NCBI RefSeq assembly: GCF_039536245.1
Contig: NZ_BAAAYN010000014.1
Span: forward strand, 1-64,000
Direction of reading: 5' to 3'
Source: Cryptosporangium minutisporangium
Lineage (GTDB): Bacteria; Actinomycetota; Actinomycetes; Mycobacteriales; Cryptosporangiaceae
DNA: 64,000 bases
Below the pieces are notes generated by a model, which was given only the letters and a program-made list of their open reading frames with translations, did not search any database and had not been told where the DNA came from. Shown here piece by piece: positions 1 to 64,000 of this stretch (within the stretch, counting starts at the first letter, position 1; every line of letters begins with the position of its first letter). The position numbers were made by a program, and so were the translations under genes.

Positions 1-1020
1 GGGTCCGGCCGCCGCGGGGCGGGACGGCACCGGGCGGGACGGCACCACCGCGAGCGTCTCGCCCGCTCGGCTGCCGATGACCGGATCGGGCACCGCGGTT
101 CGCAGGACCTCCTCCAGCACCGGCGCGCTCAGCTCCCCGCTGCTGACCAGCACGGTCACCGGCGTCCCCGGGGCGATCCCGGCGACCCGCAGCGCGGGCA
201 GCAGCTCGGCGGTCGCGTCCCCACCGGCGGTCAGCGCCCGCAACACCTGGTCGGCGAGGCGACGTTCGGCGCGGCGTCCGGCGTCGACCCGGGCCCGCTC
301 CAACGCGACGAGCCCGGCCAGTTCCTCGGCGAGCGCGGTGGCGTCCGGATCGGTCGGCTCGGCAGGGCAGACGACGAACCAGCTGACGGTGCGGTGCCGG
401 TCCGGGTCGTCGGCGGAGAGGAGCCGGAGCCGTTTGCCGTCGACGGTCACCGACGCCGGGAGCCGTGGCGCGCTCAGGAACGCCCGGACCAGCGCCGCCT
501 GATCGGGCGGCGACGAGCCGGCCACCACCCCGCCGACCGGGCTCACCACCGAGCACGGCTCCCCCAGCTCCGCCGCGGCGACGTCCAGCAGGCGGTTGAG
601 CCCGGCCCGGCCAGCGAGCACGGCCAGCAGCCGGCGCCCCATCGGTCGGGACGGCCGGTCACCCGCGACCACCCGCCGGCTGATCTCCGCGAACGACACG
701 GACGCCGGGACCGCGAACAGCGGCAGCCCTCGGCGCCGGCAGACGTCCGTCAACTCGGCGGGAACACCGCCCAGGGCCGCCTCCCCCGCCCCGAGCGCGG
801 TCGCACCCGCCGTCACCAGCGCGTCCACGAAAGCCTCTGCGCTATCCGTGGACCACCAGACCAGACCGGTCAGCACCAGCTCACCGCCGGACAGGTAGCG
901 ACCGGGGTCGGGCAGGTCGGTCGTGTAGACCTCCACGATCGTCCGACGCTCGGCACCCGACGGCAGCACCAGCGGCCGTAGCCCCAGCTCATCCGTTCCG
1001 AGCAGCTCCCCGAGCAGCAC
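1..1020 (-). CDS. PucR-family transcriptional regulator (5' part; continues beyond window edge)
   Basis: Reading the minus strand from a GTG at 1018-1020 gives an open frame to position 1. The first ~125 residues match the PucR N-terminal domain: a start like LLGELLGTDELGLRPL, then a hydrophobic GGELVLTGL block and a TALG/GVP stretch. Proteins of this family carry a C-terminal HTH (not in the window) and commonly regulate purine catabolism. A GGGAGG ribosome site lies 4-5 bases before the GTG. It is transcribed divergently from uraD-uraH-uricase, so control of that operon is the obvious inference. The C-terminal DNA-binding domain must be outside the window, so the assignment rests on the N-terminal domain and context. 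Confidence 0.82.
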   Translation of the reverse strand, partial: MLLGELLGTDELGLRPLVLPSGAERRTIVEVYTTDLPDPGRYLSGGELVLTGLVWWSTDSAEAFVDALVTAGATALGAGEAALGGVPAELTDVCRRRGLPLFAVPASVSFAEISRRVVAGDRPSRPMGRRLLAVLAGRAGLNRLLDVAAAELGEPCSVVSPVGGVVAGSSPPDQAALVRAFLSAPRLPASVTVDGKRLRLLSADDPDRHRTVSWFVVCPAEPTDPDATALAEELAGLVALERARVDAGRRAERRLADQVLRALTAGGDATAELLPALRVAGIAPGTPVTVLVSSGELSAPVLEEVLRTAVPDPVIGSRAGETLAVVPSRPVPSRPAAAGP

Positions 1021-1084
1021 CGTCCACCTCCCTTGGAGGAACCTACAAGGAGGTGTCCGTGCTGCTCTTCGGGGTTGGAGCGCG

Positions 1085-1096
1085 CCGATATGTCGG
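1085..1096. promoter_or_regulatory. Palindrome in the pucR-uraD divergent promoter region
   Basis: CCGATATGTCGG, with 4-bp arms around TATG, lies in the 142-bp gap between the two divergent genes. A second short symmetric element (GTGT..ACAC) follows at about 1100-1115. These are possible PucR operator halves. No consensus was available to compare, so this is inference only. Confidence 0.25.
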
Positions 1097-1162
1097 CCGG
1101 TGTGTTATGGACACGAGGATGGCAAAGTCCGCGTCGGGTGGACGAATCTCAAGGGGGCCCCG

Positions 1163-1687
1163 TTGACGAGCGTGGACGCGTTGAATGCCGTGGACTCCGA
1201 CGCCGCCGCGGCGATGCTGCATCCGTGCTGCGCCTCGACGGCGTGGGCGCGGGCCGTCGTCGCCGACCGCCCGTACCCCGACCTGGACGCGCTGATCGCC
1301 GCGTCGGATCCGGTCGTGTACGGGCTGAGCTGGGCCGACGTCGAGGAGGCGCTGGCCGCGCACCCCCGCATCGGTGATCGCCCGAAGGTCGCCGCCACCA
1401 CCGAGAAGAGGTGGTCGCAGGGCGAGCAGGCCGGGGTCGCCGACGCCGACGCGGAGGTGCTCGCCGCCTTGGCCGACGGCAACGCCGCCTACGAAGCCCG
1501 GTTCGGCCACGTCTACCTGGTGTGCGCCTCGGGCAAGTCGGCGGAGGAGTTGCTCGGGATCCTGCAGGACCGGCTGGACAACGACCCGGCGCACGAGCGG
1601 GACGTGGTCCGCGGGGAGCTCGCGGCGATCACCCGGCTACGGCTGGAGAAACTGTTCACCGACGAATCGGCCGAGGTGCGCTCATGA
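1163..1687 (+). CDS. uraD: OHCU decarboxylase
   Basis: Decarboxylates 2-oxo-4-hydroxy-4-carboxy-5-ureidoimidazoline to S-allantoin, the last step of urate oxidation. The family signature is visible: the LHPCCAS block near residue 20, the HPRIGDRP motif in the middle, a QGEQAGV stretch and an FGHVYLVCASGKS segment. I chose the TTG at 1163 because an AAGGGGG ribosome site ends 5 bases before it and the protein then has the family's usual ~170 residues. The frame extends upstream to an ATG at 1100, but those residues do not look like the family. Its stop overlaps the uraH start by ATGA, so the two are translationally coupled. Confidence 0.9.
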   Translation: MTSVDALNAVDSDAAAAMLHPCCASTAWARAVVADRPYPDLDALIAASDPVVYGLSWADVEEALAAHPRIGDRPKVAATTEKRWSQGEQAGVADADAEVLAALADGNAAYEARFGHVYLVCASGKSAEELLGILQDRLDNDPAHERDVVRGELAAITRLRLEKLFTDESAEVRS

Positions 1688-2016
1688 CGCTGTCCACGCA
1701 CGTCCTCGACGCGGCCACCGGACGCCCTGCCGACGGCGTCCGGACCGGCTGGGAGAGCTGGTCCGACGGCTCCTGGATCCCCGTCGCCGTCCGGGAGACC
1801 GACACCGACGGCCGGATCTCCGACTGGGGCGGTGCTCCGTTGGACCTCGGTGTCCACCGCCTGGTCTTCGCCACCGGCGCGTGGTTCGCCGCACGGCGTC
1901 AGCGCACGTTCTACCCGGAGGTGGTGGTCGTCTTCGAGGTCACCGACGCCGACACCCACCACCACGTGCCGCTGCTGCTCTCCCCGTTCGCCTACTCCAC
2001 CTACCGCGGGAGCTGA
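1684..2016 (+). CDS. uraH: 5-hydroxyisourate hydrolase (transthyretin-like)
   Basis: Hydrolyses 5-hydroxyisourate, the uricase product, to OHCU. The 110-residue protein begins LSTHVLDAATGRPA and ends YSTYRGS, both diagnostic of the transthyretin-like family; the C-terminal tetrapeptide YRGS forms part of the active site in known members. The ATG at 1684 overlaps the uraD stop. It sits between uraD and uricase, so the three urate-to-allantoin enzymes are contiguous. Confidence 0.96.
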   Translation: MTLSTHVLDAATGRPADGVRTGWESWSDGSWIPVAVRETDTDGRISDWGGAPLDLGVHRLVFATGAWFAARRQRTFYPEVVVVFEVTDADTHHHVPLLLSPFAYSTYRGS

Positions 2017-2017
2017 C

Positions 2018-2899
2018 TTGAGCTTCACCCTTGGCGCGAACCAGTACGGCAAGGCCGGCATCCGGCTGGTCAGCGTCGAACGCGACGGAGACCGGCACTT
2101 CGTCACCGATTTCACGGTGGCGACCGCGCTCGCCGGTCGTCTGGATGACACGCACTACACCGGCGACAACAGCGCGGTGCTGGCGACCGACACGCAGAAG
2201 AACACCGTCTACGCGTTCGCTCGGGAGTACGGCGTCGGCGAGCCGGAGGCGTTCGGTCTGCGGCTCGCGCGGCACTTCGTGAAGACGCAGGAGCCGATCT
2301 ACCACGCACGGATCAGGATCGAACAGCACACCTGGGAACGCCTGGCGCCGCACGGCGAGCCAGCACCGCACTCGTTCGTCCGGTCCGGTGGGGAGACCCG
2401 CCGCGCCGAGGTCATCGTCACCGAGGAGCACGACGTCTCGGTCTCGTCCGGCCTCGGTGACCTGACCGTGCTGAACACGACCAACTCCGAGTTCCACGGC
2501 TTCCCGCGCGACAAGTACACGACGCTGCCGGAAACGCGGGAACGCATGCTGGCGACGTCGGTGGAAGCCTGGTGGGACCACTCGTCGGAGGACGTCGATT
2601 GGGGTAAGTCCTACGCCGACGCCCGCGACGCGCTGGTCACCGCGTTCGCGTCGACCTACAGCCTCTCGCTGCAGCAGACGCTCTTTTCGATGGGCTCGCA
2701 CGTGCTCCGCAAGTGCCCGTCGGTGGACGAGATCCGGCTCTCGCTCCCGAACAAGCATCACAACCTCGTCGACCTCACACCGTTCGGACTCGACAACCCG
2801 AACCAGGTCTACGTCGCGCCGACCGAGCCCTACGGGCTGATCCAGGGCACGGTCCATCGCGAGCGAGAGCTTCCGTCAGCAGGGCCGCAGCTGTGGTGA
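2018..2899 (+). CDS. uox: Urate oxidase (uricase), cofactor-free
   Basis: Oxidises urate to 5-hydroxyisourate with O2. The 293-residue length and the motifs fit: an N-terminal LGANQYGKA region (usual Lys region of the site), the VLATDTQKNT motif carrying the conserved Thr, the LTVLNTTNSEFHGF block with the TTxSxFxGF-like signature, and a C-terminal LPNKHHNLVDL motif with the active-site His. The start is TTG at 2018, one base after the uraH stop, with a GCGGGAG ribosome site inside uraH. Its stop overlaps the next gene's GTG. Confidence 0.95.
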   Translation: MSFTLGANQYGKAGIRLVSVERDGDRHFVTDFTVATALAGRLDDTHYTGDNSAVLATDTQKNTVYAFAREYGVGEPEAFGLRLARHFVKTQEPIYHARIRIEQHTWERLAPHGEPAPHSFVRSGGETRRAEVIVTEEHDVSVSSGLGDLTVLNTTNSEFHGFPRDKYTTLPETRERMLATSVEAWWDHSSEDVDWGKSYADARDALVTAFASTYSLSLQQTLFSMGSHVLRKCPSVDEIRLSLPNKHHNLVDLTPFGLDNPNQVYVAPTEPYGLIQGTVHRERELPSAGPQLW

Positions 2900-4242
2900 C
2901 CGTCTTCGACGGCTGCGCCGTCGCGACCGTGGATGCCTCCGGCACCGAGTACGCCTCCGGCCACGTCGTTGTCTCCGACGGCGTGATCACCGCCGTCGGC
3001 CCAGGCCCGTTCACCGGTGACGGGGAACGGGTGGACGCATCGGGCTGCCTCGCGACGCCGGGCCTGGTGAACACGCACCACCACCTGTACCAGTGGGCGA
3101 CCCGAGCGGTGTCGGTCGACGACGGACTCTTCGAGTGGCTCAAGACGCTGTATCCGATCTGGGCCGGGATCTCCGAGGAGACGGTGGGGGCCGCCGCCCG
3201 GGCGGGCCTCGCGCGGTTGGCGCTGACCGGGTGCACGACCAGCACCGACCACCACTACGTGTTCCCGCGCTCCGGCGGCGACGTTCTGGGCGCCACCATC
3301 GACGCGGCGGCCACCGTCGGTCTCCGGTTCCACCCGACGCGTGGGTCGATGGACCTCAGCGAGAAGGACGGCGGGCTGCCGCCGGACAGCGTGGTGCAGA
3401 GCCTGGACGAGATCCTGGCGGCGGTGGCCGCGGCGGTCCACCGATGGCACGACCCGTCCCCCGGATCGATGCTGCGAATCGCGGCCGCGCCGTGTTCGCC
3501 GTTCTCGGTGACCCAGGACTTGATGCGTCAGTCCGCCGCGCAGGCGCGGGAACTGGACATCCGGCTGCACACCCACCTGGCCGAGACGCTCGACGAGGAC
3601 GAATTCTGCAAGGAGAAGTTCGGCCGGACGCCGGTCGAGTACCTGGAGGACGTGGGGTGGCTCGGGCCGGACGTGTGGCTCGCGCACGGCGTCCACCTCT
3701 CGGACGCGGACGTCGGTGTGCTGGCCGCCGCCGGGACCGGGGTGGCGCACTGTCCGAGCTCGAACGCGCGCCTCGGGTCGGGGATCGCGCCGGTGGCTGC
3801 GCTGGTCGGTGCGGACGCGCCGCTCGGACTCGGGGTCGACGGGGCGGCGTCGCAGGAGCACGGTGGGATGGTCGACGAGCTGCGCCAGGCGCTGTTCGCC
3901 GCCCGGCTGCGTTCCGGGCCGTCCGGCCTGACCTCCCGGCAGGCCCTACGGATCGCGACGATGGGCGGGGCGCGGTGCCTGGGTCGGCAGGAGGAGATCG
4001 GGTCGCTGGAGGTGGGTAAGCGGGCCGATATCGCGCTGTGGCGGGTGGACGGGCCGTTCCACGCCGACATCGTCGACCCGGTGGACGCGCTGGTCTACGC
4101 CGCGCCGCCGCCGCTGGTCCGGTTGGTGGTCGAGGGGCGGACGATCGTCGTCGACGGTGCACTGCAGACGCTCGACGTCGAGGCGGCCGGGCGCGACCTG
4201 CGCGACGCAGCCCGGACGCTGGCCGCCCGCGCTTCGCGCTGA
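2896..4242 (+). CDS. 8-oxoguanine deaminase / guanine deaminase-like amidohydrolase
   Basis: Metal-dependent amidohydrolase of the ATZ/TRZ (COG0402) superfamily, 448 residues. Visible metal-site motifs are NTHHH at residues 60-63, HTHLAET in the middle, a later AHGVHL His, and a GLGVDG Asp near residue 316. The NTHHHLYQWATRA wording and the long CKEKFGRTPVEYLE segment resemble bacterial 8-oxoguanine deaminases more than classic guanine deaminase, but isoguanine or guanine are possible substrates. The start is GTG 2896, overlapping the uricase stop; GTG 2893 is equally possible. As the last gene of the purine operon it would feed (8-oxo)guanine towards xanthine/urate. Confidence 0.85.
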   Translation: MTVFDGCAVATVDASGTEYASGHVVVSDGVITAVGPGPFTGDGERVDASGCLATPGLVNTHHHLYQWATRAVSVDDGLFEWLKTLYPIWAGISEETVGAAARAGLARLALTGCTTSTDHHYVFPRSGGDVLGATIDAAATVGLRFHPTRGSMDLSEKDGGLPPDSVVQSLDEILAAVAAAVHRWHDPSPGSMLRIAAAPCSPFSVTQDLMRQSAAQARELDIRLHTHLAETLDEDEFCKEKFGRTPVEYLEDVGWLGPDVWLAHGVHLSDADVGVLAAAGTGVAHCPSSNARLGSGIAPVAALVGADAPLGLGVDGAASQEHGGMVDELRQALFAARLRSGPSGLTSRQALRIATMGGARCLGRQEEIGSLEVGKRADIALWRVDGPFHADIVDPVDALVYAAPPPLVRLVVEGRTIVVDGALQTLDVEAAGRDLRDAARTLAARASR

Positions 4243-4264
4243 CCCGGCGGGCCGGGCCGGCAAC

Positions 4265-4306
4265 GGCATATGGACGCTACCCGGGGCCGGGTAGCGTCCA
4301 TATGCC
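4265..4306. terminator. Perfect 20-bp inverted repeat, bidirectional terminator
   Basis: The arms at 4265-4284 and 4287-4306 are exact reverse complements of each other around a 2-base centre. The repeat lies between the ends of the converging deaminase and cutinase genes. There is no T-tract, as is usual in actinomycete terminators. Confidence 0.7.
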
Positions 4307-4424
4307 GCGCGCACGCGTTCTGACCTGGAGCCCGCCGAGGGCGAGGCTGGCGTCCGCGCTCGACCTTGTGGTGGTCTCAAGGCCTTGCGCGCGGCCGTCA
4401 GGCTCGTCCTCGGCGGGCCGTGCA

Positions 4425-5081
4425 CTAGCCGGCGTTGACGCGGGCTGCGGCGAACTGCGCTGCCCTCGTCACCGAGCCGTTGGTCGTATAGCTGAGGTGA
4501 GCGATCGCGTTGAATCCGCCACCGCAGACCGGGTCACCGGTCGCGCAGATGTCCAGCGCCCGCTGGCCGTACAACGGACTCGCCGTATTGATGCTCTGCC
4601 CGTAAAGCCGCAGCGGGTTACCGAAAACCGTGACCGCCTTGATCCGCGGCGCCAGCGAAGTGGGAATGGTGCCGCCGGTACCGAGTAAAGTGCGGATCCC
4701 GATCGCGATGTCGGTAACGCTCGCGCCCTGCGAGTACCCGCCGAGCACGAAGACCGTGTTGGCGCACTGCGCCGCCACCTGCCGGACGTGGTTGCTCATG
4801 TCGGTGGCGCCCGGACCGGCGCTGGTCTGGGAGACGCTCGCGGCGTAGTTCACCGCGTATGACGTCACCGTCTTCCCCGGCAGGTTCTGCTGGATCGCCC
4901 TGACCAGCGGCGTTCCCACGATGCCGAGACCCGGGAGTTCCCCGCTACCGCGTGCGAACACAACTTCCACGTCGGCGCAGGCCGCGTTGGCCGGTGAGGC
5001 GCTGATCGCCACACCGGTGAGGCTGGCCGCGACGACGGCGGCCGCGGTGACGACGCGGCGAACCGCAAGAGATAAGGACAT
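4425..5081 (-). CDS. Secreted cutinase family serine esterase
   Basis: A 218-residue extracellular esterase/lipase of the cutinase family. Residues 1-33 form a clear signal peptide (RR near residue 8, hydrophobic core, cleavage after ANA). The mature chain starts CADVEVVFARGSGE, the oxyanion-side motif, and carries GYSQG (catalytic Ser), a CATGDPVC segment (catalytic Asp flanked by a disulfide pair) and AHLSY (catalytic His). All triad members are present, so it is probably active on cutin-like polyesters or lipids. It is monocistronic, with the 20-bp palindrome downstream. Confidence 0.95.
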   Translation of the reverse strand: MSLSLAVRRVVTAAAVVAASLTGVAISASPANAACADVEVVFARGSGELPGLGIVGTPLVRAIQQNLPGKTVTSYAVNYAASVSQTSAGPGATDMSNHVRQVAAQCANTVFVLGGYSQGASVTDIAIGIRTLLGTGGTIPTSLAPRIKAVTVFGNPLRLYGQSINTASPLYGQRALDICATGDPVCGGGFNAIAHLSYTTNGSVTRAAQFAAARVNAG

Positions 5082-5409
5082 TGCTGAGTGGCCCTTCCGG
5101 ACCGGCTGACCGGGCTCGCACCCCAGCCGTGATCGGCCGTTCCTACAGCAGTTGGTGAACGTGGCGGCATCAACATATGCACCACGGGTCGCAGAAGGAT
5201 CGGCGAGATTACCGGCATCGACCTTAATTACGGTTAATCAGTTCGCCCTTAAGAAAATTTGTTGTCACGCTCGCTCAACAACTGCTCGAAAACTTGTGCG
5301 CACGCAACAGCGCTCCCGAATGCGCGCGAAGCTACCGCTATTCCGTGAACCCGCGCCAGCGATTCTCCACTCTCGACAATGGCTGTGACCCAACCGATAC
5401 GCTGCCGGC
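5082..5409. promoter_or_regulatory. Divergent AT-richer promoter region, cutinase / NACHT
   Basis: No gene is seen in these 328 bases. About 5220-5270 is clearly AT-richer than the rest of the window, with TTAATTACGGTTAAT and CTTAAGAAAATTTG. Before the NACHT gene, TCGACA (5373-5378) and GATACG (5396-5401) are spaced 17 bases apart and end only 8 bases before the ATG. That arrangement suggests a leaderless transcript, and no good ribosome site is visible there. Confidence 0.4.
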
Positions 5410-8400
5410 ATGCGGGTAGACCCGGCGCTCACCTACCGCGGGGCGCTCAGCATCCTGGGCCGGTTCGACCGCCCGCTCTTCGACCGGTTCGAAAGCCTGC
5501 TCTCGTCCACGATGCTCGGCGCCGGGTTCCTCGACCTGGTGGACCCGAAGAACGACGGCGTCCGCCTGCTCCGCGGCTTCGCCGACGGCGTCCACACCAG
5601 GTTGTTGGGGACCTCGGGGCACGACCGCCTGCAGCTGATCGCGGCGGCCCACACCACCCTGGTGGTGTCGTCGTTCTTCGAGGCGCTGCAGGCGCACCTC
5701 GGCGGGCGGTATCGAAACCTGAAGTTCACCGACGCGGAGAAGGTCGGCGTGGCAACCGGCGAATGGGCCGGCGGTCGGCCGCGGCTCGACGCGCTGTGGC
5801 ACGCACCGGTGCCGATCCCGGGACCACGCTACGGCTTCCGCGAGAACCTGGAGTCCCGGCTGGAGCCGTACTTCATTCGAATGGCACGGGACGGCGCGGC
5901 ATTCCTCAACGGGCTCGCGACCGACCTCGAGCTCACCAACGAGGATCAGGCGCGAGTCGCCTGGGCCGCCGTGCGCACGTACGAGAGCGCGTTCGTTCGA
6001 ATGGCCGCCGACGTGCCCGAGTTCGGCATCTGGACGATGCTCGGCGAGTCCACCGAGACGCGCCGGGAGCTGCGCGTCTGGGGCGGCGACCTCCTCGAAG
6101 CCGCGAACAGGGCCGCCAACCGACTCGACGCGATCGAACGGCTGCTCGGCGAGCTAGTGCCGCCGGCGCCGACGCAGTCCGGACTGGACGTCCTCGGCCG
6201 GCTCAACCGGAGCATCCTGGGTCGGCCGGTGCTCGGCGATCCGACGCTCAGCGCCGACCAGCGTGCGACGCTTCCCACGCTGGAACAGTCGTACATCACC
6301 CCGCGGCTACGGGTCGCGGTGGCCGATCGGAGCGCCCGACCGTCCGACGAACGGTGGTGGGCAGAGCAGGCTGTGGTGGCCGACACCGAGCTGTTCCTCG
6401 CGGGTTATCTGTGCTCTCCGGAGAGCGTCGACGCCCCGCTCCTCGTCCTCGGCTTACCGGGCGCGGGCAAGTCGATGCTGACTCAGATGCTCGCGGCGCG
6501 GCTGCCGGTATCGGGGTGGACCGCGGTGCGGGTGCCGCTCCGCCGGGTCCGGGCCGACGCGTCGGTTCCGATGCAGATACAGGCGGCGCTGGACGGGGAA
6601 GCGCACGGTCGGCTGCAGTGGCCTCAGGTCGTCGAGGACGCTGACGCCGCTGGGACGACCCGGGTAGTCGTCCTGGACGGCCTGGATGAGCTGATGCAGG
6701 CGAGCGGGGCGTCGCAGTCGCGCTACCTGTACGAGGTGGCGGAGTTCCAGGAGCGGGAAGCCGCGATCGGACGCCCGGTGGCCGCGGTGGTGACGTCCCG
6801 CACCGTGATGGCCGATCGGGTGCAGATTCCCCCCGGCACGCTCATCGCCCGGCTGGAAGGCTTCGACGACGACCAGATCGCGCAGTGGATGGCGATGTGG
6901 AACGAGCTCAACGCCGGTCGTCCGGACTTCCGAGCGCTAACGGTGCTGCCACCTGCTCTGCTGGAGCTGGCGCGCCAACCTTTGCTGTTGCTGTTGATCG
7001 CGCTGTACACGGCCGATCCGCGCGCACCCGAATTAGCGGAAGGCGTCACCACCGCGACCCTGTACGAACAGCTCATCACGCACTTCCTGCGACGTGAGGC
7101 TTTGAAGGACGCCGCAGTGCCGTCAGGGCGTGGTGCGGACGTCGACCGCCTCGCCGCTGAGCGTCGTCTCCCCCTCAGGCTCGCGGCCTTCGCCATGGTC
7201 AACCGCGGCCGACCGTTCGCGACCGGGCCGGAGTTGGAACGGGACCTGAGAGCCTTCCTCGGCGCCGTACCGAGCCGGGAACACGACTTGCAAGAACCGC
7301 TCGACCACACGATCCGAACCGTCGGCCGGTTCTTCTTCGTGCACGCGTCGGGTGAGCGGCCGGGCACGTCGCACGAGCTGCCGGCCACCTACGAATTCCT
7401 GCACTCGACGTTCGGCGAGTACCTGGTGGCCGAGCACGTGGCCGGCTGGCTCCGGTTGCTGACCCGGCAACGCGCCGACGCTCTGCGATTCGGGCCGGGA
7501 TACGCCGAGCCGCCGGACAGCAACCAGCTTCGCGCCCTGCTGTCACACGAGCCGCTAGCCAAGTTCCCGCGGGTCCTGGAGATGGTCGGCGAGCTCTCGA
7601 CCGGCTCGGCCGTCGCATCGCTGCTCCAGGAGCTGATCACCGGTGCCCGGAACCAGCTCAGCCCTTGGACTCCGGCCGCCTACAACCCCTCCGACCGCGA
7701 CGTCATCGACCACCTGGCCGTCTACACGGTGAATGTGGTTCTACTGCTGATGCAGGTGGAATCGCGCGTGCCGGTGTCGTCGTTGGCGCCGGTGGGTGGC
7801 GATGCCGTGCAGTGGTGGCGGTCGCTGGTTCGGCAGTGGCGTTCCTGCCTGGACGACGAGGCGTGGCTGCTCACCGTCGGTGCGCTGACGACCGTGTGGG
7901 ACGACGACGAGCTGGTACTCGTCCGCATGTCCTCCCGCGACCACCTCGGCACCCGCCCGGCGGGTTGGACCATGCGGGGTGAGGCGCGGTTGCTCGGGGA
8001 CCTACGGGTGGACGCACAGCTTTCCAGCGGCGCCGCCGCTTGGCGCGGCACGATCGCCGACGACCCGGAGGTAGCGGCCATCTTCGCCGGCCTGGTCGAG
8101 ATGCAACTCCATGGTGTCGTGCACATCCGCACGCTCCGGGCGGCCATCGAGCTGCTGTCCGATCCGGGTCGGAGGGTCCCTCCGGTCGTCTTCGACCTGC
8201 TCTTGACGATCGTCGTCCGTGTCTCCGTCTGGCTCGCCGCCCACCCTCCGGGCAGTGCACTGATCGACCGCGGGCTCGTCCTCACGCTCGTGATGCATCG
8301 TGAGCAACGGCGCTACGCGTTCGGTCCGAGCGGGATGTGGCCCGACTCGGAGCCGGAGCCCGACTGGGACGAGTTCGATGAGCAGCAATCCGAAGGGATC

Positions 8401-8778
8401 GACGAGGAACTTGGAGCTGAGTCGCTAGCTCCGCGCCCGCACGACGAGCTGAAGAAGTTCGGTTATCCCATCTGGGTCCATGCGGATGCGCTCGGCCACA
8501 CGGATCCGGCGCGAGTGAGCCTCTGGCTGGAGGAGTCCGGACCGAGCGGAACCCGCGGCCAGGACTCGGAGAAGGCGCCGACGTTCTACCTCGGCGTCGA
8601 GCCGATCGACGACCTGTATCGGCGAGGTGATGCACAGCCCTCGGTGGATGCCGCTGTTGCCGACCTCGCGCTCGCTGTGGAGCATCCGGGGCTCGAGGAC
8701 CTCGAGGACTGGAACAGCGTGATGTTCGACATGCTCACCGCGGTGCGGCAGTACGTGCCGGGGGGCGGAAGATCGTGA
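5410..8778 (+). CDS. NACHT-domain STAND NTPase
   Basis: A 1122-residue STAND-class P-loop ATPase. The first ~300 residues are helical, with repeated acidic/aromatic segments and no recognised enzyme motif. The NACHT core follows: Walker A GLPGAGKS at 348-355, Walker B VVVLDGLDEL at 419-428, and a sensor region VTSRTVMADR. A LEGFDDDQIAQWM helix and a FLHSTFGEYLVAEHVA motif (about residues 655-670) are typical of the NACHT winged-helix end. The last ~450 residues are a helical sensor-like region with an acidic stretch near 975-1010. No transmembrane segment or fused nuclease is seen. Bacterial NACHT proteins include antiphage systems (bNACHT) as well as regulators; which this is cannot be told. 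It is convergent with a Uma2 gene. Confidence 0.88.
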   Translation: MRVDPALTYRGALSILGRFDRPLFDRFESLLSSTMLGAGFLDLVDPKNDGVRLLRGFADGVHTRLLGTSGHDRLQLIAAAHTTLVVSSFFEALQAHLGGRYRNLKFTDAEKVGVATGEWAGGRPRLDALWHAPVPIPGPRYGFRENLESRLEPYFIRMARDGAAFLNGLATDLELTNEDQARVAWAAVRTYESAFVRMAADVPEFGIWTMLGESTETRRELRVWGGDLLEAANRAANRLDAIERLLGELVPPAPTQSGLDVLGRLNRSILGRPVLGDPTLSADQRATLPTLEQSYITPRLRVAVADRSARPSDERWWAEQAVVADTELFLAGYLCSPESVDAPLLVLGLPGAGKSMLTQMLAARLPVSGWTAVRVPLRRVRADASVPMQIQAALDGEAHGRLQWPQVVEDADAAGTTRVVVLDGLDELMQASGASQSRYLYEVAEFQEREAAIGRPVAAVVTSRTVMADRVQIPPGTLIARLEGFDDDQIAQWMAMWNELNAGRPDFRALTVLPPALLELARQPLLLLLIALYTADPRAPELAEGVTTATLYEQLITHFLRREALKDAAVPSGRGADVDRLAAERRLPLRLAAFAMVNRGRPFATGPELERDLRAFLGAVPSREHDLQEPLDHTIRTVGRFFFVHASGERPGTSHELPATYEFLHSTFGEYLVAEHVAGWLRLLTRQRADALRFGPGYAEPPDSNQLRALLSHEPLAKFPRVLEMVGELSTGSAVASLLQELITGARNQLSPWTPAAYNPSDRDVIDHLAVYTVNVVLLLMQVESRVPVSSLAPVGGDAVQWWRSLVRQWRSCLDDEAWLLTVGALTTVWDDDELVLVRMSSRDHLGTRPAGWTMRGEARLLGDLRVDAQLSSGAAAWRGTIADDPEVAAIFAGLVEMQLHGVVHIRTLRAAIELLSDPGRRVPPVVFDLLLTIVVRVSVWLAAHPPGSALIDRGLVLTLVMHREQRRYAFGPSGMWPDSEPEPDWDEFDEQQSEGIDEELGAESLAPRPHDELKKFGYPIWVHADALGHTDPARVSLWLEESGPSGTRGQDSEKAPTFYLGVEPIDDLYRRGDAQPSVDAAVADLALAVEHPGLEDLEDWNSVMFDMLTAVRQYVPGGGRS

Positions 8779-9354
8779 TCAGCGGAGCGCGTCGAGGTCG
8801 ATCGACACTCGGTAGGAAACGTCGGTGGTGAACGTGCCGGTCGTCACCGTCTGAACGGTCTCCGCACCGCCTTCCGGCGTCAGTCGGTACTCGACCAGCT
8901 TCGGTCCGTCCTCGATCCGCCACATCGCCGGAATACCGAGTTCGGCGTAGCGCAGGGGCTTCGTCTCGCGGTCGATGTTCGTCGACGACGGCGACTCCAC
9001 CTCGACGACCAGCCGAACGACGTCCGGTGACGCATAGCGCTGTCTCTCGTCACGCAAGTACCTAGGGGCCACCAGTACGTCCGGGGTGAGCGAGTGGCGC
9101 ACTTGCTCGCCGTCCACCCATCGAATCTCTGATTCGAGATAGGCCCACATTCCGGCGGAGACGCACGCCTTGAGAGCATCACGTACTTCGCCCATTACGT
9201 CGTTGTGCCACAGATTGGGGCGAGGGCTCACTATCAGGTTCCCGTCGACGATTTCGGTCCGGTAGGGAACGTCAGCCCGTAGTGCGTCGAGGTCTTCCGC
9301 TGTCCACTTGCCGCCCGGCGGCATCGGGATCCGGAAGCGCGGCTCCGCGCTCAT
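8779..9354 (-). CDS. Uma2-family PD-(D/E)XK endonuclease-like protein
   Basis: A 191-residue Uma2 (DUF820) family protein with a restriction-endonuclease fold. It shows the family order: an N-terminal DLDALRADVPYRTEIVDGNLIVSPRP segment, LTPDVLVA (catalytic Asp) and VVRLVVEVESPSS (Glu and following polar residue), then a K-P-L-RYAELGIP segment with a conserved Lys/Tyr. The start is ATG 9354 with CAGGAG six bases upstream. An in-frame ATG at 9450 would add 32 residues. Its stop and the NACHT stop share TGATCA, so the two genes converge with no gap. The family is common in actinomycetes and cyanobacteria with poorly known roles. Confidence 0.85.
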   Translation of the reverse strand: MSAEPRFRIPMPPGGKWTAEDLDALRADVPYRTEIVDGNLIVSPRPNLWHNDVMGEVRDALKACVSAGMWAYLESEIRWVDGEQVRHSLTPDVLVAPRYLRDERQRYASPDVVRLVVEVESPSSTNIDRETKPLRYAELGIPAMWRIEDGPKLVEYRLTPEGGAETVQTVTTGTFTTDVSYRVSIDLDALR

Positions 9355-9470
9355 GGCGACCTCCTGGAGCAGCCGGCCGCGCGGGGGCGACCCGACACGC
9401 GACACATCGTCGAGAGGCAGGCTATCGGGATCCACGGGCTGCGCTCGCATAGCGACACCCTGACACACGT

Positions 9471-9495
9471 ACCAATGAGTTGCAATGTCATTGGT
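9471..9495. promoter_or_regulatory. Inverted repeat ACCAATGA-n9-TCATTGGT, candidate operator
   Basis: Perfect 8-bp arms separated by 9 bases lie in the 260-bp divergent region between the Uma2 gene and ureA. The element is AT-richer than its surroundings and is 21 bases upstream of the alternative Uma2 start at 9450. The size and symmetry fit a dimeric repressor site; the cognate protein is unknown. Confidence 0.4.
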
Positions 9496-9614
9496 GAACG
9501 GCGATCGAGGGGAGCGGCGAGGCGAGACCAGCCGGAAACACATCGCGGTTACGCTGCCGGGCGGACTGCCGACGGGTACCGCGATACCCGGCCGAACCAC
9601 TAGAGGACAACGCT

Positions 9615-9917
9615 GTGCACCTGACCCCGCACGAGCAGGAACGACTGCTCATTTCCTACGCGGCTGACCTGGCGCAGCGCCGCCGCCAGCGCGGTCTGCG
9701 GCTGAACTATCCCGAGGCGGTCGCGGTGATCACCTCGTTCCTGCTGGAGGCAGCGAGGGACGGCCGCACCGTGTCGGATCTGATGGAGGCCGGGCGCCAC
9801 GTGCTCGGCCGGGACGACGTCATGGACGGCGTCCCCGAGATGATCGAGGAGGTGCAGGTGGAAGCGACTTTCCCGGACGGGACCAAGCTGGTCACGGTCC
9901 ACCACCCCATCCCGTGA
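9615..9917 (+). CDS. ureA: Urease subunit gamma
   Basis: The 100-residue gamma subunit of the nickel urease. The chain begins [11 protein letters not shown] and contains [21 protein letters not shown] and a [29 protein letters not shown] end, all typical. The start is GTG 9615. Its stop overlaps ureB's GTG by four bases. It is the first gene of ureABCFGD. Confidence 0.97.
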
Positions 9918-10240
9918 TCCCCGGCGAGATCGTGGTCGCCACCGACCCCGTGCCGCTGCTCACCGGCCGCGACCGGCTCACCGTGGAGGTCACCAACACT
10001 GCCGACCGGCCGATCCAAATCGGCAGCCACTACCACTTCGCGGCCGTCAACACCGGCTTGGCGTTCGACCGTCGCGCCGCCTGGGGTTACCGCCTCGCGA
10101 TTCCGTCCGGTACCGCCGTGCGCTTCGAGCCGGGCGTCGTCCGCGAGGTGGACCTGGTCGCGATCGCCGGTGCGCGGGACGTCCCCGGCCTCCGCCCGGA
10201 GTTCGCAGGCCTCCTCGACGAACGCGGCCCCGAGGCATGA
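9914..10240 (+). CDS. ureB: Urease subunit beta
   Basis: The 108-residue beta subunit of urease. It starts IPGEIV and contains [21 protein letters not shown], the [22 protein letters not shown] core and VDLVAIAG, all family hallmarks. It is coupled to ureA and ureC by 4-bp overlaps on both sides, consistent with stoichiometric translation of the three structural subunits. Confidence 0.97.
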
Positions 10241-11955
10241 GGGAGATCGACCGCAGCCGGTACGCGCTGCTGTACGGCCCGACGACGGGCGACCGGGTGC
10301 GGCTCGCCGACACCGATCTCCTCATCGAGGTCGAGCAGGATCTCTCGCGCGGCGCCTCCGCCGGTGAAGAGGTCGTCTTCGGCGGCGGCAAGGTCATCCG
10401 GGAATCGATGGGACAGTCCCGCGCCACCCGCGCGGAGGGCGCTCCTGACCTGGTGATCACCGGCGCGCTGATCCTCGACCACTGGGGTGTCGTCAAGGCC
10501 GACATCGGCGTGAAGGACGGCCGGATCGTCGGAATCGGCAAGGCGGGGAACCCGGACACCCAGGACGGCATCGACCCGGCTCTGGTGATCGGCCCATCGA
10601 CCGAGGTGCTGGCCGGCAACGGCAAGATCCTCACCGCCGGCGCGGTCGACAGCCACGTCCACTTGATCGCACCGCAGCAGATCGAGGAGGCGCTGGGCTC
10701 CGGCGTCACCACCTGGATCGGGGGCGGCACCGGACCCGCCGAGGGCACCAAAGCGACGACGGTTACCGCAAGCCCGTGGTACCTGGCCCGGATGCTGGAA
10801 GCCCTGGACGACTACCCGATCAACGTCGCGCTGCTCGGCAAGGGCAACACGGTCTCGTCGGCGTCGATGGTGGAGCAGCTCAAGGCCGGTGCGTCCGGGT
10901 TCAAGCTGCACGAGGACTGGGGTTCGACGCCCGCCGCGATCGACGCCTGCCTGCGGGTCTGTGACGAGTACGGCGTCCAGGTCGCGCTGCACACCGACAC
11001 ACTGAACGAGGCCGGGTTCGTCGAGGACACGATGGCCGCGATCGCCGGCCGGGGCATTCACACGTACCACACCGAGGGGGCCGGAGGCGGGCACGCGCCG
11101 GACATCATCACGGTCGCGAGCCACCCGAACGTGCTGCCCAGCTCGACCAACCCGACCCGGCCGCACACCGTCAACACGCTCGACGAACACCTCGACATGC
11201 TGATGGTCTGCCACCACCTGAACCCGGCGGTGCCGGAGGACCTCGCGTTCGCCGAGAGCCGGATCCGGCCGTCGACGATCGCCGCCGAGGACGTGCTGCA
11301 CGACCTGGGTGCGATCTCGATGATCGGGTCGGACAGCCAGGCGATGGGGCGGGTCGGCGAGGTCGTGATGCGGACCTGGCAGACCGCGCACACGATGAAG
11401 GTGCGCTACGGCCACCTCTCCGGCGGCGGCCCGGCCGACAACTTCCGGGCCCGCCGGTACGTCGCGAAGTACACGATCTGTCCGGCGATCGCGCACGGCC
11501 TGGAGGCCGAGGTCGGCTCGGTCGAGGTGGGCAAGCTCGCCGACCTGGTGCTGTGGGAGCCGAAGTTCTTCGGTGTCCGGCCGCACGTCGTCGTGAAGGG
11601 CGGGATGATCGCGTGGGCGCAGATGGGCGACGCGAACGCGTCCATTCCGACGCCACAGCCGATCCTGCCCCGTCCGATGTGGGGCGCGCGCCCGACGGCT
11701 GCGAGCGCCACCAGCGTCCACTTCGTGGCACCGGTGGCGATCGAGGACGGTCTGGCGGACCGACTCGCGGTGCGGCGCCGGCTGGCCGCCGTCGCCGATG
11801 TGCGACGCCGCGGCAAGGCCGATCTGCCGCTGAACGACGCGACGCCGGAGATCCGCGTGAACCCGGATACGTTCGCGGTCTACGTCAACGGTGACCTGAT
11901 CGAGGAAGCGCCCGCAGCGGAGCTGCCGATGGCGCAGCGGTACTTCTTGTTCTGA
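10237..11955 (+). CDS. ureC: Urease subunit alpha (catalytic)
   Basis: A 572-residue catalytic subunit that hydrolyses urea to ammonia and carbamate in the cytoplasm. Nickel-site features are all visible: SHVH with His140 and His142, GFKLHEDWG with the lysine to be carbamylated at residue 223, [13 protein letters not shown] with further His ligands, and VCHHL with the mobile-flap Cys325. The start is the ATG overlapping the ureB stop. The protein is full-length with no missing catalytic residue, so an active urease is expected. Confidence 0.98.
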
Positions 11956-11967
11956 GGGGGTGCGCCC

Positions 11968-12666
11968 ATGCGGCAGGCACTGTTGTTGCTGGCGGACTCC
12001 CGGCTGCCGGCCGGAGCGCACGCTCACAGCGGTGGGGTCGCTCCGGCCGTGGACCGCGGGCTCGTCGGCGGGCACGGCCGTGACCTCGCCGAGGTCATGG
12101 CGTTCCTGCGCGGGCGACTGCACACCGCGGGCCTGCTCGCCGCCGCCGTGGCCGCCCGCGCGTCCTTCCTCGCTGGTACAGCCGCCGAAACAGCAGCCTC
12201 GGGTCGCCGAGACGTGTGGGCCGAGCTCGACGAGGAGGTCGACGCTCGGACGCCGGCGCCGGCGCAGCGGGCGGTGTCCCGGGCGCAGGGGCGGGCGTTG
12301 CTGCGGGTCGCCCGGAAGGCGTTCCCCCACCCGCTGCTGGACGCGCTGGGCACCCACCCCCATCACCCGGTGGCGCTCGGCGTCGCCGTTCACGCCGCCG
12401 AGGGCACCCCGGAAGAGGCCGCGGCGGTCGCGATCGCCGGGGCGGTCAGCGGCCCGGCGTCCGCAGCCGTGCGGTTGTTGGGCCTGGACCCCCTGGCGCT
12501 GACCGCCTCGCAGGCGGCGCTCGCCACGACGGCGGACGCGGTGGTGGCGGAAGCCGCCCGCTACGCCGATCGACCCACGGACGCGCTCCCGGCGTCGTCC
12601 GCTCCCCTACTGGACCTGCTGAGCCAGGCCCACGCACGTTCGGAGGTGCGTCTCTTTGCTTCCTGA
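11968..12666 (+). CDS. ureF: Urease accessory protein UreF
   Basis: A 232-residue all-helical accessory protein that with UreD and UreG inserts nickel into apo-urease. It starts [21 protein letters not shown], the usual UreF entry motif, and has a [24 protein letters not shown] segment typical of actinobacterial UreF. It follows ureC by 12 bases. The usual UreE gene is not between ureC and ureF. Confidence 0.92.
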
Positions 12667-13390
12667 TGACCATGCTCGCGCTCACGCCACCGGCGAGCCG
12701 CACGACCACGACGTCTTCGAACAGCACGCGCCGCTGACCGGCGACCTCGCTCCGGTCGACGGCCGCCGGGCGTTCCGCGTCGGCGTCGGCGGCCCGGTCG
12801 GCAGCGGCAAGACCGCGCTGGTCGCGGCGCTCTGCCGGACGCTCGGACCGGAGCTGCAGCTCGGCGTCGTCACCAACGACATCTATACGACCGAGGACGC
12901 CGACTTCCTGCGTCGCTCCGGCGTGCTCGCGCCCGAGCGGATCGCCGCGGTGGAGACCGGGTGCTGCCCGCACACCGCGGTCCGCGACGACATCACGGCG
13001 AACCTCGACGCGGTGGAGGGCCTCGAAGAGACGTTCGCGCCGCTGGAGCTGGTGCTGGTGGAGAGCGGTGGCGACAACCTGACGATGACGTTCAGCCGAG
13101 GGCTGGTCGACGTCCAGCTGTTCGTGCTGGACGTCTCGGGCGGCGACAAGGTGCCGCGCAAGGGCGGGCCGGGCGTCACCGGGTCCGACCTGCTCGTGAT
13201 CAACAAGACCGACCTGGCTCCGCTGGTCGGCGCCGATCTGGGCGTCATGGACCGGGATGCCGCGGCCGTGCGCCGGGGCAAGCCGGTGCTGTTCCAGTCC
13301 CTGACCGAGGACCCGTCGGCGTCGGCGGTGGCGGCCTGGATCCGTGAGGCGCGCGATCGCTGGCTCGCGGAGACGTCGGTCACTGCATGA
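12656..13390 (+). CDS. ureG: Urease accessory GTPase UreG with His-rich N-terminus
   Basis: A SIMIBI-class GTPase that powers nickel delivery to urease. Visible motifs are the P-loop [27 protein letters not shown] (the CPH nickel site at the dimer interface), VESGGDNL and NKTDL. The start is TTG 12656, overlapping ureF by 11 bases, with GGAGG 9-10 bases upstream; no later start would keep the P-loop context. The first ~25 residues hold six histidines (DDH, AHA, PHDHD, EQH), an extension that can bind Ni and may compensate for the missing UreE. Confidence 0.95.
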
Positions 13391-14142
13391 GGGCTAGCGC
13401 GCGTGCGGTCGCCGAGCGGGTGGGCGAACGCACGGTGCTGCGTCAGCTCGCCTCGCAGCCGCCGATCGTGCTGAGGCAGACCGACCGGGGTCTCACGATG
13501 GTCACCGGCGCCGCCGGACCGCTCGGCGGTGACCGGACCGACCTGACCGTCGTGGTGGGCGACGGCGCGTCGCTGACCGTCGGGTCGGCGGGTGCCGCGC
13601 TGGCCCTTCCGGGCGCGCACGGCGGGACGAGCTCCGCGCTGGTGTCGCTGCGGGTGGGTGCGGAGGCGGCGCTGCGGTGGGAGCCGCAGCCGCTGGTGGT
13701 GGCGACCGGCGCGGACCACGTCGCGACGCTGGAGGTCTCGCTCGACGTCTCGGCCCGGCTGACGCTGGTGGAAACGCTGGTGCTGGGCCGGCACGCCGAG
13801 CAGCCGGGGCGCCTGCGGACCCGGTGGCGGGTACGCCGCGCCGGGCGTCCGCTGCTCGCGCAGGACCTGGACGTCGGGGTCGGCGCGCCCGACGGGTGGG
13901 ACGGTCCGGCCGTGCTCGGCGGCGCCCGGGTACTGGCGACGGCGCTCGCCGTCGACCCGCGCGGCGCGGCTGCGTCGAACGTCGATACCGCCGCTTCCGG
14001 AGTGCGGTGTGACGTCTTGCCTCTGGCCGACCCGGCCGCCGCCCTCGTGGTGGTCACCGGAGCAGACACGGTCCGGGTGGGACGGGCCCTGGACACCGCA
14101 CTCCGATCGCTGACACCGCACTCCGAAGCGGTGCGTCCCTAG
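13387..14142 (+). CDS. ureD: Urease accessory protein UreD/UreH
   Basis: A 251-residue beta-rich urease chaperone that forms the UreD-UreF-UreG scaffold. It has the family's [21 protein letters not shown] core, an [19 protein letters not shown] segment and an [23 protein letters not shown] block. The ATG overlaps the ureG stop. It is the last gene of the operon and converges with the ArsR-type gene six bases away. Confidence 0.93.
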
Positions 14143-14148
14143 GGCCGG

Positions 14149-14796
14149 TCAGCCGAGCAGCGGGGCCAAGTTCGGGTGCTCGATCAGACTCCGGGGCGCC
14201 GGGCCCGGAAGCAGCAAGCCGCGACGGAGGAAACTCCGGAGGACCTCACTGCCGAGCGCGCCGCCCAGGTGCGGGTGCCCGGCAGTGGCGTCGAGGCACC
14301 CCACGGCCAGCTTCCGGCGCCCCACCTGCGGATACGGCACGCCGAGCCGGGTGAGCGAGGCGTCCAGCGTCTCCCCCGGCTGCAGCACGGACTCCGGCTC
14401 CGGCCCGGGGACCAGCGCCCCTTCGGCGACGAGCCGGTCGAGCAACCGCACGCCGACCTCGCCCGCGAGGTGGTCGTAGCAGGTCCGCGCGCGGGCGTAC
14501 GGCGAGCGCCCGGCCTCGGGCAGTGCGGCCGGGCCACCGGCGAGCGTGTCGATCGCGCCGACGAGCGCGCGGACGGCGTCCGGTTGGCGCAGCGTGTAGC
14601 GAGTGGACCGGCCGACCCGCACCGGGTCCACCAGACCGGCCGCACGGAGCGCGGCCAGGTGGTTCCCGAGTCGGGACGGCGTGACGCCGAGCAGCTCGGC
14701 CAGCGCTGCCTGGGCCAGCCCGTCGTCGGCGAGCAGGAGCCGCAGCGCCTCGAACCGGAGCGGATCACCGATCGCGGCCAGGATCTCCGTTCTCAT
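14149..14796 (-). CDS. ArsR-type winged-helix regulator with C-terminal extension
   Basis: Residues ~5-80 form an ArsR/HTH_20 winged helix (AIGDPLRFEALRLLL, AALAELLGVTPSRLGNHLAALRAAGLVDPVRVGRSTRYTL). It is followed by a ~120-residue C-terminal region with YARARTCYDHLAGEVGVRLLDRLV, as in many actinomycete DUF-extended ArsR regulators. There is no cluster of metal-binding cysteines. I use ATG 14796 with GGAGG four bases before it; a GTG directly upstream is also possible. It is divergent from the MFS gene with only 48 bases between starts, so it most likely represses that transporter and itself. Confidence 0.82.
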   Translation of the reverse strand: MRTEILAAIGDPLRFEALRLLLADDGLAQAALAELLGVTPSRLGNHLAALRAAGLVDPVRVGRSTRYTLRQPDAVRALVGAIDTLAGGPAALPEAGRSPYARARTCYDHLAGEVGVRLLDRLVAEGALVPGPEPESVLQPGETLDASLTRLGVPYPQVGRRKLAVGCLDATAGHPHLGGALGSEVLRSFLRRGLLLPGPAPRSLIEHPNLAPLLG

Positions 14797-14844
14797 CACG
14801 CCTCCGAGGTTTGACGCTATCCGACATTGACAATTCAGGCTTGC

Positions 14845-16083
14845 ATGAAACGTGACCGCGCCGTGGCCGCTCGGCTCCTCACCGGTACCGCCATCAACGG
14901 GGTGGGCGGTGGACTCTGGTTCACCATCTGGGCCCTGTACCTCACCCGGGTGGTCGGCCTGTCCGCCGGCCAGCTCGGCGCTTCCCTGGCCGTGGCCGGC
15001 CTCGTGGGCATCGCGCTGTCACTGCCCGGCGGTGCGGTCGCCGACCGGCTGGGCGCGCGGCGGGTGTCGGTCGCGATCAACCTGATCCGCGCCGTGGCCT
15101 GTCTCGCGTTCCTCGCGGTCGACGGGCTGCTCGCGCTGACACTGGTCGCCGCGGTGTTCAACGGGGCCCAAGTGGTCGGGTCCGGGGTGGGCAGCGCGCT
15201 GATCACCGGGTTGTTCACCGGCGAGCAGCGGGTCCGGATGCTGGCGCGCTCGCGGGCGGCGGTGCATGCCGGCAACACGATCGGCGCCGGGCTGGGCGCT
15301 GCCGTGCTCGCGGTCGACCAACGATGGGCGTACGCCGCGGCTATCGTCGCCAACGCGGTCACGTTCGTGGTCAATGCGACGCTGCTGGCGGGCGTACCGG
15401 AGACGCCGACGCGTCGCCGGCTCAGCCGGTGGGCCGGGCTGCGGGGTACCGCGATCCGAGATCGCCGCTACCTGGCGGTGATGCTCCCGATCACCGCGTT
15501 CACGGCGTGCTGGGCCGTGCAGTCGGTCGGGATTCCCCTGTGGGTGGTGTCCTCGACGGACGCGCCGGCCGCGGTCGCGGCGGCGACCGTGATCGTGAGT
15601 TCGGTGCTGATCGCCGCTCTGCAGACCGCGGTGAGCACCCGGGTCGTGACGGTCCGGCGTGGTGCCCGCGCTGCGACGCTGAGCGGCGTCGTGCTCGCGG
15701 CCAGCTGCCTGGTCTTCGTACCGGCGGGGTGGGTCGGAGCCGGGTGGGCGTCCGTGATCGTGCTCGGCGGTGGGCTGCTGCACGTGGCGGGAGAGCTGCT
15801 GTTCGTCTCCGGTCAGTGGGGCGTGTCCGTGGCGCTGATGCGCGAGGAGTGCCGGGGCGAGTACCAGGGCCTCAACGCGACGCTGACCGGCGCGGTGCAG
15901 GAGTTCGCCCCGGCGGCGGTGGCGGCGCTCGTCGGAGGTGTCGGCGCGCTGGGCTGGGTGGCGCTCGCCGGCTTCTTCGTCGCCTGTGCGGCGCCGATCG
16001 TGCCGCTCGCCGCGCGCGCCGCCCGAGCCGCGGCGGCTCGTGAGGCCGCCGTTCCGACGGCGTCAGCCGATGCGCTGGCGTGA
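14845..16083 (+). CDS. MFS transporter (drug efflux-like)
   Basis: A 412-residue major facilitator with about 12 hydrophobic segments. The loop 2-3 motif GGAVADRLGARRV is the canonical MFS motif A, and the C-terminal half has an LNATLTGAVQEFAPA helix. The start is ATG 14845; a TTG at 14827 in the same frame coincides with a TTGACA promoter-like hexamer and was not used. The divergent ArsR-type gene is the likely regulator and efflux of a toxic compound the likely role; the substrate is unknown. Its end overlaps the fprA end by 21 bases (convergent). Confidence 0.85.
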   Translation: MKRDRAVAARLLTGTAINGVGGGLWFTIWALYLTRVVGLSAGQLGASLAVAGLVGIALSLPGGAVADRLGARRVSVAINLIRAVACLAFLAVDGLLALTLVAAVFNGAQVVGSGVGSALITGLFTGEQRVRMLARSRAAVHAGNTIGAGLGAAVLAVDQRWAYAAAIVANAVTFVVNATLLAGVPETPTRRRLSRWAGLRGTAIRDRRYLAVMLPITAFTACWAVQSVGIPLWVVSSTDAPAAVAAATVIVSSVLIAALQTAVSTRVVTVRRGARAATLSGVVLAASCLVFVPAGWVGAGWASVIVLGGGLLHVAGELLFVSGQWGVSVALMREECRGEYQGLNATLTGAVQEFAPAAVAALVGGVGALGWVALAGFFVACAAPIVPLAARAARAAAAREAAVPTASADALA

Positions 16084-17457
16084 GTGGGGATCGGCAGCGC
16101 GGACGGCGTCGAGCAGGTCGGCGCGAGTGGCCACCGTCGTCCGCGCCCGCCCGAGACTCTCCCCGAGCGCGATCTCCGCGGCGTCGATCGTCCGCCAATC
16201 GTCCAAACTGAACACCCGGACGCCACGGTCGGCGAGGAGGGCGGTGAGCGCCTCCCGATCGGGACGCGCGGTACGCGGCAGCGTGCCCGCTGCGGCGTCC
16301 GCCAGCAGGGTGTCGACGGTCTCGTGGGCGTCGGACTTGTTGGTGCCGATCACCCCCGTCGGTCCGCGCTTGATCCAGCCGGCGACGTACTCCCCCGGTG
16401 CCGGCGCGTCGTCCCGCACCACCCGTCCCCGGTCGTGCGGCACGACACCGGCGGACGCGTCGAACGGCAGGCCCGGCAGCGGAACGCCCCGGTACCCGAC
16501 CGATCGCACCACGAGCTGCGCCTCGATGACCGCCTGCTCACCGGTGCCCACCAGCGTGCCGTCCGGGGTGAGCGCGGTGCGTTCGGTCAGCACACCCTCG
16601 ACCCGGTCGGTGCCGAGGATCTCCACCGGCCGGGTGAAGAACCGCAGGTGGACTCCGGTGGGGCGGCCCACGCCGTCCGGGTTCGCCGCCCAGCCGCGCA
16701 GCACCTCGACGTTGCGGGCCGCGGCCCGGTCGGCGGCGAGCAGCGCGTCCGTCGCCGGGTGCGGCGCCAGGTCGTCGGGGTCCACGTGCACCGCGACGCC
16801 GTCGAGCTTGCCGAGTTCCCGTAGCTCCTTCGTCGTGAACGCGGCGTGGGCCGGGGCACGCCGTCCCAGCAGGTGGATGTCGCGCACCGGGCAGCCGGCG
16901 AGAGCGCTCAGGACGTGCTGCGGCATGTCGGTGTGGTGAAGCGCTCCGCAACGCGCCAGCACCCGCCCGACGTCGAGCGCGACGTTGCCCACCCCGACCA
17001 CGACGGCCGAGCGGACGGCCCGTAGCGCCTCCTCCACCGGCTCCCGATCGACGTCGGGATGACCGCAGTACCAGGCCACGACGTCGGTCGCCGCGAGGCT
17101 GCCGGGCAGGTCTTCACCGGGGATGCCGAGTCGCCGGTCGCGGGCGGCGCCGAACGTGTAGACCACGGCGTCGACGTGCCGGCGCAGCTCGTCGACCGTG
17201 AGGTCGGTGCCGAGCTCGACGTTGCCGAGGAAGCGGACGGCGGGATCGCGGAGCAGGCGCCAGAGCGTCTCCCGGATGCCGCGGATGCTCAGATGATCGG
17301 GCGCTACGCCGTACCGGACCAGCCCGAACGGCGTCGGCAGCCGATCGAGGACGTCGACCTCGACCGGCACGTCGCACTGGCGGGTCAGCGCCTCGGCCGC
17401 GTAGATGCCCGAGGGGCCTGATCCGACAACAGCTACCCGAACTGGTCGCTGGTCCAC
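16063..17457 (-). CDS. fprA: Ferredoxin-NADP(+) reductase, FprA type
   Basis: A 464-residue flavoprotein of the adrenodoxin-reductase/FprA family, moving electrons between NADPH and ferredoxin. It shows the FAD motif VVGSGPSGIYAAEAL at the N-terminus, LPTPFGLVRYGVAPDH, the NADPH-binding GVGNVALDVGRVLA, the family AHAAFTTKELREL, and the C-terminal GWIKRGPTGVIGTNKSDA FAD/NADP motif. The start is GTG 17457, 23 bases after the alkA stop on the same strand. Cytochromes P450 or sulfite/nitrite-type reductases could be partners; none is adjacent. Confidence 0.93.
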   Translation of the reverse strand: MDQRPVRVAVVGSGPSGIYAAEALTRQCDVPVEVDVLDRLPTPFGLVRYGVAPDHLSIRGIRETLWRLLRDPAVRFLGNVELGTDLTVDELRRHVDAVVYTFGAARDRRLGIPGEDLPGSLAATDVVAWYCGHPDVDREPVEEALRAVRSAVVVGVGNVALDVGRVLARCGALHHTDMPQHVLSALAGCPVRDIHLLGRRAPAHAAFTTKELRELGKLDGVAVHVDPDDLAPHPATDALLAADRAAARNVEVLRGWAANPDGVGRPTGVHLRFFTRPVEILGTDRVEGVLTERTALTPDGTLVGTGEQAVIEAQLVVRSVGYRGVPLPGLPFDASAGVVPHDRGRVVRDDAPAPGEYVAGWIKRGPTGVIGTNKSDAHETVDTLLADAAAGTLPRTARPDREALTALLADRGVRVFSLDDWRTIDAAEIALGESLGRARTTVATRADLLDAVRAADPHSRQRIG

Positions 17458-17480
17458 CTCTTCACACTACGTCCGGACCG

Positions 17481-18491
17481 TCAGCGGTATGCGGGGATTC
17501 GGGGAGCCCATCCGGACGCGCCCGGTGCACCGAGCCGGCCAGCGGGCAGCTCGGTCGGACGGTCGGCGTCCGCGTCGCCGGACGCCGCGAGACCGGCCTC
17601 GTGCAGGGACCGGATCAGCACCGAGACCCAGCTGCGGTAGGGCGCCCAGCGGTGGGCGACCTCGGTCAGCCGGGCAGGTTCACGGCCCGGTAACGCGTAG
17701 AGCTCGACCATCGCCCCGTGCAGCCGCCGCTCGGCCAGCGGGAAGACGTCCGGTGCACCGGCGCCCCGGATGAGCGTCAGCTCGGCCGAGAACGGGCCGA
17801 CGCCGGGGAGCCGCCGCAGCGCGACCAACGCCTCCGCCGGGTCGAGCCCGCGCAGCCGCTCGCCGGTGAGGCGACCGTCGGCGGCGGCGTGCGCCAGCCC
17901 GTGCAGCCACCGGAGCTTGCCGTCGGGGATGCCGTCGAATCCCGGGAGCGCGAGCAGCGTCGCCGGGTCGGGGAACGCGGAGAGCTGGACGCCCGCGACC
18001 GTGCGTCGCGCGCCGTGGACCGCGGTGAGGCGGGCCTTGACCACCGCCGCCTGGCTCCTTCGCACCCGATGGCTGAGCACCGCCCAGCAGGCGGCCTCGT
18101 ACGGCGAGGTGAAGCACACCGGCCGCAGCCCCGGGAACCGCATCTGCAGGCCGGCGACGACCGGGTCGGCGGCGAGCGCCGGAAAACCGCTGCCGTCGAC
18201 GTCGAGCGAGAGGATGCGGGCGAGTTGAGCGACCGCCCGCTCGCGCAGGTCGTCGGCGAGCGGGGCGTCGGGTTCGGCCACCACCGTGCCGTCGGGTTGC
18301 TGACGGATCGCCACTCCCACGACCGGCCAGCGGGCGTCCGGGGTCTCGACCGGGAACGCCAGCCGGAGTACGCCGTCCCCGGCGGCCCGATAGCGCGCTG
18401 GGCCGAAACCCTCCAGGAACCGGATGCTCGCAGCCAGGGAGAACGGGCCTCGGGGCGTCAGGATGATCGGGCTGGGCGACTCGGTCGTCAC
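17481..18491 (-). CDS. alkA: DNA-3-methyladenine glycosylase II (AlkA-like)
   Basis: A 336-residue HhH-GPD base-excision glycosylase. The N-terminal ~115 residues fit the AlkA-type beta domain. The core has SPYEAACWAVLSHRV, the helix-hairpin-helix LRRLPGVGPFSAELTLIRG and a downstream GAPDVFP Asp, the expected catalytic residue. The C-terminus has AHRWAPYRSWVSVLI. It would remove alkylated purines from DNA. The start is GTG 18489-18491 with GAGGAG eleven bases upstream. The last ~35 residues are low-complexity Pro/Ala/Gly. Confidence 0.88.
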   Translation of the reverse strand: MTTESPSPIILTPRGPFSLAASIRFLEGFGPARYRAAGDGVLRLAFPVETPDARWPVVGVAIRQQPDGTVVAEPDAPLADDLRERAVAQLARILSLDVDGSGFPALAADPVVAGLQMRFPGLRPVCFTSPYEAACWAVLSHRVRRSQAAVVKARLTAVHGARRTVAGVQLSAFPDPATLLALPGFDGIPDGKLRWLHGLAHAAADGRLTGERLRGLDPAEALVALRRLPGVGPFSAELTLIRGAGAPDVFPLAERRLHGAMVELYALPGREPARLTEVAHRWAPYRSWVSVLIRSLHEAGLAASGDADADRPTELPAGRLGAPGASGWAPRIPAYR

Positions 18492-18571
18492 GAGAACGTC
18501 TCCTCACCGGTCGACACGATCGAGGACCCCTGTCTACCGGCCACCTCCGACAGTTTCGGCGTCCCCGCCGG

Positions 18572-19126
18572 TCAGACCGGCGCGAGCAGCCGGTGCGGGG
18601 GCGCCGGGAGGGTCACCTCGATCGGATCGCCGGGCCGAACCGCACCGCCGCTGCGCACGACCCCCATGACGCCCGCTTTCCGCACGAGGGCGCCGTGCTC
18701 GTCCTTGGCGAGCACGGCCTTCATCAAGCCCGACCGGTAGCCGTTGATCTGTCGGCACGGGTTGCGCAGACCGGTGATCTCGACGACGGCGTCCGAGCCG
18801 AGGCGCAGCACCGTTCCGGCCGGGAGCGCCAGCAGGTCGATCCCCCTGGTCAGCACGTTCTCCCCCAGGCCGCCGGGTTCGACCAGGTAGCCATGCGGTG
18901 CGAGCTCGTCCAGCAACTCGCTGTGGATCAGGTGGACTTGCCGGAGGTTCGGCTGGGTCGGATCGGCGGCGACCCGGGACCGGTGCTGCACGGTGACGCC
19001 CGCGTGCGCGTCGCCCTCCACGCCCAACCCGGCCAGCAGCACGATCTCGGCGACCGACCGCTTGCTGAACCGGTGCTCCGTATCCCTGCTGACCGCGACG
19101 ACCGAGGGCACGATTGAGGTGTTCAC
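18572..19126 (-). CDS. MOSC domain protein
   Basis: A 184-residue stand-alone MOSC domain (beta-barrel found in Mo-cofactor sulfurases and mARC/YiiM proteins). It shows GVEGDAHAGVTVQHRSR, NLRQVHLIHSELLDEL, PGGLGENVLTRGIDL and GLRNPCRQINGY, where the Cys is the conserved family cysteine. The start is GTG 19126. No molybdenum enzyme is nearby in the window, so the partner is unknown; small MOSC proteins often detoxify N-hydroxylated compounds. Confidence 0.9.
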   Translation of the reverse strand: MNTSIVPSVVAVSRDTEHRFSKRSVAEIVLLAGLGVEGDAHAGVTVQHRSRVAADPTQPNLRQVHLIHSELLDELAPHGYLVEPGGLGENVLTRGIDLLALPAGTVLRLGSDAVVEITGLRNPCRQINGYRSGLMKAVLAKDEHGALVRKAGVMGVVRSGGAVRPGDPIEVTLPAPPHRLLAPV

Positions 19127-19172
19127 TGGCCGGATTTTCCCAGTTCCGTACCGGTCTCACCAAGCGGTTTGC

Positions 19173-21497
19173 TCACCAGGGCAGCGACGACATACGCCCG
19201 GCCGGCGTGCGCCGGTAGAAACGGTGCACCCGATCCCCGGAAGCGGTCCGTTCGTCGGTGACGAGGTACACCTCGCCGCGGTCGGTGACGGCCATCGACA
19301 CCGTGCGGAGCTCCGCGACCGGTCGGACGAACCCGTCCGGGTCGATTCGTCGGACGTCGCTGCCGCCCAGGTACACGTTGCCGTCCCGCGCCGTCGCCAG
19401 CGTGAAGACGCTCTCCAGACCGACGTCGGTGGCCTGCACGTTGTTCCGCAGCGGCCCAGGGCTTCCGTCGCCGGCGAACGTCCGGATGAAGCCGGAGCCA
19501 ACCCGGATCACGCGGATCCGCCGGTTTCCCTGGTCGGCCACGTACAGCCGGAGGCCCGCCGTGTCCACGGCCACGGCCGTCGGGGCGTTGAGCAGTGCCC
19601 TGCTCGCGTAGAGGCCGTCACCGCCGAATCCTCGCTGACCGGTGCCCGCGAACGTTTCGATCATCCCGTCGTTCCGGACCCGGCTGATCTGGTTGCGCTG
19701 CTGCTCGGTGATCCAGAGCACGCCGTGCCAGCTGACCGCGATCGAGAACGGCTCGGACAGCCGCACGCGGGTTCCCAGTGTCCGGCCGTTCACCGGCCGG
19801 GTGCCGCCCCCCGCGACCGTACTGATCCGGCCGGTCGGGGTGACCTTGCGGACGCGCCGGTTGCCCAGGTCGGCGATGTAGAGGTTGCCTGCGCCGTCCA
19901 CGGCCAGCGGCCCGGGGTTGCTCAGCGTCGCCCGCACGGCCGGCCCGCCGTCGCCGGAGAACCCCTCCCGTCCGGTGCCCGCCACGACGACGCCGCCGGA
20001 ACGGTGCACCGAACGAGCGTCGAACCGGCGGACCTGGCTGCGCGCCGGGTCGGAGACGTACACGGTGGCGCCGACCGTGGCCACACCGCCCGGTCCGGGG
20101 ACGACGACCGGGCGGGCGGCGAACCGGCTGACGCCGAGCCCGACCACGACCGCGACCAGCGCTGCGCCGAGTACCGCCGCACCGATCGCCAGTGCCCGGC
20201 CGGGCGCGCCGGGACGGCCGGGGCGGAGGCATCCGGTGGGGCGCCCGAGGAGCCACCGCGGTGTCGCCGGGACGACTCGGACGCCCGACCGCGGCTCACC
20301 CGTCGTCATGAGGTCCGGTCCGGCGCGGATCTCCGCCGAGCGGGCCGGCGGCAGCGCCGGGCGGTTCCGGGCCGCAGGCAGCCGCGGGTACCGGAGGCGG
20401 GCGGTCACCGCCCCCGACAACGCGGCGTCGGCCGGCTCGGACGAAGACGGGTCGGCGTGGGCCGGTGGCGCGGTGACGTCACTGGTCGGCCCGTCGCGAA
20501 GTACCTCGTCGATCCGGGCCGGCGGTAGGCCCCAGGGCCAGTCGGGTAGGTGGCGACCGACCGTGGTCTCGAACGGCCGCACCACGCCGCCGCGCCCCGG
20601 CCCGGTCGACCGCGCCACGTCCCGCAGCTCGTCGTCGATCCGCACCGGCAGCCCGGCGCGGGAGAGCCAGTCCGCGCCGAACGTGGCCGCCGCCGCGGTC
20701 GCGAGGTCAAGCGCGTAGGCGCGCGCGGTCGGCTGCCGGTCGTCGAGGTCCTTGGCCAGCCCGCGCAGGACGACGGCGGCCACCCGGGTGGCGACGTCCG
20801 GCATCGGCGGTGGCGGCTGGCTCAGGTGCTGCAGCAGCATCGCCGCCGGCGGCAGGTCGACCGAGAACAGTGGCCGGCCGGTGAGCAGCCCGTAGAGCAC
20901 GACGCTGAGCGAGTACAGGTCGGTGCCGGGCCCGAGGTGGCCCAGCGATGCCTGCTCCGGAGCCATGTAGACCGGCGACCCGACGAATCCGCTCGACGTC
21001 GTCGCGGTCCGATCCAGCAGCTTCGCGATGCCGAAGTCGGTGACCTTGACGATCCCGTCCCCGCCGAACAGCAGGTTGTCCGGCTTCACGTCCCGGTGCA
21101 GCACCCGGCGCCGGTGGGCGGCCTCCAGTGCGTCGGCGACCGCGAGCCCGAGCGCGCACGCGTACTCCGGCGTCACCCGGCGGAGTCCGCGGGCGCCGAG
21201 GCTGCCGCCGCTCAGGCGCTCCATCACGAGCAGGCACAGGCCGTCGTGCTCCACGTAGTCGTGGAGCCGGACGATGTGCGGGTGGTCGAGCTCGGCGAGG
21301 AGCTGCGCCTCCGCCAGGAAACGATCACCTCCAACCACGTCGCGCTCAGCGGTCCGGGAGAGCACCTTGACCGCGACCTCGCGGCCGAGCCGACGGTGGC
21401 GCGCCGCGAGGACCAGGCCGAACGCGCCACGCCCGAGTTCGGCACCCAGCGCGTAGCCGGGTAACGCCTCCTCGATACGCGCCCGATCGACGATCAT
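19173..21497 (-). CDS. Transmembrane Ser/Thr protein kinase with NHL beta-propeller
   Basis: A 774-residue receptor-like kinase. The N-terminal kinase domain (about 10-270) has all catalytic motifs: LGRGAFG, VAVKVL, HRDVKPDN, TDFGIAK and a SPVYMAPEQ activation segment. A Pro/Ala-rich juxtamembrane stretch follows, then one TM helix (about 475-500, LAIGAAVLGAALVAVVVGLG), then an extracellular propeller of 5-6 NHL repeats with the recurrent GFSGDGGPA / NLYIADLGNRRVRKV wording. The design is like mycobacterial PknD. The start is ATG 21497 (DRARIEEALPGY, the same beginning as the second kinase at 27214-29547); the frame extends upstream but without domain support. It heads a minus-strand run with MOSC, alkA and fprA. 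Confidence 0.92.
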   Translation of the reverse strand: MIVDRARIEEALPGYALGAELGRGAFGLVLAARHRRLGREVAVKVLSRTAERDVVGGDRFLAEAQLLAELDHPHIVRLHDYVEHDGLCLLVMERLSGGSLGARGLRRVTPEYACALGLAVADALEAAHRRRVLHRDVKPDNLLFGGDGIVKVTDFGIAKLLDRTATTSSGFVGSPVYMAPEQASLGHLGPGTDLYSLSVVLYGLLTGRPLFSVDLPPAAMLLQHLSQPPPPMPDVATRVAAVVLRGLAKDLDDRQPTARAYALDLATAAAATFGADWLSRAGLPVRIDDELRDVARSTGPGRGGVVRPFETTVGRHLPDWPWGLPPARIDEVLRDGPTSDVTAPPAHADPSSSEPADAALSGAVTARLRYPRLPAARNRPALPPARSAEIRAGPDLMTTGEPRSGVRVVPATPRWLLGRPTGCLRPGRPGAPGRALAIGAAVLGAALVAVVVGLGVSRFAARPVVVPGPGGVATVGATVYVSDPARSQVRRFDARSVHRSGGVVVAGTGREGFSGDGGPAVRATLSNPGPLAVDGAGNLYIADLGNRRVRKVTPTGRISTVAGGGTRPVNGRTLGTRVRLSEPFSIAVSWHGVLWITEQQRNQISRVRNDGMIETFAGTGQRGFGGDGLYASRALLNAPTAVAVDTAGLRLYVADQGNRRIRVIRVGSGFIRTFAGDGSPGPLRNNVQATDVGLESVFTLATARDGNVYLGGSDVRRIDPDGFVRPVAELRTVSMAVTDRGEVYLVTDERTASGDRVHRFYRRTPAGRMSSLPW

Positions 21498-21614
21498 CCG
21501 GAGTGTCCGTTCGGTTGAGGAATGGCCTCCTGGTGCGACGGTCGGAGTAATCCTCCTTGTCCGGTACGTCGGCCACAACGCGCGCCGCATATCGACCCGA
21601 CAACGGCGCAGGGT

Positions 21615-21902
21615 TGGTTGTCGCGCTTTCCGGGCGGTGGGTGGGGTGGTTGTCGCCCTAACCGGGCGCTGGATGCGGTGGTTGTCGCCCACTCCGGACG
21701 CTCGGTGGAGTGGTTGTCGCCCTAACCGGGCGCTGGATGCGGTGGTTGTCGCCCTAACCGGGCGCTGGATGCGGTGGTTGTCGCCCTAACCGGGCGCTGG
21801 ATGCGGTGGTTGTCGCCCTAACCGGGCGCTGGATGCGGTGGTTGTCGCCCTCTCCGGGCGGCGCGCGCAGTGGTTGTTGCGCTTTCCGTGCCATGGCACG
21901 GG
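21615..21902. repeat. Nine-unit 32-bp tandem repeat array
   Basis: TGGTTGT(C/T)GC recurs exactly every 32 bases at 21615, 21647, 21679, 21711, 21743, 21775, 21807, 21839 and 21871. Units 2 and 4-7 are identical; 1, 3, 8 and 9 are diverged in the second half. Most units can form a CGCCC-TAACC-GGGCG stem-loop. A degenerate copy in inverted orientation follows at about 21920-21955. The whole 580-base gap (21498-22077) between the kinase gene and the oxidoreductase gene otherwise holds no gene. Confidence 0.92.
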
Positions 21903-21916
21903 AAGCGCAACAACCA
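21871..21916. repeat. 46-bp palindrome closing the repeat array
   Basis: The arms 21871-21893 and 21894-21916 are complementary over 23 bp with a single mismatch and no loop (centre CCATGG). The left arm is itself the ninth repeat unit. It could act as a transcription terminator or a cruciform-forming REP-like element. Confidence 0.85.
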
Positions 21917-22077
21917 TCTGGCGACCACCCGGAAACAGCGACAACGGCGTCCCGCCGTTGCCCCCACGGTCACTCCGCTCCGCAGGCGTGGCCACGACCG
22001 TAGAAAATCCGCCGGCCGGCCGGGACGCACGTGGGGTGCCGGTCGTTACAGGTGTCACCAACCGTGGGAGGAATGGC

Positions 22078-22908
22078 ATGACCGCACTCGCCACCGATCG
22101 GCGGTTCCGCTTCGGACTGATCGCCGGTCCGAATCAGAGCGGTACCGACTGGGTCGCGCTCGCCCGCCGCGCCGAGGCGCTCGGGTACGACACGTTGCTC
22201 GTTCCCGACACCCCCGATCACGGTTCGCCGCTGCCGGCGGCCGGGATGGCCGCCGGTGCGACCACGACCTTGCGGGTGGGCACGTTCGTCCTGGTTGCGC
22301 CGGTCCGGACGCCGGCGTCGATCGCCCGGGACGCCGCCACGCTCGATCGCTTGACCGGCGGCCGGTTCGAACTCGGTCTCGGCACCGGACGTCCGGGCAG
22401 CGAGCGACTCGCAGCGCTCCTCGGCACCGAGTTGCCGCCCCCGGCCGAGCGGGTCGACCGTGTTGCCGCTGCGGTCCGGGCGGTTCGCGAGCAGGGCGAC
22501 GGACCCCGGATCCTGATCGCCGGCGCCGGATCCCGCATTCTCACGCTGGCCGGGCAGGTCGCCGACACCGTGACGTTCGCGCTGCCTCCTTCGAGTGACG
22601 ACGCCGCGCTGGCCCAGGCCGTCGCGCTCGTACGGGATGCCGCGGGCGATCGGTTCGACCGGGTCGAGCTCGCGACGAACCTGATGGCCGTGGGTGAGCG
22701 TCCGGTGCCCGGCCTCAGCGAGTGGCTCGGTGGCACACCGGCCGAACTGGCGGCGGCCGGATCGATCGCCGTGCTGGTCGGCTCGCCCACCGAGATGGCC
22801 GATCGGCTGGCCCGGCGGCGGGACGCGGTCGGCGCGTCCTACGTGACGCTCAACGCGAGCGCGATCGACGACCTCGCCCCGGTCGTCGAGCGCCTCGCAG
22901 GCGCCTGA
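22078..22908 (+). CDS. LLM-class (luciferase-like) F420-dependent oxidoreductase
   Basis: A 276-residue TIM-barrel flavin/F420 oxidoreductase of the luciferase-like family. It starts RRFRFGLIAGPNQSGTDWVALARRAEALGYDTLLVPD, has TTLRVGTFVLVAPVRTPASIARDAATLDRLTGGRFELGLGTG, and ends SPTEMADRLARRRDAVGASYVTL, all typical. F420 rather than FMN is inferred from actinomycete family usage. The start is ATG 22078 with GGGAGGA six bases upstream. It lies just right of the repeat array and converges on the diol-dehydratase reactivase gene with ten bases between stops. Confidence 0.88.
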   Translation: MTALATDRRFRFGLIAGPNQSGTDWVALARRAEALGYDTLLVPDTPDHGSPLPAAGMAAGATTTLRVGTFVLVAPVRTPASIARDAATLDRLTGGRFELGLGTGRPGSERLAALLGTELPPPAERVDRVAAAVRAVREQGDGPRILIAGAGSRILTLAGQVADTVTFALPPSSDDAALAQAVALVRDAAGDRFDRVELATNLMAVGERPVPGLSEWLGGTPAELAAAGSIAVLVGSPTEMADRLARRRDAVGASYVTLNASAIDDLAPVVERLAGA

Positions 22909-22918
22909 GCCGGGGCAC

Positions 22919-24580
22919 CTAGAGGTCGTCGGCGGCTCGTAGCGCCAACCCCCACGCGACGGCGTAGCGGTGGCCGAGCGCACCCGCGACGTTGCCGCGG
23001 CCGAGACCGACGCCGTCCGGCAGCACGGCGTCGACCACTCGTAGCACCTCGTCGTCGCCCGCCGGGCCGCCGACGACCAGCACGGTGCCGCCCGGATCGC
23101 CGGCCGCGGCGAGACCCCGCCGGACGGCAGTCCCGAGCACCGCCTGTTTGAGCGCCAACCGGAACGCCCGCCACTCCGCCGGTCCGATCCGGACGGTGAT
23201 CGGCAGCATCCCCGCCGGCCCCGGCGCGGCCAGCCACCCGACGGCCCCGGCCGACTGCGGTGCCGGCAGGAACACCTTGTCCCCGTCCTCCTGCACGGCC
23301 AGCTGCGGCGTCTCCACCCGCACGGCCGGGCCGCGCTTCGCCCACTCCGCGACTCCGCGCGTCACGTCCAGGCCGAGTGCGACCGCGGCGGTCAGCAGGT
23401 CCCCACCGCCGGCGAGCACCTGCTCCCCGTCCGGTCCGACGACGTCGACCGTCCCGCCGCCGAGATCCACGACGACGACGTCCGGTGGGGCACCCGGTGT
23501 CGTCGAGGCGCCGGACAGCGCTGCCGCGGCCTCACTCGGCGCGCGGACGACCGGCGTGTCCAGCGCCTCGGCGAGCAACTCGTCGGCGGGTACCGGACCG
23601 GCGGACGGCAGCAAGCCCGCCAGCGCGTATCCGCCGGTGCCCGCCCCGGCTCGGAACAGCAGCGACGAGGTGAGCGCGCCGACGTCCACGAGCGCGAGGT
23701 CGGCCACCTCGATCGGCTCGCCGCCGTCGACGGCGTACTGCGGAAACGCGCCTGGCCGGGCGTCAGCCGAGAGACGGGCGGCCTCGACGAGGGAGACCGC
23801 GCCGCTCGGCGTCCGGACCCAGCTCGGGAGCGGATCAGACGACCTGGCCGACACCGGACCGCCGACCGTCACCACGGCGCTGGACACGTCGGCCAGCCGC
23901 CGGGCCACCCGGCGCAGCAGGCCGGTCTCGGCCGGCGCGGCACCGAACGAGCCGGCCAGGAACAGCGGGTCGGTCAGCCGCCGCAGCGGTCGTCCGGGCG
24001 GAACGACCTCGACCGCGACCAGCGCCGCACCCGCCACCGCGGCGAGGTCCACGCCGTCGACGACCGGCACCGGGGCGTCCAGCCGGTTCGCCACCAACCG
24101 GGCCTCGTCGGCGGCGAGCAGCACCGCGACGATCGGGGCGCCCGCGGCGAGCAGCGTCCGCAACCGGGGGGCAGCCTCCCGGTAGCCGGCGGCCACCAGA
24201 GCGACCACGGGCTCCCCCGCCGCCGGCACCTCGCCGAGTGGCACCGGCCGTCCGACGCCGACCCCCGATCCGCCCGGCGACGCCACGCCGGCGACCGGCA
24301 CGGCGAAGCGCCCGGTGTCGGGCGGCGGTTCCGGCACGGTGGCGGTCGAGGTACGGACCGGGCGCAGCGGCGCCACCGCGGCGAGCGTCACCTCCGCGGA
24401 CGCCCGCCGGGCCAGTCGGCGTACCAGCGCGGCGGCGCCCTGGATCGAGGACGGCGATCCCTTCGGCCCGCGGGTCATCGTCCGATCCCAGGCGACCGGC
24501 GTCCGCGTGAGGGCGTCGGCGAGCACGACCTCGGTGGTGGCGTTCCCGATGTCGACGCCGGCGACGAGTCTCAGCGGCAC
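22919..24580 (-). CDS. Diol/glycerol dehydratase-reactivating factor, large subunit-like
   Basis: A 553-residue ASKHA-fold ATPase that releases damaged cobalamin from B12-dependent diol dehydratase. It begins with the phosphate-1 motif VAGVDIGNATTEVVLAD and has RGPKGSPSSIQGAAALV, the DVVVVDLGGGTVDVVG phosphate-2 motif and the adenosine-motif-like VLVVGGPAGDDEVL, as in DdrA/PduG. The start is GTG 24580, overlapping the small-subunit gene by 10 bases. The usual partner (DdrB/PduH, ~120 residues) is not adjacent. Confidence 0.88.
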   Translation of the reverse strand: MPLRLVAGVDIGNATTEVVLADALTRTPVAWDRTMTRGPKGSPSSIQGAAALVRRLARRASAEVTLAAVAPLRPVRTSTATVPEPPPDTGRFAVPVAGVASPGGSGVGVGRPVPLGEVPAAGEPVVALVAAGYREAAPRLRTLLAAGAPIVAVLLAADEARLVANRLDAPVPVVDGVDLAAVAGAALVAVEVVPPGRPLRRLTDPLFLAGSFGAAPAETGLLRRVARRLADVSSAVVTVGGPVSARSSDPLPSWVRTPSGAVSLVEAARLSADARPGAFPQYAVDGGEPIEVADLALVDVGALTSSLLFRAGAGTGGYALAGLLPSAGPVPADELLAEALDTPVVRAPSEAAAALSGASTTPGAPPDVVVVDLGGGTVDVVGPDGEQVLAGGGDLLTAAVALGLDVTRGVAEWAKRGPAVRVETPQLAVQEDGDKVFLPAPQSAGAVGWLAAPGPAGMLPITVRIGPAEWRAFRLALKQAVLGTAVRRGLAAAGDPGGTVLVVGGPAGDDEVLRVVDAVLPDGVGLGRGNVAGALGHRYAVAWGLALRAADDL

Positions 24581-24963
24581 AGACCGCGCCGCTGGTAGAC
24601 CGACGCGGCCTCGCGCACCAGCCCGGCGTTGATCACGGCGCCGCGGGCCGAGAGCCAGTCCGCAGTCTCCTGCAGCTCCTCGAACGTACTGCGCCGGGGC
24701 CGCAGCGCCTCGTAGATCCGCATCACGTCGGCGTCGTCGAGCGCGGTGAGTTCGGCGGCCCGGCGGAAGTTCGCAGCCAGCTGCGGATTGGCGTGCTCCT
24801 CCGCGACGTGCGCCTGGTGTTCCAGGGTCTCGGGGTGAATCCGCAGGTCGTCGGTGGTCACCTCGCCGGCTCGCACCGCATCGAGCGTCACCGAATCCAA
24901 CGGCAGTCCGGAGAATGCCTTCGCCGGGAAAGCGGCCTCAGCAGTCGGTCGCAACGAATTCAT
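24571..24963 (-). CDS. Diol dehydratase small (gamma) subunit
   Basis: A 130-residue small subunit of adenosylcobalamin-dependent diol/glycerol dehydratase. Diagnostic parts are FSGLPLDSVTLDAVRAG near the N-terminus, LRIHPETLEHQAHVAEEHANPQLAANFRRAAELT in the middle, and EELQETADWLSARGAVINAGLVREAASVYQRRGLC at the end. It is shorter at the N-terminus than PduE (~170 residues), as expected for forms lacking a microcompartment-targeting extension. It overlaps the fused large/medium subunit gene by 26 bases and the reactivase gene by 10. Confidence 0.9.
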   Translation of the reverse strand: MNSLRPTAEAAFPAKAFSGLPLDSVTLDAVRAGEVTTDDLRIHPETLEHQAHVAEEHANPQLAANFRRAAELTALDDADVMRIYEALRPRRSTFEELQETADWLSARGAVINAGLVREAASVYQRRGLCR

Positions 24964-27202
24964 CCGCCACCTTCAGCTCGTCCGGGCCGACCGGCGCGCA
25001 GCACCCGCGCTCGACGGCGATCAGCGACACGACCGCGGTGTGGTACCGCGCCTCGATCGCCTCGTCGGTGTAGGGGTTCTTCGCCGGCTCCGGCGTGGCG
25101 CCGCGGGCGTGCCGGGCCGCGTTCACTCCGAGCAACCGGTAGTGGCCCCGCTCCAGCACCGGCGCGACCGAGTAGAGCTCCAGGTTGGCCAGCGGCGGCA
25201 GGTCGCGACGGTGGATCAGCGCGGTGCCCTTGGCCTGCAGGCCGACCGAGACACCGGAGCCGGCGAGCCGGGCGGCCGACAGCCCGATCATGCCCAGGTC
25301 GAGGGTGTCGTTGATCCGGACGACGCGCCCGAGGCAGCCCTCCTCCTCGATTCCAGCCAGGATCTCCCGGAGCACGTCGACGACCGGCAAGCCGGAGAGC
25401 GTCCGCCAGATCTCCCGACCCGTCGCCGGGGACACCCCGACCACGACCTCGCGAGGATCCGAACCAGCCATCGCCGGGGCCACCACCGAGAGGGCGTCCG
25501 AGGCCCAGGACGCCTGCTCGGCGCGGAGGTCCTCGACCGAGCGGGCCTGCCGGATCGAGTCGATCTCGGTCTGCCGGGACGGCGACGGCTCGTAGCCGGT
25601 GCCCGGGCCCGCGTAGTCGTTCGGATCGGTCACCAGCGAGAGCACGTCCATGTCCGGCGTGAAGATCGCCGCGGTCTGCAGGTAGTCGCCGACCACGCGG
25701 GCCTTGAGCATCGCCAGCACCCGTTCGGCCTCCTCCTCGAAGCCGGACTCGGCCAGCGCGGTGACGACGTCGACCATCGACAGGCCGGACTCCCGGATGG
25801 TGCGGGCCGCATTGAGGATCGTCAGCGCGTCGGCGCTCCCGGAACCCTCCAGGTCCTTGGAGCCGACGGCGTCCACGGCGGCGTCCACCGCCTCGTCGGA
25901 CAGGTCGGCGAGGCCGAACCACCGGTACACCGCCTGCACCGCCTCGGCGGCCCGGCGCCGCAGCGCCTCCAGCGACTCCGGCGGTGCGGTCGTCAGACCG
26001 CCGTCGACGCCCCAGTCGCGCTGGAGCACAAGCCAGTCGTCGAGATCCTCGGCGTTCCAGTTGCTCGGGCCGAACATGTTGTCGTAGCGCTGGATCGTGC
26101 CGAAGCCGCTGCAGACGAAGTCCGAGCCGGCCAGCAGGATCGGCAACGTGCGGGACGTACGGCGGACGTCCGACTCGCTCATCAGGGCGTCGTTGCCGGT
26201 GCAGGCCTCCAGGTTGCGGGCCATCACCAGAACGTTCTCGGCCATCAGTTCGCGGACGCCCGCGGGCACCGACGCCGCCACCGAAGCCCCGTCGATGCCA
26301 CCGTTCTGGACGCCCTGCGCGCCGATCGCTCGGGCCAGCGCGACGCAGCGGGACTCCAGATAGAGCATCGAGCGACGCTCGGCGCCGCCCATCAGCACCT
26401 CGGCACCCGCCCCGGACGACACCCGCATCTTGATGCCCCTGGATGCGTACGCCGAGGTCAGAAACGCCTTCGACCAGGGCGTGTCGTCGCCGTCGGTGAA
26501 CACGCCCTCGGTGCCGTAGAGCGACACGGTCTCGGCGTAGGAGACGAAGCCGCGCAGGCCGAGCTCGAGCTCCAACGCCTCCTCGACCGAGCACTGCACG
26601 AGCACTCCGGCCGCGCCGACCGCGGCGCCGACGCTCACCGCGACCGCGTTGGACGGCGCGTCGGCCAGCACCGGCACCGTCGTCTCCAGCTCGCGGAATC
26701 CGTAGGCGGCAGCGGTCGCGGCGTCGGCGGCGAGCAGCAGCGGATCGTCGGCGCGGTTGGTGACGTGCCCCTGGTTGCTGGGCGTCCGGCGGGCCCGCAG
26801 CTTGGTCATGGCCATCGTCAGCTCGGCCGGGCGCAGTAGTGCCAGCACGCGGGCGAGCTTCGCCGGTGTGCAACCGTCCACCAAGCGCACCACCGCACTC
26901 CGAGGCACGGCGAAGTCGACCATCCGCCGGGCGATCTCGACGTCCGGCAACGCCATCGCCTCCTCGGCGACGGCCAGGTCCAGCCCGTGCGCGGCGATGA
27001 ACGCGTCGATCGTGTCGAAGTCTGCCTCAGCCACTCCGTCCAGCTCGACGACGCGGCCGTCGACCAGCCGCAGGCTCGGTTCCGGGTCGTACGGCGAGCG
27101 CAGCGCCACCAGGCCGAGTTCGACGTTCTCGACCGCGAACCCATCGAGGTTCACGCGCTGGGCGTCCAGGTCGCGGATTCGCCCCACCCGCCGATCGACC
27201 AT
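24938..27202 (-). CDS. Diol dehydratase, fused large + medium subunits
   Basis: A 754-residue fusion of the catalytic large subunit (about 1-545) and the medium subunit (about 560-754). Large-subunit hallmarks are PAELTMAMTKLRARRTPSNQ, AETVSLYGTEGVFTDGDDTPWSKAFL, SAYASRGIKMRVSSGAGAEVLMG and LYLESRCVALARAIGAQGVQNGG. Medium-subunit hallmarks are VVVGVSPATGREIWRTLSGLPVVDVLREILAGIEEEG and RDLPPLANLELYSVAP. With adenosylcobalamin it would dehydrate 1,2-propanediol or glycerol to an aldehyde. The start is ATG 27202 with AGAGGAG upstream. No shell protein or aldehyde dehydrogenase gene is in the window. Confidence 0.93.
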   Translation of the reverse strand: MVDRRVGRIRDLDAQRVNLDGFAVENVELGLVALRSPYDPEPSLRLVDGRVVELDGVAEADFDTIDAFIAAHGLDLAVAEEAMALPDVEIARRMVDFAVPRSAVVRLVDGCTPAKLARVLALLRPAELTMAMTKLRARRTPSNQGHVTNRADDPLLLAADAATAAAYGFRELETTVPVLADAPSNAVAVSVGAAVGAAGVLVQCSVEEALELELGLRGFVSYAETVSLYGTEGVFTDGDDTPWSKAFLTSAYASRGIKMRVSSGAGAEVLMGGAERRSMLYLESRCVALARAIGAQGVQNGGIDGASVAASVPAGVRELMAENVLVMARNLEACTGNDALMSESDVRRTSRTLPILLAGSDFVCSGFGTIQRYDNMFGPSNWNAEDLDDWLVLQRDWGVDGGLTTAPPESLEALRRRAAEAVQAVYRWFGLADLSDEAVDAAVDAVGSKDLEGSGSADALTILNAARTIRESGLSMVDVVTALAESGFEEEAERVLAMLKARVVGDYLQTAAIFTPDMDVLSLVTDPNDYAGPGTGYEPSPSRQTEIDSIRQARSVEDLRAEQASWASDALSVVAPAMAGSDPREVVVGVSPATGREIWRTLSGLPVVDVLREILAGIEEEGCLGRVVRINDTLDLGMIGLSAARLAGSGVSVGLQAKGTALIHRRDLPPLANLELYSVAPVLERGHYRLLGVNAARHARGATPEPAKNPYTDEAIEARYHTAVVSLIAVERGCCAPVGPDELKVADEFVATDC

Positions 27203-27213
27203 GCACTCTCCTC

Positions 27214-29547
27214 TTATCCGCGTACTTCGGTCAGTTCACCGGACGACGTCCGCTGATAGATCGTGTTCCGTGAGATGAAGTAGACGAGACCGTCCGACCC
27301 GGCCGCTACCGCGTCGATGTACCGGCCGCTGACCAGCTCCCGCGCGGAGCCGCCGTTACGCAGCTCGCAGAGGCCGTACGAGCCGACGTAGAGCGCGCCG
27401 TCGTCGCCGGCCGCGAGCGTGTCCGGCCCGTTGTACACGATCTTCGACGGGCAGTCCGCCAGCGTGCCACCGCCCGCCACCTGCGTCATCTCACCGCCGA
27501 CCTGGAAGCCCCAGACCAGGCGGTGCCCGCGGTCGGCGACGTAGACGCGCCCGTCTCTGCCGACGGCGATCGACCGGATCTGTTCGAGTCCGGCGGCGGC
27601 CTCCGGAGCGTCCTCGCCGGTGTCCTCGGGCGGGTTCTGGGCGACGATGGTGAGTCCGTTGGTGCGGAGTTGACGCACGCGCGGTGCGCCGCTGCCGGAC
27701 TCGGCGATGTAGAGCTGCCCGGTGCGGCTGGTGGCGATGACGAAGAAGTTGGGCAGCGCTGCCGCCTGCGGATTCGTGAGGTCGTCGGCTTCGTCGGCGG
27801 TCGGCTCGGCACCGACCACGGTTCGGATCTTGCCGTCCGACGTCACCTGGCGGATCCGGCGCTCGGCGGTGTCGGCGATGTAGAGGCTGCCGTTCGGTCC
27901 GAGCGCCAACGACTGCGGGTAGGACAGCTGGGCGTCCTTGGCCGGGCCTCCGTCACCGCCGGAGCCGGGCTTGACCGCGGGGCCGACGCCGGCGACGACC
28001 GTCACCTGTCCGGACCGGCTGATCTTCCGCACCTGCCGGTTGGAGACGTCGCTCAGGTACAGGTCGCCGGACGGGCTGACGAGCAGGCCGCGCGGCGTGG
28101 ACGTGCGAATGGCGGGGGTGCCGTCGCCCTGGTCGGAACTCCACGGCGCGAGCACGACGAGGACCGCCGCGCCGATCACCGCCAGCGTGGCCACCCCGAT
28201 CACCCACGGACGCCGGTACCACCGACGGCGCGGTGGTCGGTCGTCGTCGTCCTCCGGTGGCAGGTCGTCCGCGGGCAGCAGGGCGTGGCGGCTGGGGTCG
28301 GCGAACGTCTCCGGACCTCGGCGGACGAGTCCCGGCCCGGTCGGCGCGCCCGCGGGATCCGGCGGCGGGGGGGCACCGACGGGTCCGGCCGGAGCACCGC
28401 CCCGCGGGATGCCGCTCACCGGAGCGCTACTGACCGGGACGCTGCTCACCGGGGCACCACTCACCGGCGCGTCACCGGTCGGAGCGCCCGTCTGCGGGGC
28501 TCCGGTCGTCGGGGCACGGGTCAGGGCGGGCGCGGCCCCGTTCGCTGTGGCCCCGTTCGCTGTGGCCCCGTTCGCTGTGGCCGCGTTCGCCGGGGCACCC
28601 GCGAGCGACGGGAGCGAAACGCTCGCCCGAGCGGTCCGCTGGGGGGTGTCGGCCGCGGCGGAACCCGCGGCCCGGCCGTGTGCGGCCTCCCGCACCCGAC
28701 CGCTCACCTGCACCGGGACGACGACCTGGTCGAGCCAGTCCGGCCCGAGCGCCCCGGCCGCGGCGTACCCCAACTCCACCGCGAATTCGAAGGCCGACCG
28801 CTGTCGCTCACCGGCGTCCTTGCTCAGCGACCGGTCGATCACCGCAGCCAGCTGCCGGGGCACGTCGGAGAGCCACGGAGCGGGGACGTTGACGTGGTGG
28901 TGCAGCAACGCGGAGAGCGGCAGGTCACGGCTGAACGGCAGCCGTCCGCTGAACAGCTCGTACAGCAGGACGCCGAGCGAGTACACGTCGGTGGCGGGAC
29001 CGAGCCGGAACCCCTGGATCCGCTCCGGCGCCGTGTAGGCCGGCGTCCCGGACGCCGCGCTGATCAACGACGCACCGTCGGAAGCCGTACCGAAACCCAC
29101 CACCTTCAGCGTGCCGTCGCTGGTGTAAATCAGATTTTCCGGGCGAACGTCGCGGTGCAGGATGCCCCGCTGGTGCACCGCGCCGAGCGCATCGGACACC
29201 GCGAGCCCCGCCCCGCACGCCTCGACGGCGGTCATTCCGGGACGTTGGTGCAGCATCGGGCCGCCGACGTGCTCCATGATCAGCAGGCACAGGCCGTCAT
29301 GTTCCACATAGTCATGAATCCGCACGATGTGCGGGTGGTCGAGCTCGGCGAGCGCCGTCGCCTCGGCGAGGAATCGATCCCGCAGCAGGGCGTCGGTGTC
29401 CCCGTCCGCCAGGACTTTGACGGCGGCCTGCCAGCCGATACGGCGGTGCCGGGCGGCGTACACGACGCCGTAGCCGCCTCGGCCGATCCGCTCGCCGACT
29501 TCGTATGCCGGTAACGCGGCGTCCAAGCGCTCGCGATTCATCAGCAT
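27214..29547 (-). CDS. Kinase-like (probable pseudokinase) membrane protein with NHL propeller
   Basis: A 777-residue protein built like the kinase at 19173-21497: kinase domain (10-270), a low-complexity linker rich in NGATANGA and APVSG-type repeats, a basic RRRWYRR stretch, one TM helix (about 500-520) and an extracellular NHL propeller. The glycine loop IGRGGYG, the AVKVL lysine and the HRDVRPEN loop are present, but the DFG motif reads V-G-F-G: residue 151 is Gly (GGT at 29095-29097) where Mg-binding Asp is expected. The sibling has TDFG. It is therefore probably catalytically weak or inactive. Start ATG 29547; the diol dehydratase genes follow 11 bases downstream on the same strand. Confidence 0.9.
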   Translation of the reverse strand: MLMNRERLDAALPAYEVGERIGRGGYGVVYAARHRRIGWQAAVKVLADGDTDALLRDRFLAEATALAELDHPHIVRIHDYVEHDGLCLLIMEHVGGPMLHQRPGMTAVEACGAGLAVSDALGAVHQRGILHRDVRPENLIYTSDGTLKVVGFGTASDGASLISAASGTPAYTAPERIQGFRLGPATDVYSLGVLLYELFSGRLPFSRDLPLSALLHHHVNVPAPWLSDVPRQLAAVIDRSLSKDAGERQRSAFEFAVELGYAAAGALGPDWLDQVVVPVQVSGRVREAAHGRAAGSAAADTPQRTARASVSLPSLAGAPANAATANGATANGATANGAAPALTRAPTTGAPQTGAPTGDAPVSGAPVSSVPVSSAPVSGIPRGGAPAGPVGAPPPPDPAGAPTGPGLVRRGPETFADPSRHALLPADDLPPEDDDDRPPRRRWYRRPWVIGVATLAVIGAAVLVVLAPWSSDQGDGTPAIRTSTPRGLLVSPSGDLYLSDVSNRQVRKISRSGQVTVVAGVGPAVKPGSGGDGGPAKDAQLSYPQSLALGPNGSLYIADTAERRIRQVTSDGKIRTVVGAEPTADEADDLTNPQAAALPNFFVIATSRTGQLYIAESGSGAPRVRQLRTNGLTIVAQNPPEDTGEDAPEAAAGLEQIRSIAVGRDGRVYVADRGHRLVWGFQVGGEMTQVAGGGTLADCPSKIVYNGPDTLAAGDDGALYVGSYGLCELRNGGSARELVSGRYIDAVAAGSDGLVYFISRNTIYQRTSSGELTEVRG

Positions 29548-29646
29548 GGTCCACGTCCGTCCCGTTACTCGGGCCCCGCAGCCGAAGCGGTTGGTACGAA
29601 CGCGATTCTGCCGAGCTAGGGGGACTAGGGGGAATTGGCGCCGGAA

Positions 29647-29652
29647 AGTATA
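29647..29652 (-). promoter_or_regulatory. TATACT -10-like element upstream of the pseudokinase/diol dehydratase run
   Basis: On the minus strand CCTATACTTT gives a near-consensus -10 box 100 bases before the start at 29547, in an AT-richer patch. No convincing -35 is seen. The 179-base gap holds no gene. Confidence 0.35.
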
Positions 29653-29726
29653 GGTAGATGCCGACCGATTCGGTAACTCTTCTCCTCTGTGGCGGTCACA
29701 CAAAGTCCCCCGAACGGCCAATGTGT

Positions 29727-30161
29727 TCATGGTGCGGAATCCGTAGGAGCCGAGTAGGGCCACTTGTCAGCGGCGGCCTTCGCACACGCCACGTCCTGCT
29801 CGACGGTTCCCCCGCTGACGCCGACACCACCGACCACGCGACCGCCCGACCAGAGCGGCTTGCCGCCGCCGAAGCAGACGTAGCGGCCACCCGCCGCCGA
29901 CGCGAGGCCCTGCAGGGGTCCGCCCGGTCCGGCGAGGACGCCGAGCACGTCGGTCGCGACCCGGTGGGCGACCGCGGTGTAGGCCTTGTCGACGGCGAGC
30001 GTGGGGCCGGCGATCTCGGCGCCGTCCATCCGGACGAACGCGACCAGGTTGCCGCCGCCGTCCACGACCGCGACCGAGACCAGCGCACCGACGTCCCTCG
30101 CGCACGCCAGCGACGCAGCGCAGAGGAGCAGGGCGGTGTCCAGATCCGGCGCCTCGCTCAT
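29727..30161 (-). CDS. GlcG/HbpS-family (DUF336) protein
   Basis: A 144-residue member of the GlcG/HbpS family of small alpha/beta proteins, some of which bind haem or cobalamin-like ligands. Family features are ACARDVGALVSVAVVDGGGNLVAFVRMDGA, AVDKAYTAVAHRV, FGGGKPLW and a GGVGVSGGTVEQDVACAKAA end. The start is ATG 30161, overlapping the amidase stop by ATGA, so it is co-translated with the amidase. The longer open frame to 30470 is antisense-like extension. The exact function is unknown; in catabolic operons the family is often an accessory protein. Confidence 0.85.
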   Translation of the reverse strand: MSEAPDLDTALLLCAASLACARDVGALVSVAVVDGGGNLVAFVRMDGAEIAGPTLAVDKAYTAVAHRVATDVLGVLAGPGGPLQGLASAAGGRYVCFGGGKPLWSGGRVVGGVGVSGGTVEQDVACAKAAADKWPYSAPTDSAP

Positions 30162-31183
30162 GACTGTTCTGCGCGCCAGGCGGCGCCGATCGCCCGGAGC
30201 CGGGCGTGCACGCCGCCCATCGCGGTGACGCCGGGCAGCGCGTACTTGGGGAGCTTCGCCGTCATCGTGTAGACCACGTCGACGACGTTCGCGACCGGCG
30301 TCAGCGTGGCCTGCGAGACGAGTTGGTAGGCGTCGAGCGCGCTCAGGCCCGATTCGGTCGCGACCCAGCCGACCAACTCGCTGTGGGCGATCCGGAACGC
30401 GTCCTCCAGCGGCTTGGTGGAGCCGGTCGTGATCAGGTAGTCGTCGCTCTCGATCCGCGGCCAGCGGCACGGGTGTCCTTTGACGACGTCGACGACGAGC
30501 GCGGTGTCCATCGCGGTCTCGACCGCCACCCCGCAGGTCTCCCCCTCCCCCTGCCTGGCGTGACCGTCGCCGAAGCTGAACAGCGCCCCCTCGACGTTGA
30601 CCGGCAGGTAACAGGTGACGCCGGCGCGCATCTCCGGGGTGTCCATGTTGCCGCCCCAGTCGCCCGGTGCCAGCGAGTTGCGCACCTCGCCGAGTGCGGG
30701 CGCCACCCCGACCGTGCCGTGCATCGGGTCGAGCGGCAGGTCGACGGTGAAGTTCGAGTCCAGCGCCCGGTAGCGCACGGTGCGCGCGACGGTGTCGAGG
30801 TCGTAGACCCAGGTGCGCTCGGGTAGGGCCGCGTGCAGCAGGGGCGTCACCGGCGTCGCGGTCAGCGCACCGAAGAACGGCACGGTGGTGCTGACGCCCC
30901 AGGTCTCCCGGGGCTCGATCGAGATGAAGTGCACGGCGAGCGTGTCACCGGGCTCGGCGCCCTCGATGTAGAACGGACCGGTCTGGGGGTTGAGGTAGCG
31001 CGGGTCGCACAGCTCCGAGGGACGGTCGTCGACCGACCGGACGACGCCCGCGAAGCAGTCCCGCGTCCAGGTCGTGAGCACGGTGCCGGGGCGGATCGAC
31101 GCGACCGGGGCCGCACCGCCGAAGGTGTAGACCAGGCGCGCCGGATCGGTGTCCGGGTCGGGTTGGAAGTCGAACGTCAGCAC
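30158..31183 (-). CDS. Acetamidase/formamidase family amidase
   Basis: A 341-residue FmdA/AmdA-family amidase that releases ammonia from short amides. Typical parts are VLTTWTRDCFAG, LNPQTGPFYIEGAEPGDTLAVHF, the GDWGGNMDTPEM motif, VEGALFSFGDGHARQGEGE (metal-binding Asp/His) and SDDYLITTGSTKPLEDA. The start is GTG 31183 with GGAGGGGG five bases upstream. A strong hairpin sits between it and the permease gene, and GlcG is coupled downstream. Together with permease and GlcG it looks like a nitrogen-scavenging unit; the natural amide is unknown. Confidence 0.92.
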   Translation of the reverse strand: MLTFDFQPDPDTDPARLVYTFGGAAPVASIRPGTVLTTWTRDCFAGVVRSVDDRPSELCDPRYLNPQTGPFYIEGAEPGDTLAVHFISIEPRETWGVSTTVPFFGALTATPVTPLLHAALPERTWVYDLDTVARTVRYRALDSNFTVDLPLDPMHGTVGVAPALGEVRNSLAPGDWGGNMDTPEMRAGVTCYLPVNVEGALFSFGDGHARQGEGETCGVAVETAMDTALVVDVVKGHPCRWPRIESDDYLITTGSTKPLEDAFRIAHSELVGWVATESGLSALDAYQLVSQATLTPVANVVDVVYTMTAKLPKYALPGVTAMGGVHARLRAIGAAWRAEQS

Positions 31184-31199
31184 CGTTCCCCCTCCGTCC

Positions 31200-31252
31200 G
31201 TGAAGACCTACGTGGGTCCCCTACGTGGGTCATAGCCCACGTAGGTCTTCAC
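31200..31252 (-). promoter_or_regulatory. 17-bp hairpin with an alternative competing pairing, upstream of amidase
   Basis: The arms 31200-31216 and 31236-31252 are exact complements. The loop contains another copy of the same 10-base core (31220-31229), so the 5' arm on the minus strand can pair either with the nearer copy (10-bp stem) or the farther one (17-bp stem). The structure ends 16 bases before the amidase GTG and follows the permease stop by about 10 bases. It could be an intercistronic terminator/attenuator or a multi-copy operator. Confidence 0.65.
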
Positions 31253-31261
31253 AACAAGAAC

Positions 31262-32857
31262 TCAGCGCTCGTGCGACTCGGACATCACGGTGGAGCCGAT
31301 CCGCTCGAACCGCTCCGGGCTGCGGTACTTCAGCACCAGGGCGCCGAGCACGCCGAGAACACCGACGCCCAGCACGATGTAGGGCGTCGCCTTGAACACC
31401 GGGCTGCCCGCGGCCGCACCCGCCGCGAAGTCGATGTTGCTGAACAGCAGGTAGACGACGTAGAGCATGCCGATCGCCCCGATCAGCGGCGCCAGGAACG
31501 TCCGCCACCAGCTCGCGGTCTCCGGGTGCTTCTTGCGGACGTGGAAGTACCAGATCACCGCGACCGAGCAGATCGACTGAACGATCAACAGCGCCATCGT
31601 GCCCATCAGAGCCATCAGGCCGTACTGGTGGATGTAGGCGACGTCCGGCGCGGCGTCGGTCGGCTTCTGCAGGAAGAAGAAGCCGAGCGTGATCACCAGC
31701 ACGATTCCGCTCTGGACGATCGACGCGATGTGCGGCGACCCGTGCTTGCCGTGGGTGGAGCCGAGCGTCCGTTGCAGCCGGCTGGAGACGCCGTCGCGGC
31801 CGAGCGCGTACAGGTAACGGGACGCGGCGTTGTGGAACGCCAGCGCGCAGGCGAACGATCCGGTGACGACCAGGACCAGGTAGACGTCCTTCACCCAGCC
31901 GGCCAGGTACCGGTCGGTGATGCCGTAGAAGAGGTCGAACGGGTTGCCGGTACTACCCCGGGAGATCGCGATCGCGTTGTCGAGCCCGTTGCCGGCGATC
32001 GCCATCCAGGAGACGAAGACGTAGAACAGGCCGAGCCCGATCACCGCGATCATCGTGGCCCGCGGCACGATCTTCTTCGGGTCCTTGGACTCCTCGCCGT
32101 AGACCGCGGTGGTCTCGAAGCCGACCCACGACCAGAACGCGAAGAACAGACCGATCGCGGCGCTGCCGGTGATCGCCGCCTGCGGGTCGCTCGCGACCGC
32201 GGAGAACGCGTTGGCCGGGTTGAGTGCGCCGGTCTCCAGACCGGTCGGTCCGCCGCCGCGCACCAGGATCGCGATCGCCAGCGCGGCCAGGATGATCACC
32301 TCGGCGACGAGGAAGACGCCGAGCACCTTGCCGGAGAGCGAGATCTCGAAGTACCCGAGCGCGGCGATGATCGCGATCCCGATCAGCGCGTAGACCAGCC
32401 AGCTGATCTCCGGGCCGCCGAAGTTCTCGATCGTGCTCTTGGTGAACGACGCCAGGATGCCGATCAGCGACGCCTCGAACACGACGTACGCGAGCGTCGC
32501 CATCAGACCGGCGCCCATTCCCCAGACCTTGCCGAGGCCGTGGGAGATGAAGCCGTAGAACGCACCGGTGGTGGTGATGTGCTTGGCCATCGTGACGTAG
32601 CCGATCGCGAAGATCGTCAGGATCACGGTGGCGAAGAAGAAGCCGGCCGGGGCTCCGATGCCGTTGCCGAAACCGATCGCGATCGGCACGTTGCCGGTCA
32701 TCGCGGTGATCGGCGCGGCGTTGGCCAGCGCGATGAAGAGCACGGCCCAGAGCCCGATCGTGCCGGGCTTGAGGCGGTGCACCTCGTGCGGCGCCAACCC
32801 CTCGGTCTCGGCCGCGACGGTGGTGTTCACCGCACCGTCGTCCTTGGTGGTACTCAC
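31262..32857 (-). CDS. APC-superfamily amino acid/amine permease
   Basis: A 531-residue inner-membrane transporter with about 12-14 hydrophobic segments. The first TM region has LKPGTIGLWAVLFIALANAAPITAMTGNVP and later FFAFWSWVGFETTAVYGEESKDPKKIVPRA, a hallmark of APC permeases (the FE/E-E motif of TM6), and AFHNAASRYLYALGRDGV. The start is GTG 32857 with AGGAAGGG about ten bases upstream; the frame extends to 33058 without plausible protein. It is divergent from an aminotransferase-kinase-SDR-GntR set, so its substrate may be an amino alcohol or amino acid. Confidence 0.9.
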   Translation of the reverse strand: MSTTKDDGAVNTTVAAETEGLAPHEVHRLKPGTIGLWAVLFIALANAAPITAMTGNVPIAIGFGNGIGAPAGFFFATVILTIFAIGYVTMAKHITTTGAFYGFISHGLGKVWGMGAGLMATLAYVVFEASLIGILASFTKSTIENFGGPEISWLVYALIGIAIIAALGYFEISLSGKVLGVFLVAEVIILAALAIAILVRGGGPTGLETGALNPANAFSAVASDPQAAITGSAAIGLFFAFWSWVGFETTAVYGEESKDPKKIVPRATMIAVIGLGLFYVFVSWMAIAGNGLDNAIAISRGSTGNPFDLFYGITDRYLAGWVKDVYLVLVVTGSFACALAFHNAASRYLYALGRDGVSSRLQRTLGSTHGKHGSPHIASIVQSGIVLVITLGFFFLQKPTDAAPDVAYIHQYGLMALMGTMALLIVQSICSVAVIWYFHVRKKHPETASWWRTFLAPLIGAIGMLYVVYLLFSNIDFAAGAAAGSPVFKATPYIVLGVGVLGVLGALVLKYRSPERFERIGSTVMSESHER

Positions 32858-33167
32858 AGGCCCACGCCCTTCCTGACAGCGCGAAGTAACGGGATGTTCG
32901 TCAGGGGCGCGACGCCGCGTCCGGAATTGGTTCGCAAAAAACTGCGGGGATTTGGTACCGAACCGGCAAGCCGCCGTCACAGCACGGGGGGATAGTGGCA
33001 CCACGCAGACCCGCCGATCAATATCCGGCCGGTTACGGTCTCGTTTCCGAGCAACCATTTGACGAAACGGTCGGACCAGGTCTAGTTGTTGGGCCTACCG
33101 TTGGGCGTTAGCTCGACGTACCGCAGTGCCGCGGATGCCCCCGGACCCCGGCGCGGAAGGTCAGTAG
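32858..33167. promoter_or_regulatory. Divergent control region, permease / aminotransferase
   Basis: These 310 bases hold no gene. They are AT-richer than their flanks in two stretches (GGAATTGGTTCGCAAAAAAC at about 32922 and ATCAATATCC at 33018). GTTAC-n6-GTTTC at 33032-33047 reads GAAAC-n6-GTAAC on the other strand, an 11-bp periodic pair like half of a GlnR box. The GntR regulator downstream is another candidate to act here. Confidence 0.35.
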
Positions 33168-34484
33168 ATGACCGTTCAACCCGACCAGACCACCGACCGT
33201 GTCGCCGAACTGGCGGCCGCACTGTCCACCGGCGGCTTCCCCTGGGCCTCCAAGGACGCGATGCTCAGCGCCTCGGAGGCGTACTGGAACCCGGGCAAGA
33301 CCCGGTTCTGGATCGACGAGGGCGTTCCGCTGGTGATCGACCGGCGCGAGGGCTACCACCTGCACGACGTCGCCGGGCACACGTTGATCGACGTCCACCT
33401 CAACGGCGGGACGTACAACCTCGGGCACCGCAATCCCGACGTGGTGGCCGCGGTGACCCGCGCGCTCGACCGGTTCGACGTCGGCAACCACCACTTCCCG
33501 TCGCTGGCCCGGACCGCGCTGGCGGAGGCCCTGATCCGCACCGCGCCACCCGGGCTCGCCAAGGTCGTCTACGGCAGCGGCGGCGGCGAGGCCGTCGACA
33601 TCGCGATCAAGTCCGCACGGCACGCCACCAAGCGGCGCAAGATCGTGTCGATCGTCAAGGCCTACCACGGCCACACCGGGCTCGCGGTGGGCACCGGCGA
33701 CGACCGGTTCTCCCGGATGTTCCTCGCCGACCAGCCGGCCGACTTCCCCCACGTCGAGTTCAACGACCTCGGCGCGATGGCGGACGCCCTGCGCGGTGAC
33801 GACGTCGCCGCGGTGATCATGGAGACGATCCCGGCCACGTACGGCTTCCCGATGCCGGCACCCGGTTACCTCGCCGCGGTCAAGCGGCTCTGCGAGGAGC
33901 ACGGCACGCTCTACATCGCCGACGAGGTGCAGACCGGGCTGGGGCGCACCGGTGAGCTCTGGGGCATCACCAAGCACCACGTCGAGCCGGACCTGCTGAT
34001 CACCGGCAAGGGGCTGTCCGGCGGGATCTACCCGGTCACCGCGGTGCTGGCCAGCGACCGGGCAGCGGCCTGGCTCGACGAGGACGGCTTCGGGCACATC
34101 TCCACCTTCGGCGGCGCCGAGCTGGGATGCGTCGCGGCGCTCACCGCCCTGGACCTGACGCTCCGCCGCTCGACCCGGGAGAACGTCGCGGCGCTCACCG
34201 AGCTGTTCGCCGACGGGCTGGCGTCGATCCGGGCGGAGTTCCCGGACTGGCTGGTCGGGATCCGCCAGGACGGACTGGTCATCGGCCTGGAATTCGCGCA
34301 CTCCGAAGGCGCAAAGCACGTGATGCGGCGCCTCTACCAGGGCGGCGTCTGGGCAATCTTCTCCACGTTGGACCCGCGGGTGCTGCAGTACAAACCGGGC
34401 CTGCTGGTGACGCCGGAGCTCGCCGCGGACATCCTGGAGCACACCCGCACCGCCGTGCGGCTCTCCCGGGACGACGTCCGGTGA
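33168..34484 (+). CDS. Class III PLP-dependent aminotransferase / possible phospho-lyase
   Basis: A 438-residue fold-type I PLP enzyme of class III. Signature parts are GGTYNLGHRNPDVVAAV, YGSGGGEAVDIAIKSAR, IVKAYHGHTG, the PLP-Asp motif LYIADEVQTGLGRTG and the Schiff-base lysine in LITGKGLSGG. The start is ATG 33168, preceded by GGAAGG. Its stop overlaps the next gene's GTG. Pairing of this family with an APH-type kinase is known in ethanolamine-phosphate, hydroxylysine-phosphate and 1-amino-2-propanol-phosphate lyase systems, so elimination of phosphate and ammonia rather than transamination is a real option. Confidence 0.9.
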   Translation: MTVQPDQTTDRVAELAAALSTGGFPWASKDAMLSASEAYWNPGKTRFWIDEGVPLVIDRREGYHLHDVAGHTLIDVHLNGGTYNLGHRNPDVVAAVTRALDRFDVGNHHFPSLARTALAEALIRTAPPGLAKVVYGSGGGEAVDIAIKSARHATKRRKIVSIVKAYHGHTGLAVGTGDDRFSRMFLADQPADFPHVEFNDLGAMADALRGDDVAAVIMETIPATYGFPMPAPGYLAAVKRLCEEHGTLYIADEVQTGLGRTGELWGITKHHVEPDLLITGKGLSGGIYPVTAVLASDRAAAWLDEDGFGHISTFGGAELGCVAALTALDLTLRRSTRENVAALTELFADGLASIRAEFPDWLVGIRQDGLVIGLEFAHSEGAKHVMRRLYQGGVWAIFSTLDPRVLQYKPGLLVTPELAADILEHTRTAVRLSRDDVR

Positions 34485-35458
34485 TCGCGGAGGCGGCAGT
34501 CGCTCGGTACGGGTGCTCCCCGGGCACCACCGTCGAGCTGCTCAACGTCTCGGAGAACGAGACCTACCTCGTCCGCGACCCGGCGAACGACGCGGCCACC
34601 GTGCTGCGGGTGCACCGTCTCGGCTACCACCCGCCCGGCGCGATCCCGTCCGAGCTGGCGTGGCTCGACGCGCTCCGCACCGAGGCCGGCATCCGCACGC
34701 CGCGGGTTCTACCCGCCACCGACGGCTCGCGGGTCGTCACGGTCGCTGATCCAGCCGGCGGCACACCCCGCGACTGCGTGCTGTTCGAGTTCTTGCCCGG
34801 CCTGGAGCCCGCCGAAGACGACCTGGTCACCGACTTCGAACCGCTCGGCGCGCTCACCGCACGGATGCACCAGCACGCCCGCACCTGGCGACGCCCGTCC
34901 GGGTTCGTCCGCTTCCACTGGGACGCCGACGCCGCGTTCGGCACGCCCGACGGCCCGGGCCGCTGGGGTTCGTGGCGGGCGGCACCCGGCATCGGGCCCG
35001 CCGAAGCCCACGTGCTCGCGCGGTTGGAGTCGACGCTGCGCGACCGGCTGGGCCGGTTCGGCACCGGCCCGGAGCGGTACGGGCTCATCCACGCCGACCT
35101 CCGGCTGGCGAACCTGCTGGTCTCCGACGGAGACGCGGGGCGCGTGGTCAGCGTCATCGACTTCGACGACTGCGGGTTCGGTTGGTACCTCTACGACCTC
35201 GGCGCGGCGCTGAGTTTCGTCGAGCACCTACCCGAGGTGCCGGAGGTCATCGACGCGTGGGCGCGCGGCTACCGCTCGGTCGCTCCGCTGTCCGCCGAGG
35301 ACGAGGCCGAGCTCTGGACGTTCGTCCTGTTCCGCCGCTTGCTGCTGGTGGCGTGGATCGGCTCGCACGCCGATGTGGACACCGCAGCCGAACTCGGAGC
35401 CGACTACTGCCGCGGCAGCTGCGATCTGGCCGAGCAGTACCTCTCCACCCACACCTGA
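34481..35458 (+). CDS. APH-family small-molecule kinase (amino-alcohol kinase candidate)
   Basis: A 325-residue protein with the aminoglycoside phosphotransferase/SrkA-like fold. It shows the catalytic loop GLIHADLRLANLLV and the metal-binding VIDFDDCGFGWYLYDLG, plus an N-lobe stretch NVSENETYLVRDP. The start is GTG 34481 inside the overlap GTGA with the aminotransferase. Antibiotic resistance is unlikely in this context; phosphorylation of a small amino alcohol (for example 1-amino-2-propanol) whose product is used by the coupled PLP enzyme is the inferred role. Confidence 0.87.
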   Translation: MIAEAAVARYGCSPGTTVELLNVSENETYLVRDPANDAATVLRVHRLGYHPPGAIPSELAWLDALRTEAGIRTPRVLPATDGSRVVTVADPAGGTPRDCVLFEFLPGLEPAEDDLVTDFEPLGALTARMHQHARTWRRPSGFVRFHWDADAAFGTPDGPGRWGSWRAAPGIGPAEAHVLARLESTLRDRLGRFGTGPERYGLIHADLRLANLLVSDGDAGRVVSVIDFDDCGFGWYLYDLGAALSFVEHLPEVPEVIDAWARGYRSVAPLSAEDEAELWTFVLFRRLLLVAWIGSHADVDTAAELGADYCRGSCDLAEQYLSTHT

Positions 35459-35545
35459 ACCCCACCGCCGCGCAGCCGTGCACAGTTTTCGCCCCTGGGA
35501 CGGGGACGAACGTGCACGCCCTCGGCGGCTTCGAAGGAGATCACG

Positions 35546-36316
35546 ATGTTCACTTCGCTGGCAGGCAGATCCGTGGTCGTGACCGGCGGGTCACGAGGGA
35601 TCGGCAAGGGAATCGCGCGGGTGTTCGCGAACGCCGGTGCTTCGGTACTGATCGTCGGCCGCAACCTCGAGGGCGCGAAGGCCGCCGCGGACGAACTCGG
35701 CGGAACGGTGTCGGCGATCGCCGCCGACATCGCCACGGCGGACGGCTGCCGGAGGGTCGCCGCGGCCGCGGTCGAGCGGCACGGCGGCATCGACGTCCTC
35801 TGCGCCAACGCCGGCATCTTCCCCGACCGCAAGCTCGCCGACCTCACCGAGGCCGACGTCGACGAGGTCTTCGGGACGAACGTCAAGGGCACGATCTTCG
35901 CGGTCCAGGCCTGCACGCCCGCGCTGGCCGCGTCCGGGCACGGACGGGTGATCCTCACGTCGTCGATCACCGGGCCGATCACCGGCTACCCCGGCTGGTC
36001 GCACTACGGCGCCAGCAAAGCCGCTCAGCTGGGTTTCCTCCGGACCGCCGCACTGGAACTCGCACCGGCGCGGATCACCGTGAACGCGGTCCTTCCCGGC
36101 AACGTCCTCACCGAGGGACTGGTCGACCTCGGCCAGGACTACCTCCGGACGATGGAGGCCTCGATCCCGCTGGGACGGCTCGGGGCGGTCGAGGAGATCG
36201 GCAACGCGTGCCTGTTCCTGGCCACGGACGAGGCGGCCTACATCACCGGCCAGACGCTCGTCGTCGACGGTGGGCAGACGTTGCCCGAGTCGCTGGACGC
36301 GATCGTCACCGCTTGA
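35546..36316 (+). CDS. Short-chain dehydrogenase/reductase (FabG-like)
   Basis: A 256-residue classical SDR. The NAD(P)-binding [12 protein letters not shown] is at 13-24, CANAGIF in the middle, the catalytic Ser in [13 protein letters not shown] with Tyr and Lys, and GGQTLPESL at the C-terminus. The start is ATG 35546 with GAAGGAGAT upstream. Although annotated FabG-like, its position behind an aminotransferase-kinase pair suggests an alcohol/ketone conversion such as aminoacetone to 1-amino-2-propanol; that is inference. Confidence 0.9.
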
Positions 36317-36431
36317 ACGGTTTCGAGCGACACAGCGCAACCGTGCGGACCGACCGAGCCATCGCTGACGGATATCCTGAACGAGTCGCCGACCAGAGGC
36401 TCGGGCGGCACCGACGGGATGTGATGGCAGG

Positions 36432-37229
36432 GTGACCAGCGACGTAACCGACGGAACGGCGGTCGACGGGGCCCGCCGCCGGATGCTCGAGCTGATCGCA
36501 TCCGGATCACTCGAGCCCGGACAGCGCCTCGGTTCCGAACGGGAACTCGCCAGCGACCTCGGAGTGAGCCGTTCCACCCTGCGGCAAGCCCTGGGCGTGC
36601 TGGAACAGTCCGGGGTGGTGCGTCGGGTGCCCGGCCGCGGCGGCGGGACGTTCGTCAGCCGGGCGAAGATCGAGCGGGACCTGTCCAGCGTCGTGGGGGT
36701 GCCCGCGCTGCTCCGGGCACAGGGGTTCACCGCGGGCTCCCGGGTGATCAGCGCGTCGATCATGGGCGCGGACGACGCCACCGCGTCGGCGCTGGAGCTG
36801 GAGCCGGGTGGGCTGGTCACCGAGATCGTCCGGATCCGGCTGGCCGACGGATCGCCGGTCTCGCTGGAGCACGCGCGGTTACCGGCGAGCCGATTCCCCG
36901 GGTTACTGGAGCTACCGCTCGGCGGATCGGTGTACGAGCTGCTCGACGAGCACTACGGCGTGCGGCCGGCCGAGGCGCTGGAGCGGATCGAGGCGGTGTC
37001 GGCGGGAGCGGACGAAGCGTCGGTGCTCGACGTCGACGTGCGCGCGCCGCTGTTGTCGATCACCCGGACGGCGAAGGACGCCGACGGCGTCCCGTTCGAG
37101 TTCTCCCACGACCTGTTCCGGGCCGACCGCACCCGCATCCTGGTCCGGACGCCGGGTGCGGCCGGCACCGCCGAGTCGGCCCGAGCTCGCGGCCGGCTCA
37201 TCGACCTGCACACCTGGCCGACGCCGTAG
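36432..37229 (+). CDS. GntR-family regulator, HutC/UTRA subfamily
   Basis: A 265-residue repressor. Residues ~12-80 form a GntR winged helix (RRRMLELIASGSLEPGQRLGSERELASDLGVSRSTLRQALGVLEQSGVVRRVPGRGGGTFV), and the rest is a UTRA ligand-binding domain (RIRLADGSPVSLEHARLPASRFPGLL, and FEFSHDLFRADRTRILV). The start is GTG 36432. It ends the aminotransferase-kinase-SDR set and probably controls it and the divergent permease in response to an intermediate. Confidence 0.9.
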   Translation: MTSDVTDGTAVDGARRRMLELIASGSLEPGQRLGSERELASDLGVSRSTLRQALGVLEQSGVVRRVPGRGGGTFVSRAKIERDLSSVVGVPALLRAQGFTAGSRVISASIMGADDATASALELEPGGLVTEIVRIRLADGSPVSLEHARLPASRFPGLLELPLGGSVYELLDEHYGVRPAEALERIEAVSAGADEASVLDVDVRAPLLSITRTAKDADGVPFEFSHDLFRADRTRILVRTPGAAGTAESARARGRLIDLHTWPTP

Positions 37230-37247
37230 CGGCGCGATCCGATCCAC

Positions 37248-37739
37248 TCAGGGGGCCGACGTCGTCTCCTCGACGGGCGGCGCCGTGGTCGGGATGGGCT
37301 GCGGTGCCTCCGCCGAACCGCGGGGAATCGCCGGGTCCGGCAGCTTGGGAGTGACCGTGGGATTCGGAGTGTCGGTCGACGACGGCCTCGGGGTGTCCGA
37401 CGTAGTGGGGGTGGCGGCCTCGGTCGGGCCGAGGACGGTCGGAAGCGCGCTGCGCGGCGTCGCGCTCGGGTCGTAGGAGGAGGTCGCGGGCAGCCGGGTG
37501 AGCTGGTCCGAGGGCGCCTGGCTCGGCCGGATCGGTTCCTCCCGCACCTGCGTGAGGAGTACCAGCACGGCGATCGCCGAGATTGCCGCGGCCAGCGCCA
37601 TGCCGAGGTAGAGACCTCGGCGGGGCGGCACGCGTCGTCCGGTCGGCGGCGCCGCTGGGCGGAGGTCGGCTGCGGTCACCTGGTCGGCCCGCGCGGTCAG
37701 GGCGTCGGTCAGGCGCTGCTCGAGTTGGGTGGGCGTCAT
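37248..37739 (-). CDS. Membrane protein, probable anti-sigma factor
   Basis: A 163-residue protein with a ~50-residue cytoplasmic N-terminus (PTQLEQRLTDALTARADQVTAADLRP), one TM helix (LYLGMALAAAISAIAVLVLL, about 50-69) and a Ser/Thr/Pro-rich outside tail. It starts at ATG 37739, overlapping the sigma-factor stop by ATGA. Position and topology indicate an anti-sigma factor for that sigma, but no zinc (HxxxCxxC) motif is present. The exported tail resembles low-complexity cell-wall-exposed linkers. Confidence 0.7.
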   Translation of the reverse strand: MTPTQLEQRLTDALTARADQVTAADLRPAAPPTGRRVPPRRGLYLGMALAAAISAIAVLVLLTQVREEPIRPSQAPSDQLTRLPATSSYDPSATPRSALPTVLGPTEAATPTTSDTPRPSSTDTPNPTVTPKLPDPAIPRGSAEAPQPIPTTAPPVEETTSAP

Positions 37740-38410
37740 CGGCCGGCCTCCAGCAGCTTCTCCAGGGCGGCGAGCGCACGGCTGGCGGTGGACTTGACGG
37801 TGCCGCGGGAGATCCCCAGCGTCTCGGCGATCTGGGCCTCGCTCAGGTCCGACCAGTACCGCAGGACCAGCACCTCCCGCTGGCGCCGCGGCAACCGACG
37901 GAGCGCGGCGAGCACCTCGCGGTGCTCCTCGGCCAGCAGCAGGCTCTCGTCGGTGGGCGGACCGTACTCCACCCGCGCCGGTGCGGCCCGGAACGTCCGG
38001 CGGCGGCGCAGGACGGAGCGAGCGGCGTTGACCACGGAGGTGTTCAGGTACGCGTCCGGGTTCTCGACGCGGGACATCGAGGCGCCGTGCCGACGGTAGG
38101 CAGCGGCGAAAGCGTCCTGGACGACGTCCTCCGCGGTGGGAAGGTCGTCGACGAGCAGCACCGCCAGCTGGACGAGCGCGAGCCGCCGGTGGTGGTAGAG
38201 CTCGACGAGGTCCGGGCCGGCACCGCCCCTCGATCCGGCCACCGCACTCCGCGGCGTCCACGCCAGTTCCTCGGGCTCGGCGGCGCCGTCCGGGCCGGCT
38301 GCCGGCCCCAGGGGCTCGGCAGCGGGCCCCGCCGTCCAGCGCAGGAGCCGGCCCCACCACCGGCGCCCGCCGGGGTGAGCCGGCGCGGCCGGGAGAACCA
38401 ACGTCGTCAT
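37736..38410 (-). CDS. Extracytoplasmic-function sigma factor (SigE/SigM-type)
   Basis: A 224-residue sigma-70 factor. Region 2 is at about 68-135 (VELYHHRRLALVQLAVLLVDDLPTAEDVVQDAFAAAYRRHG), region 4 at 155-215 (LRRLPRRQREVLVLRYWSDLSEAQIAETLGISRGTVKSTASRALAALEKLL). A ~60-residue N-terminal Pro/Gly/Ala-rich extension precedes region 2 and is unusual. The start is ATG 38410 with GAGGAT upstream, ten bases after the Pro-rich gene. The overlapping gene downstream is the probable anti-sigma. Confidence 0.9.
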   Translation of the reverse strand: MTTLVLPAAPAHPGGRRWWGRLLRWTAGPAAEPLGPAAGPDGAAEPEELAWTPRSAVAGSRGGAGPDLVELYHHRRLALVQLAVLLVDDLPTAEDVVQDAFAAAYRRHGASMSRVENPDAYLNTSVVNAARSVLRRRRTFRAAPARVEYGPPTDESLLLAEEHREVLAALRRLPRRQREVLVLRYWSDLSEAQIAETLGISRGTVKSTASRALAALEKLLEAGR

Positions 38411-38420
38411 CGGCTGATCC

Positions 38421-39077
38421 TCACCGATGTGGGGTGCTGGGCGCGATCGGTGCCGGCGCGCGTGTCTTCGCCGGTACCGGGGCCTTCGGCGTCACGGTGA
38501 TCGGCGGCGAGGTGGCGGGCGCGGGCTGCGGAGCGGCGGGCGCCGGCGTCTCGGTGCCGCAGTACGTGGGGGCCGGGGTCGCGGGCTCGACCGGAGCCGG
38601 GGTGGCGGACTCGACCGGGGGCACGGTCTCGGCCGGGGCGGGGGTGGCGGACTCGACCGGGAGCGCGGTCTCGGCGGGCGCCGGGGGCGCGGTCCCGGCG
38701 GGCGCGTCGGTCGGAGCCGGGACCGGCCGGGCCGGAGTAGGCGCGACCGTGACCGGCGGCGACGCCGGGATCGGCCGGGCCGGCGTCGGCGCGACCGTGA
38801 CCGGCGGCGACGTCGGAATCGGCCGGGCCGGGTCGGCCGTGGTCGTGGCGCACGGACCGGTCGGCTCCGTGCCGGGCGTAACCGTGCTCGGCGCGGCCGG
38901 CGAGGGCGCCACGGTCGTCGGCGCGACCGTCGGGTCCGTGGCCACCGGGGAGGGCGTCGGCGGCGGCCCGCCCCCGGACATCGCGGCGTTCGCCGCCAGA
39001 CCGCCGCCGACGACGAGGGTCGCGGTCGCCGCAGCGGTGAGCACTAACGTGCGCGGGCGGAGGCGGGGCAGAGGCAC
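38421..39077 (-). CDS. Pro/Ala/Thr-rich exported or membrane-anchored protein
   Basis: A 218-residue protein with an N-terminal hydrophobic segment (LVLTAAATATLVVGGGLAANAA, about 12-33) and then a low-complexity region in which SPPVTVAPTPARP(I/V)P recurs nearly exactly twice and AET(A/V)(L/P)PVESATPAP-like units twice more. Two cysteines (one near residue 80, one in PTYCGTETPAP) could form a disulfide. The start is GTG 39077 with GGGAG five bases upstream; the frame extends to 39209. It sits ten bases before the sigma gene, so co-expression is likely. No domain is recognised. Confidence 0.6.
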   Translation of the reverse strand: MPLPRLRPRTLVLTAAATATLVVGGGLAANAAMSGGGPPPTPSPVATDPTVAPTTVAPSPAAPSTVTPGTEPTGPCATTTADPARPIPTSPPVTVAPTPARPIPASPPVTVAPTPARPVPAPTDAPAGTAPPAPAETALPVESATPAPAETVPPVESATPAPVEPATPAPTYCGTETPAPAAPQPAPATSPPITVTPKAPVPAKTRAPAPIAPSTPHR

Positions 39078-39255
39078 GAACGCTCCCGGGGTCAGGGGCC
39101 CCCATTCGGGCCCGTCACCCCTCCAGACGCCCGAGTCACCCCGAGGTTGCTCCGTTCGCCCGACGATTTCCGCGCCGCCGACGCGAGACGACGCCGAATC
39201 GGTCTCCACCGCGCGCGTGGAGCCGCCGTCGATCCGGCCGTGCGGGGAAGCCCGC

Positions 39256-40374
39256 TCAGCCGACGGCGGGTGACAGCACGGCCTCGGTGCGGAGGCGGTA
39301 GCCCCGCTTGATCACGGTCTCCACCAGATCCGCCTCGCCGAGCGCCGCCCGCAACCGGGTGATCGCCATCTCCACCGCGTGGTCCCCCGCGTCACCGGCC
39401 GGCAGCACCTCACGCAGCTCCGTCCGGCTGAACACCCGCCCTGGCCTGCTGGCGAGCGCCCGCAGCACCGCCATCGACGCCGGCGGCGCGGCCACCGGAG
39501 CCCCGTCCACCATCACGGCGAAGCCGCGGACCTGCACCTGGTGGTCGCGCACCTGGAACGTGGGGCAGCGGGCAGGCAGCTCGGTCGCGACCGACCGCAC
39601 CAGCGCCCCCAGCCGGTACCGCTCCGGGCTGACCACCGGGATCCCCCGCCGGACCAGCACCGACGCGGTCACCGGCCCGACGCAGGCCGCGAGCACCGAC
39701 GTCGCGAACGCTTTTCCGACCGCCTCGCCCTTGCCGCAGGCGTCCGCCGTCGCCATGAAGTTCGCCGACGCCGCCGCGCTGGTGAACGTCACCGCGTCGA
39801 CCGCACCGGCGCACACGCTCTCGACCAGCCGCCGCAGTGGCGCGATGTCCTCCGGCGGCACCCACCGGTAGACCTCGACCTCCACGACCTCGGCACCCGC
39901 CTCGGTGAGTGCGGTGGCCACGTCGCGGAGCGGTTCGCCGTGCAGCTGGATCGCCACCCGCTTGCCGGCCACACCGGCCGCCAGCAGGTAGTCCAGCACC
40001 TCGGCGCTGGTCTCGGACGCGGCGTGCCACTCCTCGGTGAGGCCGGCCGCCCGGATCGCGCCGCGCGCCTTCGGCCCGCGGGCCAGCACCGTCGCGTCGT
40101 GCAGCACCGCGCGGACCGGCTCGGCCAGGCCCCAACCCTCGGTGGCCTCCATCCAGCCCCGGAAACCGATGCCCGTGGTGGCCACGACGATGTCCGGCGG
40201 TTTCGCCAGCAGGTCACGGGTGGTCGCCGCGAGCATGTCGTCGTCGGGGAGCGGGATGATCCGCAGGGCGGGTGCCAGCACGACCCGCGCCCCTCGACGT
40301 TCGAGCAGAGCGGCGAGCTCGTCCTTTCGCCGTTCGGCGGTCACGGCAACGGTAAAGCCCTCGAGCTCACTCAT
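39256..40374 (-). CDS. nnaR: Uroporphyrinogen-III synthase-like regulator with winged helix (NnaR-like)
   Basis: A 372-residue two-domain protein. The first ~260 residues have the HemD fold (GFTVAVTAERRKDELAALLERRGARV, VVATTGIGFRGWMEA, VTFTSAAAS). The last ~95 residues form an OmpR-type winged helix (LRALASRPGRVFSRTELREVLPAG, DHAVEMAITRLRAALG, VETVIKRGYRL). This architecture is that of Streptomyces NnaR, which with GlnR activates nitrite/nitrate assimilation. The start is ATG 40374. It follows nirB-nirD by 61 bases on the same strand, which fits regulator-target linkage; a genuine HemD enzyme for sirohaem supply is the alternative. Confidence 0.82.
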   Translation of the reverse strand: MSELEGFTVAVTAERRKDELAALLERRGARVVLAPALRIIPLPDDDMLAATTRDLLAKPPDIVVATTGIGFRGWMEATEGWGLAEPVRAVLHDATVLARGPKARGAIRAAGLTEEWHAASETSAEVLDYLLAAGVAGKRVAIQLHGEPLRDVATALTEAGAEVVEVEVYRWVPPEDIAPLRRLVESVCAGAVDAVTFTSAAASANFMATADACGKGEAVGKAFATSVLAACVGPVTASVLVRRGIPVVSPERYRLGALVRSVATELPARCPTFQVRDHQVQVRGFAVMVDGAPVAAPPASMAVLRALASRPGRVFSRTELREVLPAGDAGDHAVEMAITRLRAALGEADLVETVIKRGYRLRTEAVLSPAVG

Positions 40375-40435
40375 CTGTTCCACCCCGCCACGATTCGTGA
40401 GTTCGGCTGCGCCTCCGGGCGTGACCCGGAACCCA

Positions 40436-40810
40436 TCACTGCAGACCGACCTCGACAACGCCGTCGCGGACCCGGACCGGCCAGGTCGGAAGGGCGGGCA
40501 CCGCCGGATCCGAGAGGCACACCCCCGTCACCAGGTCGAACACCTGCTTGTGCAGCGGGGAGGCCACCGTCCGACGCCCGCCGCGAGTGCCGACCAGACC
40601 TCTGGAGACTACCTGAGCACCGGTGAACGGGTCACGGTTCCCAACGGCGAACACCTGGTCATCCCATAGCCTAAACAGGGCGATTTGGGCACCGTCGAAC
40701 AGGGCACACGCACCGCGTTCGGGCAGCAGGTCGGTCAGGCGGCAGGCCGACCGCCACTGGAGCGGGACGGACGGAGCGGAGACCGTCTCCGGGGACGCAG
40801 TCACCGTCAT
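40436..40810 (-). CDS. nirD: Nitrite reductase small subunit NirD
   Basis: A 124-residue Rieske-fold small subunit of the assimilatory NADH nitrite reductase. It has a GACALFDGAQIALFRLWDDQVFAVGNRDPFTGAQVVSRG core and a GRRTVASPLHKQVFDLVTGVCL segment, as in NirD. The CxH/CxxC iron-sulfur ligands of true Rieske proteins are absent, which is normal for NirD. It starts at ATG 40810, overlapping the nirB stop by ATGA. Confidence 0.93.
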   Translation of the reverse strand: MTVTASPETVSAPSVPLQWRSACRLTDLLPERGACALFDGAQIALFRLWDDQVFAVGNRDPFTGAQVVSRGLVGTRGGRRTVASPLHKQVFDLVTGVCLSDPAVPALPTWPVRVRDGVVEVGLQ

Positions 40811-43344
40811 CGGGGCATTACCTCCAGGGTCGGGCCGGCCACCAGGGTCGGTGCCGGCGTCTCGCCAGGACGCGCGGGCCGGGGCTGGCCGCGCTCGTAG
40901 ACGACTTCGATGCTCGAATCGGACACACCAGGGGCGTTGATGAAGGGCACGAACCGGGCCAGTCGCTCCGGGTCGGCGAGCGTGTCCGCCCACTCGTCGG
41001 AGTAGTTGGCGACGTGGGCCGCCATCGACGCGTCCAGATCCGCATTGATGCCGAGCACGTCGTCGCAGACGACCGAGCGCAGGTAGTCCAGTCCGCCGTC
41101 CAGGCTCTCCAGCCAGGCGGCGGTGCGCTGCAGGCGCTCGCCGGTCCGGATGTAGAACATCAGGATCCGGTCGATGTATGTCAGCAGTGTTTCGGTGTCG
41201 AGATCACTGGCGAACAGGTCCGCGTGCCGGGGGCGGAATCCCCCGTTTCCGGCGACGTAGAGGTTCCAGCCGTTGTCAGTGGCGATCACCCCGATGTCCT
41301 TGCTGCGGGCCTCCGCGCACTCACGGGCACAGCCGGAGACCGCCATCTTGATCTTGTGCGGTGCCCGCAGGCCCCGGTAACGGAGCTCCAGGTCGATCGC
41401 GAGGCCCACCGAGTCCTGTACGCCGTAGCGGCACCAGGTCTGGCCGACGCAGGACTTCACGGTGCGCAGCGACTTGCCGTACGCCTGTCCGGACTCGAAG
41501 CCGGCCTCGACCAGGCGCCTCCAGATCGCCGGGAGCTGGTCGAGCCGCGCACCGAACAGGTCGATCCGCTGGCCACCGGTGATCTTCGTGTAGAGGTTGA
41601 AATCGCGGGCGACCTCGCCGATCACGATTAGCTTCTCCGGCGTGATCTCCCCGCCGGGGATCCGCGGCACGACCGAGTAGGTGCCGTTGCGCTGCATGTT
41701 CGCCAGCGCGTGGTCGTTGGTGTCCTGCAGCGCCGCCTGCTCGCCGTCGAGGATGTAGCCGTTGCCGAGGCTGGCCAGGATCCCCGCGACCGCCGGCTTG
41801 CACAGGTCGCAGCCGCCGCCGGTGCCGTGCGCGGCGATCAAGCCGGAGAACGTCCGGATGCCGGACGTCCGGATCAGCTCGAAAAGCTCCGCGCGGGAGT
41901 ACTCGAAGTGCTCGCAGAGCGCCTTGCTGACGTGCACACCGCACTCGTCGAGCAGCGTCTTGAGCATCGGGATGCAGGAGCCGCAGCTGGTGCCGGCGCG
42001 GGTGCACGCCTTGATCGCCGGGACGTCGGTGGCGTCCTGCTCGGTGATCGCGGTGACGATGTCCTTCTTCGTCACTGCGTTGCACGTACAGACCTGGTCG
42101 TCGTCACCGAGCGCGCCAGCTCCCGCGCCGTCGCCGAGCAGCAGCGTGTCCGGCGCGGCGGGCAGCGGACGACCGGCCAGCGGACGCAGACCGGCGTACG
42201 CGGACGCGTCCCCGACCAGGACGCCGCCGAGCAGCGTCCGGGCGTCGTCGGAGAGCACCAGCTTCTTGTAGATGCCGGCGACCGGGTCGGAGAAGACGAC
42301 GTCGAGCGTCTCCGTGTCACCGGAGCCGCCGACCCTTCCGAAGCTGGCCACCTCGACACCGAGCAGCTTGAGCTTGGTGGACATGTCCGGGTCGGCCAGC
42401 TCCGCGGTGCCGCCGAGCAGCCGGTCGGCGACCACCTCGGCCATCGCGTAGCCGGGTGCGACCAGCCCGTAGACCGCGCCCTCGACCGCGGCGCACTCGC
42501 CGATCGCCCAGATCGCCGAGTCATCGGTGCGGCACGACCGGTCGACCAGGACGCCGCCCCGCGTGCCGACCGGCAGCCCGGCCTCCCGGGCCAGCTCGTC
42601 CCGGGCCCGGATACCGGCGGCGAAGACCACCAGCTTGGCCTCGAGGCGGCTGCCGTCGGTGAGCGTCGCGGCGGTGACCCGCCCGGCGTCGTCCGCCTCC
42701 AGGGACGCGGTGCCGACACCGGCGTGCACCTGGACACCGAGCTGCTCGACCAGCCGGCGGAGGGCCTCCCCGCCACCGGCGTCGACCTGCTGCGGCATCA
42801 GATGCGGCGCGAACTCCACCACGTGGACCGGGACGCCGAGGTCACGCAGACCACCGGCTGCCTCCAGCCCGAGCAGACCGCCACCGACGACGATCGCGGA
42901 GCCACCGGCGGCGCGAACCGCGGCCGCCTCGGCCCGGATCCCGTCCAGGTCGTCGAGCGTGCGGTAGACGTGACACCCGGTCAGGTCGGCTCCGGGTACC
43001 GGCGGCACGAACGCGCGCGAGCCGGTGGCGAGCACCAGGGCGTCGTAGGTCAGTTCGCGGCCGGACTCAGTACGTACCGTGCGTGCGTTCCGGTCGATCG
43101 TGACCGCCGGGTCGCCGAGGTGACAGGTACGCCGTCCGCCGTCGTACCACCCGTCCGGCACGAGCCCGAGGCCGGCATCCGGGTCGGTGAGGTAGCGGGA
43201 GAGCGCGACCCGGTCGTAGGCGTGGTGGGTCTCCTCGCCGAGGACGGTGACGGTCCAGCGGTCGGACTGGTCGCGATCGGCGATCGCCTCCACCATCCGC
43301 TGTCCGACCATGCCGTGGCCGACGACGACCAGGTGGCGGCTCAT
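40807..43344 (-). CDS. nirB: Assimilatory nitrite reductase (NAD(P)H) large subunit NirB
   Basis: An 845-residue enzyme reducing nitrite to ammonia in the cytoplasm. Domains in order: pyridine-nucleotide/FAD oxidoreductase with VVGHGMVGQR at the start and AIVVGGGLLGLEAAG near 150; BFD-like [2Fe-2S] module with CTCNAV and CTRAGTSCGSC cysteines (about 415-455); ferredoxin-like repeat domains; and the sirohaem/[4Fe-4S] site with SCVGQTWCRYG (about 630) and CARECAEARSKD (about 673). The start is ATG 43344, overlapping the upstream 51-residue ORF. With nirD and nnaR it forms a complete assimilation unit. No nitrate reductase is in view. Confidence 0.97.
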   Translation of the reverse strand: MSRHLVVVGHGMVGQRMVEAIADRDQSDRWTVTVLGEETHHAYDRVALSRYLTDPDAGLGLVPDGWYDGGRRTCHLGDPAVTIDRNARTVRTESGRELTYDALVLATGSRAFVPPVPGADLTGCHVYRTLDDLDGIRAEAAAVRAAGGSAIVVGGGLLGLEAAGGLRDLGVPVHVVEFAPHLMPQQVDAGGGEALRRLVEQLGVQVHAGVGTASLEADDAGRVTAATLTDGSRLEAKLVVFAAGIRARDELAREAGLPVGTRGGVLVDRSCRTDDSAIWAIGECAAVEGAVYGLVAPGYAMAEVVADRLLGGTAELADPDMSTKLKLLGVEVASFGRVGGSGDTETLDVVFSDPVAGIYKKLVLSDDARTLLGGVLVGDASAYAGLRPLAGRPLPAAPDTLLLGDGAGAGALGDDDQVCTCNAVTKKDIVTAITEQDATDVPAIKACTRAGTSCGSCIPMLKTLLDECGVHVSKALCEHFEYSRAELFELIRTSGIRTFSGLIAAHGTGGGCDLCKPAVAGILASLGNGYILDGEQAALQDTNDHALANMQRNGTYSVVPRIPGGEITPEKLIVIGEVARDFNLYTKITGGQRIDLFGARLDQLPAIWRRLVEAGFESGQAYGKSLRTVKSCVGQTWCRYGVQDSVGLAIDLELRYRGLRAPHKIKMAVSGCARECAEARSKDIGVIATDNGWNLYVAGNGGFRPRHADLFASDLDTETLLTYIDRILMFYIRTGERLQRTAAWLESLDGGLDYLRSVVCDDVLGINADLDASMAAHVANYSDEWADTLADPERLARFVPFINAPGVSDSSIEVVYERGQPRPARPGETPAPTLVAGPTLEVMPR

Positions 43345-43496
43345 GCCGCCGCTCCGTAGGTCTCGGCCGTGGCCCAGTCGGAGACCAGGGCGTCGGCGTC
43401 GTCGGGACGGTCGTCAGCAAAGACTCCGAAGTCAAGCTCGGTGCCCTCGTAATCCGGCTCGTCGAGTTCGATGAACATCCGGTCGAAGCTGGTCAT
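43341..43496 (-). CDS. Small acidic ORF coupled to nirB
   Basis: A 51-residue ORF from ATG 43496 to a stop that overlaps the nirB ATG by four bases. The product is acidic (many Asp/Glu in FIELDEPDYEGTELDFGVFADDRPDDADA) and has aromatic residues and no signal or TM segment. The composition is that of a real protein, not a shadow. I do not recognise the family. It may be needed for translation of nirB by coupling or be a partner of the enzyme. Confidence 0.6.
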   Translation of the reverse strand: MTSFDRMFIELDEPDYEGTELDFGVFADDRPDDADALVSDWATAETYGAAA

Positions 43497-43519
43497 GGCC
43501 ACGAGAGTCGCCAGAGCCG

Positions 43520-43546
43520 GTTTCGATGCCGGTTCGCAAATATTTC
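43520..43546 (-). promoter_or_regulatory. GlnR-like 11-bp periodic boxes upstream of nir genes
   Basis: On the minus strand GAAAT-n6-GAACC-n6-GAAAC occupies 43546 to 43520, three 5-base boxes at 11-base spacing, 24 bases before the first start. GlnR sites of actinomycetes are gTnAC/GaAAC boxes at this spacing, and GlnR is known to control nirB in this phylum. The middle box departs from consensus, so the call is tentative. Confidence 0.4.
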
Positions 43547-43576
43547 TGCGGCGAAAACTGGATCTCACACGGAGCG

Positions 43577-43600
43577 GGCCGGGCGGTGCGCCGCCCGGCC
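43577..43600 (-). terminator. 10-bp GC stem with TGCG loop
   Basis: GGCCGGGCGG and CCGCCCGGCC are perfect complements around TGCG, lying between the 84-residue gene (43614-43868) and the nir promoter. It would insulate the nir operon from the upstream gene. Confidence 0.7.
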
Positions 43601-43613
43601 TGTGCCGCGTTGA

Positions 43614-43868
43614 TCAGAACGCTGAGTAACGACGGCGCCGGACGGCCGGCCTGCCGTCGGCGTCCCGCCGGATGTCGTGCGTCGCTCCCGGGGGTAGCGG
43701 CTCCTCGTCCGCGGCGTCCCGGGATCGGTCGACCTCGACCGCCTCGCCACGCGCGATCAGATCGGCGATGAATTTCTCCGCGGCCTCGACCTCGGCGGCG
43801 GACTGCTCGGCCGTTTCGACGGCTCGTCGTGCAGCGCTCACGCCTGCCTCCCGAATGCTGGCCGACAC
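43614..43868 (-). CDS. Hypothetical 84-residue helical protein
   Basis: Starts at GTG 43868. The N-terminal half is Ala/Glu-rich and predicted helical (ETAEQSAAEVEAAEKFIADLIARGE); the C-terminal half is polar and ends in a basic VRRRRYSAF. No known domain is recognised. The composition looks like a genuine actinomycete small protein, and a terminator follows. The ribosome site is weak, so the start is uncertain. Confidence 0.55.
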   Translation of the reverse strand: MSASIREAGVSAARRAVETAEQSAAEVEAAEKFIADLIARGEAVEVDRSRDAADEEPLPPGATHDIRRDADGRPAVRRRRYSAF

Positions 43869-43965
43869 GCCAGGATCGTCATGGACTTACCCACCACATC
43901 GACGGTAACTCGTCCGGAGCCGCTTGGGACCGTGCCAAGAATCCCGAAAACCGGACGCCCCGCCC

Positions 43966-45414
43966 TCAGTCGAACACTCGCCGCACCAGCACCAGCCCGA
44001 CGCCGTTGTTCGCGACCTCGTGCGTCCGCAGCGTTCCGTCGAGGCCACCGGACGCCGTGAAGCCGCGCCGGTACTCCGGGGGTACCGCGACCCGGCCCTG
44101 CCGGAACAGGTCTTCCACGAACGCCAGCGCGATGTCCTCACCGCCGGTCGGCGCGAGGTCGCCGCGGGACGGCGCCGCCGCCGCGACGGCGAACCGCGGT
44201 TCCTCGATTGGAGCGCGCACCGTGAGGTCGTCCGGGAGCCCGTACTGCCGCCCCGGTACCGCCACCGGCGACGTGAACGCGGAGCGGGATCCCGAGACGT
44301 CGGGCGCGATGTGGCGCTCCAGCGCCTTCTCGTCGGGCCCGGCCGTGCCGTCGGCGACCGCCTCCGCCGACCCCGGCGACAGGATTCCGTGCCGGATGAA
44401 CGCCGCCTGTAGGGCGGGCGTGTACTTACCGGCGAACTTCTCCTGATCGACCCGGATGAGGTGAGCGGCGACCTGGGCGTAGTACGCGGGCACCGCGGCC
44501 GTGCGGGTCACCGCGGTCACCAGCAGCGTGGCCGCGTCCTCGCCGGCGATCCGCAGCGCCTCGTCGTCCACCGTGCCCTCGCCGGCGAGCGTGTGGACCA
44601 TGCCGGCGAGCGACCGCAGGAACGCGCCGGTGAACACCCGGGAGAACGAGTGCGGCCCACTGGAGAGCTGGCTGGCCGGCGCGGTCGGCGGGAGCGAGAC
44701 CGGATTCAGGTAGAACAACTCGTTGGACGCGTTGCGCAGGCAGTCCGGGTCGGCCGAGGACGGCGCGACCTGACGCACCGCCCAGCCGAGCTGCTCGGCC
44801 AGCCGGGAGAGCCGCGACGACCGGGACAGCTCCCCGCCGGTCTCCCCCATCACCTGCTCACGGAGCGAGGCGAGCCGTAGCCCCGAGAGGACGGCGCTGA
44901 TGTCGCCGAACGACTCGTGGAACGCCGCGATCTCCGCGCTCGCCGCGTCCCACATCCAGGCGCAGAGCGCATCGAGGACGGCGTGCCCGGTCTCGTGGCT
45001 GACGATGTCCGGGCTCTCGCCGGACCACACCGTCACGCCGGAGACGTGCTGCCGGAAGAACGAGAGGCCCCGCCGGTCGTAGTACGCGTTGAGGTCGACG
45101 CCCGCGTCGAGGTTCGCGACCAGGGTGTCGCCGACCGCGGGGTTCCACGTCGCCCCGTCCGGGAACGTCTCCATCGGGAAGAGCGGTGCGTACAGCGTGA
45201 CCGTCCGCCCCAGCGCTTCGGCCGCCGTCCAGTACCGCACCGCGCCCTCGGCGTCGGACGGCACTGCTCCTTCGACGTCGATCGCCAGCGGACCGGTGCG
45301 TAACGCCGGTCGCGCGCGCAAGACCGGCGTCCTGGTCGATGGCGGCGCCCCGGGATCGTCCTCCCAGACGCTCACCTCGTCGGCCTGGTCCCCTGCTTCG
45401 TGCACCGTCGCCAC
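43966..45414 (-). CDS. Zincin-like metallopeptidase protein (HEXXH) without signal peptide
   Basis: A 482-residue protein with a thermolysin-type zinc site: HETGH at 140-144 and a downstream FHESFGDIS with Glu167 as candidate third ligand, 23 residues after the second His. Around it the fold-like segments LNAYYDRRGLSFF and TPALQAAFIRHGIL suggest an M4/M36-like neutral protease fold. There is no export signal or pro-domain, so it may act inside the cell or leave by another route. I chose GTG 45414 (AGAGGA six bases upstream); ATG 45429 is the alternative. The exact family and substrate are not known. Confidence 0.7.
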   Translation of the reverse strand: MATVHEAGDQADEVSVWEDDPGAPPSTRTPVLRARPALRTGPLAIDVEGAVPSDAEGAVRYWTAAEALGRTVTLYAPLFPMETFPDGATWNPAVGDTLVANLDAGVDLNAYYDRRGLSFFRQHVSGVTVWSGESPDIVSHETGHAVLDALCAWMWDAASAEIAAFHESFGDISAVLSGLRLASLREQVMGETGGELSRSSRLSRLAEQLGWAVRQVAPSSADPDCLRNASNELFYLNPVSLPPTAPASQLSSGPHSFSRVFTGAFLRSLAGMVHTLAGEGTVDDEALRIAGEDAATLLVTAVTRTAAVPAYYAQVAAHLIRVDQEKFAGKYTPALQAAFIRHGILSPGSAEAVADGTAGPDEKALERHIAPDVSGSRSAFTSPVAVPGRQYGLPDDLTVRAPIEEPRFAVAAAAPSRGDLAPTGGEDIALAFVEDLFRQGRVAVPPEYRRGFTASGGLDGTLRTHEVANNGVGLVLVRRVFD

Positions 45415-45723
45415 GACCGATCCTCTCATCTCCGCTGACGGTCCCCATGATGGCCTGTCGCCGCCACCGGGAAACCCCGAATCGGAGGGGTCCGACACGC
45501 TCCGGCAAGGCGCGTCGCGCTCGGTAACCACCAAATGTCCCGGAGGTCACCAATTGATACTCCGGTTTAACCCTGAAACAGACGGTGGATGAGGATCGGT
45601 GTTCTTGATCGAAAAACTAGACACTAAGCCTCCTTTTCGTCGGTTTTATATGCTTTCGTGGAGACGTTCGCCCGAGAGGAGGCGACAGCGGCGGCGATCC
45701 CGCCCGAGGAAGGGAGCGGCTGG
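45415..45723. promoter_or_regulatory. AT-richer divergent region
   Basis: No gene is seen. The 45590-45660 part has long A/T runs (GAAAAACTAGACACTAAG, CCTTTTCGTCGGTTTTATATG), and TTATAT at 45646-45651 is a likely -10 for the rightward winged-helix gene. CCGGAG-n14-CTCCGG (45540-45565) and GTTTAACCCTGAAAC (about 45565) are short symmetric elements. An in-frame GTG at 45658 could extend the rightward gene by 22 residues. Confidence 0.35.
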
Positions 45724-46194
45724 ATGACGATGATGGGCACCCAGACCACCGGCACTGTTGGTGCTGTCGGCACCGCGTACTCCGCCCCGGCACAACCGGC
45801 GCGCGCCCTGTGGAGTGACCACGACGCGACTCTGAACGACCCTCCGGAGCAAGCGTTCGCCGAAGTGTTCGGCGACGCGGACCGGGTCCGCATCGCGCTC
45901 TGGATCGACCGGACCGCTCCGGCCCACGGAGGGCTGTTCGGTGTCGACACCTGCGCGTCCGAGCTCAGCCTGCCCGAGTCGACCGTGCGCAGCGCGCTCG
46001 GGCCGCTGCAACACGTCGGGATGGTGAAGTACCGCGGTGGTCTGTACATGCGCTGCGATCACACGCTGTGGTCGGTACTCAAGGTCCTGCGGAACTTCGC
46101 CGGCCCGGCGCTCATGCAGGAGGCAGCCGGTCCGCCAGCGGAGCCGACGAACGAGCCTCGCGACGCCCGCGCGGCGACGTTCTACTTCGGCTGA
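45724..46194 (+). CDS. Winged-helix (ArsR/MarR-like) DNA-binding protein
   Basis: A 156-residue protein. Residues ~45-115 read as a winged helix: AFAEVFGDADRVRIALWIDRT, then GVDTCASELSLPESTVRSALGPLQHVGMVKYRGGLYMRC. The N-terminal ~40 residues are low complexity. The C-terminus ends in DARAATFYFG. The start is ATG 45724 behind GAGGAAGGGAG. There is no metal-binding cysteine pair in the usual ArsR place, although a Cys sits in the putative recognition region. It is divergent from the metallopeptidase gene and may regulate it. Confidence 0.65.
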   Translation: MTMMGTQTTGTVGAVGTAYSAPAQPARALWSDHDATLNDPPEQAFAEVFGDADRVRIALWIDRTAPAHGGLFGVDTCASELSLPESTVRSALGPLQHVGMVKYRGGLYMRCDHTLWSVLKVLRNFAGPALMQEAAGPPAEPTNEPRDARAATFYFG

Positions 46195-46218
46195 GCACCG
46201 CACTCCGACCACGTCACA

Positions 46219-46245
46219 CGGCCCGCCACCCTCGGTGGCGGGCCG
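46219..46245. terminator. 12-bp stem, CTC loop terminator
   Basis: CGGCCCGCCACC and GGTGGCGGGCCG are exact complements (46219-46230, 46234-46245) 24 bases after the winged-helix gene's stop, between convergent genes. Confidence 0.85.
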
Positions 46246-46248
46246 CCC

Positions 46249-46332
46249 TGTCAGAGCAGCCCTGTCAGAGCAGCCCTGCCAGAACAGCCCTGCCAGAACA
46301 GCTCGGTCAGAACGGCTCGGTCAGAACAGCTC
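46249..46332. repeat. Six 14-bp tandem repeats over the 3' end of a gene
   Basis: Units of the form (T/G)G(T/C)CAGA(G/A)C(A/G)GC(C/T)C follow each other six times from 46249. The stop codon and last residues of the leftward gene (stop at 46321-46323) lie inside the array, so the terminal codons and TGA are reiterated downstream. Confidence 0.8.
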
Positions 46333-47421
46333 GGCGGCGCGGTCGATCAGCGCGCTGACCACGGCCGGCCGGTCGCGCAGTTGCCGGAGCCACTCAGGGC
46401 CGTCGCCCTCTGCGGCGAGCTTCTCGGCCTCCTCGACCAGGAGCATCCGCAGCTCGCCCGGAGAGGGCCCGGTCGGCTGCGGACGCCGCAGCTCCCCGTC
46501 CTCGGCCAACACCCCGCTCCGGGGTTGCGCGGCGGTTTGCGCCAGCTCACGCACTCGGTCGAGGAAGCGGCGGAGTAACGCGCCGGCCGCCGCCACGTGC
46601 TCGGTCCCGACCACCCAGCGGCCCCGCTGCTCGATCACCAACTCGGCGACGTCGTCACCGGCCGGCCCTCCGGCCAAGTGCGTGAACTCGACGTCCGACC
46701 GCAATCCGGCGACGTCCAGGCTGAGCACCGTGCGGTTGGCCTCGGCCAGCCCGATCAACGCCGCGTACTGCTCCGGCCGCGCATCCCGCCAGGCGACCAG
46801 CGCCGCGGCGAGGTGCCCGGTGGAGGCGGCCAGGTCGGGCTCTGCCTTCCCGTCGGTCCCGTCGGGGGCGTCCGGCCAGGCCCGGGTGAGCGCCGACGCG
46901 AACGCACCGCGCCGCACCCCGTCCACCAGCGGCGCGACGACCGTCGGACCGAGCCGCACCCGCCCGCCCGCCGTCGGGATGCAGGTGTAGTAGCCGACGC
47001 TCACGATCAGCGCGACCAGGAGCACGCGTCCGGTCGGGTCCACGTGCGGCAGGAACGATCGCTGGTCGAGCCAGCGCTCCGGCCGCGCGACCAGGCCGGC
47101 CGCCGAAAGCCGGGACCGGACCCGGTCGGCCAGCACGGATTGGGCACAGCTGACGATGCGCGCCTGGGTCCACGCCTCGCGCTCGGGCTGGCGCTGCCAG
47201 GCCGCGACGACGCGCTCCTGGGCGTCGAGCGCCAACTCGTCGCAGACCAGGCAGTGTTGCGAGTGCGCGTCCCGCAGCAGCGGGCTCCGGGTCGCCGAAC
47301 ATCGACGGCCCTGGTGCAGCTGCTGACGCTGACGCGTGAGGGCGCTCCAGACCACCCGGGCGACCTCTGCGGTGTCCCGTTCGGGTGTGAGGCGGGCCGG
47401 ACCCGCCGAGACGACGACCAC
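46321..47421 (-). CDS. Uncharacterised 366-residue protein
   Basis: Starts at GTG 47421 (GGGAG five bases upstream) and ends inside a 14-bp repeat array. Features are a CLVCDELALDAQE segment near residue 60, a helical region with WQRQPEREAWTQARIVSCAQSVLADRVRSRL, a hydrophobic stretch GRVLLVALIVSVGYYTCIP (about 130-148, possibly buried or one TM), and a Leu/Arg-rich C-terminal half. I do not recognise a domain. It lies just behind a two-component system on the same strand, 138 bases away, so a shared function is possible. Confidence 0.7.
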   Translation of the reverse strand: MVVVSAGPARLTPERDTAEVARVVWSALTRQRQQLHQGRRCSATRSPLLRDAHSQHCLVCDELALDAQERVVAAWQRQPEREAWTQARIVSCAQSVLADRVRSRLSAAGLVARPERWLDQRSFLPHVDPTGRVLLVALIVSVGYYTCIPTAGGRVRLGPTVVAPLVDGVRRGAFASALTRAWPDAPDGTDGKAEPDLAASTGHLAAALVAWRDARPEQYAALIGLAEANRTVLSLDVAGLRSDVEFTHLAGGPAGDDVAELVIEQRGRWVVGTEHVAAAGALLRRFLDRVRELAQTAAQPRSGVLAEDGELRRPQPTGPSPGELRMLLVEEAEKLAAEGDGPEWLRQLRDRPAVVSALIDRAAELF

Positions 47422-47559
47422 CTCGACTCCCTTCAGCTGTCCTGGGCGGTGCGGGAATCGGTAACTGACTGTGGTGCGAGCGGCCGCGACACGAGGCCTA
47501 AAGTTTTGACGGTGCTGCGGACGGCCCGCGCCCACTGAACGGTGGTCATCGTCAAGCCC

Positions 47560-48234
47560 TCAACTAGGGATTCGGCGGATAGCCCGCGGCCCGAGCGCCG
47601 GCGACGGACGGAGGATGCCGTCCTCCAGCGCACGTTCGCGGAGATCGAGTTTCGTACGCGCGGCACGGCCCGCGTCGTCGTACTTCGCCCGCACCCGGTC
47701 GAGGTACCCCTTCGCGGTGGACGGCTTCACCCCGAGCCGGCGCGCCACGTCGGTCATTCGCAAGCCGGACGCGTACAGGCGGAGCGACTCGGTCTCCTGC
47801 AGGCTCAACGACGGCCTGGTGGGCCGCTGATCGCTGCGGAGCGCGAACGCGAGCGCCGGCGTCATGTACTTGTGCCCGAGCGACGCCGCGCGCACTGCGG
47901 CGCGGATCTCGGTCGGGTCCATGCTCTTGTGCACGTAGGACAGTGCACCCGCCTCGATCGACTCGACGATCAGGTCGGTGACGTCCTGGGTGCTGATCGT
48001 CACGACGGCGGGGCCCGCCTCGATCACCGCGCGGACGTTGTCGCCGACCGTGCTGCCGTCACCCAGCCAGACGTCCAGCAGGACGACGTCCGCACTGCGC
48101 CCCCGGCCGGCCAAGAACTCCTCCACCGACTGGGCGAGGTCGATCACCCTGAGCCCGGTGTCGGCAGGCGCCAGCCAGGCCGGTAGTCCCTGCAACACCA
48201 GAGGATCGTCGTCGACAGCGGCCACCGTGATCAT
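47560..48234 (-). CDS. Response regulator, NarL/FixJ type
   Basis: A 224-residue regulator with a receiver domain (AAVDDDPLVLQGL at the start, phospho-acceptor Asp54 in VVLLDVWLGD, Lys in YVHKSMDPTEI) and a LuxR-type HTH (LSLQETESLRLYASGLRMTDVARRLGVKPSTAKGYLDRVRAKY). The HTH has an unusually truncated leading helix. The ATG at 48234 overlaps the kinase stop by ATGA, so it is the cognate regulator of the sensor kinase. Confidence 0.92.
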   Translation of the reverse strand: MITVAAVDDDPLVLQGLPAWLAPADTGLRVIDLAQSVEEFLAGRGRSADVVLLDVWLGDGSTVGDNVRAVIEAGPAVVTISTQDVTDLIVESIEAGALSYVHKSMDPTEIRAAVRAASLGHKYMTPALAFALRSDQRPTRPSLSLQETESLRLYASGLRMTDVARRLGVKPSTAKGYLDRVRAKYDDAGRAARTKLDLRERALEDGILRPSPALGPRAIRRIPS

Positions 48235-50612
48235 GAGACCCACCTCACCTCCACCCAGAAACTGCTCGAACCCGGTTCTTCGACATCCGTACTGACCGTT
48301 CCCGGAATCGCGGCCCGCACCCGGTTCAACAAGCTCCACATCGCTGCTTTGACCGCCGACCGCTCGGACGCGACGGGGAGCAGCACGGTCGCCGACGCGT
48401 CCCGATTGCCGCCGCTCAGCGTGACCACCGCCTCGCCCGGGCTGGTCATGCGCAGGATCGCGAGCACCGCCGCGACCAGTTCGGCGCGCACCGGCTCGGG
48501 GACCTCACCGAAGTCGGGGGCGATCCGCGCCTCGAGCGTCGCCGAGCGGTCCGCGGCCGCCCCGGAGAGCGACGACACCATGTCGCGTCGCCACACCGAG
48601 TGCTCACCGGCCTCGGAGAGCTCGGCGAGCATCGCGCGCAGCCGGCTGGCCTCGATCGCGCACCGAGCGCGTACCTCGGGATCGGCGGGGTCCAGCGTGC
48701 CGTGCGCCAGCCCGCGGACCAGCGGACGGAGCGAAGCACCGAGTTCGCGCTGCCACCGCTGCCGATCCTCCGCGACCGCCGCCAGCGATTCCCTGCTGTC
48801 TCGGATCCGGGCGGCCTCCTGCACGCCCGCCTCGGCCAGCGCCCCGTTCCGCCGGACCAGGCCGTAGGCCATCACGACGGCCAGCTGCAGGATCAGCGCG
48901 CAGAGCAGCGCGGTGACGATCCGGTCGACGGCCTGCGCGTCCGGGCCGACCTCGATGAGTACCGCGCCGACGCACGCGGCGACGACGAGCGCGGACCACC
49001 CGAGGTACTCGGCGATCGGACGGTGCAGGGCGATCAGCGCCAGCGGCCAGCCGATCGCACCCGGGATCCAGTTGATCCAGAGCACGACCTGGTCCGAACC
49101 GTCGATCGCGGCCAGCCCCGCGACGGCCGACCCCAGCACGAGGAGCTGGGCGCCGAGCATCGCGACGATCGGGAGCGGCTTGGTCGGACCGCGGACCGCC
49201 ACGCCGACCACGACCGCGAGGATCACGGCCCACGCCGCCACCTCCAACCAAAACGGCTGGTACGCGTCGCGCGACGCGACGATGAGCGAGCCGCAGTACA
49301 GGAGCCAGGCCAGCGCGATCACGACCAGCGCCCGGGCCATGCCCGCGCGGTAGCCGGCAGCTACCGCCGCTTCGTCGGGCTGCGGATCGTTGCGCACCGC
49401 AGCGACGAGCGGCCCCGGATCGTCGGGTGAGCGCCATGTCAGCGTGACCTCGGTGCCCTGCCCCTCCGCGGAGTCGATCCGGGCCCGGCCACCGACCGCC
49501 GCCATCCGCTCGACGATCGACCGGCGAACGCCGGTCTGTTCGGGCGTCGTCGCGGTCGGATCGAACCCCTTGCCGTTGTCCCGGACGACGATCCGCACAC
49601 CGCCGTCGACGATCGTCGCGGTCAGCTCCGCGCTGCTGGCCCCGGCGTGCCGTTCGACGTTCGAGAGGCTCTCCCGCACCGCACCGGCGAGCGCCTCGAC
49701 CACGCCCGGGGGTAGGCGGGGCTCGTCGCTGGGCAGCGCCACCCGGACGGGCATCGCCCGGCAGCCGGCCTCCCACCCGATGCTCGCGAACAGCCCGGAC
49801 GTGTCCGGGACGTCGTCGAGCCGGTCGAGCAGCGCCAGGTCCCGCCCGCAGCGCGCCCGGACGAGGTCGAGCCGGTCGCCCAGCGCGCCGCGGGCCACGA
49901 CGGTCAGCGTGCTGAGCACGGTGTCGTGCAGGTTGCGCTCGAACTGGCGACGGCTGTGCAGGCGGCTGCGCTCGACGGTCAGCTCGGCGCGGGCCCTGGC
50001 GACGTGGTCGAGCGTCGCGTCGGCCCGGCGGGCTCCGCCGCGGATCAGCCGAACCACCACGATCGCGATGAGGCCCTGGATCAGGAAGATCGCGGCTTGG
50101 TTGTCGTGGCTGCCGATCAACGGCTTTCCTGCCGCGACGACGCCGACCAGGAAAGCCGCGCTCTCCGCCGCCGCGAGCGTGATCGTCCAGACCGGAGTGA
50201 CCGACCAGGACGCCACGAAGATCGCGACGCTGGCGCCGCCGACCACCCAGGTCGTCGGGTCGCCGACGTACGCGGCGGGCAGGATCCATGGAGCCAGCGC
50301 GAGGTACGCGCAGAACAGCAGGCTGTCGGCGGCCGCGACCCACGGCACTAATCGGCCGTGCCGCAGGAACCACGCGTACGCCGCGCCCCAGACCACGCTG
50401 CTCGCGACCGCGGCGTGCTGCCACGGCTCGACGCCGCCCGCGGCGATCGCCTGCGGATAGGCCAGTACCGGCGTGAGCACCGACCACGCCACCCGGAAGA
50501 TCAGCGCGATGCGTGCGGCGGAGGCGTCCAGGGCGTCTTGCGCGACGGTGCCGGCGGCCGGTGCCGCGACCCGTTCTTCCCGGAGCCTTCCGCCGTTGTC
50601 CCTACCGTCCAT
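48231..50612 (-). CDS. Sensor histidine kinase with an internal second membrane/kinase-like half
   Basis: A 793-residue protein. Half one: ~6 TM helices (about 30-195), a HisKA_3-type dimerisation helix with the H-box RQFERNLHDTVLST (His229), and an HATPase_c domain (SNVERHAGASSAE, DNGKGFDP, GQGTEVTLTW). Half two: another 5-6 TM helices (about 425-600), a helix RQRWQRELGASLRPL that aligns by eye to an H-box but has no His, and a C-terminal HATPase-like remnant without the N/G1 boxes. It looks like a tandem duplication in which the second kinase lost activity. The start ATG 50612 is uncertain; the frame is open to 50777. Confidence 0.87.
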   Translation of the reverse strand: MDGRDNGGRLREERVAAPAAGTVAQDALDASAARIALIFRVAWSVLTPVLAYPQAIAAGGVEPWQHAAVASSVVWGAAYAWFLRHGRLVPWVAAADSLLFCAYLALAPWILPAAYVGDPTTWVVGGASVAIFVASWSVTPVWTITLAAAESAAFLVGVVAAGKPLIGSHDNQAAIFLIQGLIAIVVVRLIRGGARRADATLDHVARARAELTVERSRLHSRRQFERNLHDTVLSTLTVVARGALGDRLDLVRARCGRDLALLDRLDDVPDTSGLFASIGWEAGCRAMPVRVALPSDEPRLPPGVVEALAGAVRESLSNVERHAGASSAELTATIVDGGVRIVVRDNGKGFDPTATTPEQTGVRRSIVERMAAVGGRARIDSAEGQGTEVTLTWRSPDDPGPLVAAVRNDPQPDEAAVAAGYRAGMARALVVIALAWLLYCGSLIVASRDAYQPFWLEVAAWAVILAVVVGVAVRGPTKPLPIVAMLGAQLLVLGSAVAGLAAIDGSDQVVLWINWIPGAIGWPLALIALHRPIAEYLGWSALVVAACVGAVLIEVGPDAQAVDRIVTALLCALILQLAVVMAYGLVRRNGALAEAGVQEAARIRDSRESLAAVAEDRQRWQRELGASLRPLVRGLAHGTLDPADPEVRARCAIEASRLRAMLAELSEAGEHSVWRRDMVSSLSGAAADRSATLEARIAPDFGEVPEPVRAELVAAVLAILRMTSPGEAVVTLSGGNRDASATVLLPVASERSAVKAAMWSLLNRVRAAIPGTVSTDVEEPGSSSFWVEVRWVS

Positions 50613-51129
50613 CCCGTCGCCCGCATCGGACCGGTCCGCGGAGCCCCCGCTCCTGCCCCCAACCGCTACCGTCCGCACGGCGCACCCGCGTCGTCGTCGC
50701 GCACCTCCGTCGGTCGACCCGGTGCGGGTCCACCGACAGCCGGGCCGTCGGCGCGGCGCGAACACCCTCGCCGCCATGAAGCGTTGACCCTCCGTCCCCC
50801 TGCGGTGCCCCCCAGGTACCGCTCACCGACCGCGGCCGCTGAGCCGCGGCTGCCGAGAGGCCCTCACGCTGCCAGGCCCCGAAGGGACGGCTCCACCGTG
50901 CTAGCCCTAAGAAAGAACCCGCCGTCTCCCCCGAGATGGGCGGTTCCGATCGTCCAGCGATGCTGGTCGCCGGAGTCTAGCTGGGGAAACGAACCCTCCG
51001 AGAGCGGCGGAATCCACCTTGACCGGCCGTACCGTTCGAACTAGACCGTTGGGCTCGACCAGCACCGACGAACGGCTCACCGGGCGGTGGCCGGAGGAAC
51101 GACGACGCGTCGGGGGCCTCGAGATGCCG
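50613..51129. other. Gap without a recognised gene
   Basis: About 500 bases upstream of the sensor-kinase gene. I see no ORF with convincing composition. A short stem CCGCGGC/GCCGCGG (50830-50849) lies inside. AT-richer patches near 50920 (CTAAGAAAGAAC) may hold a promoter for the kinase-regulator pair. Confidence 0.35.
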
Positions 51130-51300
51130 CTAGAAAGGAGTGCCGACCGCGGGGAATCCGGGCACCAGTCCGTCCACGATCAACAGGTCCAACCAGGACG
51201 CCAGTACCTCGTCCTCGGCCAGCAGGCGCCGCGCCGCGACGTCCGCCAGGCCGGAGGGTGGCGGCGCGGGCGGCAGCGGGCACACACCGGACGGGTCCAT
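51130..51300 (-). CDS. Small ORF, 56 residues
   Basis: ATG 51298-51300 is preceded by a GGGGGAG ribosome site six bases upstream, stronger than at most genes here. The product begins DPSGVCPLPPAPPPSGLADVA and continues with a helical hydrophobic/acidic part (RRLLAEDEVLASWLDLLIVDGL) and ends GFPAVGTPF. It is below the length usually annotated. It follows cysteine dioxygenase by 106 bases on the same strand, which suggests co-transcription. Function is unknown. Confidence 0.5.
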   Translation of the reverse strand: MDPSGVCPLPPAPPPSGLADVAARRLLAEDEVLASWLDLLIVDGLVPGFPAVGTPF

Positions 51301-51406
51301 CACTGCTCCCCCTCGGCGTCCACAACCGTGCTAGCCCCCAACCTGGCCAGCCGCGTCCGCTGAATGTTGACGGACACGGCCGGAGAGGCTGGGGGCGTGG
51401 ATCGAC

Positions 51407-51925
51407 CTACCAGTCGGTGCCGGCCTTCTCGACGGCCGTGACCTCCGGGCCGTGCTCGGTCCAGCGGTAGCGAGTCATGCGGGTCAGCCGCGGTGCGTAG
51501 ACGTGGATGCTCACCGCCGGCTCGGCGCCGTCGTTGACCACCTCGTGCAGGTGGTGCGGGCCGAAGACCCGCTGCTCGGACGCCCGGAGCGTCCGGCTGC
51601 GCAGCTGCGGCGGCGCGCTCGACGGCGTCCGGACGGTGTCTTCACGGAGCTGTCCGCGGACGACGGCGAATGCGCCGGCGGAGCCACCGTGGTCGTGCAG
51701 GCCGGTTCGCTGGCCGGGCCACCAGCTCAGCAGCCACGCCTCCACCGCGACGCCGTCCAGGGACGCGTCGACCTCCGCGTCGACGTCGAGGCGGCCGTAC
51801 CAGCGCCGGTCGACGTCGTACCGGACGCGGGAGGCCCAGTCGACGTCGGCGACCAGTCGTTGCAGCAGGGACCCGAGGCGGAGGCCGGGCAGGGTTGGGG
51901 CTGGCAGGGTGTCGTTGATCGTCAT
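51407..51925 (-). CDS. Cysteine dioxygenase (cupin)
   Basis: A 172-residue type I cysteine dioxygenase that oxidises cysteine to cysteine sulfinate with Fe(II) and O2. The cupin iron ligands are visible: the pair of His in TGLHDHGGSAGAF and the His in GPHHLHEVVN; SIHVYAPRLTRMTRY holds the conserved Tyr region. The start is ATG 51925 with CGGAGAG seven bases upstream. A leader ORF with two cysteines and a promoter palindrome lie upstream, so expression probably responds to cysteine. Confidence 0.93.
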   Translation of the reverse strand: MTINDTLPAPTLPGLRLGSLLQRLVADVDWASRVRYDVDRRWYGRLDVDAEVDASLDGVAVEAWLLSWWPGQRTGLHDHGGSAGAFAVVRGQLREDTVRTPSSAPPQLRSRTLRASEQRVFGPHHLHEVVNDGAEPAVSIHVYAPRLTRMTRYRWTEHGPEVTAVEKAGTDW

Positions 51926-51965
51926 CGTGCTCTCCGGGTCGTGGCGATCTCGGGCGGTCGGGGGA

Positions 51966-52046
51966 TCAGGCAACCGACCCGCGACATCGCGGCACCCCGC
52001 CGGACGGCAGGCGCCTCGGCAGTCCCGTCGAGCACTTCGTTCCCAT
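51966..52046 (-). CDS. Putative Cys-containing leader peptide of cysteine dioxygenase
   Basis: ATG 52044-52046 opens a 26-residue ORF (stop TGA at 51966-51968) ending 40 bases before the cysteine dioxygenase start. It carries cysteines at positions 5 and 21, the second in an R-C-R context, and several Arg/Gly/Pro. A -10-like TTTACT ends just 6 bases before the ATG, so it would be nearly leaderless. This resembles the leaderless cysteine-responsive attenuator ORFs described in mycobacteria. Confidence 0.5.
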   Translation of the reverse strand: MGTKCSTGLPRRLPSGGVPRCRGSVA

Positions 52047-52068
52047 GGATCCAGTAAAGCACATAAGC

Positions 52069-52085
52069 CCTACCAGTTTGATAGG
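52069..52085 (-). promoter_or_regulatory. 17-bp palindromic operator candidate upstream of cysteine dioxygenase
   Basis: On the minus strand CCTATCA-AAC-TGGTAGG has 7-base arms with one mismatch, in the -35 region of the promoter inferred for the leader ORF. The size suits an Rrf2- or TetR-type dimer; the regulator is unknown. Confidence 0.4.
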
Positions 52086-52141
52086 ACTACGGCGCTGGCG
52101 CTGTCCCGCCCCTGACGGAGCAGGTGTTCGGTGGGCGACGG

Positions 52142-52510
52142 TTAGTTAGGAGACGTACCGGCCGCGGCGAGCTCGACGGCGTGGTCGAGCGAGTTTGCGG
52201 TCGGGAGGACAGTGGAGAGGCCGGAGATCGCGAACACCGCCTCGACGTCCGGGCGCAGGCCACACACGACGAGAGCACCACCGACACCCATGACCCACCG
52301 GGCGTGCGTCGCGACCGTTCCGAGGCCGGTCGAGTCACAGAACGTGACGCCGCTCAGGTCGAGGACGAGGTTCTCGCGACCCTCGTTACGCAACGCATCG
52401 AGGGATTGGCGCAGGGTGCCGGACGTGGCAATGTCGAGTTCTCCGGAGAGCCGGAGCACCCCGACGTTCCCGGACTCCCCGGCACTGCTCACCACGACGG
52501 ACAAGTTCAT
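52142..52510 (-). CDS. STAS-domain anti-sigma factor antagonist
   Basis: A 122-residue SpoIIAA/RsbV-like protein. It has LRLSGELDIATSGTLRQSL, LVLDLSGVTFCDSTGLGTV with the phosphorylatable Ser in CDSTGLG, and GLRPDVEAVFAISGL. It is the substrate class dephosphorylated by PP2C partners such as the divergently transcribed 52559 gene (only 48 bases between starts). Such antagonists sequester anti-sigma kinases and free a SigB/SigF-type factor. The start is ATG 52510. Confidence 0.93.
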   Translation of the reverse strand: MNLSVVVSSAGESGNVGVLRLSGELDIATSGTLRQSLDALRNEGRENLVLDLSGVTFCDSTGLGTVATHARWVMGVGGALVVCGLRPDVEAVFAISGLSTVLPTANSLDHAVELAAAGTSPN

Positions 52511-52558
52511 CTCCACCCCTTCAGCACGTGTCAACGGATACCCCTCGAGGAGGGCGAA

Positions 52559-53938
52559 ATGACCGACGCCGAGAGCGCAGCCTCCGCCGGCGCGCCGGCC
52601 CGTTCGCAGGTGAACGGCCTGATCCCGCCCAACGAGGCTGAGCGACTGCGGGCGGTCCGCCGGTACGACATCCTCGATACGCCCCCCGACGGGGCGTTCG
52701 ACCGCATTGCGGCACTCGCCGCACGCATCTTCGAGGTTCCCGTCGCCACGGTGACGATCGTGGACGAAGACCGGATCTGGTTCAAGGCCACCCATGGCGT
52801 CGAGGTGACCCAGATAGGCCGTGACCCGGGACTCTGTGCTTCTGCAATTCTCATCGATGCCCCCACCGCGATCGAGGACGCGACCCTCGACCCCGTCGCA
52901 TTGAACAACCCATTGGTCCGTGGCGAGTTCGGCCTGCGCTACTACGCCGCTGCGCCGATCACGACCAGCGACGGCTACCACCTCGGCACGGTGAACGTCA
53001 TCGACCGGGTGCCGCGGCAAACCACCGCGGAGGAGTTGACGACGCTCCAGGACCTCGCGTCGATCGTCGTGGACGAGCTGGAGCTCCGGCTGTCCGCGAT
53101 CCGCGAGGTGCGGCTGGAACGGCGTCGGCGGGAAGAGGTGCAACGCTCCAAGGGTCAGGTCGAGGAGGTCGCCCGCACGCTGCAGCAGACGCTGCTGCCG
53201 CCGCGGATGCCGCAAGTGCCCGGGATGGAACTCTCGGCGTTCTACCACGCGGCACCGCTGCAGGAGGTCGGCGGCGACTTCTACGACGTCTTCCCGCTGG
53301 GCGGACGGCGGTGGGCGATCTCGATCGGCGACGTCTCCGGCAAGGGCGTGCAGGCCGCGGCGCTCACGTCGCTCGCCCGGTACGCGCTGCGCGGCGCGGC
53401 GATCCAGACGTCGGACCCGTCGATGGTGATGGCCGCGCTGAACGAGACGATCGTCGCCGACCAGGCCGGGCAGGAGGTGCCGCGGTACTGCACCGCGGTG
53501 TTCTGCGTGATCGAGCAGACCGAGAGCGGTTCAGCGCAGGTGCGGCTCGCGAACGGCGGGCACCCGCCTGCCGTGGTGTGCCGGGCCGACGGCAGCATCG
53601 AGCGGCTCACCGAGTCCGGTCCGATGCTCGGCTGGCTGCCGGACAGCCGGTACCCGACGCTGGAGACGCTGCTCGGGCCCGGTGACGGGTTGCTGTTCTA
53701 CACCGACGGCATCACCGACGCGCGCCGCTACGGACAGCGCTTCGGCGAGGGACGGCTGGCGGCGGCGCTCGCGGATCGTCCGCACAACAACGCGAAGTCG
53801 CTGGTGCGGTGGGTGCGGAATCTGATGAACGAGTTCGACCCGCCCGGTTACGACGACGTCGCCGTGATCTCGGTCAGCATCGAGCCCCAGACCATCACCC
53901 AACGCCAGCTCACCGCAGTCTGGTCAGCGGGAGACTAG
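52559..53938 (+). CDS. GAF-sensing PP2C (SpoIIE-type) phosphatase
   Basis: A 459-residue regulator. Residues ~25-185 form a GAF domain (RYDILDTPPDGAFDRIAALAARIFEVPVATVTIVDEDRIWFKATHG), then a coiled-coil helix (RLERRRREEVQRSKGQVEEVARTLQQTLLP) and a SpoIIE/PP2C catalytic domain with the metal Asp motifs VGGDFYDVFPL, ISIGDVSGKG, LANGGHPP and YDDVAVI. It probably dephosphorylates the adjacent STAS protein. The start is ATG 52559 behind GAGGAGGG. It converges with osaC with a 4-bp overlap of ends. Confidence 0.93.
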   Translation: MTDAESAASAGAPARSQVNGLIPPNEAERLRAVRRYDILDTPPDGAFDRIAALAARIFEVPVATVTIVDEDRIWFKATHGVEVTQIGRDPGLCASAILIDAPTAIEDATLDPVALNNPLVRGEFGLRYYAAAPITTSDGYHLGTVNVIDRVPRQTTAEELTTLQDLASIVVDELELRLSAIREVRLERRRREEVQRSKGQVEEVARTLQQTLLPPRMPQVPGMELSAFYHAAPLQEVGGDFYDVFPLGGRRWAISIGDVSGKGVQAAALTSLARYALRGAAIQTSDPSMVMAALNETIVADQAGQEVPRYCTAVFCVIEQTESGSAQVRLANGGHPPAVVCRADGSIERLTESGPMLGWLPDSRYPTLETLLGPGDGLLFYTDGITDARRYGQRFGEGRLAAALADRPHNNAKSLVRWVRNLMNEFDPPGYDDVAVISVSIEPQTITQRQLTAVWSAGD

Positions 53939-56328
53939 GGCGCCGCGCGGAGCGCCAGTATTGCGAGGTCGTCTCGGAGCGGGCCGTCGCCGAAATCGGT
54001 GGCGGCGGTCCGCAGGCGGGCGGCGATGTCGGCGGCGGAGAGGCCGCCGACGCCGGCCAGCACCTCCGCCACACCCTCCTCGCCGAACTGCAGGTCACCA
54101 CGGCGCCGCTCGGTCACCCCGTCGGTGTAGAACACCAGCGCGTCACCGCGCCCGAGATCGACCGTGACCTCTTCGACTTCGATGTGGTCGGTCAACCCGG
54201 CCGCCATCCCACCGATCCCGACCGGCTCGGCGCCACCGCCCGCGCGCACCAGGAACGGCAGCGGATGCCCGGCGAGGCAGAGCCGCAGCCGCAGCCCGCC
54301 CTCCCGCCGCTCGGCCAGCGCGGCCGCGACCGTGCAGAACACCGTCTGCCCGGTGGCCGGCCCGCCACCCTCCCGCACCAGATCGGCTTCCTCCACGAGC
54401 GCCCGGTTCAGCGCGGCCAGCGCGTACGGCAGGTCGCGCCCCTCCCGCGCCAGCGTGCGCAGTACGTCGCGCACCATGCCGGTCACCGACGCGGCCTGCG
54501 GTCCCTTGCCGCAGACGTCGCCGATCGCCAGCAGCCACCGGTCGTCGCCGAGCGGCAGGACGTCGTAGAAGTCGCCACCGACCTCGTTGCTCTCCCCGGT
54601 CGGCCGGTACTGCGCCGCGAACTCCAGGCCCTCAGCGACCGGCAGCGAGGCCGGGAGCAGCGCGCTCTGCAGCGCCTCGGCCACCGAGTCACGCTCGGAG
54701 TAGAGCCGCGCGTTGTCGACCGACAGCGCCGCCCGCCGAGCCAGGTCGACCGCGATCGCGACCTCCTCGGACGTGTGCCGACGTCCGGGCGGATCACCGA
54801 TCGACATCGTGCCGACGACCTCGCGCCGTGCGGTGAGCGGAAGCACCAATCCCGACAGCCCACCGGTCAGCGGCGTCGCCGCGTGGGTGACCGTGGCGGC
54901 CCGGATCCGCTCCCGGAGTACGGCGCCCTCCGGCGCGAGGAACGCGTCCTCCAGTTCGGGGACGCCGCGCTCGTCGTTGTGGACGGCGACGACCAGCTCC
55001 GGATCGCCGGCGTCGTCGAGCGTGTGGATCACGCACCACTCGCCCAGCCGCGGCACGCAGAGCTGCGCGACCAGCGCAAGCGTCAGGTCGACGTCGAGCG
55101 AGGAGGCGAGCAGCTCGCTGGCGTCGGCGAGGAACGCCAGGTCGCCGCGGCGGGTCTGCTCGGTGTCGCGGAGCCGGGCGGCGTCCAGGCTCACCGCGAG
55201 ACGTTCGGCGGCCAGCAGCGCGAAGACCGCGTCGGCCGACCGGAACAGGCTGCCGGCCGGGAGACCCAGTTCGAGCCGGCCGCGGATCGGCGGGCTCGAC
55301 GGGAGCGCCACCGAGAGCGCGACCCCGGCACCGGCGGTGGCCAGTGCCCCGGTCGGCGGCAGCAGGTCGGCGTTGCGTGGCCGCGGCGGATCGTCCGGCC
55401 AGAGCCGCACCGGCGGGTCGATCGGGTCGTCGGTGATCCCGACGGAGGCCAGTGCCCGGACGCCCGAGCCCTCGTCCACCCAGAGGACGCCGAACGCCGC
55501 ACCGGTGACCTCGCAGACCCGGTAGAGGATCTCCTGGGCCAGCTCGGTGGCTTCGAGCTCGTGCACCACCCGATCGGTGAGGTACGTCAGCCAGCCTGCC
55601 GCCTCAGCGGCGGGAACCACCGCCGCGGTGCGACCGGCGACCGGGCGGCGCAGCTGCTTCGGCGCCGGGATCGGGGACGACTCGGCCGCCGCCGGCCCCG
55701 TGGGCACCGGCGCGGACGACGGCCGGATCGTGAGCCCACCGGCGGAGACGCCGCCCGCCGGTACCGTCGCGCCCCGGCGTCCGCGGATCTTTCGCCCCAG
55801 GCCGACGCCCGGCTCGCGGCGCAGCCCCCAGCGGGGTTCGGCCGACTCGACCGGTTCGACCGGGACGTCCGCCTGCGGGGTCGGGACCGACCCGGCGAGC
55901 GTCACCACCGGGTCGTCGACGTCGAGGCGGAACCAGACCGATTTGCCCTGCCGTCCGTACGCGACGCCCCACTCGGACGCCAGCGAGTCGACCAGGTGCA
56001 GGCCCCGGCCGCCCTCGGCCAGCATCGGCGGCGGGAGCGAGGGGCCCAGCACGGCACGGCTGCCGTCGGTGACCCGGACCGTGATGCTGGCCGGGTCGCC
56101 GACGACCTCGATCTGCATGGCGGTACCGGCGTGGACCACGGCGTTCGTCGAGAGTTCGGTGGTCAGCAACGCGACCTCGTCGGCGATGGAGCCGAGTCCG
56201 CACTCCTCCACCACGTCGCGGGCCAGGGCGCGGGCGAGTGCGGGCGAGCGGGCGTCGCCCGGCAGCGGTGCACGCCGTGTCACCGCTGCGGAACCCGCCG
56301 GTCCCGAAGAACTCATCTGATGACCCAT
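53935..56328 (-). CDS. osaC: OsaC-like multidomain anti-sigma regulator (HATPase-GAF-GAF-PP2C)
   Basis: A 797-residue cytosolic protein with an RsbW-like HATPase_c domain (about 15-130, LLTTELSTNAVVHAG, EGGRGLHLVDSLASEWG), a Pro/Arg-rich linker, two GAF domains (about 240-390 and 410-560) and a SpoIIE PP2C domain (565-797, VGGDFYDVLPL, IGDVCGKGPQAASV, CLAGHPLP, FYTDGVTERR). Anti-sigma kinase and phosphatase parts are in one chain, as in Streptomyces OsaC. It is divergent from osaA with osaB behind, which matches the Streptomyces osaC-osaA-osaB order. The start is ATG 56328 with GAGGTGA upstream; a later ATG at 56316 is possible. Confidence 0.87.
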   Translation of the reverse strand: MGHQMSSSGPAGSAAVTRRAPLPGDARSPALARALARDVVEECGLGSIADEVALLTTELSTNAVVHAGTAMQIEVVGDPASITVRVTDGSRAVLGPSLPPPMLAEGGRGLHLVDSLASEWGVAYGRQGKSVWFRLDVDDPVVTLAGSVPTPQADVPVEPVESAEPRWGLRREPGVGLGRKIRGRRGATVPAGGVSAGGLTIRPSSAPVPTGPAAAESSPIPAPKQLRRPVAGRTAAVVPAAEAAGWLTYLTDRVVHELEATELAQEILYRVCEVTGAAFGVLWVDEGSGVRALASVGITDDPIDPPVRLWPDDPPRPRNADLLPPTGALATAGAGVALSVALPSSPPIRGRLELGLPAGSLFRSADAVFALLAAERLAVSLDAARLRDTEQTRRGDLAFLADASELLASSLDVDLTLALVAQLCVPRLGEWCVIHTLDDAGDPELVVAVHNDERGVPELEDAFLAPEGAVLRERIRAATVTHAATPLTGGLSGLVLPLTARREVVGTMSIGDPPGRRHTSEEVAIAVDLARRAALSVDNARLYSERDSVAEALQSALLPASLPVAEGLEFAAQYRPTGESNEVGGDFYDVLPLGDDRWLLAIGDVCGKGPQAASVTGMVRDVLRTLAREGRDLPYALAALNRALVEEADLVREGGGPATGQTVFCTVAAALAERREGGLRLRLCLAGHPLPFLVRAGGGAEPVGIGGMAAGLTDHIEVEEVTVDLGRGDALVFYTDGVTERRRGDLQFGEEGVAEVLAGVGGLSAADIAARLRTAATDFGDGPLRDDLAILALRAAP

Positions 56329-56694
56329 CCGCTGGCTCACCTCGCGCCGCTCGTCCTGCGCCGCCCGTCCACTGCCCCAGCCGTCGCCTGCACCCCCGCC
56401 CGGGACAGCTCGGCCGGCGCCGAACTCGAGGGAGGACCGACCGTTCGCCCGGTACAGGCCGGACGCGTTCGGGAAGTCCCGGACAGACCCTAGCGTCCAG
56501 GGGCCAACCGCTGCAGAGTCCCGCACGATTCCGGTTGCTGTCCGACACTGTTGAGCACACGGACCGCGTGTGGGGTCCGATCGGGGGTACCGATCGGATC
56601 CGACGCTCCACGGTGCGTGATACGCAAAGATGGGGGGGTGCGCGCGACACCGGAGCATTCGGGGTCACGGACACCCGGCGAGATGAGGCACACG
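56329..56694. promoter_or_regulatory. osaC-osaA divergent control region
   Basis: These 366 bases hold no convincing gene. The inverted repeat TCCGATCGG-n5-CCGATCGGA at 56576-56598 is 96 bases before osaA and is a candidate regulator site. The osaA frame is open upstream from 56551 but the residues are not protein-like. Confidence 0.45.
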
Positions 56695-59600
56695 ATGACG
56701 ACAGCCGAACGGGGCAGGCCGCCGCGCCGTCCCTCAGGCACTGGGTCAGCGCCCGTCGACGAGGCGGCACCGGCAACGTCCCAGGGCGGGACGATGCTCG
56801 CTGAGCGCCCCCTGATCCTCGGCGAGCTGACCACGGCGCTGGACTCCCTGCGCCGCGGTGACTTCAGCGCCCGGCTGGCTCGGCGAGACGGTGAGGACGC
56901 GGAGCTCGCGGAGCTGTTCAACGAGCTCGCGGGGCGCATGGAACAGCGCAATCGCGAGTTCGAACGGGTCAGCCGGGTGATCGGGCGTGACGGCCGGATG
57001 ACCGAGCGCGTCGACGAGTCGATCGGCAGCGGCGACTGGGCTACCGGCGCGCAGGCGATCAACTCGCTCATCGACGACCTGGCCCGCCCCACCACCGAGG
57101 TGGCCCGCGTCATCGACGCCGTGGCCCGCGGTGACCTGACCCAGCAGATGGCGCTGGAGATCGCCGGTCAGCCGCTCAAGGGTGAGTTCCTCCGCATCGG
57201 CACCACCGTGAACCGGATGGTGGACCAGCTCTCCTCCTTCGCCGACGAGGTGACGCGAGTCGCCCGCGAAGTGGGCACCGAAGGAAAGCTCGGCGGCCAA
57301 GCCCAGGTCCGCGGCGTCTCCGGGGTGTGGCGCGAGCTGACCGACAACGTCAACTCGATGGCCGGGAACCTCACCGGTCAGGTGCGGAACATCGCCCAGG
57401 TCACCACCGCCGTCGCCCGCGGTGACCTGACCCAGAAGATCACCGTGGACGCCCGCGGCGAGATCCTCGAAGTGAAGAGCACAGTCAACACGATGGTCGA
57501 CCAGCTCTCCGCGTTCGCCGACGAGGTGACGCGAGTCGCCCGCGAAGTGGGCACCGAAGGAAAGCTCGGCGGCCAGGCGCACGTCCGAGGTGTCTCCGGC
57601 ACCTGGAAAGAACTGACCGAGAACGTCAACCAGCTGGCCGGGAACCTGACCGGGCAGGTGCGGAACATCGCCCAGGTCACCACCGCGGTGGCCAAGGGCG
57701 ACCTGACCCAGAAGATCACCGTGGACGCCCGCGGCGAGATCCTCGAACTCAAGAACACCGTCAACACGATGGTCGACCAGCTCTCCTCCTTCGCCGACGA
57801 GGTCACCCGAGTCGCCCGCGAAGTGGGCACCGAAGGGAAACTGGGCGGCCAGGCCAAGGTCCGTGGCGTCTCCGGCACCTGGCAGGAACTGACCGACAAC
57901 GTGAACTCGCTGGCCGGGAACCTCACCGGTCAGGTGCGGAACATCGCCCAGGTCACCACCGCCGTCGCCCGCGGTGACCTCACCCAGAAGATCACCGTCG
58001 ATGCCCGCGGCGAGATCCTGGAGCTCAAGAACACCGTCAACACGATGGTCGACCAGCTCTCGTCCTTCGCCGACGAGGTCACGCGGGTGGCCCGCGAGGT
58101 GGGGACGGACGGCAAGCTCGGTGGTCAGGCGCAGGTGCGCGGCGTCTCGGGCACCTGGCAGGAGCTCACGAACAACGTGAACCAACTGGCCGGGAACCTC
58201 ACCAGCCAGGTGCGGAACATCGCCCAGGTCACGACCGCGGTCGCGAAGGGTGACCTGACCCAGAAGATCACGGTCGACGCCCAGGGCGAGATCCTCGAGC
58301 TCAAGAACACCGTCAACACGATGGTCGACCAGCTCTCGTCCTTCGCCGACGAGGTCACGCGAGTCGCCCGCGAGGTGGGTTCCGAAGGACGGCTGGGTGG
58401 CCAGGCCACGGTGCGTGGCGTCTCCGGTACCTGGCGAGAGCTGACCGACAACGTCAACTCGATGGCCGGCAACCTGACCAGCCAGGTCCGCAACATCGCC
58501 CAGGTCACCACCGCGGTCGCCAAGGGTGACCTCGGGCAGAAGATCACGGTCGACGCCCAGGGCGAGATCCTCGAACTCAAGAACACCGTCAACACGATGG
58601 TCGACCAGCTCTCGTCGTTCGCCAACGAGGTGACGCGAGTCGCCCGCGAAGTGGGCACCGAAGGCAAGCTCGGCGGTCAGGCCGAGGTCCGCGACGTCTC
58701 CGGCACCTGGCGTGACCTCACCCAGAGCGTGAACATCCTGGCCGGCAACCTCACCACGCAGGTCCGCGCGATTGCCGAGGTCGCAACCGCGGTGACCCGC
58801 GGCGACCTGTCCCAGGCGATCGCCGTCGAGACGCAGGGTGAGCTCGCCGAGCTCAAAGACAACATCAACCAGATGATCGGCAACCTCAAGGACACGACCA
58901 CCAAGAACGCCGAGCAGGACTGGCTCAAGTCCAACCTCGCGCGGATCGGTGCTCAGCTCCAGGGGCAGCGCGACCTGCGTCAGGTCTGCCAGATGATCAT
59001 GAGCGAGATCACCCCGGTGGTCGACGCCCAGCAAGGTGCGTTCTTCCTGCTGGAGGCCACCCGCGAAGGGCTGCGGCTGCGGCTGGCGTCGTCCTACGGG
59101 TACGCGCCGAAGCGGGGCGAGTCGGTGCTCTCGCTGGGTGAGGGCCTGGTCGGCCAGGCGGCGGTGGAGCGGCGCTCGATCCGCGTCTCGGAGACACCGG
59201 CGGGGTACCTGACGATCGGCTCCGGTCTCGGCGAAGCGCCCCCTGCCGACCTGGTGATCGTCCCGGTGCTGTTCGAGGAGCGGGTGCTCGGTGTGATCGA
59301 GCTGGCCAGCTTCAAGAGCTTCTCCGACCTGCACATGAGCTTCCTGCAGCAGCTGGTCGACACGCTCGGCGTCGTGTTGAACACGATCATCGCGAACGCC
59401 CGCACCGAGGAGCTGCTGGCCCAGTCGCAGCGGCTCACCCAGGAGCTCCAGGCGCAGTCGATGGAGCTCCAGCGCACCAACGCCGAGCTGCAGGAGAAAG
59501 CCGCGCTGCTGTCCGAGCAGAACCGGAACATCGAGATCAAGAACCGCGAGATCGAGATGGCCCGGCTGGGTCTTGAAGAAAAAGCTGAACAACTCGCGCT

Positions 59601-61038
59601 GTCGTCGCAGTACAAGACCGAGTTCATGGCGAACATGAGCCACGAGCTGCGGACGCCGCTCAACTCGCTGCTCGTGCTCGCCCGGCTACTCGCGGAGAAC
59701 ACCGAGTCGAACCTGACCGGACGGCAGATCGAGTTCGCCCGGACGATCCACGACGCCGGCTGGGACCTGCTGACGCTGATCAACGACATCCTGGACCTGT
59801 CCAAGGTCGAGGCCGGAAAGATGGACGTGCACGCTGGCCGGGTGGCCCTGGACGACGTCTGCGGGTACGTGGAGCAGACGTTCCGCGCCCAGTCGGAGCT
59901 GAAGGGCCTGCGGTTCGCAGTGGATCGCGGGCCGGGCGTCCCGGACTACCTGTTCACCGACGAGCAGCGGCTGCAGCAGATCCTCAAGAACCTGCTGTCG
60001 AACGCCGTGAAGTTCACCGACGCCGGAACGGTCACGCTCTCCATCCACGTCGGCCCGGAGGACATGCTGTTCGCCAGCCCGACGCTGAACGCGGCGGACC
60101 GGGTGGTGGCGTTCGCGGTCAGCGACACCGGCATCGGCGTCGCCGCCGACAAGCTCAAGCTGATCTTCGACCCGTTCCAGCAGGCCGACGGCTCGACGAG
60201 CCGGAAGTACGGCGGTACCGGGCTGGGTCTGTCGATCTCGCGGGAGATCGCGCGGGTGCTCGGTGGGTCGATCACCGTGCAGAGCGACGTCGGGCGGGGC
60301 AGCACGTTCACGCTGTACCTGCCGGAGCGGTACCCCGGCGAGGTCGCCGACCCCGGCAGTGGCCTGGAGCGGCTCCACGAGGACGAGAACCAGATCTTCT
60401 CCGGCTCGACGTACTCCGGTCCGCTGCGCGCCTCACTGTCCGGCCCCACCAGCGCGCGGCCCAGCAGCATCGTCGACGCCGAGGAGATCGGCGCCGCGAT
60501 CATCAGTCAGGGCGCGAGCGCTGCCCGGCCGACACCCCCGGAAGAGATCACCCGTCCCTCGACGCCCGCACCGCGTCAGGTGGAGCAGGCCCGGCCGATG
60601 CGCGGCAAGACCGGCCCGACCGTCGACACTTCGGTGCTCGCCGGACGAACCGTCCTGATCGTCGACGACGACGTACGGAACGTCTTCGCGCTGACGTCGG
60701 CGCTGGAGTTGCACGGCCTCACCGTGCTCTACGCCGACAACGGCGCGGCCGGCATCGCGACGCTCCAGGCGCACCCGGAGGTGGACCTCGTCCTGATGGA
60801 CGTCATGATGCCGGACATGGACGGTAACGAGACGACAGCGGCGATCCGGAAGATGCCCGGCTTCAGCGAGCTGCCGATCCTGTTCCTCACCGCGAAGGCG
60901 ATGCCCGGCGACCGGGACAAGAGCCTCGCGGCGGGCGCGAGCGACTACATCACGAAGCCGGTCGATCTCGATCGGCTGCTCCGGCTGATGGCCGGATGGT
61001 GCACGCGCGACGCGGGCGCGCCCGGACCTGCCGCGTGA
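56695..61038 (+). CDS. osaA: OsaA-like hybrid histidine kinase with HAMP repeats
   Basis: A 1447-residue soluble hybrid kinase. About 130-780 is a run of seven HAMP-type repeats of ~92 residues (core wording [47 protein letters not shown]). Then comes a GAF domain (about 800-925), a long coiled coil, HisKA with [14 protein letters not shown] (His983), HATPase_c ([30 protein letters not shown]), and a C-terminal receiver with Asp1369 ([13 protein letters not shown]) and Lys in ITKPVDLD. No TM segment is seen. The start is ATG 56695; ATG 56683 is in frame. Its stop overlaps osaB's GTG. Osmoadaptation signalling is the inferred role from Streptomyces. Confidence 0.9.
57361..58740 (+). repeat. 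Five exact-phase 276-bp repeats inside osaA
   Basis: GCCGGGAACCTS-type unit starts recur at 57361, 57637, 57913, 58189 and 58465, each exactly 276 bases apart, ending at 58741. The units are highly similar in DNA (the AATC...GACCTGACCCAGAAGATCACCG stretch repeats nearly verbatim), with further diverged units on each side. They encode the HAMP repeats. Confidence 0.9.
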
Positions 61039-61622
61039 GCACTGAACGCAAGCGGGCGAAGGTGCTGCTCGTCGACGACCGCCCGGAGAACTTGCTCGTC
61101 CTGGAAGCGATCCTGCAAGGGCTCGATCACGACCTGGTGACCGCACCGTCCGGTGAGGAGGCCCTGAAGCGCCTGCTCACCGACGACTTTGCAGTGATCC
61201 TGCTCGACGTCCAGATGCCCGGAATGGACGGTTTCGAGACCGCCGAACACATCAAGCGGCGGGAACGGACCCGGCACATCCCGATCGTGTTCCTGACCGC
61301 GATAGACCGGAAGCCGCACCACGCGTTCCGGGGGTACGCGACCGGGGCGGTCGACTACCTGGCGAAGCCGTTCGACCCGTGGGTGCTGCGGGCGAAGGTC
61401 AGCGTGTTCATCGACCTGTGGGAGAAGAACCGGCTGCTGCTGGAGCGGACCGAACTGCTCCAGCAGCGGGTGCACTCGACCGAGGTGGCGACCACCGAGC
61501 GGACGTCGGCGCTGGACCGAGCGCGGCTGCGCGTGCAGGAGGCGCTGGCCCGTTGCGAGGCGACCGACCCGGAGACGGCAGAGCTGCTCCGAGCGGCGCT
61601 GCACGACCTAGACAGCATCTGA
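61035..61622 (+). CDS. osaB: OsaB-like response regulator (REC plus helix)
   Basis: A 195-residue protein with a receiver domain (VLLVDDRPENLLVLEAIL, Asp58 in VILLDVQMPGMDG, FLTAIDR, DYLAKPFDP with Lys) and a ~70-residue C-terminal coiled-coil-like helix (LWEKNRLLLERTELLQQRVHS). There is no DNA-binding domain, as for OsaB. It begins with GTG 61035, translationally coupled to osaA (GTGA). It probably receives phosphate from OsaA. Confidence 0.9.
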   Translation: MSTERKRAKVLLVDDRPENLLVLEAILQGLDHDLVTAPSGEEALKRLLTDDFAVILLDVQMPGMDGFETAEHIKRRERTRHIPIVFLTAIDRKPHHAFRGYATGAVDYLAKPFDPWVLRAKVSVFIDLWEKNRLLLERTELLQQRVHSTEVATTERTSALDRARLRVQEALARCEATDPETAELLRAALHDLDSI

Positions 61623-61653
61623 CCCCCGGGGCTCCGCGGGGCGCGCGGGGCGC

Positions 61654-61824
61654 ATTTTCGGGAAGTCCGCCCTGCGGGCCGCCCGTGAGGTGGTTTTCGG
61701 GAAGGCCACCTCTGCGGGCCTTCTGAGGGGTGGCCTTCCGGGAAATCCGCCACGCGGCATGCCTGAGCGCGCCCGGTGAGACGGCGGGAGGTGGCGGGCG
61801 CGGCGTTGGGCCGGCCCGCCACCT
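61654..61824. terminator. Imperfect repeats and 10-bp stem terminator, osaB / copper gene
   Basis: Three imperfect ~40-base repeats beginning TTTTCGGGAAG/TTTTCGGGAAG/CCTTCCGGGAA lie at 61654, 61693 and 61733. They are followed by AGGTGGCGGG (61789-61798) paired with CCCGCCACCT (61815-61824), a 10-bp stem. It lies between converging genes, so it probably terminates both. Confidence 0.6.
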
Positions 61825-61828
61825 GCGC

Positions 61829-63994
61829 TCAGCGGATCGTGATCGTGCGCGTCACGCTGTACTGGTCGATGTCGGACGTCCGCAGCGTGAACGTGAACTT
61901 CCAATCACCGACCAGCGGTAGATCCACCTGCCCCACCGCGTGGTTCTCGGTCAGCGGCAGCGCGACGACGTCCGTCGAGACGTTGCCGCTCGGCAGTTCA
62001 GCGGAGCCGCCCCACTCCTCCACCTTGACCGGCAACCCGTTCTTGTCGAACGCGGTCAGGTGCAGCTCGTTGGTGCCGATCCGGGCCGGGCTCAGGTCGA
62101 TCTGCAGCACGTTCGGGCCGACGTTCACCTGGGCGGTGTACGGCAGGTTCGCGGCGGCTTCGGCGGCGTCGTCGGCGCTACGAGCGGGCGCGACCTGGAC
62201 GAGCGCGGTGGCCAGCGCGAGCACGACCGCGCCGAGCAGCACCTCGATGCCGACTCGCGTCCGGAGCCTGCGCACCTCGTCGGCGGCGCGACCGGCGGCC
62301 GAGAAGTCGGCGGTCTCCGGCTCGGGCTCCCGCCCCTTCCGCGGCGCCTTCGAGGCGGTGGCGGTCGCCGCTCCCCCACGCTTCTTCGGCGCCGTCTCAC
62401 CGCCGTCCTCGGCGGGCTTGGCCGGCGCCTTCTTGGCGGGGGCGCGCTTCGCCCCCTTCGGGCCGCCGTCCGGCGCCTCGTCGCCCGCCGTCTCAGCGGC
62501 ATCGGCGTCGTCGGCGTCGCCCGCCGCCTTCGCCTGCTGCTTCTTCGGCGAACGCTTCCCCGCCGACGCCTTGCCCGCTTCCGCCTTGCCCGCGGTCGCC
62601 TTACTCGCGGCTGCCTTGCCCGACTCAGCCGCCTTGCCAGACCCGGGCTTCTTGCCCGACTCAGCCGCCTTGCCAGACCCGGGCTTCTTGCCCGGCTCCT
62701 CGGCGGCGAGCGCATACGCGACCGGCACCCCGAAGCGACGTCGGATCCACGCGCGCGCGTTGGAGGCGACCACCATGATCGCGCCGAGCCAGATCACCTT
62801 CGTCAGCACCAGCTGGCCGTAGGTCGTGTTGACCAGGCGGTCGAGCCCGGAGAACCCGCCGATCTCCAGGAACGTCTCGATCAAGCCGCTGAACACCAGC
62901 GCACCCACTGCCCAGAACGCCCAGCGCGACCAGACCGGCAGGATCACCTCCAGCTCCCGGTACCGCGCCCGCGGCAGCAGGTACCGGGCCAGCACGGCCA
63001 GCCCGCCGAGCCACACCGCCATCGCGCCGACGTGCAGCGTGATCGCCGGAATCGAGAGCAGGGGCGCGGGAGACTGCGCTGCGTGCCCCGCGTACGGGAA
63101 CGTGATCAGCACCGCGACGCCGAGCACCGCCACCAGCGCGCGGTCGATCGGACCGGCCCAGCGCGGGTCACCGCCGTCCGCCGGTGCCGCCGGGCGCAGT
63201 ACGCGGATCAGCACCGGGATCGCGGCGATCAGCAGGCCCAGCCGGGTCAGCAGCGCACGCCCCACGGTCTCGTCGAGCGTTCCGCCGATGCCGCTGAGCG
63301 TGACGTCGGCGAGCGTTCCGCCGCCCGCGTAGGGCTGTTGCAGGATCAGCGTCCCGAGCGTGCCGCCGACGAGCAGTCCCCACCCGGCCCAGGCCAGGCG
63401 TCGCGGGCCCAACGTGGCGAGGCGGCGCGGCCAGAGCCCGAGAAGGATCACCAGCGGACCGGCGAGCAGCGAGAGGCCCGCGTAGGCGGCGTACCGGCTG
63501 ACCGACTGCGCCGCGCGGACACCGCCGTCGACCGATGCCGACTCGGCGCCCGCGCTGAGGTCCGCGGCGTTCGCGCCCAGCGCGGAGGGTACCCGCACGC
63601 TGAACGTGTAGCCACCGGAGATCGGGTGCCCGTCGGCGGAGATGACGCGATAGCTGACCAGGTACGTACCGTCGGCCAGATCTTTCTGCACCGGGATGCG
63701 CAGCCGGGTGCCGTTGTTCACGGTGGTCGGCTCGCCCTGCGCGACGTTCTTCCCGTCCGGAGCGACCACCTTGATCCGGCCGTCGACCGGCACGACCCGC
63801 TCACTGAAGTTCATCGTGATGACGGTCGGCGCGGTGTCTGCGATCGACCCCCGGGGCGGATCGGTGCCTTCGAGCGAGGCGTGTGCCCGGGCCGGAGAGG
63901 CGCCGAAACCGACCGCAACCAAGACGAACAGCCCGACGACGAGCACCCGCCTGATCACCCGGTGCAGCGGCTGGTGGCGCTGGACCTTCGGCAC
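61829..63994 (-). CDS. CopC-CopD-YtkA-like copper resistance protein with Lys/Ala-rich loop
   Basis: A 721-residue membrane protein. A signal peptide ends in ARA just before HASLEGTDPPRG, the copper-binding start of CopC, followed by the CopC beta barrel (VISADGHPISGGYTFSV). Next come about 8 TM helices of CopD (YAAYAGLSLLAGPLVILLG, LHVGAMAVWLGGLAVL, FSGLIETFLEIGG), a cytoplasmic insert of ~140 residues rich in Lys/Ala/Gly (about 430-570), a TM helix, and a C-terminal YtkA-like beta domain. It begins with GTG 63994 six bases from the window end. A start at an in-frame GTG about 12 codons later, or beyond the edge, is possible. Confidence 0.85.
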   Translation of the reverse strand: MPKVQRHQPLHRVIRRVLVVGLFVLVAVGFGASPARAHASLEGTDPPRGSIADTAPTVITMNFSERVVPVDGRIKVVAPDGKNVAQGEPTTVNNGTRLRIPVQKDLADGTYLVSYRVISADGHPISGGYTFSVRVPSALGANAADLSAGAESASVDGGVRAAQSVSRYAAYAGLSLLAGPLVILLGLWPRRLATLGPRRLAWAGWGLLVGGTLGTLILQQPYAGGGTLADVTLSGIGGTLDETVGRALLTRLGLLIAAIPVLIRVLRPAAPADGGDPRWAGPIDRALVAVLGVAVLITFPYAGHAAQSPAPLLSIPAITLHVGAMAVWLGGLAVLARYLLPRARYRELEVILPVWSRWAFWAVGALVFSGLIETFLEIGGFSGLDRLVNTTYGQLVLTKVIWLGAIMVVASNARAWIRRRFGVPVAYALAAEEPGKKPGSGKAAESGKKPGSGKAAESGKAAASKATAGKAEAGKASAGKRSPKKQQAKAAGDADDADAAETAGDEAPDGGPKGAKRAPAKKAPAKPAEDGGETAPKKRGGAATATASKAPRKGREPEPETADFSAAGRAADEVRRLRTRVGIEVLLGAVVLALATALVQVAPARSADDAAEAAANLPYTAQVNVGPNVLQIDLSPARIGTNELHLTAFDKNGLPVKVEEWGGSAELPSGNVSTDVVALPLTENHAVGQVDLPLVGDWKFTFTLRTSDIDQYSVTRTITIR

Positions 63995-64000
63995 GCTTCT

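Follow-up and report, generated by a model that had tools for sequence, protein, structure and literature searches.

A conserved cysteine-codon leader and a probable organosulfur operator precede a predicted cysteine dioxygenase gene in Cryptosporangium

The window analyzed here, a 64,000-nucleotide stretch of the Cryptosporangium minutisporangium genome, carries on the minus strand a gene (51407..51925, 172 aa) whose product is a predicted cysteine dioxygenase (CDO), a member of the PF05995 (CDO_I) family. It matches the Pfam profile with an E-value of 3.7e-18 and a score of 66.1 bits, against a cut-off of 23; in the alignment the cupin metal ligands H77, H79 and H127 are invariant, and the solved chains nearest to its profile, 8qfr and 8qfl, are annotated cysteine dioxygenases. 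At residue 45, within a YxR-like motif, this enzyme has Arg where some relatives have Gln or another residue, and the difference may be a sign of different thiol substrates.

Read on the minus strand, the region upstream of CDO consists of a STAS-domain gene (52142-52510), the 17-bp palindrome CCTATCAAACTGGTAGG (52069..52085), 10 bp, the -10 hexamer TTTACT (52053..52058), 6 bp, a leader ORF of 26 codons, MGTKCSTGLPRRLPSGGVPRCRGSVA (51966..52046, with its ATG at 52046 and its stop codon ending at 51966), and 40 nt leading to the CDO ATG at 51925, ahead of which lies GGAGAG. The leader contains two Cys codons, TGC at codon 5 (52032..52034) and TGT at codon 21 (51984..51986), the latter within the decamer GCGATGTCGC (51981-51990). 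A TGC directly before TTTACT makes this an extended -10, and since 6 nt separate the hexamer from the leader ATG, transcription from it would give a leaderless transcript. Counted from the leader ATG, the palindrome occupies roughly -39 to -23; its exact sequence occurs only once in the 9.2-Mb genome. A preliminary description had reported a 26-codon ORF with Cys codons 5 and 21 ending 40 bases before the dioxygenase, a -10-like hexamer 6 bases from its ATG and a palindrome overlapping the promoter; read on the minus strand, all of its coordinates and counts hold, the palindrome (52085-52069) ending 10 nt upstream of the hexamer (52058-52053). The STAS gene adjoins a GAF-SpoIIE phosphatase gene and a further large ORF with SpoIIE-like sequence (spans 52562-53938, plus strand, and 53935-56658, minus strand), surroundings that resemble a partner-switch neighbourhood, and the STAS-CDO order is retained within the genus.

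We compared the locus across the four sequenced species of the genus (the window's own, G000, and G001, G002 and G003). The operator palindrome, TTATGTG-TTTACTG, the ATG and AGTGCT, which includes the Cys5 TGC, are identical in all four, the only differences being one C/T position within the operator and a handful of flanking bases. Separate leaders, orthologous in G001 and G002, read MGTKCSTGLPRRLPSGGVPRCRGSVA, MGQECFLGQAGLARHAPSGGVPRCRKSVV and MSKECFAGRCR; their indels sit between Cys5 and the RCR motif, and the decamer that holds the codon for the RCR cysteine does not vary. G003 lacks the sequence that separates leader from enzyme, and MGQECLVRPLSGLRLG continues in frame into CDO (L004, around 1440-1510), so that the leader start MGQEC now appears to head the enzyme; an alternative CDO start in this species is a GTG at codon 7 with AGGAG in front. 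Of 397 genomes in the order, only five contain the promoter-start pattern TATGTGNTTTACTGNNNNCATG, each of them in a single copy upstream of CDO, and one of the five, G053, belongs to a different family. Another ATG in the frame, located 18 nt before this one at 52064 (MCFTGS-MGTKC...), was rejected as the leader start, because the same frame reads ATG TGA in G001 and the -10 hexamer would lie inside the ORF.

Unrelated leaders with Cys near their ends precede CDO in other actinobacterial families, for example ...FWAGRRADSFDETCC, ...RRSAVDLLRVASALCPAA, ...CLSCAQCCCR and ...GGLTRCR. A short ORF with Cys in its last five codons was present at 19 of 21 CDO loci from other families, compared with 6.3 ± 2.0 in dinucleotide shuffles, and the same criterion was satisfied by 53 of 79 named loci (Micromonosporaceae, Geodermatophilaceae and others, which are not phylogenetically independent) compared with 23.9 ± 4.4 after shuffling. 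The distance from leader stop to CDO start is about 38-50 nt in many families. Among ten leaders scanned against NCBIfam, that of L007 (Goekera type, Geodermatophilaceae) scored exactly at the NF042934 cut-off and that of L030 below it, and the window leader had no match to NF042934 or NF042933 at E <= 1. Plasmid records that include CDO have no genes annotated at that place and offer no depositor's view of leaders. The preliminary description had named a lack of Cys codon conservation in relatives as an outcome that would count against the leader; the opposite is seen, with Cys5 kept in four of four species, RCR in all three separate leaders, and Cys-ending leaders at the same place in other families. 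Thus, the leader ORF is very probably real.

The palindrome represents a site family, CCTAYY-N5-RRTAGG. When no more than one mismatch is allowed, 51 of 109 CDO upstream regions contain such a site; these belong mainly to Micromonosporaceae and the genus of the window. Once near-identical downstream sequences had been collapsed, 24 of the 44 distinct sites were followed by a -10 hexamer (TANNNT or TTYACT) starting exactly 10 bp after the site, whereas 0.4 were expected from shuffles. This fixed spacing, together with the conserved and specific promoter-start element, refutes the idea that a chance ORF and a chance palindrome without function happen to lie side by side, even though a short Cys-containing ORF is by itself common in GC-rich DNA and appears, under the loosest criterion, in about one third of shuffled upstream regions.

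Operator and leader are distributed separately. Micromonospora CDO genes have the operator and no Cys leader between operator and gene, Geodermatophilaceae mostly have a leader without the operator, and the two occur together in the window's genus, in Planosporangium and in one Dactylosporangium genome; neither part, therefore, is indispensable. Several Actinoplanes-type genomes (L045, L049, L058, L078 and L086) carry a Cys leader, for example MQRQGIPLTARLAIDLARCASARCPR, about 100 nt upstream of the operator. The frequency of operator-only CDO promoters in Micromonospora would suit a view in which control lies in the operator-promoter alone, the leader being a passive upstream ORF or a relic that merely delivers ribosomes or is being lost. 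The loss of the separate leader by fusion in G003 and the lack of general enrichment of pairing between leader and ribosome-binding site (described below) would fit as well. However, Cys5 and RCR survive indels within the genus, and Cys-ending leaders recur in many families and also before the gene of the candidate regulator, so that we consider a passive leader distinctly improbable.

To delineate the genes that share the operator, the pattern CCTAYYNANNYNRTAGG was searched in ten genomes, yielding 34 distinct sites compared with eight hits of a reversed-pattern control. Twenty-six of the 34 adjoin genes for CDO, SsuA, SsuD-like proteins, LLM monooxygenases, a sulfite-dehydrogenase-like protein of the molybdopterin type or ABC transporters, or genes with Cys leaders; two of the others were assigned by identical site sequence only, and six lie elsewhere. 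The SsuA-family sulfonate-binding proteins were called with NCBIfam TIGR01728, above its cut-off, and the SsuD-like alkanesulfonate monooxygenases score 430-465 bits with TIGR03565, below its cut-off of 518. In the window's genome, only the CDO site is exact, and weaker sites precede an LLM monooxygenase gene and the gene of a winged-helix regulator. In L130, an operator-like site lies between an AIR-synthase-like gene (with a SelD-like start, judged by eye) and an F420-dependent oxidoreductase-like gene. We regard the palindrome as a separate part of the control region and, with high probability, a genuine operator of an organosulfur regulon.

The list of operator-linked genes is close to that of genes raised in Gordonia NB4-1Y grown on sulfonates rather than MgSO4, where CDO, a sulfite-oxidase-like oxidoreductase, sulfurtransferases and a sulfonate transporter were all higher (PMC7661421). 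Although Gordonia belongs to a different family, this overlap supports a place for CDO in the actinobacterial starvation response and suggests that CDO belongs to a sulfur-hunger response rather than to simple cysteine disposal. The cysteine-sensing leader put forward in the preliminary description is supported in part, by the conservation of its Cys codons, but that account missed the role of the palindrome, a probable operator common to ssu genes and to CDO promoters that lack the leader ORF.

What might bind the operator is suggested by gene neighbourhoods. An orphan OmpR-type winged-helix protein (PF00486), which lacks a receiver domain, is encoded behind an operator and a Cys leader (MSDAWNLTGRLYVDLGRASSARCRRS and its orthologues) in four of four genus members, and this leader resembles, by eye, the NF042934 type. 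In Micromonospora, two winged-helix copies lie downstream of CDO on the same strand, in the CDO operon; in Catenuloplanes, a winged-helix gene follows CDO; and in Nucisporomicrobium, one sits between a monooxygenase gene and an operator. The family has a variable N-terminal region and is often present in two copies per genome (L148:4207-5100 and L211 in the window's genome; L173:4025-6109 in Micromonospora). By guilt by association, the orphan OmpR-type protein is the best candidate for binding the operator, and we offer it as a lead. OmpR-type proteins usually bind direct repeats, and the site is an inverted repeat with the T-N11-A spacing of LysR boxes, which would also suit a LysR protein. 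Two species of the genus (L123 and L140; G001 and G003) do have an operator-like site immediately ahead of a LysR-family gene and of a DUF3604-like gene that diverges from it. We ranked LysR below the OmpR-type candidate, since no linkage of the LysR gene to CDO or ssu genes was seen in the loci examined.

Taken together, these observations lead us to propose, with a probability of roughly 0.6, that the CDO upstream region is a two-tier sulfur-starvation control unit, in which an organosulfur-starvation promoter is combined with a leader whose Cys codons increase CDO translation whenever cysteine runs short. In the first tier, a transcription factor, putatively the orphan OmpR-type protein, itself encoded downstream of such an operator, would bind the 17-bp palindrome, which substitutes for a -35 box at 10 bp before the -10 hexamer, and would switch CDO jointly with ssuA, ssuD, other flavin monooxygenase genes and the sulfite-dehydrogenase-like gene. 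In the second tier, transcription would begin at or next to the leader ATG, so that a ribosome would translate the leader first. The segment around Cys5 would pair with the CDO ribosome-binding site; when cysteinyl-tRNA is scarce, the ribosome would stall at Cys5, this pairing would be blocked and CDO translation would rise. The enzyme would then turn thiol sulfur into sulfinate and sulfite for reassimilation. A point against this scheme is that known Cys leaders have their Cys codons concentrated near the stop codon and not at codon 5.

The pairing step draws on RNA folding. With the three separate leaders as its only input, RNAalifold pairs GUGCUC around Cys5 (GTGCTC, 52030..52035, minus strand) with GAGCAC between the CDO ribosome-binding site and the start codon, and CGGG with CCGG, so that the predicted partner of the Cys5 region is the CDO ribosome-binding region GGAGAGCAC (51927..51935, minus strand); this fold is suggestive only. 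When Cys5 is blocked in the models, the accessibility of the ribosome-binding site increases from 0.22 to 0.79 in the window, from 0.00 to 0.29 in G002 and from 0.12 to 0.26 in G001. Individual z-scores for pairing between leader and ribosome-binding site are -2.2 in G002, -3.9 in G001 and only -0.8 (not significant) in the window, and across 29 loci such pairing is not stronger than in shuffled sequences (mean z -0.45 ± 0.24), a comparison that leaves general masking of the ribosome-binding site by leaders across families unsupported. Since the pairing is unenriched over the 29 loci and non-significant in the window, we put forward the interaction of Cys5 with the ribosome-binding site as a conjecture. 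No terminator hairpin with a T run was found between leader and CDO, and the locus thus departs from a classical transcription attenuator. The only terminator-like site is the operator palindrome, upstream of the leader, and its role as an intrinsic terminator was ruled out because it lies upstream of the promoter start. An Rfam search of the leader region gave only sub-threshold chance matches.

The direction of control requires separate consideration. Known Cys leaders precede genes for making cysteine or taking up sulfur (PMC4633059, PMC1262725), and ribosome stalling under cysteine limitation is thought to switch those genes on. Such starvation-on control looks wrong for a cysteine-oxidizing enzyme until the operator is considered. 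Catabolic logic would instead have CDO made only when cysteine is plentiful: without cysteine, a ribosome stalled at Cys5 would leave the RNA uncovered, with Rho-dependent termination or masking of the ribosome-binding site as the result, and with cysteine, a ribosome reaching the leader stop would couple translation to CDO. Such a scheme suits an enzyme that removes cysteine; the stop-to-start distance in many families is compatible with coupling; and a Rho-dependent mechanism has been suggested for Cys leaders in actinobacteria (PMC1262725). However, both the Gordonia transcriptome and the presence of this operator at sulfonate-use genes speak for induction when sulfur is limiting, and in the fold predicted for the window, blocking Cys5 frees the ribosome-binding site, whereas a ribosome at the leader stop leaves its accessibility at 0.22. 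We therefore consider the catabolic scheme unlikely and, on balance, favor a switch that turns CDO on when cysteine is scarce. The apparent paradox of sensing cysteine before making the enzyme that destroys it fades if CDO is taken as a sulfur-starvation gene.

More tentatively, and at slightly less than even odds, this reading might be extended beyond the locus: in Micromonosporaceae and the window's family, the orphan OmpR-type regulator would run an organosulfur-starvation regulon (sulfonate uptake, desulfonation, sulfite dehydrogenase and thiol dioxygenase) through CCTAYY-N5-RRTAGG, and in the window's genus Cys-codon leaders would additionally gate the regulator and CDO, making CDO a means of sulfur salvage under cysteine limitation. 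If the two-tier reading is true, one gene combines a codon-level cysteine sensor with a DNA operator, and bacterial CDO, usually treated as a disposal enzyme, is recast as a member of a sulfur-scavenging regulon. The analysis also yields an operator motif and a candidate regulator, together with a putative leader family that escapes the annotation profiles.

Among known systems, the closest analogy is with the mycobacterial polycysteine leaders of the Ms5788A type, in which, in the accounts of Canestrari et al. 2020 given in PMC9031893 and PMC13236596, ribosome speed at Cys codons is proposed to set downstream translation. As far as these accounts describe them, such leaders share with the window a short Cys-coding ORF that precedes a sulfur gene and has a near-leaderless start, which in the window is predicted from the distance of six nt between -10 and ATG. 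The window leader differs from them in having single Cys codons at positions 5 and 21 and no consecutive Cys run near the stop, in preceding a cysteine-oxidizing enzyme and in being joined to a palindromic operator. The mycobacterial attenuator analogy drawn in the preliminary description is sound in the sense of "works like", with the reservation that the window leader has isolated Cys codons and no match to either NCBIfam leader profile. The "putative leader peptide" family NF042934 (cis_reg_atten) occupies the same position before CDO in Geodermatophilaceae (L007), and the window leader falls outside it. In the LEU element of actinobacterial leuA (PMC1262725), regulatory codons base-pair with the Shine-Dalgarno sequence of the gene downstream, as is predicted here; the window differs in that the amino acid is cysteine and not leucine, no pseudoknot was found and the predicted pairing comes from three sequences only. 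Finally, CysR and SsuR of Corynebacterium resemble the proposed first tier as actinobacterial regulators that act on the transcription of sulfonate and sulfur genes, but CysR is described as ROK-type in PMC2580772, whereas the window-type site is CCTAYY-N5-RRTAGG and its candidate regulator is an orphan OmpR-type winged-helix protein. Cys leaders as such are already known; the gene context, the leader sequence and the operator described here are new.
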